A DNA stretch of 64,000 bases from contig CM055092.1 in assembly GCA_029204225.1 (NCBI GenBank), forward strand, positions 40,211,820-40,275,819. The letters are read 5' to 3'. The position numbers and the translations under genes are program-made. Numbering within the stretch: position 1 is the first letter of the stretch; each line of letters opens with the position of its first letter. This DNA is from Diphasiastrum complanatum. Lineage: Eukaryota > Streptophyta > Lycopodiopsida > Lycopodiales > Lycopodiaceae. The notes under the pieces were generated by a model. It saw only the letters and a program-made list of their open reading frames with translations, ran no database searches and was not told the DNA's origin. Shown here piece by piece: positions 1-64,000 of this stretch.

Positions 1-760
1 AAAAGACGGCAGTATCGGTTTTTGCAAAAAACCCGACAGTGTCCTTAAAAATCTCATTTATGGTTGTCCTACACTTTGCCAGAGTCATTTCCTAAACATT
101 TGAGGCACTTTGAGAAATGCGAAAAATGCTACTCTGCATATTTACACAAGATTCATGACAGGCGAAAAATACGACACTGTTGTCAAACTCCGTGTATTTC
201 TACAGACTGTATAAAAACACTTGTAAATTTGTAGACTGTGTAAAGACACGGGAAAACCCACAGAACTGGATAAACAATGGATGAGTATTAAAATTGATTA
301 GTCGATTAGTAAAAAGGAGAATAATCTAACAGGAGATAGCCATCATTAGTCCAATATAAGTCAATGGTTGTGTCAATGAAAGATTTAATGACATTTTTGG
401 TGTGTTTATGGTCGGTTGCCAGATGATATTCCTATGGATTCAAGGGAGGCTTCAGTAACACGCACCTTGTGGATAGCCCCTTGACAAGTAATATAGAACT
501 TGGATTTTTCCTTGGTCCAGGTGCTAAAAGCCATGGTAATATATTGCATATTGATTTTTTCAGCAAAGACGCCCTTGTGGATTCCCATTGCGGTGAGCAA
601 GGTTCATCCATTGAGCCACTATGCTTGTGCTAGGAAGTATCATGATGTTCGTCTTGGTTGGAACATCACGATGAATGACATACTTAGGAGACTGAAACAT
701 ATCAAACATAATGACATAATGAGAGTAGTCAAAAACTGAGAATAGAAATGCAAGAGCGTA
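1..760 (-). repeat. Decayed Copia-family fragment (same family as 34,980-35,350)
   Basis: No intact gene is visible. The stretch around 190-250 (GTGTATTTCTACAGACTGT, then a run of A and a second TGTAGACTGTG) resembles 35,150-35,215 (TTTTTCTGCAGACTGT, then TCTGCAGACTTG), and both places have GCGAAAAATG-like motifs nearby. The second place lies just upstream, in minus-strand terms, of the Copia-4 integrase, so this is probably a decayed copy of the same retrotransposon. The minus-strand reading at 406-600 is open but I do not recognise it. The assignment rests on short matches seen by eye. Confidence 0.35.
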
Positions 761-1984
761 TCAGAAGGCTGGAAAAAAGTTTTGGAAAGTTTTGGTCGCG
801 GGAAAATTCAGCAAGAGCTTCGCTAGCACAAGTGAGAAATGAAATTGAATTCAGCCCTTTTATAGGTGAATTTGGAGGGTCCATTAGACAAAGTATTAGT
901 TTGAATGCTCAGTTCTAGACAAAAATTTGCAGAAATGCTCAGTGTTGTGAAATTAGTTTCCAAAAATCTCAGCAAAGGTTTCCAAATATCTGAACTGATC
1001 CGACAAAGGTTCAGAAGGTATGGCGAAGGTTAAACATTCGCCTAAGAACATCCTTTGCTAGGTACTGTAGATAAGAGAAATTTTCAGGATCCGAACCTAT
1101 GTCCAACCTGATTTTGGCATTCTGAATCCATCTAGCAGGTCGGCGAAGGTTAATAATGATGATAACATGCTCGACGAAGATTTCCAAAATGGCAAAGTGT
1201 TGAACCTCAAAAAAGGTACTAAATTTGCTAAGGAACCTTCGCCCAACTCAATATAGGAAAATCTGAGGTAGATGTGTAATCTGGCAACTCGATGAAGATT
1301 TTTGAAACTGTATGTACAAAAAATGACTCAAAAAGTGGTGTTCTAAGGCATTTTTCCATAAAAAGGTGATTCCTGAAAATACTTTCCTTCAACTTTTTCT
1401 AATCTGATGACTTTTTTTACTTTTGCTCATTATTCTTTGTTTTGAAATCCAACAACCACTACATGTGACATTATAACAAATTGCTTCGAATTGACAAGAT
1501 TATTTTTTGAAACTTTTTATCGACTTCAGTGAAGACTCAAAAACACCGTAAATATATTCACATGAAAATTTTAAACAAAGCAAAAAAATCTTCTATCTTG
1601 CAGCAGATGCAGATTCAAAAAATACCTTATGGAGGGCAGAGATCGCTTAAAGCATTCGAGTAAATTTATCAGCAAGATGGAATTTACCAGTCATTGGCAT
1701 TACCTCGCAATGAAGATGAAAATATTTCTCCATCCATAACAATGTGTGCTGTGCAACATCACCCATAACCTTCGAAGATGGTTGGATATGACTGAACTTA
1801 TTAATTCTGTACTTTATCCTCTCTAGTCAAGAGTTGTCGAGGCTCAACACAATTTTAAATGCCTCTCTACAAACGAGGTCATTCCCCAGACTATAGTCAA
1901 ACGTTTTTTTTTTAACAAGGTATCACTTGTGAGGATAGAAACACGCCAATCCTCGTCTCTTTCTTAGACTATCACTCAAATGAC
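761..1984. other. No gene recognised
   Basis: AT-rich sequence with no convincing coding region. Between 1,000 and 1,260 the words GCGAAGGTT and AACCTTCGCC recur several times in both orientations at irregular spacing, which suggests decayed repeat sequence but no named element. Confidence 0.5.
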
Positions 1985-2012
1985 TGTCATGTACTACTAG
2001 TACATTAGTGAT

Positions 2013-3845
2013 TTGCTAGTTACAGTGTTGCAAGGAATGGAAAAAAATCGGCAAGCTGATGAGGTGAAATGGGAAAGATTGTTTGCTAGCCTATCTGGTG
2101 GACGAGACAAAATTGCGGGAGCTGATCAAAGATGTAATGAGCCAGCTACATCATTCCAACTACCGTCTCCATCACAAAATGTAACATCTTCTCAAGATAT
2201 CCGGAGAATTGACATGGACAAGGGAAAATAGGTATTACAGAGTCATACTGGATATCCGGTGAGACTTGAAAATTACACGAGAATGTTGGAACAACGAGTA
2301 CAACAATCTATAGCAGCTAGAGGTGTGCCAACGAATGTTCTTCAAAATGTTTAACAAAGAGGTGAAGCTTCAAGAATCCAACATTTTGAGGATGATGAAC
2401 AATCTGATAGTGAAAGTCATGACTCAAATCAAAAAGAGCATATTGATACTGATCCAGAAGGAACGGTCAACATTGGGAACCCGCTACAATAATGTCTTGG
2501 AAATCAAAATGGTAGTGATCAAGAGGAAATGCCTAGTATGGAAGATCCAATGCAGGAAAATAATTCAGAGGAATCTGATGATTCTTCATCACAATCATCA
2601 GAGGATGAACCAGGAGAGCAAATTGATGAAGACAAACAGTTATCCATGATGGAAAAGCCTATTCAACAGGTGAATCAGCCAACTTTATCAACAACTCTTG
2701 ATTTTCCATTGAATTCACCAAAAATGTCCAATCAATATCTATGCACTGCTATGGAGTGTACACAAGATGATTGGCAACATCAACGTAATTCCCAATTTGA
2801 AAATCGACCCAGAAAATTCCAGTTGCATATACAATGTCAATGCAAGGACATCGCAAATCAACTGGTGATAATAACGAAGATGATGCAGAGGATTATGAGG
2901 ACAATATTTTTATTTTCAGTATTGATCTTCAATTGAACAATATAAGGGCCAATTCATGCAATGAAGTTGTCAATGAGGCAAATCACTAAAGGACCTCATC
3001 TTCCTTGAGATCACAAGAACCATTGCATCACGTTCAACCAGAAGACTTGTCTAATACTTCTTGTGAAATGGAGTTAATAGACAAGAATAAAACTAATCTA
3101 TATGAATGTTTCACATTCAATATAGAGTGCACAACGGAATGTGATGAAACTGGTAATATACAAGCTGGAAAATTGTCCTAGATATGAGATGGAACAAATA
3201 ATCAAAGATCCATTATATCAAAGTTTCCAGTTTGTGGTTCAAAATATTGGAGTTATCAATATTTTTGAACATGATGATGTAATCTATGAAAGATTTTTCG
3301 TAAAGACTTTGAGTGAAAGAGATATTATCAGTCTTTGCAAGCATCTCATTCACTCGATGTTCTTGGAAATGAATGTCCATCCATAATATCATTTGTCATT
3401 TCCAGAGATAATCAATCAAAACGTATTGGTTCCTATATTGGGAATTGATCATGCCAATAATTCCTTCATGCAGGATATTCACAATTCAGATGCAAGGCTT
3501 ATGGTTATCATTGAAGCATTTGGATTGAACAATACAGTGACTACCCAACAACATGACAAAATCTTCAGACCAGCACAACCAGATGTAATGATAAAATACA
3601 ATTCCAAAGGAATTGGATAGATCATCCAATTTATTACGATGTCGAAGAAGCAGACAAACGAGGATATTGCGATTTGATTGTCAAAAAGCAGTATGGTATT
3701 TCATGCATCTCTTCTTTGGCCATCTTTTCTCCTTCATGGGAACAAAGATTACAGTCTGAAGCTAACAAAATGGATTCAATTCGACAGCTTTGGATCTGTA
3801 ATGAGGCAATAATTTTGTGGACAACACATCCTCATCCATCCTGAC
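2013..3845 (+). pseudogene. Broken internal coding remnants of the LTR element
   Basis: Plus-strand readings at 2013-2231, 2229-2936, 3141-3386, 3393-3620 and 3640-3845 can be strung together only across stops and frameshifts. The first (about 72 residues) is charged and gag-like. The 2400-2700 part is rich in Glu, Asp, Ser and Gln. I see no zinc knuckle, protease or polymerase motif. The last piece ends shortly before the polypurine tract, as the final ORF of an LTR element would. Function is unassigned. Confidence 0.4.
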
Positions 3846-3920
3846 TACTTAACCAAGGCCATCAAGCTTATCAGACAAGCGTCTTCATTTTTGAGGACAA
3901 AAGTGTTTAAGTAGGGGGAG

Positions 3921-4466
3921 TGTCATGTACTACTAGTACATTAGTACATTAGTGCTTATCAATGCATCAAAATATCCATTGTAAGCTTTGTAGGCCCAAA
4001 AGGAGCTATTAGCCTTAAGAATAAGGCGGTTCCCTCTTTAGGCTCTCCAAAGTAATTAATAAGGATAATAGGCCAATAAGGGTCCAAAGTAGCCTAAATA
4101 ATACTTAACAGGAGCTAACTATCCCTCAAGATAGTTATGTTTAGTTAAGTGAGAGCATTTTCTATAACTAGGCAAGAGATAACAATTTTGGAATCTTTTG
4201 GCTCATTTGCAAGTGAGAGCTTCTAGCTTCCTCCTTGTGAATGTGAGCCATATGGATCTCCATTGCTAGGTCTCATGTGCCCTATCCACATGAATCAATG
4301 CTCATGTTTATATTTTGTACTATTCTTTCCATCACTAATGTAATTCCATTGTGATTTCCATGTTTCTAGCTTTCTATTGATATGCTATCATGATTGTCTT
4401 GTTCTCTTCTTGCTTCTAGCTTTACTTCATTGCTATTGCTATTAGTTTGGGATTTGGCACATGACA
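3921..4466 (+). repeat. 3' long terminal repeat, 546 bp
   Basis: The repeat begins TGTCATG and ends CATGACA, a perfect 7-bp terminal inversion of the TG...CA type expected of LTRs. The polypurine tract ends at 3920. The first 30 bases hold a small palindromic stretch (GTACTACTAGTAC). Confidence 0.75.
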
Positions 4467-4918
4467 ATAACAAATTTAGAAGGTTTGAATGAAGACGCCA
4501 TTATATAGTCTCAAGATGCAACGACACAACTCGAACTAAGTCCAAAATTGTGCATGTCTTAGAAACACAGCAGCCGTCCAAGTCCAGGTTGAGTTGTTCT
4601 GCATAATCTGTTGGGAGTAGATTTGCATGTTAACATTGAGTGGAGAATGACGTAGTTGTCGCTTTTGCTTTTCTTAATTGAGAATCTTTTGTTGCGATTT
4701 ACATTTTGGCACAATTAGCACACAACTTTGCATGTTTGTGCTTGAGCAATTCATGCATGTCTACTACTAAGGGTCACTTACAAAGGCCAAAGTTCAAAGT
4801 TGAAGCAAGACTTAACCTTTGAACAATTTTTTACAAGTTGACTTTTGCACAAAATGCATTGATTGACCTGAAGACATTATTGCCTTTGCAAGGCAGGGCC
4901 AAAACAGGCTCCTCTTAT
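4467..4918. other. No gene recognised
   Basis: Ordinary AT-rich sequence between the LTR remnant and the GC-rich TIR element. No open frame, RNA gene or repeat was recognised. Confidence 0.5.
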
Positions 4919-5352
4919 TTTTAGCACCCTGACGGGTGCTGGCACAGTCAGGGTGGGCCAGGCAGGGAGTTTTTTTTTTTTTTTTTGAACTGGTTGCCCT
5001 GGTGCCACGTGTCGAGCACCAGGGTTTATCCCATAAGCAAATCTCTGAGATAAACCAGTACCTATATATAACTGAACCCACCTGCTTACTCACATGTGTG
5101 CAGGTGGGTGTGAAGCTGCCCAGTGCCACCTGCCCGGTTCCTGGCTCCACATGGGCCTGCCCGACGCCACCTGGGCGCTGCCTGCTCGCGGCCACCCACC
5201 TGGCGCTGGTGCCCCTGTCCGGTGCCACCCACCTGGCGCTGGCGCCCACCCTGGTGCCACGGGCGCTGCCTGCCCCCTGGAGCCACGGCGCCCGCCTGCA
5301 CCTTTTTGGCCAGCCCCTGGCTGGCGCACCCTGGCGCGTCAGGGTGCTAAAA
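4919..5352. mobile_element. GC-rich non-autonomous element with 16-bp TIRs
   Basis: TTTTAGCACCCTGACG at 4919-4934 is the exact reverse complement of 5337-5352. Between them lie a 16-base poly-T tract, a G-box (GCCACGTGTC near 5005) and a very GC-rich core. The core holds two tandem units starting GCCACCCACCTGGCGCTGG near 5191 and 5224. The composition differs sharply from the AT-rich flanks. Long open frames occur on both strands here, but they follow from the GC content and match no protein family I know. No clear target-site duplication was found, so the outer limits are uncertain. Confidence 0.55.
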
Positions 5353-5654
5353 TCATGTGGAACGGCCAAAACATGTGCTAATGCGTGGCTCTACCAAAGG
5401 AGTGTGTGCAAGATGCAAGGCTTCCCTCAGTGCTAAAAAAACCGGCAGTTTAGGAATGGAATCGACAAGTTTTTTGAGAAACCGATATCATAAAATATCT
5501 AACGATTTTTAACACAAGCATATATACCTTTTTATGAATAAAAGTTTTCAAAAAATCGAAAAGTTCTCTAAAATGCAGGTTTTTTTAAAGATACCTTCAA
5601 ATAGGTTTGGAGAGCACTCCCTTTTAATGAGAGAGAGTCACATAGATGCCATAA
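5353..5654. other. No gene recognised; upstream flank of the eS12 gene
   Basis: AT-rich sequence with no open frame of note. It separates the GC-rich element from the eS12 promoter. Confidence 0.5.
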
Positions 5655-5714
5655 TGGAGGCACGTGACCTCGCAGCTTTTAAACCCTAAAAATCGTGCTC
5701 TAAACCCTAAAAAC

Positions 5715-5751
<37 letters not shown>

Positions 5752-5790
5752 GAGCTCGGGATCGCGAGAGAGCTCGTCGACGCCATCTCC
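5655..5790 (+). promoter_or_regulatory. eS12 promoter and 5' leader: G-box, two telo-boxes, (AC)n
   Basis: A CACGTG core lies at 5661-5666, and AAACCCTAA telo-box motifs lie at 5681-5689 and 5702-5710. Telo-boxes are a hallmark of plant translation-machinery promoters. An (AC)15 run occupies 5719-5748. A first non-coding exon probably begins just after it and ends at 5790, where CATCTCC is followed by a GTAAGA donor. The transcription start is inferred. Confidence 0.65.
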
Positions 5791-6207
5791 GTAAGACTTC
5801 CCATGGCTACTTGTTAAATCATCCTTGCATTTCTGTTGTAGATCTGCCATCTACTAGTTGGATGTGAAATTTGAATCTTATGTGGGAGCATTTATGGCTC
5901 CTGAAGAATTCTTCAACGATCCATTGCAACCCAATGCCTTCAGCTGAGAATTTTCTGAAGGGCTATTCGACATTTTCGTGATCGATTCTATCGGATCTGA
6001 TTCCTTGTTGGCATAGTACTTTTTGGAAGTTGATCACATACAATTTTAGATTTTGCAATAGTAAAATAGTTGTTGACCGTTCAGTTTTTTTTGCTTTTTC
6101 TTTTGTATGTTCCTTTATGCGGCTGATTGAAGAAGAATCTATGTTTTTTGTTCTAATTTCATTTTCATGCAGCAGATCTTGTCAGTCTAAGAGTCACATC
6201 TTTCGCA

Positions 6208-7542
6208 ATGGCGGATATGTGAGTCATTGCTTCCCCTTCCCCCCCTAAGGAGCTTATAGCAAAAGCAAGCTTTCTTTGCAATTGTTTAAGGAAATCACAT
6301 CATGTAGCGTGTATTTTATTCGTTTTTTGATCAAGCACTTCCAGTATAGTAAGCCTGATTGTGCCTGATGCAGCGATGATACCACTGGAGATGTTGCGGC
6401 GGAGCAGCCAACATCTTCAGGGCCTACCCTTGGTGAGCCCATGGACATTTTGACGGGGCTTCAGCTTGTACTAAAGAAATCGCTTGCTCATGATGGTTTA
6501 GCCCGTGGTCTTCATGAAGCAGCTAAGGCGATTGAAAAGCATGCAGCTCAGCTATGCGTGCTTGCAGAAGATTGTAATCAGCCAGACTATTCTAAACTAG
6601 TGCAGGCATTATGTTCAGAGCACAACGTCAACTTGATCTCTGTCCCAAGTGCAAAAAAGTTGGGGGAATGGGCTGGTGTAAGCTTTTACTCTCGATCTTG
6701 TCCTTTTCTGCATGAGACTTGTGGGTTTGATTAGGCATGTATGTATTTCATTGTGTGATTTCTAGTGCGTCATTTTTATTGCTGGCTAATTTTCTAGCCT
6801 TTTGTCGAGTATTTTCATCGTAGTTCAATGGCACTGGATTTCTCACTAACAAATTTCCTCGTTGAAATTACGTCTTGTTAACAGCTCTGCAAAATCGATT
6901 CTGAGGGGAAAGCTCGGAAGGTTGTTGGATGCTCGTGTGTTGTTGTGAAGGTATGTATATGTCCGATTTAGATGATCTTGCATGTTACATATATTTTCCT
7001 ATATCATATTTGTGTGAGTTAGGCCTGTTTTAGACTATGTGTACTGAGAGGTCCTTCCATCGCCGTGGTCGGCATCCATTGATAGAAAAAGGGTTACATG
7101 AGATGGCAGTTCCCTTTTTTGATTTAAGGGCAACTTTGAAGATTAGTTTTTAGGCCCAGCCATACTGGCCTGGAGAGTTGAGTTGACACTGGCAATTCAA
7201 GTTTACTGGTTCATGTGCATGAGGTCTTGGTTTCCCGTGTAGTCAAAAGGGGAGAGACAAGTTGGCCAAGGATATTGACATGCGCTAGTTTGTAATTTCC
7301 CTAATTGCCCTTTAGTAGTAGATCAATTAAAAAAGGATCTTGCCAGTACACATTGATTTCGTTTATCGTTTGCTGTACATTGTGCTGAAAAAACAGTAAT
7401 GCCTCATTACTGATTCTTTTACTTTGAAACTCCTTGTTGGGCTGCTGTTCCTTACAGAAAGTTCTGCCTGTTATTTTTCTAGGATTATGGGGAAGAGACT
7501 GAAGGGTTAAATGTCATTCAGGAGTACGTCAAGAGCCATTAA
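6208..7542 (+). CDS. RPS12: 40S ribosomal protein S12 (eS12), four coding exons
   Basis: eS12 is a small-subunit ribosomal protein of the L7Ae/L30e-type fold, located on the head of the cytosolic 40S particle. Coding exons are 6208-6218, 6374-6677, 6885-6950 and 7483-7542. All introns have GT donors (GTGAGT, GTAAGC, GTATGT) and AG acceptors, and a further intron (5791-6172) splits the 5' leader. The joined frame is 146 codons with no lesion, about the usual plant length. It starts MADIDDTTG, continues with the eS12 core (GLARGLHEAAKAIEK, LCVLAEDC, LISVPSAKKLGEWAG, GCSCVVVKDYGEE) and ends EYVKSH. The ATG is the first in the spliced message as modelled. This is the only clearly functional host gene in the window. 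Confidence 0.93.
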
Positions 7543-7998
7543 GCTGATGAATCATGACATGTGAGGCATCACGACTTCTTGTTTCTTGACCTTTTCTTGA
7601 AGGAGCCATCGGGGATCTTGGCTTCTCTGCCAGTTTTAAACATTGATTAGAATTTGAGTCTTTCATAATATTTGATAGCATCAATTTCCTTGAATTAGGA
7701 GGAATGTTTCTCAAGAGCGAAGGCGCTCTATAGAGTCTTACATGAATCCGTGAATTTTCAGACCTCTATTTCATGTCTTCGAAGCTCAATACATTGTTTT
7801 AACGTAAGTTTATTCAGTTGATCTCAAGTAGCTGTTGTATGAGTAGTTCACAACGTGTTTTTCTCCTTATACTGATACGGTTTGCCATCAAGTATCCATG
7901 TTTTTCAGATTTGGCTATTTGATTGTATAACTTAAAGTGGCTGATTTGTGAACATTATAACGTCATTTGGAAAAGGAAACTGTGTCTTTTGCATAAAG
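7543..7998 (+). other. eS12 3' untranslated region and flank
   Basis: No second gene is seen. The first 200-250 bases are presumably the 3' UTR of eS12; I could not fix a polyadenylation site. Confidence 0.45.
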
Positions 7999-8506
7999 CA
8001 TAGAATCTGAGAACCGTGGACGGTTCACCACAGTTCTCAGAACCGTACAGTGAACCGTAGGGTTCACTTTTTTTTTTTTTTTGAAGTGAACCGTGTAATA
8101 ATTAATTAATTAATTTTTTTTTAAGTTCCCACCCCCCAGAACAGCTCAAAAAAATGCCCAAAAAAACCAAAAAAAACCAGAATCATGTACAGTTTTATTT
8201 ACAATTGGCAAAAGTTTCAAATTATTGCAGAATTATTTTACAGTTCTATTTAAAATTGGACCATAGCATTTAATTAAAAAAGAAACTGTGAAACAGCCCA
8301 AAAAATCATAAACAGCCCCATAACTGTGAAACTGCCCAAAAAATCAGCCTTCAAACTGTGAACTGAGGGCCAAAAACAGCCCAAAAACTGTAAAATGAGG
8401 GCCAAAAACCATTTTGGGAGGAAATTCGCAAAAAGAAAATTAATCAATCAATTCATTAATTGCAGGTACGGTTCACCCCACGGTTCTGGGAACCATGGGT
8501 TCTATG
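7999..8506. mobile_element. hAT-like non-autonomous element (MITE), 508 bp
   Basis: The ends CATAGAA (7999-8005) and TTCTATG (8500-8506) are inverted. Subterminal regions are also inverted: CAGAACCGT and GTGAACCGTA on the left face TACGGTTCAC and ACGGTTCTG on the right. The flanks GCATAAAG (7991-7998) and GCACAAAG (8507-8514) match at seven of eight bases, fitting the 8-bp duplication made by hAT transposases. The core is AT-rich with repeated AAACTGTGAA and CCCAAAAAA words and no coding capacity. Confidence 0.6.
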
Positions 8507-9600
8507 GCACAAAGTCACCTTCATACACAAAGGCATGGAATTCTGTTTTATAGCAAGAGATATGTATGAAGCACCCATCTTTAAAGCTCAATCACTGCAG
8601 TGTAGTGTAGGCCCTAGTGATCATTGTGCAAAGATCTTTCCCCATCAATTTGTGGAGATCAGAGCTATCGTGCTGAGTTCACATAGACTGCAGCATTTTA
8701 GGCCTGGAGACAGACTGGATAGCCCCTCCTCAGTGCAAACATTAGTGGACTGCATGCAGTCATTCTGACATTATCATCATGAAGAATAAAAAGTGCTCTT
8801 GTCTAGTTACCTCACATACTTTGATGTAAAATAATACCGCATTTGACCTGAAAGCTTCAGGAGGAAATTCTTCAGACGGGGCTCACTACACATTACATTT
8901 TAGAATGAAAAGTCTGATCAGGTGGAATCCAGTACTCATGCCTGCCTTAAATAGAAGTGCCTAATCTGTTAGACTCTTTCATACAGCATATTCGTAAATA
9001 CGCAGAAAAGATCGATCATTTTAACTCTATTGGCATAGTGTTTGTACTTTTAGAGTGAGATTTCCTAATTGAGTGTTGAAATAGTTGCAGATATTATTAT
9101 AAGAGGAAACTTTAATTATGAATGGTTTTGCTTCGTATCAACATTGGAATTTTATGTACATTTATACTACTATTGTAAGGATAAGTTAATGCATTGAATC
9201 TAGGGCTTCATAATGTTTTCTTTACAAACCACGCACTCCAAATCATAAATACCTGTAAGTTTTGGAAAAGAATGTGTTCCGTACTTCTGGAATAACTTTT
9301 TTTTTTCCCGTCTGAAAAAAATCCCCTTCTCTAAGGATTTTGTTTTAAAAAGCACCCATTTAAAATTATACATGAGGTATACCAGGCCTTTAGACAACAT
9401 TCTGATATTATGGCTGTATGTCTGATTTGCACAGCCTGTGACTCCTCTTTTAATAGTCTGTACTTCATCTGGGTACATATATAAGATTGTCTCAAAATTG
9501 TAGGTGGCTGTATCATATCTTCAAATTTTCTCGGCATCGTAACTTCAATTCTTTGACCCTCAAATTGTGTGTCTTTCATCTTTAGTTCTCTATTTCGCAA
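8507..9600. other. No gene recognised
   Basis: Plus and minus frames of 90-100 codons occur here, but none shows a family motif. The 8460-8768 frame starts inside the hAT-like element and is not taken as a gene. Confidence 0.45.
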
Positions 9601-9649
9601 GTGCAAGTCTGTATCATTCATCCTCAACCTACGAAAAAGGCACGATTGT

Positions 9650-10520
9650 GGTCTGAAAAATAGACACTATTGCTATCGAGACGGCAGCTGTAAAAGGATA
9701 GGACGGTTTTACAAAGCCTTGGCAAGGTCTTGCTTGTTCAACGTACTGCGCCTCATAATCTGTCTCCTCATGTGTGTGCTTGTTTGCTGTGGAAGCTTGC
9801 TGATCCATCTGTTGATCAATTGCAATTTCACCGCCTCGACCGTGTGTACCATCAGCCGGTTGTGTTTAAGGGCTTGCCAAATTCTTGCCAAATTCTTGTT
9901 ATAGGTGCCGTCATCTTGGTCATGTGGTGGCTGTCTGGGGTGACTTCTTGGTCTGCTCCTCTTTTGCCTACGCCATCGATGCTGTCTCCTTCCAATCCCC
10001 TGGCTGCATTTTCACCTTCTCCTCAAGGGGCTTCTATGGAGGGTCCTCAAGTTTCTTCTATTCCGAAGAGTGGCTCTTCTCTGCCAGTTCTGCCTGTGGC
10101 ACCTCAGCTAGACGACTCCTTCCTTTCTGTTCCAGCCCAGACTTCTGGGCCTCCTCACGCTGTTCAATTGCCTGTTGGTATGTCTTCTCGGCAACAAAGC
10201 CAAAGGTATTTCTTCCTCGGCAACAAAGCCTTTGGCTGATCCTGCTCCTCTACTGCCCTTGCCTGGCAAGCATTCTCTGCCTCTTCCTAGGCTGTGGGCT
10301 GATTACCCTACGGAGGACTTGTTTCCGGTGTCGTCACCATTGCCTTCTCTTCCCTTCAGTCAGGCGCCCTCACACGGCTTGCCGTTTCAGTAAGATTCTA
10401 CAATTGGGTAGCAGTTGCCCTCTCTTATTCCCGCTCCTGCTCTCGCAGCCTCTCGCAGGGTTCGCCTTTGCTGGCAGCTCCTCCGACCTCGATTGCTATT
10501 TCATGTCCTTTGTGTCTTAG
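9650..10520 (+). pseudogene. LINE ORF1-like remnant with CCHC zinc knuckle
   Basis: Two overlapping plus-strand frames together read LDRVYHQPVVFKGLPNS (near 9,835-9,890) followed, after a frame change, by CYRCRHLGHVVAV (near 9,890-9,930). That is the arrangement that precedes the zf-CCHC_4 knuckle in plant L1-type ORF1 proteins, with Cys-x2-Cys-x4-His present and the last Cys replaced. The rest is rich in Ser and Pro. A short duplication (TCGGCAACAAAGCC near 10,187 and 10,217) adds to the decay. No endonuclease or reverse transcriptase is visible downstream. Confidence 0.45.
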
Positions 10521-11135
10521 GTTCTGGTCATCTGTCACATTTTGTCGGCCTATCCAGTCTTCTTTTCTTGTCTTTTTGCTCCTACTCGTGCCCTCCACGA
10601 TTCCATTGTTGCCCTTCTCCGTCGTTTCTTTTGGGCTGAGAAGCTCTCTCATTTATCCTGGTTGGTTTGTACAGCCTTTTCCTCTTGATCTTCCTCCAAC
10701 ACCCTCCTTAAATGGAAATGCATAACATAACATGAAGTAACTTCTTGAAAGAGAAAAATGCAACTTGCTGTTTGAACTTCATGTCGCCAAATAAATTTCG
10801 CATCGAAGTAGTTGAAATCTCATTCCCAATCATGTCCAACATATAAAAGGAAACGAATGCGTAATAATGAAACATTAAGTCGAAGGGTGAGGATTTGCAT
10901 GCTCCATCCGAAGTAGGGAACCAACATAAACTCGACAATAAGTCAAAACATGGAATGGTAATCCATCACAGGCTCCCACATCATTCGAAAAAACTTCTTA
11001 CCATACGGACAATAAAAAACAGTACCAAACTCTTTTGGCATCACATGCTCCCAAACCTTACCATCAATGACTTGCTCACATAGAATAGACAATGTACCAA
11101 CATCATGATGAACGGTAAGTGTAGAACCAAAAAAA
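10521..11135. other. No gene recognised
   Basis: Open frames here are short and lack family motifs. The minus frame at 10,708-10,938 could belong to a decayed retroelement next to Copia-1, but no motif supports this. Confidence 0.4.
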
Positions 11136-11677
11136 TCAGCAAGAGGTATTGATTTTGAAGAGGCATGTGCCTTCCCTTCGTAGTAAGCTGTTCAACACTT
11201 TGTTGTCCAAAGTGTTCCCATCATGGACCATGTTGTCCATAATCTTCCGCAAGCTGTTCATGAAGCATAATGGACTGCTAATGATGTAAAGTGGGCTGTA
11301 AATGACCAAAAGAAGATGATTGAACCTGCTGTCCAACGTCTTTATCATAAAAATTTGGCAAACTACTAAGAGATGAATCAACGATGGCATCATCAAAGTT
11401 GTCCCTCGAATAGGCATGGGATGACATAGAAGAATCTTCAAATAATATAAATTCTCTCCAAACACATGCTCACTCTTAACACTTAAAACAAAAGTACTAA
11501 TTGACACATGTTGACTCCTTCCTCGATTAGTACAAAAAGGTTCCAAAGAGTGTTCGAATTTTTCAGCTATTGCTAAAATATCAAATTGAAAAGGTTTTGC
11601 ATGAAACTTTTCACTAACGCATCCATCATATGCATCAATTTGCGGTGACTTTCTAGAAAAGAAGATTGTTTCAACAT

Positions 11678-11935
11678 CTACTCAATGTATTGTTGTTGAG
11701 AAATGAAGATTCTAGCCCCATGTGGAAGATCAACAAGAACACAAGTGTGGTTCTTCATGAGTGAGTTATACTCCTCTTGCATCGCATCCTCCCAACATTT
11801 TACTCCTCTGGCCTGCTCATAAAAAATAGGTTTTACTGCACCATCCTCAATAGAAATAAGAGCAAAATCAGAAAAATCAGCAAATTCTACTGATTTAGTA
11901 GAGGCATGAGTCTTCCCTTCATAGAAATGATTCAC
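11678..11935 (-). pseudogene. Copia-1 reverse transcriptase N-terminal stub
   Basis: The minus frame includes CWEDAMQEEYNSLMKNHT then LVDLPHGA, the start of the copia RVT_2 domain (an A-M-x-x-E...L...N-x-T-W-x-L-V motif). Nothing resembling the YVDD active site follows. The continuation (11,136-11,546) is open for 136 residues but unrecognised. Confidence 0.65.
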
Positions 11936-12024
11936 TTTGCAGGACCACTTTGCTGTCCTGCAAAGTCTGCAACAACCATAAGGACTGATTTGGGCTGTCC
12001 AACAGCCTTACCTTTGTCAACACT

Positions 12025-12111
12025 TTGCTGTCCAAAGCATTCCGAACTTGGACCTTGCTATCCAATGTTTTCCGAACTTGGACCTTGTTGTCCAATGTCT
12101 TCGACAGGCTG
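12025..12111 (-). repeat. 30-bp tandem repeat (about 3 units) between integrase and RT
   Basis: Units start at 12025, 12055 and 12085 and contain TCCGAACTTGGACC. On the minus strand each unit encodes ten residues of the form KTLDNKVQVR. The period is a multiple of three, so the frame is kept through the repeat. Confidence 0.6.
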
Positions 12112-12439
12112 CTCTTTACCATAAATAGGTTCTTATGAATGAACTATGGGCTGCAAAATTGAAAAAGTAGTAGGCTATCCACTAGAAGTTGATGGCAGTC
12201 CCTTATCTTCATGATTAGATGGCAAAACCAAATCTGGAAATATTTCAAGATATGCATCATGGGGGAAGTCCCCTTTCATGGCATGAGTGGGCGAAACATC
12301 ATAGGAGGTCTTTTCATCAAAATGAGCATCACGACTCACTATGATTTTATTAGTATCCATATTAAACAACCTTGCTTTCGCTACTATAGCCAACAAATAT
12401 GCATTTAACTCCTTCATCATCAAGCTTGGTTCTTAGCTT

Positions 12440-14040
12440 ATCGGGAATGAAAGCATAAGCCGTGCAACCAAAGATGCGTAAGTGAAAAACAGTAGGCTTC
12501 TTACCATACCAAACTTCATAAGGAGTTAATACCTTCAGGACTTTAGTAAGACACCGATTACTAATGTAAGCCGTCGTTATAACTGCTTCAGCTCAAAACT
12601 TGTGAGGTAGGCCCTTTGCCTTGAGCATGCATCGAGCCATCTCCATAATAGTGCGATTCTTTATTTCGGCAACACCATTTTGTTGAGGTGTATAAGGGGT
12701 TGTCATTTGATGATGGATACCTTTGCTTTGAAGATAAGTACCGAACGTATTCTTTATATATTCCCCTCCTCAGTCGGTACGTAAGATTTTCAAAGAATGC
12801 CCAAACTGGTTTTCTATCATTGCTAGAAAATCCTTAAAGCGTTAAAAAACTTCAGATTTTGCCTTTGTAGGATAAATCCATGTAAATCTTGAAAGGTCAT
12901 CAATAAAAGTAACAAAGTACTTACACCTTCCAATGGATTCGGTTCTCATTGAACCACATACATCACTATGAACCAAATCAAATTTGCCATCAACTCTAAT
13001 AGTTCCATCAATTGGAAAAGCTTGCCTTTGAAATTTTCCAAGTATGCGTCTTTCGCATACATGTCCTTTGGGATGCTCAATATTAGGAATGTCTTCAACC
13101 ATATTGAATCTCTTCAACATCTTCAAGCTAGCAAAGTTGAGATGTCCAAACCTAGCATGCCATAATTCAGCCAGCTCCAAAGAATGTGAATATGATGCAA
13201 CAAGACAAAACGATGATGAAGCTCTTCGCTCATAGGTATCCATAAAAAACAATCCACCACGCAATGTTCCCGAAGCAATGATCATAAGAGATCTCTTTGG
13301 GTCTTTGATAAGACATTTGTCTTCTTTGAATTCCACAACCAATCTTTGGTTCATAATTGTAGAGACCGAAATGAGATTCTTTTTAATTTTTGGAACATAA
13401 AGTACATTACGAATGTATTTCTCCTCACCATTGCGTAAGATAGTGGGGATACATCCAATACCTTTGATAGGATAAGAGGTGTTATCAACACCTTGATCTT
13501 TGCTTCCATCATGCACTTTCACAAAGCTTTGTGAGACCTCTTTGTGATAAGTCATATGACGTGTGGCACCGCTATCAATCACCCAATCAATAGATGGAAA
13601 AACAACAACTTGCAAAGCTGAAGATGAGCTGTTTTCTGCTGAAAAACCAGCAAGATTTGAAGTGGCAGAAATCTCGTCTTTAGGAGAGATGAGATTATTA
13701 GTAACAAAAGCAGAATCATTATTGAAAAGATCATCTTGTTGTTCCAAAGTAATGATTGCGGTACTTGTATCGTTACCTTTCTCTTTTTTCTTTGCAAGCC
13801 TCTTCCTACATTCTTTGATGTGATGCCCAAACTTCTTGCAATAGTGGCACTTACCTTTCTTCTTGGAGCCTTGATCTTGAGCTTCCTTAGATTTTTTATT
13901 ATCTTTGGAAGTGTTGAAAGAAGGCTTCCCTTTCCACTTGCCTTTGCCTTTGTCTTTTGCAGAGAAAGCTTGATCTTCTTGTTCACCAAAGTTGATCCTT
14001 GTTTGCTCTTCTTGAAGAAGTAAGCCAACAACTTCGTCAA
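12440..14040 (-). pseudogene. Copia-1 protease and integrase, disrupted
   Basis: Reading down the minus strand, the protease active site is WVIDSGATRHM (near 13,590-13,560). The pre-integrase block ELWHARFGHLNFASL is near 13,170. The integrase N-terminal part is FDLVHSDVCGSM then YFVTFIDDLSRFTWIY (frame ends at 12,842). The rest of the integrase continues in other frames, with LRTD, a stop, then GGEY near 12,770 and TPYTPQQNGVAE near 12,700-12,670. The catalytic Asp residues are present but the frame is broken. Confidence 0.8.
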
Positions 14041-14663
14041 AGGATGTGTTGATGTCCCCTAAGAGAAATGCTCAACGATGACACAAATGGAAGGTAAGAA
14101 TTAGGAAGAGAGTTGAGAGTAATAGATACAAATTGTGAGTTCTCAATCACTTCATCAATACTAAGAAGCTCCTTGATCTTCGTCAAGTGGTTTGTAAGCA
14201 AATCACCTTCTTGCATCTTCAAGATAGAAAGTTGATTTCAAAGATATCCCACTTTTTTCGCATTCTTTACTTGAAACATCTTGGCAAGAGTCTTCCAAGC
14301 ACTTTTGAAAGTCTTGCATGATCTAATATGAGGAATGATAGATCTCTTCACTGATAATGCAATGATGGAATGTGCTTGTGCATCTCGTCGATCCCACTTC
14401 TTTTGCTCATCGGAAGACACCTCCGTAGATGAAGTAGTAGTTGTTCTAGATGGGGTAATAGGAGCCAAGGTAGGTGGCCTCTCTTCGTCACCATTAACTA
14501 CATCCCACAAACCTTTAGCAATTAGAAGGTTCTTTATCATGTAGCACCACAAGGAATAGTTTGTGCCATCCAGCCTATCTTCATTATAATAAAGAACCAA
14601 TAGACTCCGATTTAGCCAGAACAAAAAAATCAGCTTGTAGTAGATAGGAAATAGACTTTCCAA
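14037..14663 (-). pseudogene. Copia-1 gag (UBN2/DUF4219 type), frameshifted
   Basis: The minus frame 14663-14238 contains RLDGTNYSLWCYMIKNLL, typical of the N-terminal part of copia gag, then FKSAWKTLAKMFQ. The frame 14222-14037 carries LLTNHLTKIKELLSI and SLPNSYLPFVSSL, the expected second half. A frameshift near 14,230 separates them. The protein would form the virus-like particle of the retrotransposon. Confidence 0.75.
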
Positions 14664-16073
14664 GTCAAAATCTACTCAAAGGGCCACAACCTGAAAACTG
14701 AAATTATGAGCACAATAGATTGCAATACTCCACATGCAATTTGCTCAACAAGTAATGAAATAGGTGGCTGATTTTTGCACAAAAAACAAAATGCTCACAA
14801 ATAGGTAGACTTCAGATGAAGCCAAAATCATAACCAGAAATTTGTGGCTAAAAAGAGTGCACACTGTGTTCATATAGAGCGGATGGCAGCGCCCTACTCC
14901 AAGCTCACCAACAGAGAAATTTTAGCAAGAAATGTGTGTAAAACACATGTATCTTCATTTAAGAAGTGAATTTGAAATTTTCAGCATATAATTGAGTCAA
15001 AATCACATGCAATTGGTTTGAGCATTTTCTATTCCAAAAAACACACTCTCATAATATCAAAACATCTTCCAAACAACAACCAAGAATACTATATATCCTA
15101 ACATATCAATTTAACACATTATGCTATCCAACAAACCATTGTTCATACCAGATTCATGCTAAAAAATTGTACAAGGTGTGCAGTCCAGTTACTAAAATTG
15201 ATACCATATCCTTCACGTATTCATAGATTGGATCACCTAGTATTGCATAGATCATGTCGCTTGCTAGAGAAGGCTGATACGACCATAACATTCTACACCA
15301 TCTCTTGTCTCACAACAGCTTATAAAGCAAGGGACGTTCCCAAAAGCTTCTGCTAACAAACTACTTAGACCTTCGTTCACTCAGCTGTGCACAAAGAGAA
15401 AAATTGCATGCCTTTGTTGGTCCTTGCGATTTCCTTTATATATCTGAGAAAACCTCCTCCTCCTCCTCTCACCTGCCTGTCTTATCACCCTCTCCCTTCA
15501 GACTTCATTCTTGATTACTAGACAACGGCCCCTTTTTGGTCTCATATATTATAATATATGTAACACATTTCTCAAAAATTTCAGTGCCTTAATGCCTATT
15601 TTAATGGCATAAGGATGACATGCTATTAGCTCTTCTTAATAATCATAATAATAAATGTTTATGTGCATTACTCTATGCAATGAGTGAAAATAAAAAACTG
15701 GCAACTCTTATATGTTAAGAGTCATTGTTGGTGGAACGTTTTTTCAGTTATTCTAGAGAACTTGCATTTTTTTAGTTTCATGTTTTCTAAGGATTATTAC
15801 TCATATAGGAGTTTATATGGCTATATCATAAAAAGTGTAATGATATTGGCTTTTGAGAAATAATGTCAAAACAATCCTTGGCTTTTCCAATTAATGAGTA
15901 GAATTTTGTCTAGATTGTAGCTGCAAAAGGGTTGTCATTTTTAGCAACTCCAAATCCTGTCATGCCACATGGCATTACCTATTTGCAACTATTTGCAACA
16001 ACGTTTGTGAAAATAGTTGATATGTTGAACATTCTAAGCAAAATTGGAATCACAGTGCACTGATTTTGATTTA
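14664..16073. other. No gene recognised; possible decayed 5' end of Copia-1
   Basis: This is where the 5' LTR of Copia-1 would lie. A minus-strand TATA-like ATATATAAAGG occurs near 15,436, and a pyrimidine-rich CCTCCTCCTCCTCTC tract near 15,450. No repeat matching the other end was found, so no LTR is called. Confidence 0.35.
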
Positions 16074-16513
16074 CTAGTACTTCATCTTGATTTGATCATG
16101 GAGGTGGGCCTCCAGTCGATTAACATCTCCTTTCGAGGTGTGGTACTCACCCTTAAGCTCACTCAGCTTAAGAATGGTTTGTTCAGGTTGGCGTAAATCG
16201 TTGCATACTTTTTGAGCTTGGTGATGAGGAGTGTACTTTCTGACACAACCGACTCTAACTATCCTTTCACTCATTGGTCATTTGAAATGAAATGAAAAAT
16301 AAAAGCTTTGAGATTTTGGATGTTATTGTTGAAGCTGCTCAAAATTTTTTGCAACAAAACAACAGTCTCGATTCCCTACGAGACACTTTTGTAATGAGTC
16401 ATTTTTTCATGGCCGCAGTGAAGGCACAGGAGGTCAATTTTGAAGCAACCGTATACTTCACCGATTGCAACCCTATGGCCAAAATCTATTTGATTCCTTA
16501 TGAAAATAATTAA
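16074..16513. other. Two small opposite-strand ORFs, unrecognised
   Basis: The minus frame 16274-16074 (66 codons) is charged and helical-looking, for example ILKLSELKGEYHTSKGD. The plus frame 16292-16513 (73 codons) begins just beyond it. Neither shows a motif I know. They lie 2.5 kb before the copy A partner gene and could be remnants of some mobile element, but nothing proves that. Confidence 0.25.
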
Positions 16514-18960
<2,447 letters not shown>

Positions 18961-18976
18961 TTGATCATGTCGCTTT

Positions 18977-20056
18977 GTGCAGGAGGGCATGGGTTTTGTA
19001 TTATCTTTCTGCTCTGTTCCTGAAGAGGCAGTAACTTCGAGGTTAAGCATTGAGAGTGACTCAGCATCTACTGATTCTATGATATCAGAATCAGATATTG
19101 TTGATGAAGTCTTGGATGCTGACAAGGAGACGAGGTTGGCAGCAATGTACGACCCAGCCCAATCTCGTGCATTGTCAATTTCCTCCTTATCTAACGTGGA
19201 GCTAAATGAAAAAAAGCAAGACTATTCTCGATTTGCCGGTATATCACATGGATATATAATATCGCATACCTCTCTTTGAATGATATTGGAAATGTACTTG
19301 ATTTGAGGGAGGATGAAATTCTATCAATTTTATCTAATTTCATTAAAGAATTCTCAAACTTCATAAATCTCGAGGGTGATGATCTATGTGCTTCTATTGA
19401 TTACAAAGATGGAGATGAATGGCTTGACGAGACTGAAGCCCTACAGTCAATCATGTCCCAAAGTAGGGCATATGAGGCAAATATGCCCAATGAAGAGGAA
19501 TTTTTGAGAATCTAGAGCAGCTATGTCTCACAGTCCTCGCAAACTAAATTATCCACTGCTTCGACGACCATAGTTGCTGGTCATGATTTACATACTGCTG
19601 CAATTATTCAAGTTGATGAGCGTGATCTGGTAAGTAGATTTGGTTTCTTTTGAAAGAGAGTTCTATTCAAATGTAATTTTTTTTCAAGATATCAATGACC
19701 ACGACTAAAGGATTCATCCCTATCCCATTATTTGAAGAGCTTTGTAAATAAAGAGATTTTCATTCATCATCGGGACAATAATAATGATAATTAAAGCATT
19801 ATCATTTTTCTGAAACGGGCATAAATACCCTCAGAATACATATAAAATTATTTTTGCAAAGAGAGACATTGTTATGAAAGTATTTGGCTATGTACATGAG
19901 GAAGTTTCTAAAAGGTCATCCTCCTCAGCAGTTTTCTTCAAATATATAGACTTAAGCAAAAGAAAATCTATTGATTTTATATATCCATATGATAAAAAAA
20001 TATATCTTCATGACCACACAACAAAGCTGATCCTTAAAGATAAAGAGAAAAAATGA
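18977..20056 (+). pseudogene. Two-gene family copy A: acidic partner protein, broken
   Basis: The family is uncharacterised. The first piece (18977-19245) has MGFVLSFCSVPEEAV followed by a Ser/Asp/Glu-rich linker. After a frameshift near 19,270 comes LNDIGNVLDLREDEILSIL, which matches copy B (LQHILGLREDEMLAAL) and copy D (ISDLFYFTEAETLCIL). A stop at about 19,513 and a GTAAGT donor near 19,630 follow. A last piece (19874-20056) carries YIDLSKRKSIDFIYPYD, matching copy D (YVDLSKHENYELLDPYE). The order is the same as in copies B and D where they overlap. Function is unknown. It converges on the transposase-like gene that follows. Confidence 0.6.
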
Positions 20057-20159
20057 TTTTGACGTCTATTGTACTTGAAATGATGCCATATAATACATAT
20101 TTTTTTTTTGTCGGATATAATGAAAAATACTATTAGTTGAGTCTTGCATCAATATTATT

Positions 20160-20712
20160 TTCGTCTATAAATTTGCACGCCTTTCTGAATTTTTGATAAT
20201 TTGTTGATGTAGTTTTGTATCCACATTGAACATGTTTGTAAACCATTGAAATAGCTGGATGATGTAACTATTTTTTTCAGATGTTCCACCGTGTTGTGTA
20301 TTTCAATGAAATGCTGCTTTCGCTTGCCAATGTGATTTCTCCATTTCTTTTGATGACCATAAGCTTAGGTTGCCATAAGCTTTTGCAAAAAATGATACAT
20401 GATGTCGTAAAATGTGCCGCAATATCAGGGATATAAGCATTGGCATATTAATCACTTTAAATTATTATATGTGCAATGAAATCATAATTCTAAGAGTTAC
20501 ATTGAAAAGAGATTTACCATATAATGCGTAATATGATTTGCACCCAGGTGCCTTTAACTGCATCCACAAACTCAATTGCTGATTTCTCAATTAGTAGGAC
20601 ATCAGTATAAGGCAATTTATCTTTTCTGAGAAATTTGACCATGTTGTCAAGCTTTCTCCAGACTTCAACTGTTTTAAGCCTTGTTGGTCCTTTATCTTCA
20701 AAATCATGTGTA
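20160..20712 (-). pseudogene. Two-gene family copy A: transposase-like gene, broken
   Basis: On the minus strand, 20,690-20,550 reads KTVEVWRKLDNMVKFLRKD, then FVDAVKGTWVQI and a splice-donor-like GGTAAA. Near 20,340-20,230 comes MEKSHWQAKAAFH, stop, NTQHGG, then FQWF. These blocks align with copies B and D. At least one in-frame stop and frame changes make it non-functional. The convergent arrangement with the partner gene is shared with copy D. Confidence 0.6.
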
Positions 20713-20719
20713 GCATAAA

Positions 20720-20956
20720 TTACATCTTTCCAAATTGCGTACTAAATTTTGGTCGATTTTGCAAATTAGAATTATCTAACTTCAAGATTTCATTCTCTTC
20801 TTTTGTTTGAAACAAAAGATTTTCTTTTTCTCTGTAGTCAGTAAGCAAACCAGTCAACATATTTTCCAAACAATGGATTTTTTTCATTGAATTATTAATG
20901 TAGACCATTGTGTCCTTCACACAAAAGCAATAATGCCTGTACCATCTGATCACCAA
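20720..20956 (-). other. Small coiled-coil-like ORF, unrecognised
   Basis: A 78-codon minus frame has a Glu/Leu/Asn-rich segment (KEENEILKLDNSNLQN) with heptad-like spacing. It lies just upstream (minus sense) of the copy A transposase-like remnant and may be a further exon of it, but no match to copies B or D was seen. Confidence 0.25.
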
Positions 20957-21924
20957 GTACCATTACCCACTGATAGCTCTCCAAGAATCTGTCCACCTAT
21001 AGTGCAACTAGACTCCAATTGGATCTAACCAACAAAGCTGCATCCTGCTTATCAAATAATGATGGATAACAAACAACACAAGTGACACCAACCTAGAGAC
21101 CATTGTGCATACAACCATGTAGCTCACCTGATCACTTGCCAAACTATCAGCTATCACTCTCTGAGTAACCATCTCCATCCTTATCGGCTCACAACCATGG
21201 GCATGCTAGATCCACATCATCGTGTAATGCACTCCATGCCCTCAAGATATGTACCACCTCCAAGTACACTCCATGCCACCTACCTCCAAGTAGGTTTGAC
21301 ATATTCCTAGGTCACCACACATGATGCACCAGCTGAAGGACATCCATTGTGCATACAATAACGTACCATACCCCTTGCAACTGTAGCGTCTCCTTGAGTG
21401 CCAACCCAATGGACTCGTCATCCACATACCAAGCTCCCACCTAATGTTTTCACTCTTGGTTACCATCCTGCTCGACAAGCTGAACACCAAAGCATCACCT
21501 GCTCCTCCTGGCTCGCAATGCACCTCGCTCTCCCTGGCTATGTGCCACCTGACTGTTGGGCAGATGTGCCGTCGAGAGATTGGTCCCATCGGAAGATCCC
21601 CAGCGGGGAAAGGGTCCGTACTGCCCTTACATGACCGACTAGGGTAACGCCGTTTCCAATCCCTGGGGCCTTCCTAATCACCCCATACTCCCAGGTCAAT
21701 GAGAGTTTTCCAAGCTCTCAGAGGTATGATCATTGGGAGATGAAATGGCTGCACACTTTATCATGAGATTCGAGATTCGAGTTCTCAGATTCTAGGTTCT
21801 AGTGCTAGATGTCATACGTTCATCCTAGATGTAGTGTAGGTTCAAGATCAATGGTTATGGCTTCCTAAGATCCTTGTCAAATCCAAGAACTTTTGCATGT
21901 GATCAAAGTCTAATTGGCACATTA
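20957..21924. other. No gene recognised; left flank of Copia-2
   Basis: Overlapping frames at 21,242-21,647 on both strands show no family motif. The sequence runs into the CATTA target site of Copia-2. Confidence 0.45.
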
Positions 21925-22574
21925 TGTGAAAGATTTCAGATCCTTAAGATCCAATCTACTTGAATGATCTTTGGTTAGAAAGAGAAATACACTACCAATT
22001 TCACCAATGTAGAAAAATCAGCATCTACACACAATTTGAGATGCAAACACTAATAGAACTTGATCAAACTTGAATGAAATGATTATGTACTATTGCTGTC
22101 CATACAAAACCAGCAAGCTACTGTATTTCACACGTGTGGATCCAAAAATAGCAAATATAGATCATTGTACACATATAATTGCAAGCAATCACCAAGATAG
22201 TCCACCAATGGATAGTAGAACCCAAGAGAACCATGTATAAGCATAAAATGAGATAGAGAAGAGAGAAGATGACTCTCTCCACGAGTTACATCCTTTTATA
22301 GTAGGTCCAAACCCTATTTGGCCACTTGGCTTTCCCACCAAAATGCTAACCCTACCAATTTTGGGTCTAGATTCAATGTACCCAACTTATTCAAATTGAA
22401 TCTACTCAAACTCGCATTCTATCTTTCCCACACTTTCAAAAAGTATTTATTCAAATGAAATTTAGACTAATGAACTGTGAAAAGTCAACCTCTAAGTCTA
22501 AAACAAGTTTTGGCCTCAATATGCCAAATATGAAAATATTACAAAATGTGATGAAACTAGTTGAATCTTTCACA
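21925..22574 (-). repeat. Copia-2 3' LTR (650 bp)
   Basis: The repeat starts TGTGAAAG and ends CTTTCACA. The purine tract lies immediately inside it at 22,575-22,590. A TATAAAAGG box read on the minus strand lies near 22,292-22,300. Confidence 0.93.
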
Positions 22575-23155
22575 CTCCCTCTTCAACTAGTTTTAGCATA
22601 GACTTTGATAATACTCCAAGTGAAGTCCTATGATTCATGAACAAGTCTTTTCCCAATGCTTTGGTGAAGATATCAGCTACACATTCCCTTGAAGATACAT
22701 GTTGAAGCTCCACCTCCTTTGCAATGACTCGCTCCCTCACAAAATGATATTGTATCTTAATATGCTTGCTCCTAGCATGAAAGATAGGATTGGATGCCAT
22801 TCTTTGGGCTGATTGATTGTCACAAAAGATGATTGGGCTCTCTAAAAAATCCACCAAGTGAAGATCCTTGATCATCCTTTTGATCCATACCATCTCCTTT
22901 GTGCAATGTGTAAGAGCTTTGTACTCGGCCTCACTAGATGACAATGAGATAGTGGCTTGTTTCTTTGACATGCATGATATAGCTCCATCACCTATGAAAA
23001 TACAATAAGAACTAATGGATTTCCTATCCATTATATCTCTAGCATAGTCTGAATCTGAAAATCCAAAAAGATTAGGTAATGATCCCTCATACAATATGCC
23101 AAAATCTCGAGTTCCAATGATGTACCTCAAAACTCGCTTTCCTAGCTTCCAATGC
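22570..23155 (-). CDS. Copia-2 RNase H domain
   Basis: The frame from about 23,155 to 22,570 reads HWKLGKRVLRYIIGT, SDSDYARDIMDRKS, ISLSSSEAEYKAL, FCDNQSAQRMASNPIFHAR and ADIFTKAL. This is the complete C-terminal RNase H module of copia polyproteins, including the D, E and D positions of the RNase H active site. It stops just before the purine tract. It follows foreign sequence, not a reverse transcriptase. Confidence 0.9.
22575..22590 (-). other. Copia-2 polypurine tract
   Basis: Read on the minus strand the sequence is GTTGAAGAGGGAG, directly followed by the LTR start TGTGAA. It would prime plus-strand DNA synthesis. Confidence 0.8.
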
Positions 23156-24230
23156 TCCTAGCATAGTTTTTGCCAATAGAACTTTTATCCATCATAAGAA
23201 TGATCTTCTTCCTAAGAATAAATCTCCTTTCAATGATCATGTAATGCTCAAAATAGAAACAACCATAATTGATATAGAGAATAGTGTCCACTTGGGATGC
23301 TTCACTATTTCTTACATCAATTTTACATATAAAAATGTGACTAGAACATGAAGAATCAAATAGAATGTAAATGAAATGATTCCACCATGCTTCCAACTCT
23401 GAACTCTCTGGAAGAATACAGCAAACAAACAATAAATGTGAGTGATCAACTTTTGTTTGTATGTCTTCTCCTTCTTTGTCCTTTGTTGCCTTGTATCCAC
23501 CATGATACTCCATGAATGAGCCTCCATCTTCATCTTGCCACAAGAAACCATCAAACCTTGGAAATCCATGAGTAGGTGAGTACATAAATGATGCAAATCC
23601 AGCACCACATGATTCCATAAACCAAGTAGTTTGCACTAGTCCATCTTCAAGATCTACTTGACACAAGAAAATGACCATGAATTCACCAAAAATTGACAAT
23701 CTCCAAGTATTGGCACCAAGTAGCTCAGCACTTGAGAACTTAGCCATGGATGAGTGAAATAATGAACCTCCAATAGCTTCATTTCCATCAGCAAAATCAG
23801 CCAAGAATGCTAGTACAAATCCAACATCAAAACAATGCTCACCAATGTAGCTAGTTTTACCATATCTTGACAATTTGCACACATCCACATGAAATTGCTC
23901 AAACATGAGATAGAACAAGTAAAGTAAACTTGAACAACACTTCCTTGCTGCTCCTTTGACCTTACTTGAGTCTTCAATATTCTGCAAAAACAGGTCCATA
24001 ACACCTTTGCCAATTATCTCTCCTTTGATGCTCTTGACTAGCTCCAAATTGCAACTTCCCTTTTGACTAGTTGAAGCACTTTGAGATCAATTTCTTGATC
24101 TTCAACTTGACCATCAAAGTCATTGAACAAATTTTGTTTTCCAGATCCATTACTTGATTTTACAGCAAGATAACATCCATCCACTTGCATAGCTCCATGT
24201 ACACAAGAAGATCTTCCAAAAGATGTTTCA
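23142..24230 (-). other. Non-copia insert replacing RT; 301-codon open frame
   Basis: The element has only the first residues of the RT domain (KEEEWIQAMDLKYRSLM, near 24,290-24,240) before unrelated sequence begins. A 301-codon minus frame (24047-23142) runs through almost all of it, with no YVDD box or other RT motif. It contains several hydrophobic stretches, for example FDVGFVLAFLADF and ICKIDV, and two histidine-rich patches. I do not recognise it. It may be host sequence captured during retrotransposition or a filler that stayed open by chance. Confidence 0.6.
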
Positions 24231-24324
24231 CTCTTCATAAGAGATCGATACTTAAGATCCATTGCTTGGATCCACTCCTCTTCTTTCCTTGCTTGATCTA
24301 CACTTGTAGACTCATCCAAAGAGG

Positions 24325-26175
24325 TTAATTTCCAGAAACTACTTGCTTACCCTTTTGATCATATGTGAGCCTTGAAGGTACTTGTCTTTCTCTTGATGTT
24401 CTCCTTGGCTTTTGACTTGATGAAGGTCCATCATCACCACCATCCAAAGTAGGATCCGTCTCATCAACATCAAGAATGTTAGAACCATCTACTTTACCAT
24501 CAATCATGCTTGAAGACACCTTTGGAATGTTTCCCTCATCAAAAATGACATCTCTACCAACAATCACTTTGTTAGTAGAAGGAATGTAAACCTTGTAGGC
24601 TTTACTCACCTCACTATATCCAACAAAAATACCTCTTCTTGAAGATTGATCCTCCTTGGTCCTATCATCAAGAGTAATGTTGACATAGCATGTGCATCCA
24701 AAGGTTCTTAGAAAGTTGACACTCGGCCTCCTCTTGAATAGCATCTCAAAAGGTGTCCTTCCATCCAAAATACCACTCGGCCACCTATTGCACAAGAAAT
24801 TGGCACACAACAAAGCTTGATCCCAAAATGGTTTGTCAAGATTAGCACTTAACCTCATAGCTTTAGCACTTTCACATAAAGTTCTATTCTTCCTTTCAGC
24901 CACTCCATTTTGTTGTGGGGTCCTTGATGTTGTATACTCCCTCTTGATCCCATGCTCATCACAAAAGGCCTTGAAACTGTTAGATATGTACTCACCACCA
25001 TTGTCACCTCTCAAGCACTTGATCTTTGTGAAAAATTGGTTCTCCCTTGCATTCTTGAACTTGACAAAGACATCATACACTTCATCCTTGCTCTTTAGTA
25101 GATAGATCCAACAAAATCTACTAAAATCATCAATGAATGTTACATACATCTTAGCTCCACTATTGCTAATTGTAGTAAATCCATGAATATCCGAATGTAC
25201 AAGTTGAAAAGGCTTTGTAGATCTAGAAATAGATCTAGTATGAGGTAGTCTATGTGACTTAGACAAAGCACAAGGCTCACAAACATGCTTGTCATTACTT
25301 AAGGAACTTGGAAGACCAATCACAACCTTCTTCCTTGCCATTACCTCCAATGACTTGAAGTTGAGGTGTCCCATCCTTTTGTGCCAAACCTCTTGAATAG
25401 AAATTTGCTCCCTTGCAACACATCCAACTTGGTTAGCAATAACACAAGCATCAAGTTTGAACAACTTCCCTTGTCTTTTACCTTTTCCAATCAAGACATC
25501 CTTCCTTTTGATCAAACAAGCATCTCCATCAAACTCCACCTTGAGGCCCTTACTTAGCATTTGACTCACACTAAGCAAATTCTTGGTAATAGATGGAATA
25601 AACAAGACATCCTCCAAATGAACATTCCTATTTGTAGAGAGAGAAATAGGAATTGTGCCAATCCCTTTGATTGCACACTCACCATCATTGGCCGTGTAGA
25701 TCACCCTCTTGTGATCTCCATATGCCAACAAAGAAGTGAAGTACTCTTTGTGAAAGGTCATGTGTGAACTTGCTCCACTATCAATCCACCAAGGATCTAG
25801 ATCTCCATCATTAGCAAGCATACATGAAGACATCACAAAAGCATCATCATTTGCATCTTGCACATCCAAACCATCCTCATCAAGAGTAAGATTACCTTGC
25901 TTGTCTCCTTGATCTCTCTTCTTCTTGTAGCACTCACTTGCAAAGTGTCCTTTGATGCCACAATAGAAGCACTTGAGCTTTGATCTATCCTTCTTTTTGC
26001 CACTTGAAGAAGCATCCACTTGATCTTGCCCTTTAGACCACTTGCTTTTGGTTTTGCCCTTGAATTTGCCCTTTTTGAACATAGCATCCTCTTGAAGTGT
26101 CGATGTAGATCCACCTCTTGCTTGAAGCCTATATTCCTCATTGATCAAGATCTCTTGAAGATCCATCAAACTTGG
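24325..26175 (-). CDS. Copia-2 pol: zinc knuckle, protease, integrase
   Basis: The frame is open for about 614 codons. In order it shows a Lys-rich linker, zinc knuckle CFYCGIKGHFASEC, protease WWIDSGASSHM, pre-integrase VWHKRMGHLNFKSL, Cys-x2-Cys of the integrase HHCC finger, and the integrase core. The core has VHSDIHG, LRGDNGGEY and PQQNGVAERKN, so all catalytic acidic residues are kept. It ends with the C-terminal FVGYSEVSKAYKVYIP region. Only one TAA (26,176-26,178) separates it from gag in the same frame. Confidence 0.92.
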   Translation of the reverse strand, partial: PSLMDLQEILINEEYRLQARGGSTSTLQEDAMFKKGKFKGKTKSKWSKGQDQVDASSSGKKKDRSKLKCFYCGIKGHFASECYKKKRDQGDKQGNLTLDEDGLDVQDANDDAFVMSSCMLANDGDLDPWWIDSGASSHMTFHKEYFTSLLAYGDHKRVIYTANDGECAIKGIGTIPISLSTNRNVHLEDVLFIPSITKNLLSVSQMLSKGLKVEFDGDACLIKRKDVLIGKGKRQGKLFKLDACVIANQVGCVAREQISIQEVWHKRMGHLNFKSLEVMARKKVVIGLPSSLSNDKHVCEPCALSKSHRLPHTRSISRSTKPFQLVHSDIHGFTTISNSGAKMYVTFIDDFSRFCWIYLLKSKDEVYDVFVKFKNARENQFFTKIKCLRGDNGGEYISNSFKAFCDEHGIKREYTTSRTPQQNGVAERKNRTLCESAKAMRLSANLDKPFWDQALLCANFLCNRWPSGILDGRTPFEMLFKRRPSVNFLRTFGCTCYVNITLDDRTKEDQSSRRGIFVGYSEVSKAYKVYIPSTNKVIVGRDVIFDEGNIPKVSSSMIDGKVDGSNILDVDETDPTLDGGDDGPSSSQKPRRTSRERQVPSRLTYDQKGKQVVSGN

Positions 26176-26676
26176 TTAAGTCTTTTGAATAGCAATACTT
26201 TGAACAATGTTAGCATGAGCATCCAACAAGCCATTAAGAATCACTTGAATAAGCTCTCCTTCCTTAATGCTTTCATCTATGCAAGCTAACTCATCATTCA
26301 ATGCTTTCATTCTCAAAACAAAAGTACTTGGACTTTCTTCATTCTTTTGCAAACAAGAAAAGATTTTCCTTCTTAGAGTCAACACTCTAGAAGTAGACTT
26401 GGATTCATAAAGCTTCTTCAATGAATTCCAAGCTTCCAAAGATGATGTGCACTTACCAACTTCCTTGAGAAGTTCATTGGTAACATTCATCTTTATCATG
26501 TGTAGAGCCTTCTTGGCCCTCTTGTCATACCTCAATTGATCTTGTTGTGTTGATGGTCTCTCCTCCAAACCTACAACAATATCCAAAACATCATTCATTT
26601 CAAGAAGTGACTCCATCCTCACTTTCCATAATGAATAGTTACTTACGCCTATCATTGGCTTCCAACATGACTCCAA
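26176..26676 (-). CDS. Copia-2 gag (UBN2 type)
   Basis: The 166-codon frame reads SNYSLWKVRMESLLEM, KMNVTNELLKEV, AWNSLKKLYESKSTSR and ELIQVILNGLLDAHANIV, the standard copia gag. It ends at a TAA whose removal would fuse it directly to the zinc-knuckle/pol frame, as in single-ORF copia elements. A closely related gag lies in Copia-3. Confidence 0.9.
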   Translation of the reverse strand: MESCWKPMIGVSNYSLWKVRMESLLEMNDVLDIVVGLEERPSTQQDQLRYDKRAKKALHMIKMNVTNELLKEVGKCTSSLEAWNSLKKLYESKSTSRVLTLRRKIFSCLQKNEESPSTFVLRMKALNDELACIDESIKEGELIQVILNGLLDAHANIVQSIAIQKT

Positions 26677-27288
26677 TTGAGGTTGTCATGTAGCAATGAC
26701 CTGATCTTCTCTTTCAACCTGCTTCAATGCACAAAGCACTCCTTTGAACAACAACAAATGCTTTCAAAAGAAATCACCAAGATTTGAAACTATCTCACAA
26801 ATTATCTTCTAGCACTTATCCAAGCAAATCAACACATAGAATCATGGAATCTTGATCAACCTATGATCAACCTATGATCTATCCTCAATCTAATGACTTT
26901 TGCCACTTCCTAAGATTGAAACACACTCAAATGAAGTCTAGCAACCTCACTATCTAGAGATCCAATCAAAATTAGGGTTTTGACAAAATCACAAAAAATT
27001 GACTATTCCAAATCTACGTGCAAATGCTGAAAATTTGATATGCAGTCTATAAGCCACCACTTAGGCTGAACCAATGATCCAAAAATCGGCCAAATCCAGC
27101 ATGTGAATTCAAAAAATGGAATTGAACAAGTACATTGGCCTATTTAGTGTTTTGATCTACAAAAGGTCCAATCTAAAAAAGCAAAAAATTCGATTTTGGT
27201 GTAGAATCCTCTCTAGCATGCTCTAGACTTGATATCTTCACCAAATCATTGATAGATCTGATTTCCTCCTTCATAACCTGAAACACAA

Positions 27289-27300
27289 GCTCTGATACCA
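27289..27300 (-). other. Copia-2 primer-binding site (initiator tRNA-Met)
   Basis: Read on the minus strand, TGGTATCAGAGC directly follows the end of the 5' LTR. This is the usual plant copia primer site complementary to the 3' end of tRNA-iMet. Confidence 0.9.
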
Positions 27301-27949
27301 TGTGAAAGATTTTATATCCTTAAGATCCAATCTACTTGAATGACCTTTGGTTAGAAAGAGAAATACACTACCAATTTCACCAATGTAGAAAAATCAGCAT
27401 CTACACACAATTTGAGATGAAAACACTAATAGAACTTGATCAAACTTGAATGAAATGATTATGTACTGTTTCTGTCCGTACAAAACTAGCAAGCTATTGT
27501 ATTTCACACGTGTGGATCAAAAAATAGCAAATATAGGTCATTCTACACATAGAATTGCAAGCAATCACCAAGATAGTGCACCAATGGATAGTAGAACCCA
27601 AGAGAACCATGTATAAGCATGAAATGAGATAGAGAAGAGAGAAGATGACTCTCTCCATGAGTTACATCCTTTTATAGCAGGTCCAAACCCTATTTGGCCA
27701 CTTGGCTTTCCCACCAAAATGCTAACCCTACCAATTTTGGGTCTAGACTCAATGTACCCAACTTATTCAAATTGAATCTATCAAACTCGCATTCTATCTT
27801 TCCCACACTTTCAAAAAGTGTTTATTCAAATGAAATTTAGACTAATGAACTTTGAAAAGTCAACCTCTAAGTCTAAAACGAGTTTTGACCTCAATATGCC
27901 AAATATGAAAATATTGCAAAATGTGATGAAACTAGTTGAAGCTTTCACA
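27301..27949 (-). repeat. Copia-2 5' LTR (649 bp)
   Basis: It matches 21925-22574 along its length with about 25 scattered differences and one single-base gap. A TATAAAAGG box read on the minus strand lies near 27,668-27,676. Confidence 0.93.
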
Positions 27950-27954
27950 CATTA

Positions 27955-28920
27955 CGCACCCTAGTAGATTGGTTTTCTTTCTCAGTGGGGTTTTGTTCAA
28001 ATCTTTCCTAGTCCACCTAGGTTCTATGGCCTACCTCTCTATAAAGTTAGGTAGTTCTTTGCAATTCAGCTTCCAATTTTCTAGATTTAAGGCATGTAAC
28101 GTAACCAGTTCATTCACTTGGGAAGTTTTCTTTCATGCTCCACGTTTAGACAACGCTTTCAATTTCATTGACAACTACCTCTGTAATATCTTGATCCACT
28201 CTCATTCACATGGGTATTGGGCTTTTACCCCTATGGTATTACTATTTAGAACGTCTAATTGGCATCAAAGGGTACTTCCAAAATTTATAGTTCAACCTCC
28301 ATAGTCTCGTCTGATGTACTTTCACACTAAGAATTGGGTCATAACTTGTGCTCTCCTATGTCAAACTGAGGCGTATCAAGGCCGATGTGATGTTTTCGAC
28401 TTTTATTTCAAGGGTAGGTCCACAAAAGTGCTGGGATTATGGTCAATCTATCCTAAGCATATGGTCCATGAGATATTCTTATCACTAGACTTGCCTCATG
28501 GGTAACATATGCTAGACTCGACTTATGGTGGTCAGAGTAACAAGTCTGATATAAGGAGGTTCAAATCAGTCCATACAGTAGCCCAGTGCTATGCTACTTC
28601 CGTGGGTGATATAAAACTACTCAGTAAGACTTGTCGATTCATGACATAAGTGATTGTCGGCACATAAGACTTGAATCCAATCGATATTTCGGGTTCGGCT
28701 ATTTTCCTCACCGTGCTCGGGGTACCGACACACCTGGTTGCTAGGTGTCCAGGTGCTCGCCTCCCAAGGTCTATCTATTTCAATAGATGGCTTGATTAGG
28801 GTGCTCTAAATGATGAAACAACAAAATAAAAAAATTTGTTTCCTAGCCCAGGAGGTATGTTTCACCCTTCCTGAGCGTCAAGCCGAGGACCGTAGAGCGT
28901 CACAGGGATAGGCCGTGTGC
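27955..28920. other. No gene recognised
   Basis: A 122-codon plus frame (27,936-28,304) begins in the Copia-2 LTR and shows no family motif. Nothing else was recognised before the histone-fold ORF. Confidence 0.45.
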
Positions 28921-28987
28921 AGCACCATGGGCTGGAAAGGAGCTCCGCAGGATGCAGCCACCACCTCCTTGACCACGTAGGAAGCAC

Positions 28988-29269
28988 ATGATCACAAAGT
29001 GGCTCCAGGATATACGGAGCTATCAGAAGTCCGTAAAATTTTTGATCCCTAGGGCCCCTTTTGTGAGGCTTGTAAAAGAAATAGTTGATGAATTTTCCTT
29101 GGGGAACAGAGTTACGGCAGATGCGGTGTCCGCAATACAAGAGTCTGCAGAAATGTACCTAATGCAGCTCTTTGAGGACTCATTTTTGTGTGCAGTGCAC
29201 GGGAAGAGAGTCACAATACTCCCGAAGGATCTCCACCTAGCTAGAAGGCTAAGGAGAGAGCGGAATTAA
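28988..29269 (+). CDS. Histone H3-fold protein, CENH3-like, intronless
   Basis: The 93-codon frame covers the H3 fold: alphaN LQDIRSYQKSVKFLIP, alpha1 APFVRLVKEIVDEF, loop 1 SLGNRVT, alpha2 AVSAIQESAEMYLMQLFED, then CAVHGKRVTILPKDLHLA and ending RRLRRERN. LIP-x-APF-x-RLV-x-EI is typical of plant CENH3 rather than canonical H3 (LIRKLPFQRLVREI). Loop 1, however, has the canonical H3 length, not the longer CENH3 loop. In-frame sequence upstream (PPPP, TGA at 28970-28972, PRRKH) looks like a basic N-terminal tail broken by one stop. Plant CENH3 genes normally have introns; none is seen, so this may be a retrocopy. It could also be a divergent H3 variant. Confidence 0.65.
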   Translation: MITKWLQDIRSYQKSVKFLIPRAPFVRLVKEIVDEFSLGNRVTADAVSAIQESAEMYLMQLFEDSFLCAVHGKRVTILPKDLHLARRLRRERN

Positions 29270-29479
29270 AAATATCATGTACATGATTTTATTTATAATA
29301 TACTGAAGATTTGGTGTCAAGTATCTTGCAGAATTTCAGGTTGTGTGAATGCAAATTGTTGTGATTGAGTTTGATATCTGATTTCAGTACTGTTTATGTG
29401 AATGCAGTCATTTGAAAATTTTAGTATCATCTATGTGAATGCAGTGATTTAAAATTTTTCAGTAATATGGGAATGGTAG
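29270..29479. other. 3' flank of the histone-fold ORF
   Basis: AT-rich sequence with short internal duplications (TATGTGAATGCAGT near 29,395 and 29,432). No gene or poly-A tail is evident. Confidence 0.4.
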
Positions 29480-29587
29480 TTTTCATGTCGTGGCATGGAA
29501 ATCACGCCAGGGCGCAACCAGGGGACGTTTGACCTGGTCAAACGGGCCCTGGTCACGCCCTGGCGTGAAAATCACGTCATGTAAAAA
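29480..29587. repeat. Inverted repeat (hairpin), arms about 50 bp
   Basis: TCACGCCAGGGCG near 29,502 faces CGCCCTGGCGTGA near 29,557, and CGTTTGACC faces GGTCAAACG at the centre (about 29,535). The pairing continues outward through CATG and TTTT with mismatches. The stem is GC-rich inside AT-rich sequence. It may be a small foldback element or a small-RNA precursor; neither can be shown here. Confidence 0.6.
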
Positions 29588-29707
29588 AAGGAGGAGAAAT
29601 CTTTATCATAAAAAAAAATTAAATTCTAAATTCAATAAACTAGCACATCATATAATGACAACAGAGAATTAGGAGAGTCCACAAGAAAAAAAGGACAAAA
29701 TATCTAT

Positions 29708-31170
29708 TCACATTTGATCCATTTCCTTCAGAGAGGACTTCAGCTTCTCTGATTGCTTCTCTGATGACAGTACTGGTTTTAACATTTCTAATGCTAATTT
29801 AGGAGCATCTCCCTCATCCTCATAAGGGCCAATTAAACCCGAGAGAATGAGCCGGGTCTCGAATCCAGGGCAAAAATCTTTCAAAATGGCTTTTCAGAGG
29901 ACACAGTAAGCCTTTGGCGTTGACGGTGACATGTCCAGCTCACCAATGTGCTTGGAGAGTGCTTTGCATTTAAGAAGCTCTGTCTGTCCATCTGGGCTGT
30001 ACTTGTTGCTGAAGCAGAAAATAAAGTTGTTGGGCAAGTTCCCAATGTAGTGGGCCATAGACCTGTCCAGAGTTCCTGCTTCAACTTTCTCCCGAGAGCC
30101 ACCCCTTCGCATTGCAAATGCATCAAGCTCCACTGCATCCTGCATTTGGTTCAAATTATTGCAAAATGTAGACAAACAAACATAACAAACACATGCAAGT
30201 TGAATTGTTGGGTCAGACTTGCCTCGGTGCCTTCATCAATGTCTTCGGTTTGCGCAAGGTTAATTTCTTTGCCTTTGTACTTCACGTCAGCAGTTTTTCC
30301 TTCGAGTACCTCGAATGGCCTCGTTTGAACTGGTGGTGGTTGAAGCGTTTTCAATTGGCAAAGCACCCTTGCCAGTGCTTGCTCAGTGGTGTCCGTGTCA
30401 TGCCCGATCAGCTTCTCATACGTGTCGTCGGGCTGGGTGTGGTCGAAAGTGGAACTGCCATTCTGCAAATTTACCAATGCTGCCAGCATCTCATCTTCTC
30501 GCAAGCCGAGAATATGTTGCAAGTCATGCGTGAACACATACTCCTGCCCATCAATGATGATTGGAGCAAGGTCATGGATTCGAAGCACGACATCATCGGA
30601 CTCATCTGTATCTTCTGGCTCCGCTGATGTGGATGCACCTGTTGCCTCTTGCGCAGCCAAGATTGCTTCGTGCTCTGCAAATACATCTTCCTCTTCACCC
30701 GGGTCGTTCATCTCGTTCACCTGCTCACTAGGATTGTGTTTGTTGCTGGCCACAGTCGCTGGAAACTCATTAAGCAAAAAAATAACAGTAATATCATCGG
30801 ATAGAAACTTCTTTCCTACACTTTCAAGATCAAAAGTTTTCAGCTGATCTTTCGTCAGCTCCAAGTAATGATCGTTACCCAAGTGACTAATAAATCTGTT
30901 GAGACGAGCGATAAAGGGTCTATCTCCTTTCCATATATAACTAAGCAAGTTATATGGAATCCACATGATAGTTGAGCCAGGAATTTGTATGGCATAAGGC
31001 TTCAAAGTTTCATCTATATACTCACTCACGTACGTGAATGCATCCGCATTAGCCCGTAGAGTGGCAAGCGTGTCTATTCTACCGGTAAACATACAATAAA
31101 TACGATCTAACTGATCTAAAAACTCTGTGGGGGCTAGCAGATTGGCCAACTCTATTTTAGGGGACGACAT
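29708..31170 (-). CDS. Two-gene family copy B: acidic partner protein, nearly intact
   Basis: Exon 1 is 31170-30223 (316 codons, ATG in MSSPKIEL). The intron 30222-30140 has a GC donor (GCAAGT) and AG acceptor. Exon 2 runs from 30139 to a TGA at 29896-29894, giving 397 residues. Sixty-one further codons stay open in the same frame after that TGA, to a stop at 29,710-29,708, so the TGA may be a recent mutation. Blocks shared with copies A and D are FIARLNRFISHL, ITVIFLLNEFPA and LQHILGLREDEMLAAL. An acidic linker (DEPED-like) occupies the middle. I recognise no known domain. The start at 31170 is preferred over an upstream ATG at 31230 because the upstream part is hydrophobic and unshared. Confidence 0.6.
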
Positions 31171-31435
31171 TGTTATGCAAGTAAGAACACTAATTGACCA
31201 GCAAACTAGTAGTCTAATTGAACAAGACAAGCTAAACTACGAGGAAACAAATTTCAACAAAGCAAGAAGTGACAACAAAATGAAAACTCCCACTCTTATA
31301 TAGAGGGACGTGTATCCAAAAATAGATATTATTATAAAACCAGATAAAATAATTTCTATTTATAACAACAATCCAATTCGGCAGTAATATTTATCACAAA
31401 GGAATATTCGAATTACAATTCAGCATAAATTGTTT

Positions 31436-32660
31436 CTATTCCATCTCATCACTTTCCGTAGTTTCTCTAGCGCTGTTTTCCAAAACATTGGATGTTGGTG
31501 TCCTCGGCATCCATCTCTTTCCAACTCGGACTCTAGACATCCTCCATTCTTGATGCCTTGTTCTAGCATTAGAGGATTGCCATGCTGTCTTTCTGACTAA
31601 ATTTGAATTGGAGATCATTGAACACAACTCTTCAGTTCTTGTGTTTTGAAAGTGTCCTCGGCCCAAAACTCCTCTGTAAAACCATTGGAATATCTCAACC
31701 AATGCATTGCTAAGACCCTTTCCTCCGCCATGCCGTGAATTTTTGAAATACGCAGCCTTTGCCCTGTAATGACTCTTTTCCATGCCTTGCGTATTCCAAA
31801 TATTTAATGATCCATAGGTTTTCATAAACCAAGGTCCATGAGCATAGATGATGTGCTGTTCATAGAAAATTTGTATTAGTTTAAATCTTTACAAATACAT
31901 AAATATGAAAGTAAAAAATATGAGACACACATACCATATAGTGAGTTATGTGTGTTTCTCCCTATGCATCGATCATCAATTCAGTAAATGTTTTGACTTC
32001 TCTTGCGTATCTATCCAAATCTTCATCTCTGACAATCTTTTTGTTGATAGTTTGTGACAAGGCATCAAATGCTTGCCAAACCTTAGCACGTGTACTTGCC
32101 ATGCGAGGATCTGAGCCAATATTTTTTGTGCATTGACATATTTTCCTCCAGTACTCCCATTCAACACTGCTTTCACGTGCAGTATGATTTGACAATAGGT
32201 GTCTCGCTTTCGCACCACCCATTGAAACTTTTGTTGGAACATCTTGCGTTTTTCCACTCATCTCAACGTCTTTGGTAAGACTCACGTGGCCCCCGTGCAA
32301 TCCCATATCGGATAAAATTATTTCTAGATTTCTAATGCTAACATCTCCTCTTGATTTGGGGTGGATGTTCCATGCGTAACAACAATGCAAAAATAATAAT
32401 TTGTCCAGTATTCGTAATTCACCATGCATTGTGCAAAAATGGACTCTTTCGAGAGGAATGTTCAACACAGGACTCCAAGCTTTGTCTAGATTGTGCCTAT
32501 TTGGTGGAAGACGTTGGTTGCAATTCAAAATACTTTCGTTCCGCCCAGATTCAAACATACAATATATACAAAAATTCTTTGCATTTGCACCGAGACCACA
32601 ACCGTACATGCATTTCAAAGTCTTCAAATTGCTGAATTATTTGGAAATCCCAATTGAATG
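31436..32660 (-). pseudogene. Two-gene family copy B: transposase-like gene
   Basis: Exon 1 (to 31,935) reads LKTLKCMYGCG, then CIYC, PVLNIPLERVHFCTMHGE and RILDKLLFLH, ending at THYM with a GGTATG donor. Exon 2 starts at 31,855 after an AACAG acceptor, with IIYAHGPWFMKTYGSLN, then GMEKSHYRAKAAYF, SRHGG and FQWF. The layout (paired Cys, then P-x3-VH-x-CT-x-H-x-x-x-R, then a KYGS-like block and an EKSH/EKLN-like block) resembles uncharacterised transposon proteins of animals and other eukaryotes as I remember them. One in-frame TAG at 31,962 breaks exon 1, and the N-terminus is lost near 32,660, where Copia-4 begins. Unlike A and D, gene and partner lie on the same strand. Confidence 0.6.
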
Positions 32661-32703
32661 AGATAAGAGTTGATTCTATCGCACTATGCTCTTGCGGCCT
32701 ATT

Positions 32704-33180
32704 TCAGATCGTAGATGCTTTGTGCAGCTTGCACACTTTGTGCTCTTGGTCTTTGACTTCGAATCCTTCCGGTTGGAAGGTGTACAACTCCTCTTCGACA
32801 TTGCCATTGAGAAATGCTGTCTTGACACCCATTTGGTGCGTTTCGAGGTCTTCCGTGGCTACAAACGCAGTCAAAGTCCTGATTGACTGCATCTTGACGA
32901 CATGATTAAAAATTTCTTGATAATCCACTCCTTGGACTTGAGTGAATCTTTTAGCCACAAGCCGTGCTTTCCATTTGGCAATGGAACCATCAGATTGATC
33001 TTCTTCTTGAAGATCCACTTGTTGTTGATAGCTTCTTGTGAGTGAGAAAGTTGACTAGTGTCCAGGTCTGATTCATCAAAAGTGACAGGACTCGCTTTCC
33101 ATAGCTTCTTGCCACTTCACAGCATCCTTGGAGTTAATTGCTTCGGCTAGGCTCTCTGGTTCTTCTGATGAAGTCCAGAA
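32704..33180 (-). pseudogene. Copia-4 reverse transcriptase N-terminal part
   Basis: The frame 33018-32704 reads AKWKARLVAKRFTQ, GVDYQEIFNHVVKMQSIR, then GVKTAFLNGNVEEELY and QPEGFEV. This is the first third of the RVT_2 domain. Upstream AEAINSKDAVKWQEAMESE lies in another frame. The YVDD half is missing. Confidence 0.8.
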
Positions 33181-33802
33181 TGATTGAGGTGCATACCTCT
33201 TAGGAACTGTTTGAGTCCGTGAGGATCTACGGATGTTTGGCTGACCAGGATGCGATGATGCTTATTCTTGAATTTCTCCATATCTGCTCGAGCTAGCTTG
33301 GTCTAGTTTGATGATAGGTACTGTCGGCTGCTCGGCTTATGTAGTTGTAGCTACAGGTTCTGTAGAAGGAACATCAACGTTGGAAGAATTCATGCTACGT
33401 AAAATAGGATGAAATGACATTAGATGAAGTTTAAACACAAAAAGAGGCTTTTGTGAAGATTTTTTTTTTTCATTTTTTATTCACTTTTATTCACTTCTTT
33501 TGTACATGTGGCCCAATAGTTTCTTGACATAGAGGCTTTAATGTAACATTACTTTTTTGAGTCACATTTTGAGTCTACACTTAAGATAACATAACTTTTG
33601 ATTGCCATATCAGAATTCACCAAAAATTGATGCATTGAAAAGAACTCAACAAGCGCCTTCCAATGATATATTAGATGTCATAAATTTGAGCCACTACTAA
33701 AAAGTTATAGCGATTCAAAGATATTGGTTGAAAATAGTGACAAAATGAAAAAGAGATCTTGGCACGAATTCATCTGCGGCCCTTTTTGAACTCAAACTTC
33801 CT

Positions 33803-34909
33803 CTAATGCATAGCATCATTTATCGATGGTTGTTTGAAATCATAGTATGTATGTTCTTGAAATATTACATCCTTAGAGACAAACACTACATTGGTGGACG
33901 GATCATAAACTTTATAAGCTTTATGCTCATTAGGATAGCCAATGAAAATACATTTATTTGTCCTATGATCTAGCTTCTTCCTAAGCTGTTTAGGAATGTG
34001 AACAAAACATATACAACCAAATATTTTTAAGTGGTTGATACTAGGCTTGTGCCCATGCCAAACTTCATAAGGAGTCTTGTTGTTGACGACTTTGGTGTTG
34101 AATCTGTTCTGCACGTAACAGGCTGTGGCAGTAGCTTCTACCCAGAACTTCGCAAGTAAGTGTGCTTGATGTAGCATTGATCTGGCTGAGTTGAGAAGAG
34201 TTTGGTTCTTCCTTTCTGCAATCTCGTTCTGTTGAGGTGAATAGGAAGTAGTGAACTGTATTTTGATGCCATGTTCAGCCAGGTAGTCAGACATCTCGTT
34301 GGAAATGTATTCGTCACCACCATCAGTTCGGAGTGGCCTCACTTTCCTAGATGTTTGTGTCTCAGCCATGGCCTTGAATCTCCTGAAGCATTCAAAGGCT
34401 TCAGATTTGTGCTTAGTGAACATAACTATAGACCATCTGGAGTAATCATCTATGAAAGTGATGAAATAGATTGCATCTCCTAAGGATGGAGTTGGTGTTG
34501 GACCACAGAGATCGCTATGTACAAGATCTAATACATGCTTTGATTTGATGGAATTTGGAAACTTGCTTCTAGAGTGCTTCCCATAGATGCATGATTCACA
34601 AAAGAAAGATTTCCTATCTAATGAAGACAGAAAATTCAAACCATCAACTAAATTATTACAAAGCATATAAGAACGTGATATTGTATTCATGTGTCCAAAT
34701 CGAATATGCCATAGAACAGCACTGTCGTTTATATTTTCATTAGAGATACTAGCTAATACAACTAAATTAGAGAGTACGTAAAGGTTCCCGACTCTAGTGC
34801 ATGTAGTCAGAGGAGTATCTTTCTCGAATATTGTACACTCCTCAGATGAGAAGGTAACAATGTAGCCCTCATCAGTTATCTTCGAGACTAATAATAGGTT
34901 CTTTGACAA
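33803..34909 (-). CDS. Copia-4 pre-integrase and integrase (Tork-like)
   Basis: The 368-codon frame starts in the region after the protease (KNLLLVSKI). It carries LWHIRFGHMN, Cys-x2-Cys (FFCESCIYG), LVHSDLCGPTPTPSLGDA, FITFIDDYSRWS, LRTDGGDEYISNEM, SPQQNEIAERKN, and the C-terminal KIFGCICFVH, FIGYPNEHKAYKVYDP and DVIFQE. The catalytic D, D and E are present. NGGEY has become GGDEY and QNGVAERKN has become QNEIAERKN, so activity is doubtful. The end of the frame (NDAMH) precedes a broken linker to RT. Confidence 0.88.
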   Translation of the reverse strand: MSKNLLLVSKITDEGYIVTFSSEECTIFEKDTPLTTCTRVGNLYVLSNLVVLASISNENINDSAVLWHIRFGHMNTISRSYMLCNNLVDGLNFLSSLDRKSFFCESCIYGKHSRSKFPNSIKSKHVLDLVHSDLCGPTPTPSLGDAIYFITFIDDYSRWSIVMFTKHKSEAFECFRRFKAMAETQTSRKVRPLRTDGGDEYISNEMSDYLAEHGIKIQFTTSYSPQQNEIAERKNQTLLNSARSMLHQAHLLAKFWVEATATACYVQNRFNTKVVNNKTPYEVWHGHKPSINHLKIFGCICFVHIPKQLRKKLDHRTNKCIFIGYPNEHKAYKVYDPSTNVVFVSKDVIFQEHTYYDFKQPSINDAMH

Positions 34910-35353
34910 CTGAGAAACATGAAGGACGCGGTGTTTTTAGCAGTAAAACCCTTGAAAATAGAGGACCTTCAGGAATTTTCTCTCTCTTCGCATTTTTCAG
35001 AAAAATGCGAAAAAGGAATGAAGGTGTTTGAAAATAGTTAAACTATTGAACTGTGAACAAATTGACTTCTTCAAAAAATAGTTGAACGGAAGAAGTCAAA
35101 GGTAAGTGTTGCAGTCTTCGGGAAAGTGCAAAAAATGCGAACTATGACACTTAGTGTATTTTTCTGCAGACTGTTCAAAAATAATGTAAATCTGCAGACT
35201 TGTTCTAAATGTAAGTTTTGTGGAAGTCTTTGAAGATGGCCAAGTCTTCAATGACTTCAAGTTATTAAACTTAACATCTGAACTTAAAATTATAATGGGA
35301 TTGGTTATCTTTTGCTCGCGATCATCCAGAAGTCTCTTGTAGACATTCTTCAA

Positions 35354-36092
35354 GTAATTGGCTGTCTAAGTTATGATTAACCAAGGAGGCAATTGTGGCT
35401 TAATTTCCAACACGATCTTTTTAGTTTGAACCGTTTAGGTAGAAAGATTTAGCTATTTACTCAGACACGTTTCCCAGCTTGTCAATGGGACAAATAGGAT
35501 TTGAACACTCCAGCTACATGCATACACATCCACATGCAATCAAGACTCGTTCATAGACAGATCAGTGTTCCAAACAAGTGAACACTCAGCGATTCTTGCT
35601 ACTAATTAACTCTAGAAATTCAAAGAACAGGTAATGCAAAAAGATTAATCTACAGATCAAGAACAAGAAACAAGAAACTAACCTTCTAACAACATACTAG
35701 TAATCCAAGAATCAAGAAACACCCATCTCTTGATTCTTGGATAACCCAAGAACAATCAAGAACTGGATTGCTAGTAGATATGCAAGATCTGAATCACAAT
35801 TCCAGCCTATCTAGTTTACCTGAATGCTGAAAATTACTTAAGCAAGAACAAGAAAACTATTCCACAACCAAAAACAAGAGAAAGCAAAGCATGTTCATAG
35901 GAGATTCACTCAAGAAAACAGCCATGAACAAGGAGCTCCAAGTTTTCCAATGACTCGTGGAAGATCTTCTTTATTCAACAAGAGTAATGACAAATACAAG
36001 AAAAAGCTCCCTCACAAGAGAGAGGCGCTCTTAAATAAACAAGAAGGCTGCCCATGTGGAGCCCCCGTGGCAATTCCACTAATTTAGAAATT
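35354..36092. other. No gene recognised
   Basis: AT-rich sequence with repeated AAGAACAAGAAACAAG words (35,650-35,700). It may include the decayed 5' LTR of Copia-4, but no matching copy was found. Confidence 0.4.
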
Positions 36093-38500
36093 TCAAGTGG
36101 AATTAGCTCTTCCATGGCTTTGACCAATTTCTTCTCTGCCACCTCTCATGTTGCAAGGATATTTCCTTTCAAATCTTTCAGACTCTTTGGTGTCCGCCAA
36201 GTTATTTTTTGGCCTGGTAGGTGAGGCTGCCCTACGTTGCTGTGGTGGCTTCGCCAGATAGTCGTCCATTGCCTTAGTGCACGTATCGCTCTTTTTAGCC
36301 CACTCGGTTGTGGAGGGCTCAACTTTGTCCACATCCGCAGGTCTAGGTGAGAATCTTCTGGTTTCTGGCAGATCAGCCAGAAAGTCATCTTCACCACCAA
36401 TGTCGGTGTTAGTTTCTGGAAGGTCAGGGATGGAGTGATCAAGGGAGAGAGGCATAGGAATGACAGGTTTAGAAGGAACCGGGTTTAACAAATTGTACGC
36501 CGCACCGAGGGAACTGAGCTATTATAAGATCTCGTCCCGTTGGGCCTTGTACGTCTCAGCAGGTCCTTTCGAAAGTCTCAAAATTCTACTAGTAGGAGAT
36601 TAAGAGGAGGAAGAAGGTGGACGAATAGGGTAAGTTGGAATGAATGTTTCAGAAAAATTAAATGCATAGTAGGAAGAGAGTTTGAAGGTGGGAGGGGGAA
36701 GGGAAAAAGCTCCAAAAGAAGCCTTAGTTCTCTGGCCGTCCAGATCCGAACTACCACCCAATTGCTGGGTTTGCCCATCGTTGTTGTCCGCTCCATCATC
36801 TCTGTCATCGTCCTTTGGTTTATTGTCAGAAATTCTCGCTTGGGCCTTGCACGCCGTGTTCCAAAGCTGGTTCACTTTGTCCAAGACTTGCTGTAGGGCC
36901 TTCGTCATTTCTTCTAACTGCTTCAGGGACTTGAGAATGATCTTTGCCTGTTTGGTTGCATCAGTCTCATAATTCTTCTTTTCAGCTTCTCTTTCTTGAA
37001 TCAGCTGTACGTACTTTTCCATCCGGATGGTTGGAGCTTGTGGAGTTTGAAACTGTATGTCTTTGGGCTTGACGAGAGGCCATCCACTGTCATTGCGCTA
37101 GATGATCCATCTCGTGATTGGTCGATCTGGGCCATCTGGAGCTCAAGTTGTTGCTGAACCTCTCTTAATTCCGCTATCTACCCTGCCATCACAGATTTTA
37201 TTTCCCCTGTCTCCTTTTCTTTTTCTTTTGTTTGTTTTTTTCTGTTGGGCGATTGTTTGGTCCTGATGTTTGACCTTATTCTCCAGAACCTTCTGTTGGC
37301 TCACCAACCAGTGCACGTGGTAACTGGATTCGGACAAGCTAATCATCGAGTGCTTCATTGCTTCGGAGAGCTCTTTGAGGTTAGAGATGGTTGGATACTG
37401 ATCGGGGGCATGAGTGGTTGATGTTAGTCCAAAAAATATACGTTGTTGAGGAAGTGAAGGTGACAATGGAGGAAGTGGAGAGATGACATTAATAAAGATG
37501 GTAGTGGTGATTATTAGAATAGTGGTGGTGGTGATTAATGGAATAGTGGTGGTGGTGGTTAGTGGGGGTGTCTTGACTGATCCGCTTTGCTCTCTTCGTC
37601 ATCACTAATCTCTATTAGGTCCGCAACATCAAAGTATATTGAAGTGTTCATGAGAACGTGGACTTGTTGGGCCTGTTCTTGCTGAGCTGCTCTTGTGTCT
37701 TGGGGAATGATATTCCCATCTCCCCCCCTCCCAAATATTGTGCCTATGGTGAATTTGGCGATATCGGCATTGTAATTAGCATGGGGAGAGTTGTTATTGT
37801 GGCTTGTTGGACAGCTTGTGAGTCTTTGCCAGTATCTACCAGCCCGGATGTGGCTACTCCATCACCTCCGTCTATGATGTGTATGGGTGAGGAGTGTTGC
37901 TTTGATGTTGTATCAGAGGTCGAACTACCATTTTGGGAGTCTGTCGAATTCGAGGATGCTGAATGAGATTGTGTAGCTTGGCTCGTTGCTCATGGTTTCC
38001 TCTTGAGTGGCTCTCCCTCAGATTCAGACTCTTTTGACTCTGTTGCATTTGGAGATCGCCTCTTGGTGAGCTTCTTTCAGGTCCTCTGTTGTCTTTTGTC
38101 AGGTTTGCCTTGGAGGTATCTATCTCTTTTGCTATGATGTGTATGGGTGAGGAGTGTTGCTTTGATGTTGTATCAGAGGTCGAACTGCCATTTTGGGAGT
38201 CTGTCGAACTCGAGGATGCCGAATGAGATTGTGTAGCTTGGCTCGTTGCTCATGGTTTCCTCTTGAGTGGCTCTCCCTCAGATTCAGAATCTTTTGACTC
38301 TGTTGCATCTGGAGATCGCCTCTTGGTGAGCTTCTTTCAGGTCCTCTGTTGTCTTTTGTCAGGTTTGCCTTGGAGGTATCTGTCTCTTTTGCTATCGAAG
38401 AGTCTTCTGCTATTGGATCTTTTGGGAGGCTGGTGGTGTCGGTTGTTTCGGCACCAACTTGAGTATACTTATATTTGGCCTTTTTGGTGCCGGATGTAGA
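36093..38500 (-). other. Cluster of low-complexity minus-strand ORFs, unrecognised
   Basis: Minus frames 37466-37143, 37022-36600 and 36491-36093 are rich in Lys, Glu, Gln, Ser and Pro. The middle one has a coiled-coil-like start (EKYVQLIQEREAEKKNYE, LKQLEEMTKALQQVLDKV) and then an Asp/Asn-rich run. Upstream (38,500-37,870, minus) is a Ser/Thr-rich broken frame within a tandem duplication. The set resembles a structural (gag-like) or regulatory protein of a mobile element, but no zinc knuckle or enzyme motif supports this. Function is unassigned. Confidence 0.3.
37872..38391. repeat. 260-bp tandem duplication
   Basis: The unit 37872-38131 is repeated at 38132-38391, both beginning CTATGATGTGTATGGGTGAG. 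Only a few substitutions separate them by eye, so the duplication is fairly recent. A 260-bp unit is not a multiple of three, so any frame through it shifts. Confidence 0.9.
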
Positions 38501-38804
38501 ATGAGATGCAATAAAGACTAATAGAGGCAGTCAAAAAGCATAAATGAAAGAAGAGTTAAGAAAACAGTTTAAAAACCCGACCGGATCAATCACCATAGCA
38601 CAACGTCAAGTGCAATAAGACAAGACAACAGAATTGCTCTCCACAAACTGTATATTCAACTGATAAGCAAGTACAAAGATAAAGTTGCTTAAAAGCACTC
38701 AAAGGACTCATAAAAGAAAGACGGCCCGATAATTCTAGAACTGAGCACATGTGGTGCCATCGAAATAAGAAAGCATTGTATAAGTCGATCATTGCTATTT
38801 TAAC
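38501..38804 (-). repeat. Possible Copia-5 3' LTR segment
   Basis: A purine tract GAGGGAGAG (minus sense, 38,805-38,813) follows the RNase H stop, so the LTR should start here. The expected TG start is not clear (TTAAAATAGC), and no second copy was found. Confidence 0.3.
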
Positions 38805-38896
38805 TCTCTCCCTCAATGATCAATGTCTTTCTTTATTTTAGAGTTTACTCTATTCATGAAACATACCTCCATGATAGTATTGCAAGTAAAGGCTTT

Positions 38897-39364
38897 TTAC
38901 ATAACCAGATCTAAGCCAAGTTTGGCTCTCAAAGTCTCAAACTTTTTTTTACTTAAAGCTTTCGTAAATATATCAGCAACTTGTAACAACGTAGAATAGT
39001 GTACAATATTTATATCTTCAGATTGTAGCTTTTCAAGCACAAAGTGATATTTTATCTCAATATGTTTTGTCCTTGCGTGAAAGACAGGATTCTTAGCCAA
39101 TTGTATTCGACTTTGGCTATCACAGAAAATAACAGTAGGGTTTACTTGCTTCATGCCAATCTCACATAACAACTTACACAGCCAAATAGCTTCCTGGGCG
39201 GCATAACTTAACGCTTTATATTTGGCTTCTATAGAAGAAAGAGAAATAGTATGTTGCTTCTTGCTAGACCATGAAAAACAACCGCTACCAAAATTGAAGG
39301 CATAACCTATTGTTGACTTTCTATCATCTACATTTCCTGCCCAATCAGCGTCACCAACTCTCAT
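38897..39364 (-). CDS. Copia-5 RNase H domain
   Basis: The frame reads GDADWAGNVDDRKSTIGY, SSKKQHTISLSSIEAKYKA, FCDSQSRIQLAKNPVFHAR, HIEIKYHFVLEKL and ADIFTKALSKKKF, a full copia RNase H. It begins directly at the deletion joint. Confidence 0.85.
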   Translation of the reverse strand: MRVGDADWAGNVDDRKSTIGYAFNFGSGCFSWSSKKQHTISLSSIEAKYKALSYAAQEAIWLCKLLCEIGMKQVNPTVIFCDSQSRIQLAKNPVFHARTKHIEIKYHFVLEKLQSEDINIVHYSTLLQVADIFTKALSKKKFETLRAKLGLDLVM

Positions 39365-39369
39365 GTATC

Positions 39370-40161
39370 ATACCTGTGGATGGATTCCATCTCCTCTTCC
39401 ATTGCCCTTTGCCACTCTTTGTGATTTTTTGCTTCATCAAAGGTTGATGACTCTCGACACTTCAAAATGTCACTCATTAGGGCATAGTTCACATGATAAC
39501 GATCGGGAGACTTCCTTTCTCACATTGATCTTCTCACTTATCCTTGTGTGCTAGATCCTGGTTGATTCAGCTTTGCGTCCTTCATGATCTTTTCATACCA
39601 TTTTGGTATCTTAGATTCAGGTGATACACTATGTGGAGAGTATGTATCCCAAGGAGTATCCAAGTAATGTCTTTTACTTCCAACCGGTTTCTCCTTTATT
39701 GATCCTGTTGGCAAGTACCTTCCCCTAGGCTCTTGAATAGGTGGTGTCTTCTCATACTTGCCCTCTAGACTCTCATCTTCATGGGCATCATCTTGTGGAG
39801 CGTCTTCTTCATCTTCTTCTTCCAAAATTGTGAGAAGTCTTTTGATGCTTTCACCACTTGCATGGTCTTCATCTTCATACCTATGCGTCTCATCAAAGAT
39901 CACATCTTTGCTTATGTGAATCTTGTTCATTACAGGATCAAAACACTTGTATGCCTTCGTCCTCTTATCATAACCAACAAAAATACACTTGATTGCTTTT
40001 GCATCAAGTTTCTTTCGTTCCTCCTTTGGCACATGTACATAGGCCCTACATCCAATGACACAAAACTTGTCGATTTTTGGCTTTATTCCTATAAATGCTT
40101 CTTTGGGAGTCACATTTGAAACCACAACTGTAGGGCTCCTGTTTTGCAAGAACGTTGCCGC
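39370..40161 (-). pseudogene. Copia-5 integrase C-terminal region and RT start
   Basis: The frame reads TAATFLQNRSPTVVV, GCRAYVHVPKEERKKLDAKA, CIFVGYDKRTKAYKCFDP and DVIFDE, then an acidic linker. After a stop, DEAKNHKEWQRAMEEEM marks the start of RT. The open frame continues 174 bases upstream into the solo LTR, so its first 58 codons are not integrase. Confidence 0.8.
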
Positions 40162-40776
40162 TGTCAAAATATTGAAAAATCTATGTAATGTTGTGAGTAT
40201 GGGTCCTAAAAATGCCAAAGATGAATTGAGCTCTTTTGGCTTAGTAAAGACCCATCTTAGATTAAAATATTCAAGGTAGGTAGAAGTAGAAACTCGAGCT
40301 ACCATAGGAATTGCCATTTGTACTTTACATGCCACATTTAATGCATGACAAGACTAGGTGGCACAATTAGACATAGTGAGGTGGCTTGAATAAGTCTAGA
40401 TAGCTTGAGAGGTTGATTCACAACTCCAATTCACCTCAAAGTAGGAGAAGAGTCCATGGATCTATATATATGTGATGTACTCTCATTAAGATGATGATGA
40501 AATTTGTGTGTAGTGCAGATTTGGAGACAAGCTCTTTGTGCCCTCTCTCTCTCTCCATGAGTTTTGTACTCCATATTTTCTCTCTCTAGCCGAGTAGAGG
40601 CATTTATGATGCTTAGTCTTATGTTTTGTTGACAGATCTTGCTTGTAACACAATAATATTGCTTGTATGATCAGCTTTCTTATTGACAACCAATGCTAGT
40701 CTGATCTTTATGGTATTATTGGGCTTAGGAGATCAAAAATACATGTGTAGGGCATCCCACACGTGTGAATTCAGTA
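40162..40776. mobile_element. Probable solo LTR (615 bp) in Copia-5 integrase
   Basis: Integrase codons on both sides (TAATFLQN on the left; MESARSMMKQMG and FWSEACSAAT on the right) are interrupted here, and GCCGC occurs at both edges (40157-40161 and 40777-40781). The segment starts TGTCAAAAT and holds a CTATATATATG TATA-like box near 40,462, but ends TA rather than CA. No internal retroelement genes are present, so a solo LTR left by recombination is the simplest reading. Confidence 0.5.
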
Positions 40777-40939
40777 GCCGCACTGCACGCTTCCGACCAA
40801 AATGAATCGGTCAAGCCCATTTGCTTCATCATGGAGCGTGCACTCTCCATAATAGTCCTTTTCTTTTAGCTACACCATTACTATGCGGCGTGTGTGATTG
40901 TGTGTTTTAATCAGTATTCATCTTCTTAAAATTTGGGTG

Positions 40940-41382
40940 ACCTATGCTCAGCATAGGTGGTTGCACGAGTCCTCTCCTCTAACCTATATTGATCATAGGT
41001 TGTGTTCGGGTCCTTAGTAACAACCTATGCTCAACATAGGAAGCTGGTGGGATTTTTCTATTCTTTCCTGCTTGTTAACCTATGCTAAGCATAGGTTGCA
41101 ACTCTGGTCCTCTTCTAGCCTATGCTCAACATAGGTTAGCAAGCAGATTACGAAGACATCCTATGCTGAGCATAGGTGGGACTAGAGTGTGCGAGTGACA
41201 ACCTATGCTGAGCATAGGTTGCATCTCGGGTCCTCTTCTAACCTATGCACAGCATAGGTCATCACTCACGTGCTCTAGTCCCAACTATGCTCATCATAGG
41301 ATGTCTTCGCAATCTGCTTGCTAACCTATGTTGAGCATAGGTTAGAAGAGGACTAAAGATGCAACCTATACTCAGCATAGGT
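40940..41382. repeat. Array of 11 near-palindromes at about 41-bp spacing
   Basis: Palindromes of the form AACCTATGCTNAGCATAGGTT begin near 40940, 40981, 41020, 41077, 41117, 41159, 41200, 41240, 41283, 41322 and 41363. The interval is 39-43 bp except for one of 57. Spacers of about 20 bp differ, but those right of about 41,230 are reverse complements of those on the left: GGGACTAGAG faces CTCTAGTCCC, and GATTACGAAGACA faces TGTCTTCGCAATC. The array is therefore a long inverted repeat built of short palindromes. It lies between truncated Copia-5 and the methyltransferase-family gene fragment. Confidence 0.9.
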
Positions 41383-41581
41383 CGCTACTCGTATTTTTTC
41401 TGTTTTATAAGGCTTAGTCTGAGAAAAGTGATACTTTTGAGATGTTTTGTAAGAAAATGTCTTGAATTTTTAGTTTTGATTTTTAGAGATTTTTCACAAA
41501 AACTGCTTGTCTTATTAAAGTTTTCAGTATTTTCATTCAGGTAGTGATTTAAATTTTTCTAAATAATCTTTTTCTTTGCAG

Positions 41582-42661
41582 ATTTTCAATTGTCTTTGAT
41601 AATTTTCGAAATGTCGAGGAATTCTTTCAAAATTTCGGGTAAACCTCAAGATATTCCACTGATAGATAAAAAGAAATTCATGTATAACTTCACTAGAGGG
41701 GTCAACAACACAAAGCTATCGGAGCTTTTTATTCATTTAGCTGAGAAGCTTGGCAGGGGAGACTCACAATTCAAAGTTCAAGGAAGATTGCTTGCTGATC
41801 AACCAAATGAAAATGAGGAAGAAGGTTTTGTGAACGTACTTGTAAAGGAGACTTAATAGTTTCGTTCTATTTTCATTCTGAATGAGACTATGATAAAGAT
41901 TCAACTTTGCCAGGACAAGGCCATCAAAGCCTATTTTGATAAAGCTCTAATTACTTTGGTGTGTAATTATAAAACATATTTTTATTCAAGTATGTCTACA
42001 TTTGTTTCATGCTTAGCATAGTGGTTACTAAATATAAAATTATTTGAACTTTTAGATAAAAGCCTTAACTCATTATATTTTAAACTTGATTTTTGTTTCT
42101 GTCCAAAGCATGAAGCAATATTTAAAAATGGTTCTAGCTGCTATTGCTGAGGAGAAAGATCCGATCTATTCATTACGGGGTTCAAAAGGTGTATCTATTG
42201 GACCTCGCAAGCCTGCTTCTACCACTGCTCAGGTCACAAAGCCAGCCTTTGAAAACGTTGAGAATGAAACTGTAGCTGTCCCTCATCCCAAAAAAAAGAG
42301 ATCTCATAATATTTCTGAGTCTTCTCTCACTAGACCCATCGCCATAAGTCCATCCTATCTGTAGAAAGCCGCCACCGAACCATCGATGTCTCTACCTGGT
42401 GCATCCATTTGCCCTTTATAAGATAGCTCTGAGCTTGTCAAATCAAGAGCAGATATTCATAAAACAAAAAAAATCAAAGAAACAACTTTGATTTTAGATG
42501 TAAATCAATGTGATAGGCCACCTATAGACCCAATAATAGGAGACAGACCAATGGAAGTAAGAGAACCGAATAAAACACATGTACATAACTTAAAAATAAA
42601 ATTTAAAGATCATACACAAGCCATAGTTACTCCTTTTGTTGTTGTTGATTTCAATTTTTAA
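41582..42661 (+). pseudogene. N-terminal half of a ParB/methyltransferase-family gene (second copy)
   Basis: A TTTCTTTGCAG acceptor at 41,571-41,581 precedes an exon with ATG at 41,611 (MSRNSFKISG), open for 82 codons to two stops at about 41,854. The frame then continues open to a GTGTGT donor near 41,959. A second exon (from about 42,086) reads KQYLKMVLAAIAEE, a basic PKKKR stretch, then, past stops, RPPIDPIIGDRPMEVREP and THVHNLKIKFKDHTQAIV. That last part aligns with WPPIDPDKCRRTMEVRAP and HVTNLMKKMKLNPHATIV of the gene at 50.7-53.6 kb. The ParB-like and methyltransferase parts are absent. Function of this N-terminal region is unknown. Confidence 0.55.
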
Positions 42662-44092
42662 TTGAACTTAGGTTGTAATACTTATAGCTTCTTTAGCTAG
42701 TTCTCTTCATCTTTCATTTCTAAGTGTTTTCTTCTTCTTTTTTTCACAATTTTTTTTCTTCTTTTTGTTTATCAAGTATGAATAACACTCATTCAAGACA
42801 TGCAATTTTGATACGGTCCTCTTGAGTGACTTTCCTTGTCTACTTCAAGATGGCACCCACTAGGCTAGGATGGTGGGGCTAGGCTTCACACCTACACCTC
42901 TCTGTCCAACACTATACCTTACTTCTTCTACAAATCTTGAAACTGTTGTACTACTCAATCATGAAAACATTCAACCTTGCTCACACATGTCACAAATATC
43001 ATTAAGTCCAAACAACAATTTTTATCACACAATACCATTATGATCAAAAGTTACAATCATTCATTTTTAATCTATACAATCATTAAATAATGATTGTCCA
43101 CTCAAAATCAAAACACATATAAAGGATTTCACAAGGTCAATTCCATGTGGAATATTCAATTTTTTTTTTCTTCTTCTTTTTCATCAAGATGTATGTTTCC
43201 CTTTCATATTTGTCCAATTTCTTTCACATTAGGACATTGATATCACTTCTAAACCTTCTAAATACTCTATGGCAGTATGACCTAGGATACCACTAGAGTA
43301 TCTGGCTTTCATGAATCTAAATCCCATTGTGGCATTGGGTTTTAGTTTTGATATTGCCATAGATTATACTAGAAGGTAATTTAAGTTTGAATCCATTCAC
43401 CTCATAAGTAATCCATCTCAAATATTCTTTTCAATGATTTAATGTTTTCCATTTACTAATTCTCGTATTCTCTCCAATCAAGCAAACTTAATTCAATTCA
43501 ATTTTTGATGCAATTGCCATGATCTATCTACGAAAGCTTGACCATTTTTTTCAATGGTTTTATCATGATAATGTATGTGGTTTTGGAAATATATATATAT
43601 ATAGCTCGAACAGTGTTTTTCAACCACTTTGAGCAGTAGCTTTTCCATGTTTTTCAATGAAGTAGCAATATGGGATTTATTATGCTTGTAAATTGCCATT
43701 ATGTTTGTAAGCATAGAGCATATTCTGTAAACCAAAATAGAAACTGAAATCTATTTTTATGTTGTCTATTTTTTACCTCAGACAGTAAATCACTTAATTA
43801 TTATTGATTGTAAAACTATAATTCTTACTGCACAAGGTAAATCCATTGGTCATCTTTTACTGCATTACACATTTAGTATAAATAGACTAATCAGATTCTC
43901 ATTCTTTAATTTCATTCATAGATATCGCAATAATACACAAAATAGCATTTACTCATCTTCTATATGTATTATGAAGTGAATTAAGACATGAGTCAAAACA
44001 GAGATGAGCAATGAAAATTACCTCAGTCTTTTTACTCTGACTTAAGTTTCAAGGGCATGTCCACAAGTTAAGGGATCTTCAGCAGGTCCGGT
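42662..44092. other. No gene recognised
   Basis: AT-rich sequence with poly-T stretches and an (AT)n run at 43,591-43,603. No coding motif is seen. Confidence 0.5.
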
Positions 44093-44600
44093 TCAATATG
44101 TACTTCTTTGTTTCATAGTGACTTTGAATATTTTCTGTGAATGTACAAAAGTCCTTTCAAGCTGCCGGTTCCCATTGTCACTTTTTGGGTCATCTCTTTC
44201 ACTAACAATTTTGGAACAAGAAGATATAGGAAGGAGGGGGTCGCTGAAGGAAGAAGGGAGACAGATCGGGAGAGAGAGAGAGATCGCGTCAGGTAGAGAG
44301 TTCGGGTGAGGGAGTGCCAGAGAGCATTGACCTTGAAGAAGGATTGGGTGATGAGAATAGGGAGGTAGCGCGATCGTGAGGGAGATAGGGAGAGGGGTAG
44401 ATCTGCGGCTGCAGGCAGATGAGACCAGATGCACAGGCGGACAAAGAGCGGTGAGAGAGGGCAGCGAGGGTGTGTGTGTGTGTGTGGTCAGAAATGCAGA
44501 TTGATTAGTGGAGGAGAGGTAGATAGGAGTGCAGACAGATGGTAAACGCAGCACGTCATGGCATTTGGAGCAGCCGTCTCCACTAGTACTTTATGTAGAA
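44093..44600. repeat. Purine-rich low-complexity tract
   Basis: The plus strand is rich in GA and GGAG words, with a (GA)n run near 44,270 and a (GT)n run near 44,470. The 153-codon minus frame through it (Pro/Ser/Leu/His-rich) follows from this composition and is not taken as a gene. Confidence 0.6.
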
Positions 44601-46000
44601 GTAACAGGATTAGCAATAACTTGCTTTCCATAAAAATGTCTACATGAATCTTCTTTTCAAGAAATCAGAATGAGCGTTGATCTATCATCTTACATCCAGC
44701 AAAGAAGCAATGCACTCACTCTTCAGAGATTGTGAATCACTCCCTGCTCACCAATATGTAGGAATGAAATTATATGCTCAAAGATTGAATGAACACGCTC
44801 TGCTCACCCAGAAAATAAGAAACTCTCCTCTCTTCCCAATGCCAGAATGTAAGAATGCTTCTCAATGTTTCTTCCCTTCCTATTCCTCGTGAGTGAGAGA
44901 GAGAACGAGAGCAGTTTCCAACTTTTCACTTTCAAACACCATCCTATTGTTATTTTCCATTGAATCCCCTTCATAGGATTCAATTTTACTTCCTTTGATA
45001 AAGCTTTTGAAGTTCAATTGACAAGTGTCAATTGATAGGTTGATGGCTTCGAATCATCCTGTACTCCATGGTGCAACCATCTCCAACGACTACGAGAAGG
45101 GCAATTTCTTCAAAACCGACTTTCAATAAAGCTTGTAGCACATTATATATCATTTCTTTGTTTCAGTTTGAAAACCATCACATGAATATGAGTTTTGGCC
45201 TCTTCGGAGAATTTCAAAATTGATCAATCAGGTTGTATTTCAATCTTCCGCATTGTGTCAACCTCGACAATTCTTTTTGTCCAAGGCACCTAAATGTCTT
45301 CTAAGCATTTTTACCTGCAAAATTTTATTTTGACTGATATATTTTGCAGTGTCCTCAATCGATAAGGATTCATCGATTTTTATCCAGAACTCTTTCAATT
45401 GTGAAGCAATGTTACTAATTTCTTGATTTTAGCTAGAACTCCAAATTGTCTTCGATAATCTTTGATGGATCATGATTAATTACTGTTTGAACAATTTTGA
45501 ACTTGCCAACGTATTTTATTTTGTGGAATCTTTTCGGACCTTATGATAAGGTCATGGTCCTAATTCTTCAAGGACATCCTTAATCTTCAAAAGGGTATTA
45601 TTTGTCACGATCATTGATTTAATTGTCGTATTTTCATTGGTTTGTTATTTTCGTCTTGAACTGAACTTTGATTGTTGTTGTTTGCAAGACCCTTAGCCTT
45701 TGGACCTTTCCTTAAAACTTAAGTCAGTGTCCTAAAGGTACCTGTTGGGCATCTTTTATTAATCATAATTTAACAAGTACATTGATCAACTACAACATGG
45801 CAAACAATGGCCATTAACAACTATAGATATTTTTGTCCATCAGAGTCACTTATAAGTATTGTTATCTATCAAACTTACTAAATAGTAAAGTCTTAAAAAG
45901 AGCTCTGATTCTTCTGATATGATTGTCATTTGATGACTTGATACATTCAAACCTGCCATAGAATTTTAAAGCTACTCTTTAACATAGCTACATTCGTACA
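44601..46000. other. No gene recognised
   Basis: No frame with a family motif was seen on either strand. The part after about 45,900 probably contains decayed 5' sequence of the copy D partner gene. Confidence 0.4.
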
Positions 46001-46236
46001 TCAGTTAAAAGTGGCATAATAGCAGATTTGGCATATGAGATACATCTAACACATTTTCTTCTAGAAAATCAGCATCAATTATTATAGTTGCTAAAATTTT
46101 AAAATTTTGACCAGAAAAATGCACTACAATTCTTCCTTCTATAATTGAGGGCCCTGGTGTAGAGGCATTTTCTGATATATATCTCAGATTTAAGTCTCTA
46201 CTCAGTACTCCGTTATTCAAATCTTAGAATAAGGAG

Positions 46237-47220
46237 ATGATTCATTATCAGGACCTGGTGGCACTCGACAATCATATCTATAAAGCTAAGCTTGACAGAA
46301 TGTTTACCAAGTTACATAATGATTTCAACTCTGTAGATGAGTGCCTAATTCATAATAAAAAATGTAGATTTGTTGATTTTCAGTCTGTTTTTATTTTATT
46401 TTTTTTGTTAAATATTTCTGACGATTCGGAGGCTGTCTCTTCCACTTCTGAAGCTGTTTCTTCTAGTGGTACAAAGTCTAAAAAGTCAAAGATTATAGAT
46501 GTAGATACTTTTTTTATTGATACGAGCGTTCATTTAGATGATTGTTCTGATTTTGATCTTGCTCAAAATAGGACATCGTTTATAGGCCCTAGAACACCCA
46601 CTACCCTCTCTCCTTCTGATAAATCTTTGATCACTTTGCCTACTTATAATATAGATAATAATTCCTTTTTGACAATATCGGATATATCGGATCTTTTTTA
46701 CTTCACTGAAGCTGAGACTCTTTGCATTTTGAACAAAGAGCTTGATGCATTTCAGGAAACAATTTTTCTTGATAATTTTGCAATTTGTCGATGATGGTAG
46801 AGATCTTCTGTTGAAAATTTTTCAAGAGATCATACACTGGGGCACTATCTGAAGTTTTTATATAGAATAATGAGATGAGTGTTGCTCATTCAAAATTCCA
46901 TCAACATGGTGAAACTATGATTATGGCAATCAAGACATTGTCTCATTTTGTTGGAGGACATAATTTCAGTAAGGTGCATAAAATAATTTTTGTAAAGAAA
47001 ATCATTGCAGTTAAAATTTTTAATATAAGAACCAGTGAATTCCATGTTCAGATCATCTCATTTTGCATTGGATGCTGCTTACGTTGATCTGAGTAAGCAT
47101 GAAAACTATGAGCTATTGGATCCATACGAAAGAAAAAAATTGTTGCATGATTCTAAGTTGCAACTTTCATTGGAGAAAATATTGGAAGCAGATTATATAC
47201 TGCTGAATTGTACTTCGTAA
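46237..47220 (+). pseudogene. Two-gene family copy D: acidic partner protein
   Basis: The 185-codon frame (46237-46794) contains YKAKLDRMFTKLHNDF, an SVFILFFLLN hydrophobic stretch, a Ser/Asp/Lys linker and ISDLFYFTEAETLCIL, in the same order as copy B (FIARLNRFISHL, ITVIFLLNEF, LGLREDEMLAAL). After an interruption, 47,035-47,220 reads YVDLSKHENYELLDPYE, shared with copy A. The N-terminal third seen in copy B is missing or decayed. Function is unknown. It converges with the transposase-like gene, as in copy A. Confidence 0.6.
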
Positions 47221-47289
47221 ATATTTTTATCTAATATACAAAATTTTATTGTGTGTCTATAGCCTACTAGCTTATATAAATTTGCATGC

Positions 47290-48030
47290 TTTTTGAAATT
47301 TTTTATAATTCGTCGATTTTGTATTATGACGAATTTGGATTCTTCTGAAAAACCATTGGAAAGGTTGCAGTATATAGCTAGTTTTTGTGCTAGTCCCGCC
47401 ATGTTGCGTACTTTTATGAAATGCCGCTCTTGCTTGCCAATGAGATTTTTCCCTTGCGATGACCATATGCTAAGAGTCCACTATTTCTTGCAAAGAATGT
47501 TGAATGATGTCGTAATATGTGCTGCATATCATAAAAACATAATTTAAATCGAAACCATAAGTATCTAATTTAATTGCACATATTTGTCTATCGTAGTGTA
47601 AAATCCCAATCTTACCATATAATGTGTTATATGATCAATACCCCATGCACTTGAACTGCATCCACAAATTCATTGGTTGTTTTCTGTATCATTTGTACAT
47701 CAATATTTGAAAATTTATCTTTTCTCAAGTATTTCACCATGTTGTCTAACTTTTTTCAAACTTCTACTTTGTGTATACGAGTAGTTACGCACCTCCGCAT
47801 GCAATGTACAGATATGAACATTTCGTAGAGGAATCGATAGTACAGGTTTCCAATTAGAATCTTCTCGATCTCTTGATATTCATGTACCCCTTGTCATGTC
47901 TTTTGCTGTTTTCATGCAGTACAAACAAGGGTGTTTAGAGTTAGCGCCATAAGATACATTGAACATACATTTTAATGTCTTCAGATCTCTTGCTAAATGC
48001 CATTCAATGTTGAAAGTGCCAATTCCAGGA
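47290..48030 (-). pseudogene. Two-gene family copy D: transposase-like gene, broken
   Basis: On the minus strand, 48,010-47,920 reads ARDLKTLKCMFNVSYGAN then CLYC. Near 47,830-47,790 comes WKPVLSIPLRNVHICTLHAE, and near 47,760-47,660 KKLDNMVKYLRKDKF and EFVDAV. Near 47,470-47,340 comes REKSHWQARAAFHKSTQHGG, then FQWF. The order matches copy B. Stops and frame changes separate the blocks, and a splice donor-like GGTAAG follows HIIW near 47,615. Confidence 0.65.
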
Positions 48031-49170
<1,140 letters not shown>

Positions 49171-49489
49171 AACACAATTTCCTATTGAATGGGTAATTTT
49201 TTCAACTAAGGAGAAACATTTGGAATATTCCCTAAGATACTTCAAAAAATAACCTCTTTATATGGGTGTCAACAAAAAAGCAATACGCATGTGCAAAGTA
49301 TTTTTCAAATTACATTAAAAGAGAGACTTTTTTTTTGTTTTTGACAAGAATAACAATTATACCATTTTTTGGGGTTCTCAAGACCACTTGGAAGAACATT
49401 TCCTTTCAAAGAGTACCAAGTTTAAAAAAGAAGCACATTTTTAAAATGCTCATACTCTTACGATATAAAAGTGACAAACAAAAAAAGTA

Positions 49490-49745
49490 ATTACTTATAT
49501 TTTCAAAACTCTTTGGACTCATACATGTCCAAATGCTAGTCACTATCAATCCCATCACTATTAGTAGTTATAGGTGGTGATAATCCTGTAAGTGGTGGAA
49601 GAAGCATTCTCTTCTTCACTATGTACTAAAACATTGCCTTCCTCATGATGCAAGCCATAATTTTCACAGTTTCCCATACTTCTTCTGGTTCGTGAGGACA
49701 ATTTTTTGCTTTAGGATTTCAATAGTAGACTTTCTCGAATGACCT
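49490..49745 (-). pseudogene. Possible C-terminal exon of the transposon protein
   Basis: The minus-strand reading SFEKVYY, stop, NPKAKNCPHEPEEVWETV continues open for about 30 codons, then is broken by further stops. It lies in the right place and orientation to be the 3' part of the gene at 50,703-50,405, but no family motif confirms it. Confidence 0.25.
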
Positions 49746-49846
49746 AATTGATGAGCATGAAGTCATACACTAAAATATCCACTTCCCAAATTCTTTTTCA
49801 TTCTAGTTTCGATGCTTAACCATTCTATGTACATTATTGTTTGTAG

Positions 49847-50215
49847 TTCATTTAAAATGAATAACTTTTTAACTGTAGCTCCAATTGAGACAAAAATCAT
49901 ACCGTTGGAAAGCGCTCAACGAGAGCTTTCCAATGGTACCTAATGGCCTACTTCTGAGCTATCGTTCAAAAGTTATGGCCGGTCAAAGTTTCAGACCAAA
50001 AAAAAGGTCCACATATCTCTCAAAGAGACACACAAGAGAGATATGTGGACTTTTTTTTTGGGTCTGAAACTTTGACCGGCCATAACTTTTGAACGGTAGT
50101 CGGAAGTAGGTCATATAGCATACCCTTGGAAAGTTCTCATCAAGTGCTTACCAACGGTATAGTTTTCGTCTCAAAGGGAGCTACGGTTAAAAAGTTATGC
50201 TGTTTTAAATGAGAA
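49847..50215. mobile_element. Foldback/MITE-like hairpin, about 369 bp
   Basis: ATAACTTTTTAACTGTAGCT (49861) faces AGCTACGGTTAAAAAGTTAT (ending 50199). The inverted similarity runs in to GTCCACATATCTCT (50007-50020) and AGAGATATGTGGAC (50037-50050), leaving a loop of about 15 bp. Outer ends TCATTTAAAA and TTTTAAATGA extend the arms. Arms are about 175 bp with scattered mismatches. No coding capacity is seen. It sits between the two pieces of the minus-strand transposon gene. Confidence 0.75.
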
Positions 50216-50404
50216 TTGCATATTATGCTATGAATAACATGTCATGTTTGTGGGCTGCTCCCGACGCCGAATTATAGCATTATTAAGAAAAACTTTTTTT
50301 TTCAATTCTAATGAGCTATGTTACGTAGAATTTAAATTTGAGTGTTTTGATTGGTCCATGTGTAAGCGAAATTTGAGAAAAAAATATAAAAAATATCTTT
50401 ACAA

Positions 50405-50703
50405 TTAGAACTCCTCTACAGTGTTTTTTTTTTTATCCATCCCATCAATGACAATGCCAAAATACTTCTCTGGAAATCCAAAGCATTTTTTACGGTGATG
50501 CATTATTTTTTGACATTCCGCTGCTTGTTCATCTCTATGATCATTCAAAGGTGACTTCACCGCCGCAATCTCCGTCGGATCCCTTAAGGCTTTTCTTTTA
50601 CTTTTCAATTCTACACACGTACTGCATACTTCCATTTGCACTTTTCGTGGAATAGAGGCATTATTGAAATCTCTCAAAGTTTTGTGAAATATCGCACTCC
50701 CCT
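50405..50703 (-). pseudogene. Transposon-protein fragment with IDGMD motif
   Basis: The exon appears to start after a TTTTCAG acceptor at 50,703. It reads GSAIFHKTLRDFNNASIPRK, CSTCVELKSKRKAL, LNDHRDEQAAECQKIMHHRK and YFGIVIDGMDKKK. A Cys-x2-Cys with a basic helix, followed by IDGMD, resembles a block I remember from uncharacterised transposon-derived proteins of animals and protists. The frame ends soon after a long A run, a likely frameshift. The methyltransferase gene starts head-to-head at the same point. Role (transposase) is inferred. Confidence 0.45.
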
Positions 50704-51866
50704 GAAAAGACGAAGAGAGTCAAAGTCCTGGCCAAGAAAAAATTAAAAAACGATGACGAATCATTTGGCAGCTCTGATAGTGACGGTGGTTCTGATAGCG
50801 AGGCCATACTTCCTGGTGGTTTGCTAAAGACGGGTGTAATAAAGACTGATCAGAATAAAATCAAGGAGACAATTCAAAACGAAAAGATTGCGTCGCGCAA
50901 GATCTTCACCTTGCCTATTGAAAAAGTTCATTGGCCTCCTATTGACCCCGATAAATGTAGGAGGACGATGGAAGTGAGAGCTCCTCACAAAGTGCATGTC
51001 ACTAATTTGATGAAGAAAATGAAGCTAAATCCACATGCGACTATTGTGCCTATCATTGTGTTAGTGATCCTTAACAGTGTCCTTCCAAGAAAGATTTTAA
51101 TGAGAAAAAAATTGAGCTTTATGATTATTATGTTATTGGTGGATCCCACTCAACCGAGGCACGAAGACATCTAGTGGCCGCTTATCCGACTACGAGTATT
51201 TTTTGATTTGTTGAATGTAAAATATTCTATTATCTGACACTCGAAGAAGCGAAGTTACTTGTCTGGGATCACAATAATGATAACGATTACAATGCCAGGA
51301 TGTCATTTCTTGAAAAAATACGATTTTTTCACCATGAATATGTTGATTATCTTAAATCTCACGAAAAAGCTGATGGTGCATTGAGGCACCAATGTTTGCT
51401 AGAGGTTGGAGTTGTCATTAATGAGTCTGAAAAGTCACATGGCCTACGTAAATATGATTTGTGGTTTCAATTGGCTTTTCGTCAAGGACAAGTGTGGGAT
51501 ATTCAAGACACTATTTTTAGAATGTGGGAGAATAAGGAGCTGAAGGGCCAGAAGGTCTCGAAGGAAAAAGTTGTTCTTACCACTTTGTTGAAAGAGGGTA
51601 CAAAGAAGCTTGACCTTCAGATTGAGGAGCTCGCTGATGATATGAGGGGGTACTGGTGGAGATCTCTGCAGGGAATCAAGAATGAGACCACCATTGTGTC
51701 GGTGCTTTCACGTGTAGTCTCAAAGGAGCTTAGCATGGACAAAATGCACCTTGAGTTTAAGAAGTAGGCTATTTTGATATTTAGTCGTTTAATGTTGTTA
51801 TTAGTATAATACTTGCTTTGCTAATCTATTTACTTGATTGAGTTGGTGATACTTAGTCTATGTAGA

Positions 51867-51925
51867 GCATCGAGTGGTAAACCAACTCGATGCACTGCAT
51901 CGAGTTAGTAACACCAACTCAATGC
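51867..51925. repeat. Two adjacent palindromes inside a methyltransferase-gene intron
   Basis: 51867-51893 is GCATCGAGT, a short middle, ACTCGATGC. 51897-51925 is GCATCGAGTT, a short middle, AACTCAATGC. The period is about 30 bp. Single arms GAGTTGGTG (51,839) and CATCGAAT (51,930) lie on either side, hinting at a longer decayed array. Confidence 0.7.
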
Positions 51926-52307
51926 ACGTCATCGAATTTTTGTTGCTTACCTCTCACAATTATTATCTGTTTTTCTCATCACGGTATATCTGCTGTCACA
52001 AAGTGTTCATCCAAATTCAAGAGGTGATGATGAAGCGGCTGAACTGCGCCAGCTGGAATGAGGTCAAACAAAACTATCCGACTACCAGTTCAACGAAAGC
52101 TCCGTTTGAATTCTTTTCGGCTTTCCAGAATTATAAGGTAAGAATATAAAAACAATATATTTATGTTTTGTTTTAAATCTTTATGATGTATTATTAAACT
52201 TATATATTTGATGTTGTGGTTTTACAACCAAAAAAGGCAAAGGCTGGAGAGGACTTGGATTGCCCTCCAATCTTTTTGTCGCATATATAGAGGGATAAGG
52301 AAAAATG

Positions 52308-52395
52308 CTTCTTGGTTTCCAAGGGGAGGTTCGAACCTGGGACCAAAGAAACTTTGGATGCCAAGCTAACCAGTTGAGCCAACCCCGTTGGGTCT
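52308..52395 (-). mobile_element. Short tRNA-derived SINE insertion (88 bp)
   Basis: Read on the minus strand, TTGGCTCAACTGGTTAGC resembles a polymerase III A box and GGTTCGAACC is a perfect B box. The order and spacing are those of tRNA-derived SINEs such as plant Au-like elements. It is flanked by perfect 14-bp duplications GATAAGGAAAAATG (52294-52307 and 52396-52409). It sits inside the methyltransferase motif-IV exon and, with one duplication, adds 102 bp, so the frame is kept. Confidence 0.8.
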
Positions 52396-54300
52396 GATAA
52401 GGAAAAATGAATGAGGATTCAGTTAAAAGATTCCCTCCCGCCAATGTCTGAGGATTATAAAACCTTCACTTGTCTTTTGGATCCGATGAGGACATTTACG
52501 TATCGAGTTGTTTGTTCTGATGTCTCGAAATTGATAGAAGACGTCCCAAAGCATAAGTATATTCTTGCCATTGTGGATATTCCATATGGTTTCAGAATGT
52601 CTGGCTCCATTAATGACTTGAGACCATCTCCTTACCCTCAAATAATGAAGCTGGTGACTGATTTTGCTACCTTGACAACATTTTCTTTATGGAGATGTGT
52701 GATTTTCCATAGCGTGGCTCAATCGTCATCAGTCATTGCATCTCTGAAAGCTACATGTCATGCTATTGAGCACCTTGTATGGTATGTCATTTTAATTACA
52801 TATTGTGATATTTATTTTGATTTAGTTAATGTTTGAAAATGTATGTCTGAATACTAATATGGTATAACATATGTAGGAACAAAACAAAACTTGAACGTGC
52901 ACTGGGTTGCCGGCTTATCAGTTCTTTTAGAATCATGACCGTGGGCTACTATGATGCCCATGAGAAAAAGAGATTGCGGATCATTGCAATGAGCAATGTA
53001 GTAATGTCATTTCTTGTCCAGCTGTCACTCGAAAATTGAGACACTTGGAGGGTGATAGGTCTTTGGTTAACCCTTACCAAAAGCCTCAGAGATTAATCAA
53101 TAAGTTGATTGATATGTTTTCGAATGAGGATGATTGGATTATGGACATGTTTGCAGGAATAGGTATGAAGATGTGTTTCTTTGCTTAAAATTAGTTCTTA
53201 TTATTGATTATTAACTTTTGAATTTAATTTTTATTTTTTACAAATTACTTATTCTTTTATATACTTTTACATGTAAGTACTACCACATATTGTGCCCTTA
53301 AGATAAAAAGGAATTGTGTAGTTGTTGAAGTGGATGAAGTCCAGGCAACCTATATTGAGATGAGAGTGGCTGCTATTCGAGAACTTCCAAATGAAGATCA
53401 GGAAGTTGGGGCTCGAACAATCGACAATAGTGAGAGGTTCCAAAGTGTCTCATCCGAACTGGTTCCCCCACTACTAAACGAAGAAGGGGAGCTAGTTGGG
53501 TTGAAAGATGATATTAATGAGCCCCCTCAAGATTTCACTAATAAGGCTACTGATGTCGTTGATGTGGGGCAAGCCTCTCAATCAACCCAGAAGGCCTTAC
53601 CTGAGATGTTACTAGATATTGCTTGATACGTTAGGGAATATATGTTGTTGGATATTGATTTGCAGACATAAATGTAATTGGCCAAAACCTTATGTTATTG
53701 GATACTTATATTTGAATGGAAAGTACCAAAATTGAAAATCAAATTTTTATTTTTGTGAGATTCACAATGATATATTTGAGATATTATGTTTCGTGAGCTT
53801 ATTCTTAGATTTATAAAAAGTTCTTGTTTATTTATGTAGTATTATTCTGCGTTTTGATAAATTTATTTGCTATAAAAAAAATTTATTAGATATGTTTTAT
53901 GCAATCTAATACATCATTATAATGTTTTGAAAATATCTAGATGCCAATATTTAGATGACATTTAAAATATGAATAATTTATTAATGATTTATGCAAGTAC
54001 CTATAACAAAATCTCAGCGAAGAGTTAATTAGCTATATGAATTTGAAATTCATTTTTTGTTTGTGATATTTTTTAAAACAATATCAAATTTGCAATGCAC
54101 GTAATTGTGTAGTACTAATGTATTTTTGAAAATATGGTATGTGCATCTTAAGGATTTTAAAAAGTCAAAAAGCCTGCACTTAAAAAAATAATTTTACCCA
54201 AAAATGTGATTTTATTTTTGGTACCTTGATTTTTTAAGTTTTGAAGGGAATCTTCTTAGGAGAAATCTTTTCAATTACCCACTCAATAGGAAATTGTGTT

Positions 54301-54690
54301 AGGAGGAGGTGAACTTTTTTCTCTATACGCCTAACCGTAAACTCTAATTATAAAACACTAATCCCTTATCTTGATTCTCGTAAATTGGACTCCTAATACA
54401 GGGGCTGAGGAACCTCTTCGTACATTCTAAAAATAGTGACTCCTGACGGTCTCAGCTTTGCGAGGGTTGTCATCTTGGTTCCCATAATCATTTGTCCTAA
54501 AGCCCCTTACCCCAAATCCATTTACCTAGATCCCTTACTCCAAATCCTAAAAACCTAACACCTAAAACCCTAAACCCTAAACCACAAGACTCCTTACCTT
54601 AAACTCTAAAACTAAATCCCAAAGCCTCTTGCTCTAAATACTAAAACTAAAACACCAAGCCCCTTTCCCTACATGTTTTACTTTAAATCT
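54301..54690. repeat. Degenerate telomere-like repeats, interstitial
   Basis: Three intact CCCTAAA-type units occur in AAACCCTAAACCCTAAACC near 54,567-54,585. They lie within about 200 bp (54,490-54,660) of looser variants such as AATCCTAAAAACCTAAC and AACTCTAAAACTAAA. This is an old, decayed tract just outside the TIR unit, not a chromosome end. Confidence 0.65.
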
Positions 54691-54699
54691 CGTAAACTA

Positions 54700-54883
54700 G
54701 ATACCTAAAGGAGCAGATTCTAAATCGAAGCGAACCTTCAAATTCAAATTTTGTCGAAGACAATGCAGAATGCTCCAGAGCAACATAAGAGACGACAAGA
54801 AACGCAGCAGCATATGTTTGTGCTGATCTATGTTGTTCATCAAATTCAAAAATTCGAGAAGTAGTACTTGATTTGGGAGCCAC
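54700..54883 (+). pseudogene. Copia-6: left part, protease start
   Basis: Plus-strand codons just before 54,883 read VVLDLGA. The reading resumes at 59,129 as TSLFFSKQILSDY. Together this is the DSGAT-type active site of a copia aspartic protease, here DLGAT. Upstream coding sequence is broken by stops. Confidence 0.65.
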
Positions 54884-55584
54884 TGTGAAAGTACTGTACT
54901 TTAGGACCATAAATGGATCTACAAAAGATCCACAAGAGTGATTGGATGCTTGCTTAACAATCTATCAAAAAACTAGACACAAAAAAGTTGATCTAGATTG
55001 GCAATTTGACAAACAACAAGCATTAACAATCAAAAGCATTGATAAACATTGAAATCCGAGCCCACACGTGTGTACTACAGGCTGTAGTACAGCCTTCAAC
55101 CTGAGAAACAAGTAGAAATCGATTTGGTTTCATTTGGATCACAAAAACTCAATGTACATAGTGAACTAGCTTGAGATTGCCAATGAGCTCCAAAAATTTT
55201 CTATCTTCTCACTATGGAGAGAGGGAATACATAGCAAATTCAACTTCCTTCTTGAAGTTAGGTGGATTTCCAGCATGTAATAAGGAAGTTAACTCACTCT
55301 CCTTGACCTAAAATGAAACCCTAGTCTATTTCCTAGAGTTATGCTTGGTAGGTAGCTAGTTGGTCAAATTTTCACCTTAAACTTAGGTGTAGGTCCTATA
55401 AAGTAGGGATGACCACCAAATAGACATGACCAACTCTCTTGACTTGACCTAACCTACATTAGGATGGGTTTCCCACGTGGCATCATGGCCTCACATGTGT
55501 GGGACCCACTTGTGTACACAATTTACACTATTCTACATGGTTTTTGATCAAGCTAGATTTGCCAATTTTTGGCAATTCTTCACA
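54884..55584 (-). repeat. Copia-3 3' LTR (701 bp)
   Basis: It starts TGTGAAAGTACTG and ends TTCTTCACA. A purine tract (minus-sense TTTGAGGAGGAG) lies just inside at 55,585-55,596. Confidence 0.9.
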
Positions 55585-55794
55585 CTCCTCCTCAAATTTA
55601 GCTTGATCTATTTACAACTCTCTTGATAAATGAATTAAAGCTTTTAGAAGTGTCTAAAAAATCCAGCTACAAACAAGGAACTTTTGAGACTCCAATAGAG
55701 ATTGATGTCCATGAAGGATCTTTCACCACCTCTTAGAGAATCCCTTACAAGATGTTCCATAAATGTGTCTATATACATGTAGCACACTTCAAAA

Positions 55795-56967
55795 CTAAAC
55801 ATCATGCCAAGCCATGGATTCCAAGGCATTTTGTGCACTTGAAGATACATCAATTAAAATATTAAGTGCATAAATAATGTTGCCAAAGACAACTTGTCTT
55901 GCTTGATCCATATGATTGAGCCTAGATGGCTCCATCTTGATACTCAAGGTTCTCCTTGGAGTCCTCGGGTCTTGAGCTTGATCCTCCACTTGACTTGACT
56001 CCAAAACATCTATGAATTGAATAATGTGTTGATCAAAAGGTGCTTCTTCAAGTTTACAAATCTTCCACTCTTGAAAGATCACATTTCTACCATTGACAAA
56101 TTCTTTGGTTGAAAACAAGTAGATTCTACAATCTCTACTTGAAGAGCAAAACACTACCATTATTCCTATCATTGAAATAGGATAATCTTTGGTCCTTACA
56201 TTGGAATGATCATGCTCAAAGCATGTGGACCCAAAGATTTCCAATACAAATGATGTTTCATCTTTTATGACACTATTCAAACTATTACAAAAATAGTTAT
56301 CCAATGAAATCGCTTTATCAACAACAAATGTAGACTTCAAAGCATCCCATTTCATTGTCTTGTCATACAAAGTAATAAACACCATGAATCTTAAAGGTAA
56401 GAAACAAGTCACCTCATGTCTACTAATACTTTCCAAAAAGTATTCAAAGATAGTAGACTCTCCAATGCTCACCACCCTTGCAAGATGCACACTTGAATGG
56501 ACAATTTGCATGCAATTTGATGACTCGGACATTGTCATTGAGGACTCCCTTGGAACTCTCATGCTTTGAGGATGAACCTCAAAATCTTCCTCCTTTTGAT
56601 GCTCCTCCTCAATGCAAGCAAGATCACACTTTGCCAAGATCTCCTCTTGAGTGATCTCCTCCTTTGCCAAGCTCATTCTTTTAAAAGCAACACTAGCTTC
56701 CAACTTAAACAATCTTCCATGTTTAAATCCCTTTGCAATGCAAACATCATTATTCAATATGAAGCAAACACCATGCTTAAAGTGGACATCCAAACCACTC
56801 TCTAAGAGTAGACCAACACTAAGCATATTCTTGGTGATTGATGGTACATAAAGGACATTTTCTAGATCCATGCATTTTGAGGATTCTAGATACAAAGAGA
56901 TGGTGCCAACACCATCTATCCTACACTCTTCATCATTTGCTAAAAAAGACAAACTTTTTAGCAGCAT
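55795..56967 (-). CDS. Copia-3 protease end and diverged pol region, 390 codons open
   Basis: The frame starts with protease and pre-integrase sequence (DGVGTISLYLESSKCMDLEN, VLYVPSITKNMLSV). It then loses similarity where the integrase core should be: no HSD, TDNGGEY or QQNGVAERKN. Further on, IFGSTCFEHDHSNVRTKD, LFSTKEFVNGRNVIFQE and SRLNHMDQARQ mirror the integrase C-terminal region and linker. The frame stays open for 390 codons despite losing catalytic motifs. RT and RNase H never follow. Confidence 0.75.
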   Translation of the reverse strand: MLLKSLSFLANDEECRIDGVGTISLYLESSKCMDLENVLYVPSITKNMLSVGLLLESGLDVHFKHGVCFILNNDVCIAKGFKHGRLFKLEASVAFKRMSLAKEEITQEEILAKCDLACIEEEHQKEEDFEVHPQSMRVPRESSMTMSESSNCMQIVHSSVHLARVVSIGESTIFEYFLESISRHEVTCFLPLRFMVFITLYDKTMKWDALKSTFVVDKAISLDNYFCNSLNSVIKDETSFVLEIFGSTCFEHDHSNVRTKDYPISMIGIMVVFCSSSRDCRIYLFSTKEFVNGRNVIFQEWKICKLEEAPFDQHIIQFIDVLESSQVEDQAQDPRTPRRTLSIKMEPSRLNHMDQARQVVFGNIIYALNILIDVSSSAQNALESMAWHDV

Positions 56968-57403
56968 TGAAAGAGTGTAAGGTTAAGAAAAAGTCCTTTT
57001 CAAAAGACATGTGGGAGCTAGCCCCACTGTCAATCCACCAATTGTCTCTTGAATTGCCATTGCTTGTTGGTGAGGATGTAGATGCCATCAAGAATACATC
57101 TACTTCATCCTCCTCCTCCTCCTTTGCAAGGTTTCCTTGTTTGTCATCCTCCACTTGTGCTCTTAGCCTCTTGTAGCATTCAGATGCATAATGCCCCTTC
57201 CTTCCACAAAAGAAGCATTTTTGCTTTGACTTGTCCTTTGAGCTTGATGCATCATCCTCTTCTTTGGCCTCCTTTGGATGCTTCTTCTTTCCGTTGGTCT
57301 TCTTTTTGTCCTTGAATGAGAAATTGGCTTTCTCATCACCATCCTGCAATAACAAGGAACTCATCCTAGATTTTGCATGGAGCATCCTACACTCTTCAGC
57401 CAC
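56933..57403 (-). CDS. Copia-3 zinc knuckle and protease
   Basis: The frame reads CFFCGRKGHYASECYK (a CCHC knuckle), an acidic linker, then NWWIDSGASSHMSFEKDFF, the protease active site with intact DSGA. It is frameshifted relative to the gag frame at about 57,415 and to the next frame at about 56,950. Confidence 0.85.
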   Translation of the reverse strand: MAEECRMLHAKSRMSSLLLQDGDEKANFSFKDKKKTNGKKKHPKEAKEEDDASSSKDKSKQKCFFCGRKGHYASECYKRLRAQVEDDKQGNLAKEEEEDEVDVFLMASTSSPTSNGNSRDNWWIDSGASSHMSFEKDFFLTLHSFNAAKKFVFFSK

Positions 57404-57423
57404 TAATACACTATGAAGTTTTT

Positions 57424-57975
57424 CTATATTGGCAAAGTGTCTTGGATGGCAAAACTTTGGACCAAATTTGCAAAGTCATCTCCTAGACCATTAAGGACAA
57501 TTTGTACAAGCTCTCCATCATGAATCTTCTCTCCAATGGAAGCCAACTCCCTATTTAGAGACTTGATTATGAGTACATATTCCTGTGCACTCTCCTCACT
57601 TCTCCTCGTGCTTTGCAAAATTTGATTTCTAAGCATAAGAACTCCATAAGTGTTGCTAGACTCATAGATTGATTTTAAAGACTCCCAAGCCTCTTTAGCA
57701 TTAGTACAAGCTGATACTTCTCTCAACAAATCATTGCTCACATTCATCTTCACACAATGAAGTGCAAGCCTAGATCTCTTCTTGTATCTAGCTAACTCCT
57801 GTGCACCTAGAGGTTCATCTTCATCTTCAATCAAGAACTCATAAAGGTCTTGGAGCACCAAGAGTGACTCCATTCTAACCTTCCAAATAGCATAATTTGT
57901 AGAATTCGACCTCTCACTAGCTTCTAGAAGGTATGCTCCAGTAGATCCCATCTTACTAGTGACTTCTACAAACAA
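57424..57975 (-). CDS. Copia-3 gag
   Basis: The 183-codon frame reads STNYAIWKVRMESLL, CVKMNVSNDLLREV, AWESLKSIYESSNTYG and ELVQIVLNGLGDDFANLV. It is close to Copia-2 gag, so the two elements belong to one lineage. Confidence 0.9.
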   Translation of the reverse strand: MFVEVTSKMGSTGAYLLEASERSNSTNYAIWKVRMESLLVLQDLYEFLIEDEDEPLGAQELARYKKRSRLALHCVKMNVSNDLLREVSACTNAKEAWESLKSIYESSNTYGVLMLRNQILQSTRRSEESAQEYVLIIKSLNRELASIGEKIHDGELVQIVLNGLGDDFANLVQSFAIQDTLPI

Positions 57976-58445
57976 GAAATAGATTTGAATGACTTGAAAC
58001 TCACAAAGGTCTCACACTTGCAGTGTTTCACTCAAATTTGATTTCTAATCCAACAAATGGACTTATAATCACAGTTCTATCACTCCCTCACAAAGCTGGA
58101 ATGAAGATAAGATGAAGTGAAAACTACTTTCAAACAAATCTTACCAAGAAATGGATTTGATTGTCTCTAGAAACTCACTAAGGTCTCTCTCTTGTAGTTT
58201 TTCACTCAAATTAGATTTCTAATCCAACAGATGGACTTATAATCTCAGTTCTAGCACTCCCTCACAAAGTTGGATTTTTTTTGGATCAAATGAATACCAT
58301 GCATTAAATGCAGGTTCAGAGGTGCCCACACATGTGGACAGTACGGATTTGGACCCCTACCAAGTTTGGGATCAAGTCTCCTCACCAAAATCAAGATTCT
58401 AGCTTGCCCTCTCAATACTAGTTTTTAGCACCAAAACTTGCTAAA
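57976..58445 (-). repeat. Copia-3 5' leader with a direct duplication of about 120 bp
   Basis: Sequence at about 57,970-58,100 (AAACTCACAAAGGTCTC, TTTCACTCAAATTTGATTTC, ACTCCCTCACAAAG) recurs at about 58,150-58,275 with several differences. No coding region is seen. The primer-binding site expected at its right edge is missing. Confidence 0.65.
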
Positions 58446-59128
58446 TAGGACCATAAATGGATCTACAAAAGATCCACAAGAGTGATTGGATGCTTGCTTA
58501 ACAATCTATCAAAAAACTAGACACAAAAAAGTTGATCTAGATTGGCAATTTGACAAACAACAAGCATTAACAATCAAAAACATTGATAAACATTGAAATC
58601 CGAGCCCACACGTGTGTACTACAGGCTGTAGTACGGCCTTCAACCTGAGAAACAAGTAGAAATTGATTTGGTTTCATTTGGATCACAAAAGCTCAATGTA
58701 CATAGTGAACTAGCTTGAGATTGCCAATGAGCTCCAAAAATTTTCTATCTTCTCACTATGAAGAGAGGGAATACATAGCAAATTCGACTTCCTTCTTGAA
58801 GTTAGGTGGATTTCCAGCATGTAATATGGAAGTTAACTCACTCTCCTTGACCTAAAATGAAACCCTAGTCTATTTCCTAGAGTTATGCTTGGTAGGTAGC
58901 TAGTTGGTCAACTTTTCACCTTAAACTTAGGTGTAGGTCCTATAGAGTAGGGATGACCACCAAATAGACATGACCAACTCTCTTGACTTGACCTAACCTA
59001 CATTAGAATGGGTTTCCCATGTGGCATCATGGCCTCACATGTGTGGGACCCACTTGTGTACACAATTTACACTATTCTACATGGTTTTTGATCAAGCTAG
59101 ATTTGCCAAATTTTGGCAATTCTTCACA
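58446..59128 (-). repeat. Copia-3 5' LTR, inner end truncated (683 bp)
   Basis: It matches 54902-55584 base for base apart from about twelve substitutions. The 18 bp from TGTGAAAG to the shared TAGGACC are replaced by unrelated sequence, and the adjacent primer-binding site is gone. This end is therefore damaged. Confidence 0.9.
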
Positions 59129-59660
59129 GCCACTTCACTTTTTTTTCTCGAAACAAATTTTATCTGACTATAAGAAGACGAATTCTTCGAGATTCATTAT
59201 ACTTGGAGATGGTTCTAAGCATGAAGTTGATGGAACTGGTGTACTATGGTTAGACACGAATCAGGGTGACAAAAAACTGGAGGAAGTTCTCTATGTTCCT
59301 ACTCTCGATAAAGATCTTATATCCATAGCAAAGATAGTCGACATAGGAATGCTAGTATCCTTCACAAGGGACTCTTGTAAATTGTTCGATGAAGATTCTG
59401 ATAACCTAGTTACTAAAGGTAACAGAGATGGTAATTTGTATCACTTGAGCATTCGAACTCGAGCAAGCAAATCAAACTCAATAATCGACAAATATTTTGT
59501 GGCACAAGAGGTTATGTCACATGAACATGAAATCCTTGTACCAAGCCAACAAGAGTCAGAGAATTGAAGGAGTCAAAATCAAGAGTTGAGATATTCGAAC
59601 TACCTGCAAATCTTGTCTTAAAGAAAAAATGACTCGAACACCTTTGCCCAAAAGGTTTGA
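59129..59660 (+). pseudogene. Copia-6: right part, protease and pre-integrase
   Basis: After the duplicated GCCAC the frame continues TSLFFSKQILSDY, FIILGDGSKHEVDGTGV, EEVLYVPTLDKDLISIA and GNLYHLSIRTRA, which is protease into the pre-integrase region. A stop falls at 59,565-59,567. Another frame gives CKSCLKEKMTRTPLPKRF, the integrase Cys-x2-Cys finger, before the sequence switches to Copia-7 at about 59,650. Confidence 0.75.
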
Positions 59661-60810
59661 GGCAAATGCGAATTTACTGTTATGGATCGTGCAGCTTCCA
59701 ACAATGTACGGTTCTTCCGCTCTGCTACTCCGTTCTGTTGTGGCGTGTAGCTCATAGTAAACTGGTGGTGCACGCCATATGAAGATAGGTAGTCATTCAT
59801 CTCCTTTGACAAGAACTCTCCCCCTGAATCAGATCGTAGGGCCTTGATCCTCTGACCAGTTTGATTCTCAGCGTATTGCTTGAAGTCTTCGAAGCAACAT
59901 AATGCTTCTAAGTTGTTCTTAATGAACAATACACTGGCAAATCGGGAGTAATCATCAATGAATGTAATAAAATACAGAGCTTGACCTAATGAAGGTACGC
60001 TCATAGGACCACACAAGTCACTGTGTATCAGTGACAAGATGGACTTCGCCCTTTTGGCTTGTCCTCTGGGAAATCTCATCCTAGGTTGTTTTCTTAGTAG
60101 ACAATTTTTATAGATAGTCTGATTAGTTGTGGTGAAAGCAATTATATTCATGTCCTTGACCATTTTATTGTGATGCATATACAAGATTGAACGCATGTTT
60201 AAATGACCTAATCTTTGATGCCATGAATTTGCATCTGAACAACTCACAGAAAGTGCAACATTGTGACTCAGTATGTACAAATTTCTTTCTCTGTGAGCAG
60301 AGAGGATTTTCTTTGAGTTCTCATCCAAAATAGTACATCGGTTGGCTATGACCAAGGCTCTATAGCCATGATCTGTGATCTTGCTAATAGATAGAAGGTT
60401 CTTTGTTAATTTGGGTACATAAAGTATTCCATTAAGCTGCCTAGTGATGCCATCAGAGAATTGCAGTTGAATAGACCCTTGGCCTTCAACTTGGTGTGAA
60501 CTGGAGTCACCAAAGAAAATGTATTTTGATTTTGTAGCTGTGAGTATAGAGAAGAGGTCCTTGCATGGCGTCATGTGTTGAGAAGCACCTGAATTGAGAT
60601 ACCAATGATGGGCATCTCTACTGGATTGATCTTGTACCATTAGCGCCTTCTTTTCATCTTGAAATCTTTTGACTGTATCAGAGTTCCATTCTTGGTGCTG
60701 TTGCATCTTCTTCTCTGCTTCATTGTGCTTGAGGATGCGACAATCCTTGATGTCGTGGTTGGTTCTTTCGCAATATCTGCAAAATAGCTTGGTCTTGGAT
60801 GATGAGTGAC
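59618..60810 (-). CDS. Copia-7 zinc knuckle, protease and integrase
   Basis: The frame reads CRYCERTNHDIKDC (CCHC knuckle, near 60,780-60,735), then the protease site HHWYLNSGASQHMTP, where the catalytic Asp of DSGA is Asn. Next come SWHQRLGHLNMRSILY, LIHSDLCGPMSVPSLGQA, FITFIDDYSRFA, LRSDSGGEFLSKEM and TPQQNGVAERKNRTLLEAA. The integrase D, D and E are kept. The frame runs on into non-homologous sequence at its end (WAKVFESFFL). Confidence 0.85.
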
Positions 60811-60900
60811 TATATTGTTGCTGTTGTTGTGGCTGTGATATTGCTAGCTATTCTGCCTTTGTCTTCTTATCCTTGAAGCCTTTCTTCTTCTTGGATTGTT
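59618..60900 (-). mobile_element. Copia-7: truncated Ty1/copia element
   Basis: The minus strand holds zinc knuckle, protease, pre-integrase and most of the integrase. Gag start, RT, RNase H and LTRs are missing. It meets Copia-6 tail to tail at about 59,640-59,665. Confidence 0.85.
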
Positions 60901-61820
60901 GCTTGTTTGAATAGAGTGCCATGGATTTGAATCATCTGTTTTAGGATCGATGTGAAAGGGTGATATTTCAAATGATTCTTTACTCAAATTTTCAAGAAAG
61001 TCGCACATCACTAAATCCCATAGTGCGACGAGGATTTTTATTCTATGATGAGTCGAGGATTTTTCAAGAAAGTCGCACATCACTAAATCAATTTTTTTTT
61101 TAAAAGGAACCTCCAACACATCTAGTATTGGTCTAGTTCTCAGTACAACACCCACTGACCCTACTTGCAAAAACCACTACTCCAAACAAACCTCACAATT
61201 TTCGGTGCTCAAGCCTTATCCAAAAAGACCTCGAGAGTCACTCATAAAATTAATACAAAAGAGGCTCCAATTGCCATGAGGCATTCAAACCTTCACAGAC
61301 AATGTAAATCAAACGAGCTTTTGGCTGTACAAGTCAATGGTCAATTCGACAAAACCGTTTGAAAACACTTTCAAACAATAAACAAGAATTCGAAAGGAGC
61401 TCATGCTCCTCCCGACAGACGCACCACTGAAGGATTATAAAATGACCCCCAAATAGACTGCCAATCTAAGGGAATTCTAATGGAAGTCGGTCTATACCAC
61501 AATTACAGCTCAAGCTCCATTGAGTATGGAGTCGAAAATAAGACCGTTCATGATAACAGACACTTTCAATGGCAATCGGCAAGGCAAATTCCTAATAGTC
61601 TACCGACAATTTTTAGATAGCCTAAAGAACTTTGAAATGGACAAGAGATCATGCGTGTAAGCTCTGGCTTTTGAGATACTGATGAGACGTACAAGCATAA
61701 CTCGTATATAAGTTGAGATTCACTTAACGAGTGAGATAAAATAGGGTTAGGTTTTGAATAAACGCCTAATCTTCACCTGGCAATGAGTGCCCATCATACC
61801 AACCGGTCCCAGATACTTCC
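60901..61820. other. No gene; short direct repeat
   Basis: TTTTCAAGAAAGTCGCACAT occurs near 60,988 and again near 61,060, both followed by CACTAAATC, a duplication of about 30 bp. Nothing else is recognised. The end may contain gag sequence of the following gypsy element. Confidence 0.5.
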
Positions 61821-62628
61821 TTGATTAAATGTGACATCTGTGATTTTATGGGCCATACCTCATTCTATTGCTATTATCCAAGGAACCAGCATCATGATCA
61901 ATCAGGAGGCCAATACCAGCCCCCTAGAAATCCATTTGTTTCACGAAATCCATCATATCAATACCCTCCACGAAACAATCCCCAAATCCATATCCAAGAG
62001 CTGCCTAGACAACCCAAGCATGAACCTCAACCTCAGTTGGCACCCTTAGGTCCACCTCCGAGGGGACAACCTGATGTCGGAACACGAAAACATCAAAATC
62101 GTAGAAAATTTGCACCAAACACAACTTGTCGACCACTCCTACGATCACACATACCATCAAGATACAACACCCACTGCTGGTAGTTCAACGCACTATCATG
62201 AAGATACCTCATGCTCGTGCAAACGAGATGAGTATTCCACAAACCCAAAAAATCCAGGTCAGCTAGCCATCCAAGATGGTTAAGCTATTGCCACGAGACC
62301 CATGAGCAACAAATGTTTCATCTGTGGTGAAATGGGAAACTTCATGGTCGACTGTAAAGTAAAAAACCAATACCATGCTGAGTGTCCAGACTGTGTTCAC
62401 AAACACAATTTCAAAGACTGCCCAAAGCAACCTAACAGGATCCTCCCAGCACAACATATCTCATCAAAACCTGTTAGAGTCCTTACTAGAGCTCAATGCC
62501 AAAACCAACAACAACAGCAAGACATAGCAAAATCAGCTAACCATATGGGAAGCTCCTTGATAGCTTCCACTTTACCAAGAGGTTACCTAGACCCACGCGT
62601 GAAACAAAGGCAATACAAAGAATTTTGA
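61821..62628 (+). pseudogene. Gypsy gag nucleocapsid region, two zinc knuckles
   Basis: The frame 61821-62183 has CDICDFMGHTSFYC followed by a Pro/Gln/Arg-rich stretch. The frame 62302-62628 has CFICGEMGNFMVDC, where the zinc-binding His is Asn, then a second Cys/His set (CPDCVHKHNFKDC) and a Gln-rich tail. A frameshift separates them. Confidence 0.75.
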
Positions 62629-62747
62629 GATGAGTTCTAGTAGGAAGAACAAAAATGGACGGTCTGTTATCTGCCCCGATCCTCGAAAAAGAATAGCTCC
62701 TACAGGGACTTGAAGTATTCTCTGAACTTCTGCAGGCTCAAATCACA

Positions 62748-63245
62748 ATGCCCTTCCATAGCGCAATAAAATCTTTCACTGGTCTCCAAAGTTATATCCA
62801 TCGCGGTTTTCAGCTACCTACTATCCCAAATGAACAGCGAAAACCAGACAAGATTCCAAAAATTCCTCATATTCCTATGAATCTGATGAACATCGGTGTT
62901 TCTAAGGGGACTAGCATCACCTTACCTATGACCTATAAAGATTATCCAGTAGTATCCGCTATCCTTGATAGTGGATCAGGCATAAACATAATGGTTTTGT
63001 CACTAGCAAAGTCAAGGGGATTCCATACCTTAGATCAGGCATGTTACAAAATTCGTATGGCCGATCAACGAGTCACAGACCCTGCAGGTCACTTATCGAA
63101 TATACCAATACGTATTGCAGGAGTCAAATTTACTACAGATTGTGTCATTTTCGATTTACCAGATGATGCAAATACATATAAACTCCTTCTTTGCATACCC
63201 TGGCTACAGATGACAAGCGTTGTCCAAGATTGGAAGCGTAGGTAA
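62748..63245 (+). CDS. Gypsy aspartic protease
   Basis: The 165-codon frame contains VVSAILDSGSGINIMVLSLA (active-site DSG), KIRMADQRV, IRIAGVKFTTDCVIFDL and LLLCIPWLQM. That is a retropepsin-type domain followed by the start of the linker to RT. It ends abruptly at the deletion joint. Confidence 0.85.
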   Translation: MPFHSAIKSFTGLQSYIHRGFQLPTIPNEQRKPDKIPKIPHIPMNLMNIGVSKGTSITLPMTYKDYPVVSAILDSGSGINIMVLSLAKSRGFHTLDQACYKIRMADQRVTDPAGHLSNIPIRIAGVKFTTDCVIFDLPDDANTYKLLLCIPWLQMTSVVQDWKRR

Positions 63246-63640
63246 TAACGAAAAACGAGTCACTATTGACTCGAATGGCCACATAAAGTCTGCCAAGGTT
63301 TATGATGACCAAGTAGTTGTCAGGAAGGGAACCCAACACTTCATGGCTGATCACCTTTCCAGACTTCCAAATGCTGACAAGGCCGATGCACCAGTCAACA
63401 ACAATCTCCCTAATGCATGCCTTTTTCAAATCGATGCCACACCCTTGTGGGCTGAGGAAATCACTCAGTTCCTAATCACAGGCCGCTAACCACTTCATGG
63501 CTGATCACCTTTCCAGACTTCCAAATGCTGACAAGGCCGAAGCACCAGTCAACGACGATCTCCCTGATGCATGCCTTTTTCAAATCGATGCCACACCCTT
63601 GTGGGCTGAGAAAATCACTCAGTTCCTAACCACAGGCTGA
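63246..63640 (+). pseudogene. Gypsy RNase H tail, tandemly duplicated (154 bp)
   Basis: VVRKGTQHFMADHLSRLP is the end of a gypsy RNase H domain. The segment 63337-63490 is repeated at 63491-63640, both beginning CACTTCATGGCTGATCACC, with few differences. The 154-bp period shifts the frame. Confidence 0.8.
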
Positions 63641-63779
63641 CTCAAAGAGGGCTAAATACGGTAGCAAAAAGAAAAATTCTGCTAAAGGTAGCACCCATTC
63701 AACTCATAGCAGGACAATTATATAAAAGGGACGCTGACGATATTATACCCAGATGCCTTTATGAATCTGAGATATGTCC

Positions 63780-64000
63780 TATTATATCTCAGGCACATGA
63801 GGGCATTGGCGGGCGGTCACTTCTCAGCTGAAGCGACTGTCAAAATCATACTTTGAGCGGCCTTATGGTGGCCATCATTGTTTAAGGATACCTTGGCTAT
63901 CATTAAAACATGTGATGTTTGCCAACGAGCCAAGAAAAATACAAAAGCCGACTTGACACCATTTACACCCATTATAGAAGACGAAACCTTTCATAAATGG
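63780..64000 (+). pseudogene. Gypsy integrase H2C2 zinc finger
   Basis: A plus frame reads GGHFSAEATVKII, stop, AALWWPSLFKDTLAIIKT, CDVCQRAKKNTKADLTPF, the His-His-Cys-Cys finger and following linker of gypsy integrase. One stop (near 63,854) interrupts it, and the first His lies in an overlapping frame (AHEGIG). The catalytic core lies beyond the window. Confidence 0.8.

Follow-up and report, generated by a model that had tools for sequence, protein, structure and literature searches.

An old two-gene transposon of the clubmoss Diphasiastrum complanatum pairs a DUF7869 gene with a ParB-like/DNA methylase gene

The window analysed here, a 64,000-nt stretch of contig CM055092.1 of Diphasiastrum complanatum, contains at positions 49171-54300 a cut-and-paste transposon with terminal inverted repeats (TIRs) that makes 4-bp target duplications; this copy is old and inactive. 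Two genes face each other within it, one for a protein with the Pfam domain DUF7869 and one for a protein with a ParB-like and a DNA methylase domain, and the same gene order was found in 13 places, which makes the pair an ancient, conserved module within a large group of transposons of this genome. We assign a probability of roughly 0.8 to this reading, which concerns the anatomy of the element and the partnership of its two genes and does not extend to their function. The features of the window copy are collected in Table 1.

Table 1. Features of the transposon copy and its flanks (positions in the window)
Feature	Positions	Strand	Basis or remark
Left target-site duplication, AGGA	49167..49170	.	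sequence and empty-site matches
Left terminal inverted repeat, left-type end	49171..49198	+	28 nt, 96% to right arm
Degenerate 3' piece of the DUF7869-strand gene (approximate)	49570..49800	-	blastn and six-frame reading
Stretch unmatched by the L012, L013 and L010 copies	49787..50426	.	contains foldback
Remaining exon of the DUF7869 (probable transposase) gene, IDGMD motif	50405..50677	-	match to L013 gene
Methylase-gene exon coding the ParB-like region	50700..51767	+	52% identity to fern P0001; predicted ParB fold of P0001
Insertion with tRNA-like stretch (approximate)	52290..52400	-	sequence
Methylase domain, first part	52411..52781	+	motif DIPYGF at 52576-52593
Methylase domain, second part	52879..53162	+	PF01555; MDMFAGI at 53141-53162
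Last methylase-gene exon, NCVVVEVDEVQA and C-terminal tail	53296..53626	+	sequence reading
Right terminal inverted repeat, right-type end	54273..54300	-	complementary to left arm
Right target-site duplication, AGGA	54301..54304	.	sequence and empty-site matches

Termini and target sites

The earlier note had described inverted ends of about 28 bp with one mismatch and AGGA on both sides, and both descriptions proved exact: the two 28-nt arms are complementary at 27 of 28 positions, and AGGA adjoins each of them. The 18-bp end AACACAATTTCCTATTGA, with at most one mismatch, occurs at 209 places in the host genome (114 forward, 95 reverse), far more than the 2 forward and 4 reverse places of its reversed control, and the termini are therefore not a product of chance. 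A search of the host genome for other paired termini, named beforehand as a refuting test, found them in units holding the same genes.

Empty sites were sought in the host genome with a 300-base query made of the two flanks joined over a single AGGA. It gave 43 matches. Two are the flanks in the window itself; of the remaining 41, 36 span query positions 120-180 and, judged by alignment span, are uninterrupted sites, and 31 of these differ in net length by no more than 3. The element and its empty sites are thus present in the same genome. We also observed that the left flank repeats part of the TIR in inverted orientation.

This inverted repeat and the shortness of AGGA are the points in favour of a fortuitous arrangement of ends around unrelated debris. 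That explanation is refuted by the genomic end counts, the other bounded copies and the 36 uninterrupted sites, and its probability is negligible; the claim of a DNA transposon with exactly these ends stands.

Perfect 4-bp duplications flank five of the eight distinct TIR pairs in the host genome, and none was found at the other three (L019, C21 and C11). The C21 pair was rejected as a single unit, its flanks being palindromic, and the C11 pair (19.7 kb), with flanks ACAT/CATT, was rejected as a unit with a duplicated target. Target duplications measure 3 bp in CACTA and PIF/Harbinger elements, 8 bp in hAT, 9-11 bp in MULE and 2 bp in Tc1/mariner, and 4 bp in Sola1. Membership in the first five of these groups was rejected, given 4-bp duplications in five of eight pairs. 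In the same five pairs the clubmoss element shares the 4-bp trait of the Sola superfamily, which the available text of PMC3627910 gives for Sola2.

The two genes and their arrangement

The minus-strand fragment previously read as part of a transposon protein matches a gene that, in the better copy L013, is a DUF7869 gene (Pfam PF25273, E 1.4e-40, 139 bits against a curated cut-off of 26); three further copies score 150-169 bits. In the window fragment about 20 residues alone align to the matching L013 piece. Bases 1-616 of the element are homologous to L012, L013 and other copies (blastn), and the unmatched stretch that follows them, with foldback arms at 49851-49938/50121-50208 and 49959-50005/50053-50099, takes the position of most of the DUF7869 coding region in L012, L013 and L010. 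Across 11 DUF7869 sequences the blocks IDGMD, LQLDN and GHTHDxID are largely conserved, a pattern that would fit the RNase-H fold and acidic triad of a DDE transposase. The transposase, which would cut at the TIRs, is most likely the DUF7869 protein; no paper found in our literature search names the domain.

On the plus strand the proposed methyltransferase gene was confirmed as part of the element, its joined exons matching PF01555 at E 1e-12. The five damaged ORFs of the element, scanned singly, matched no Pfam domain at all; introns and damage break up the methylase gene. We take DIPYGF to be the catalytic-type motif of the methylase and MDMFAGI to be its SAM-binding motif. A PDB sequence search with the methylase returned CcrM as the best match (E 6.8e-6), followed by MboIIA, DpnA, RsrI and a putative methylase; most of the remaining matches among those listed were antibody chains.

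The ParB-like label holds by way of the fern protein P0001, for whose predicted structure VIA-align ranked ParB first (mean pLDDT 58 over the whole model, blocks of 58-88 in the ParB part). The model also has an N-terminal barrel, and Foldseek with the whole model found no PDB match at E 0.001. A PDB sequence search with the alignment of the ParB part gave three matches, unrelated and at E 0.09-0.1, and a Pfam scan of four relatives gave DUF6551 below threshold in three (E 0.025-0.035). The plus-strand protein thus joins a beta-type N6/N4 DNA methylase domain to a domain with the ParB fold predicted for its fern relative.

The exon coding the ParB-like region has a frameshift near 51080 and an in-frame stop near 51206. 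The insertion further downstream is probably a SINE; ARAGORN found no tRNA there. With the greater part of the DUF7869 gene lost, and frameshift, stop and insertion in the methylase gene, the window copy could no longer mark its own DNA, as the earlier note supposed the element may have done.

The head-to-head arrangement of the two genes, first described for the 5.1 kb of the window copy, recurs in 13 of 13 distinct DUF7869-methylase neighbours, some of them in lineages merely 35-57% identical to the queries. Where a copy retains both ends and both genes, it measures 5-8 kb. The median dN/dS is below 1, over pairs that are not independent and include a few methylase pairs above 1. Around the diverged L059 and L074 the stretches read showed no TIR pair, so that the pairing of their genes is shown by gene order alone; no ParB-like part was seen in L074.

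Among the matches listed, a methylase match lies within 12 kb of at least 6 of 42 DUF7869 matches in a first count (42 of 150 DUF7869 matches listed, 109 methylase matches) and of at least 8 of 150 in a second, made with 139 of 198 methylase matches after weak ones and those at loci already included had been left out. Being lower bounds, these counts are no sign that the methylase is missing elsewhere. Another count took 73 of 197 methylase matches and 100 of the 209 TIR places. The random-shift control is somewhat lowered, since shifts can push matches past contig ends. Some matches represent one locus twice because the assembly has mirrored duplicates, as may be the case for two C17 pairs at 38.0 and 38.2 Mb.

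Comparison with known methylase-bearing elements

The earlier note regarded this kind of transposon as possibly undescribed. As worded, that view is not supported: in the brown alga Ectocarpus, a ParB-like and N4/N6 methyltransferase gene opposite the transposase strand has already been published for the element Sola1-1_Ec32 (PMC12477816), and the authors pose the self-marking hypothesis too. Compared by description, both are TIR transposons with such a gene on the opposite strand, which in the clubmoss holds for 13 of 13 pairs provided that DUF7869 is the transposase. They differ in that Sola1-1_Ec32 is a brown algal element of 21.5 kb, with 1104 aa, whereas the clubmoss copies measure 5-8 kb and belong to a vascular plant. 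The available text of that paper also cites similar ParB-methyltransferase proteins for green and red algal transposons and mentions giant EnSpm elements in red algae. In our literature search the ParB-methyltransferase case came up in this paper alone, and no land-plant case appeared among the titles and opening lines of abstracts covered. A Sola element of a land plant, Sola1 of Physcomitrella, is tabulated in PMC9033089; unlike for the clubmoss element, no methylase is mentioned beside the table entry.

Methyltransferases are also encoded by DIRS and other retrotransposons, including Dam-like adenine enzymes in DIRS (PMC5890265). DIRS-type elements are retrotransposons with reverse transcriptase, for which the available text mentions neither a ParB-like domain nor DUF7869; the TIRs with target duplications speak against such an identity. 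Pfam matched no reverse transcriptase or tyrosine recombinase in the five damaged ORFs or the joined methylase, which is weak evidence because no domain of any kind is recognised in those damaged frames. Viral Mariner elements, which carry an endonuclease and a methyltransferase (PMC3627910), resemble the clubmoss element as DNA transposons with a methyltransferase gene, but differ in their Mariner transposase, viral hosts and other methylase families, no ParB-like domain being mentioned in the available text.

Possible role of the methylase

As to function, we suggest, at somewhat less than even odds, that the methylase serves self-methylation favouring the element's expression or its timed mobilisation. 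A fuller element carries both genes head to head; the DUF7869 protein would cut at the TIRs, and the ParB-like domain would guide the methylase to the DNA of the element itself, where the amino groups of adenine or cytosine would be methylated. The mark might then promote expression or set the time of mobilisation even though the host silences transposons.

The methylase could instead act as Dam does on Tn10/IS10 in bacteria, methylation at or near the ends timing transposase cutting relative to replication and giving no shield from silencing. By analogy, a cut-and-paste element that also encodes an adenine-type methylase would fit this precedent, and the predicted ParB-like domain may be a means of binding chosen sites; against it, no methylation target was found, and we consider such timing possible but unlikely. 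Far less probable is that a TIR element captured the methylase gene from the host on one occasion and has carried it since as a passenger, without a role in transposition. The decay of the window copy and many others would suit a passenger, as would the long open frames of some metagenome relatives, which could be host genes, and the lack of a nearby methylase match for most DUF7869 matches among those listed; the invariant head-to-head order, which extends to diverged lineages, and the median dN/dS argue against it.

An arrival of element and methylase together from a large DNA virus or a bacterium, whose origin the pair would mirror, could be compatible with self-methylation, as it concerns origin alone. 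We hold it to be improbable: the ParB-like and N6/N4 methylase domains do have phage relatives, but none of nine pattern matches (viral contigs, two ParB-part peptide patterns) was confirmed, and the named protein matches are clubmoss and fern, none being named as prokaryote and the others being metagenome records. A profile search for related proteins in algae or bacteria, in which the best 8000 candidates by shared words were scored, likewise gave 87 matches to fern and metagenome records.

More tentatively still than self-methylation itself, we propose that clubmosses and ferns, and in view of the metagenome relatives perhaps also mosses, harbour a large and ancient group of two-gene transposons with an epigenetic system of their own, in which the ParB-like domain would load the enzyme and the methylase would write 6mA or 4mC over the element, countering silencing or licensing excision. 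The finding suggests a role for DUF7869, a domain of unknown function in Pfam, and adds vascular plants, in which numerous copies are available for comparison, to the range of the ParB-methylase accessory genes described in algae. The existence of a purposeful writer of DNA N6-methyladenine in plants is disputed. A transposon-borne methylase of bacterial type, retained in diverged lineages next to the likely transposase, is a concrete candidate for such a writer, its predicted target being its own element; if this is true, vascular plants would contain a self-made DNA mark.

Termini, target-site duplications and uninterrupted sites

The element at 49171-54300 is a real transposon. The earlier note had proposed this from sequence alone, and its 28-bp ends, the AGGA and both genes were confirmed on stronger grounds than a first reading could offer. 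In the searched genome (1.74 Gb, 5176 contigs) the 18-bp end, with at most one mismatch, was found at 209 places versus 6 for the reversed control. The 100 end places that were entered gave 10 end pairs no more than 25 kb apart; two are mirrored duplicates of others, leaving 8 distinct pairs with the same termini. Perfect 4-bp duplications were identified in five of these, i.e. AGGA (window), ATGT (L012), GAAG (L013), TCAA (L016) and ATTT (L017/L018), and none at the remaining three (L019, a palindromic pair on contig C21 and one on C11). The pairs with duplications range from ~650 bp (MITE-like) to 7.6 kb. Internal to the common TIR, subterminal sequences are of two different kinds, one per end.

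The host site of the window element is a repeat, and empty sites, which the earlier note would look for in a related accession, were found in the same genome. A query that joined the 150 bases on either side of the element through a single AGGA matched 43 rows, two being the window's own flanks; 36 of the 41 others cover the junction, and 31 of these differ in net length by no more than 3. As these uninterrupted sites cover the junction, their alignment coordinates define the inserted unit as the element plus one AGGA. The L013 flanks match only themselves in the genome, and overlap by GAAG.

Both flanks (49021-49170 and 54305-54454) lie in a dispersed repeat, and several of the 36 junction rows group together on C20, around 17 Mb and at 19.2-19.4 Mb. 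Left-flank bases 49162-49170, TCAATAGGA, repeat the TIR bases TCCTATTGA in inverted orientation, forming a near-palindromic left end that reflects either target preference or chance. A long GA microsatellite (48760-48897) is located immediately to the left, and a minus-strand Copia-type polyprotein piece with Pol_BBD and retroviral SH3-like domains at 55795-56967. Mirrored duplicates of one insertion, far apart on the same contig (L017/L018 on C8, 11.9 and 24.9 Mb; L010/L060 with L061/L062 on C11, 47.8 and 49.2 Mb), point either to inverted duplication on a large scale or to an artefact of the assembly.

Features of the window element
Feature	Position	Strand	Remark
Termini	49171 and 54300		inverted repeats, 28 bp, 96% complementary
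Target-site duplication	adjoining element on both sides		AGGA, read from sequence
Stretch with foldback	49787-50426		stands where the L012, L013 and L010 copies have the remainder of the DUF7869 gene
Foldback arms	49851-49938 with 50121-50208; 49959-50005 with 50053-50099		81%; 96%
Remaining DUF7869 exon	50405-50677	-	plus worn 3' pieces; nothing else of the gene left in the window
ParB-like region	about 50700-51767	+
tRNA-like stretch GGTTCGAACC	52290-52400	-	inside methylase gene
Methylase domain	52411-53626	+	several exons

A repeated head-to-head gene pair

L012 and L013 contain the same two divergent genes between their TIRs. The minus-strand gene (in window orientation) corresponds to Pfam DUF7869 (E 1.4e-40 in L013; 150-169 bits in three further copies), and the 150 places scored for it in the genome all have E below 1e-49. 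The foldback stretch is probably a separate small element. The plus-strand gene encodes a Pfam N6_N4_Mtase domain (E 1e-12), whose best solved relative is CcrM (E 6.8e-6). Its catalytic-type DIPYG motif precedes the SAM motif FAGIG, the order found in beta-type methylases. ARAGORN reported no tRNA for the tRNA-like stretch, which is probably a SINE insertion.

The methylase family is large, since first-look candidates numbered 2330 for the window query and 2826 for the fern protein P0027, with at least 197 matches (150 candidates scored) and at least 198 (143 scored), respectively. Methylase neighbours within 12 kb were found for 6 of 42 DUF7869 rows in one count, and as 8 pairs from 150 rows in another. 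All 14 neighbours, of which 13 are distinct, stand head to head; on C17, the two pairs close to 38 Mb possibly duplicate each other in mirror image. Random shifting gave a mean of 0.21 neighbours and a maximum of 2 in 2000, a somewhat low control as shifts can run off contigs. Most DUF7869 rows stand without a methylase partner among the matches listed. The partnership includes the diverged pairs L059 (DUF7869 56%, ParB-like pieces 31-76%, methylase pieces 36-49%) and L074 (50% and 32%; no ParB-like part visible), with no TIRs in the stretches read around either. The partnership is repeated and conserved. At L074, an ORF (4216-4617) that follows DUF7869 and shares its strand contains GHPFWIAKV...HVHWL, which is reminiscent of chromatin-reader barrels.

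dN/dS and possible roles of the methylase

For the methylase piece, 389 pairs among 29 distinct copies gave a median dN/dS of 0.40; the median was 0.24 over 115 pairs among 17 copies of the ParB piece, and 0.46 over 3 pairs among 4 copies of DUF7869. The pairs are non-independent and a few exceed 1. These medians fit past constraint and later decay.

Insertion with a 4-bp duplication, the two-gene anatomy with its domains and the recurrent head-to-head pairing are directly visible. Beyond these, we infer that DUF7869 is the transposase; the ParB-like domain would direct the methylase to the element, and the methyl mark would benefit the element, in line with the self-marking proposed earlier. 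Alternatively, methylation might time transposition relative to replication, by analogy with Dam and Tn10, where transposition is timed in this way, or the methylase gene might be a passenger.

Relatives and the algal counterpart

A D. complanatum protein shares 80-87% identity with the window gene over 20-46% of the queries, and the fern came up in two protein searches (as P0001 in one and P0027 in the other). Among the matches listed in the first search, 24 metagenome proteins match at 52-57%. Ten of 12 aligned end at the same point, which looks like an exon end; they therefore probably derive from plants whose DNA was present in the environmental samples. Among the matches listed in the word-based protein searches (best 8000 candidates in two), none carried the name of a prokaryote, and no relative was confirmed in viral contigs. 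The public D. complanatum gene model P0026 (O6H91_23G046600) fuses part of the element's methylase to a cytochrome P450, probably through transposon insertion in or beside the P450 gene.

The earlier suggestion that the element may be of an undescribed kind was not supported: according to PMC12477816, such elements are already known from algae. The 21.5-kb Ectocarpus Sola1-1_Ec32 carries, opposite its transposase, a gene whose 1104-aa product combines ParB-like and N4mC/N6mA methyltransferase domains. Judged by its anatomy, the clubmoss element is built on this plan too, and its 4-bp duplication would fit a possible membership in Sola1. As far as the literature search reaches, the occurrence of this kind of element in a clubmoss and a fern, its scale, and the partnership with DUF7869 appear to be additions.
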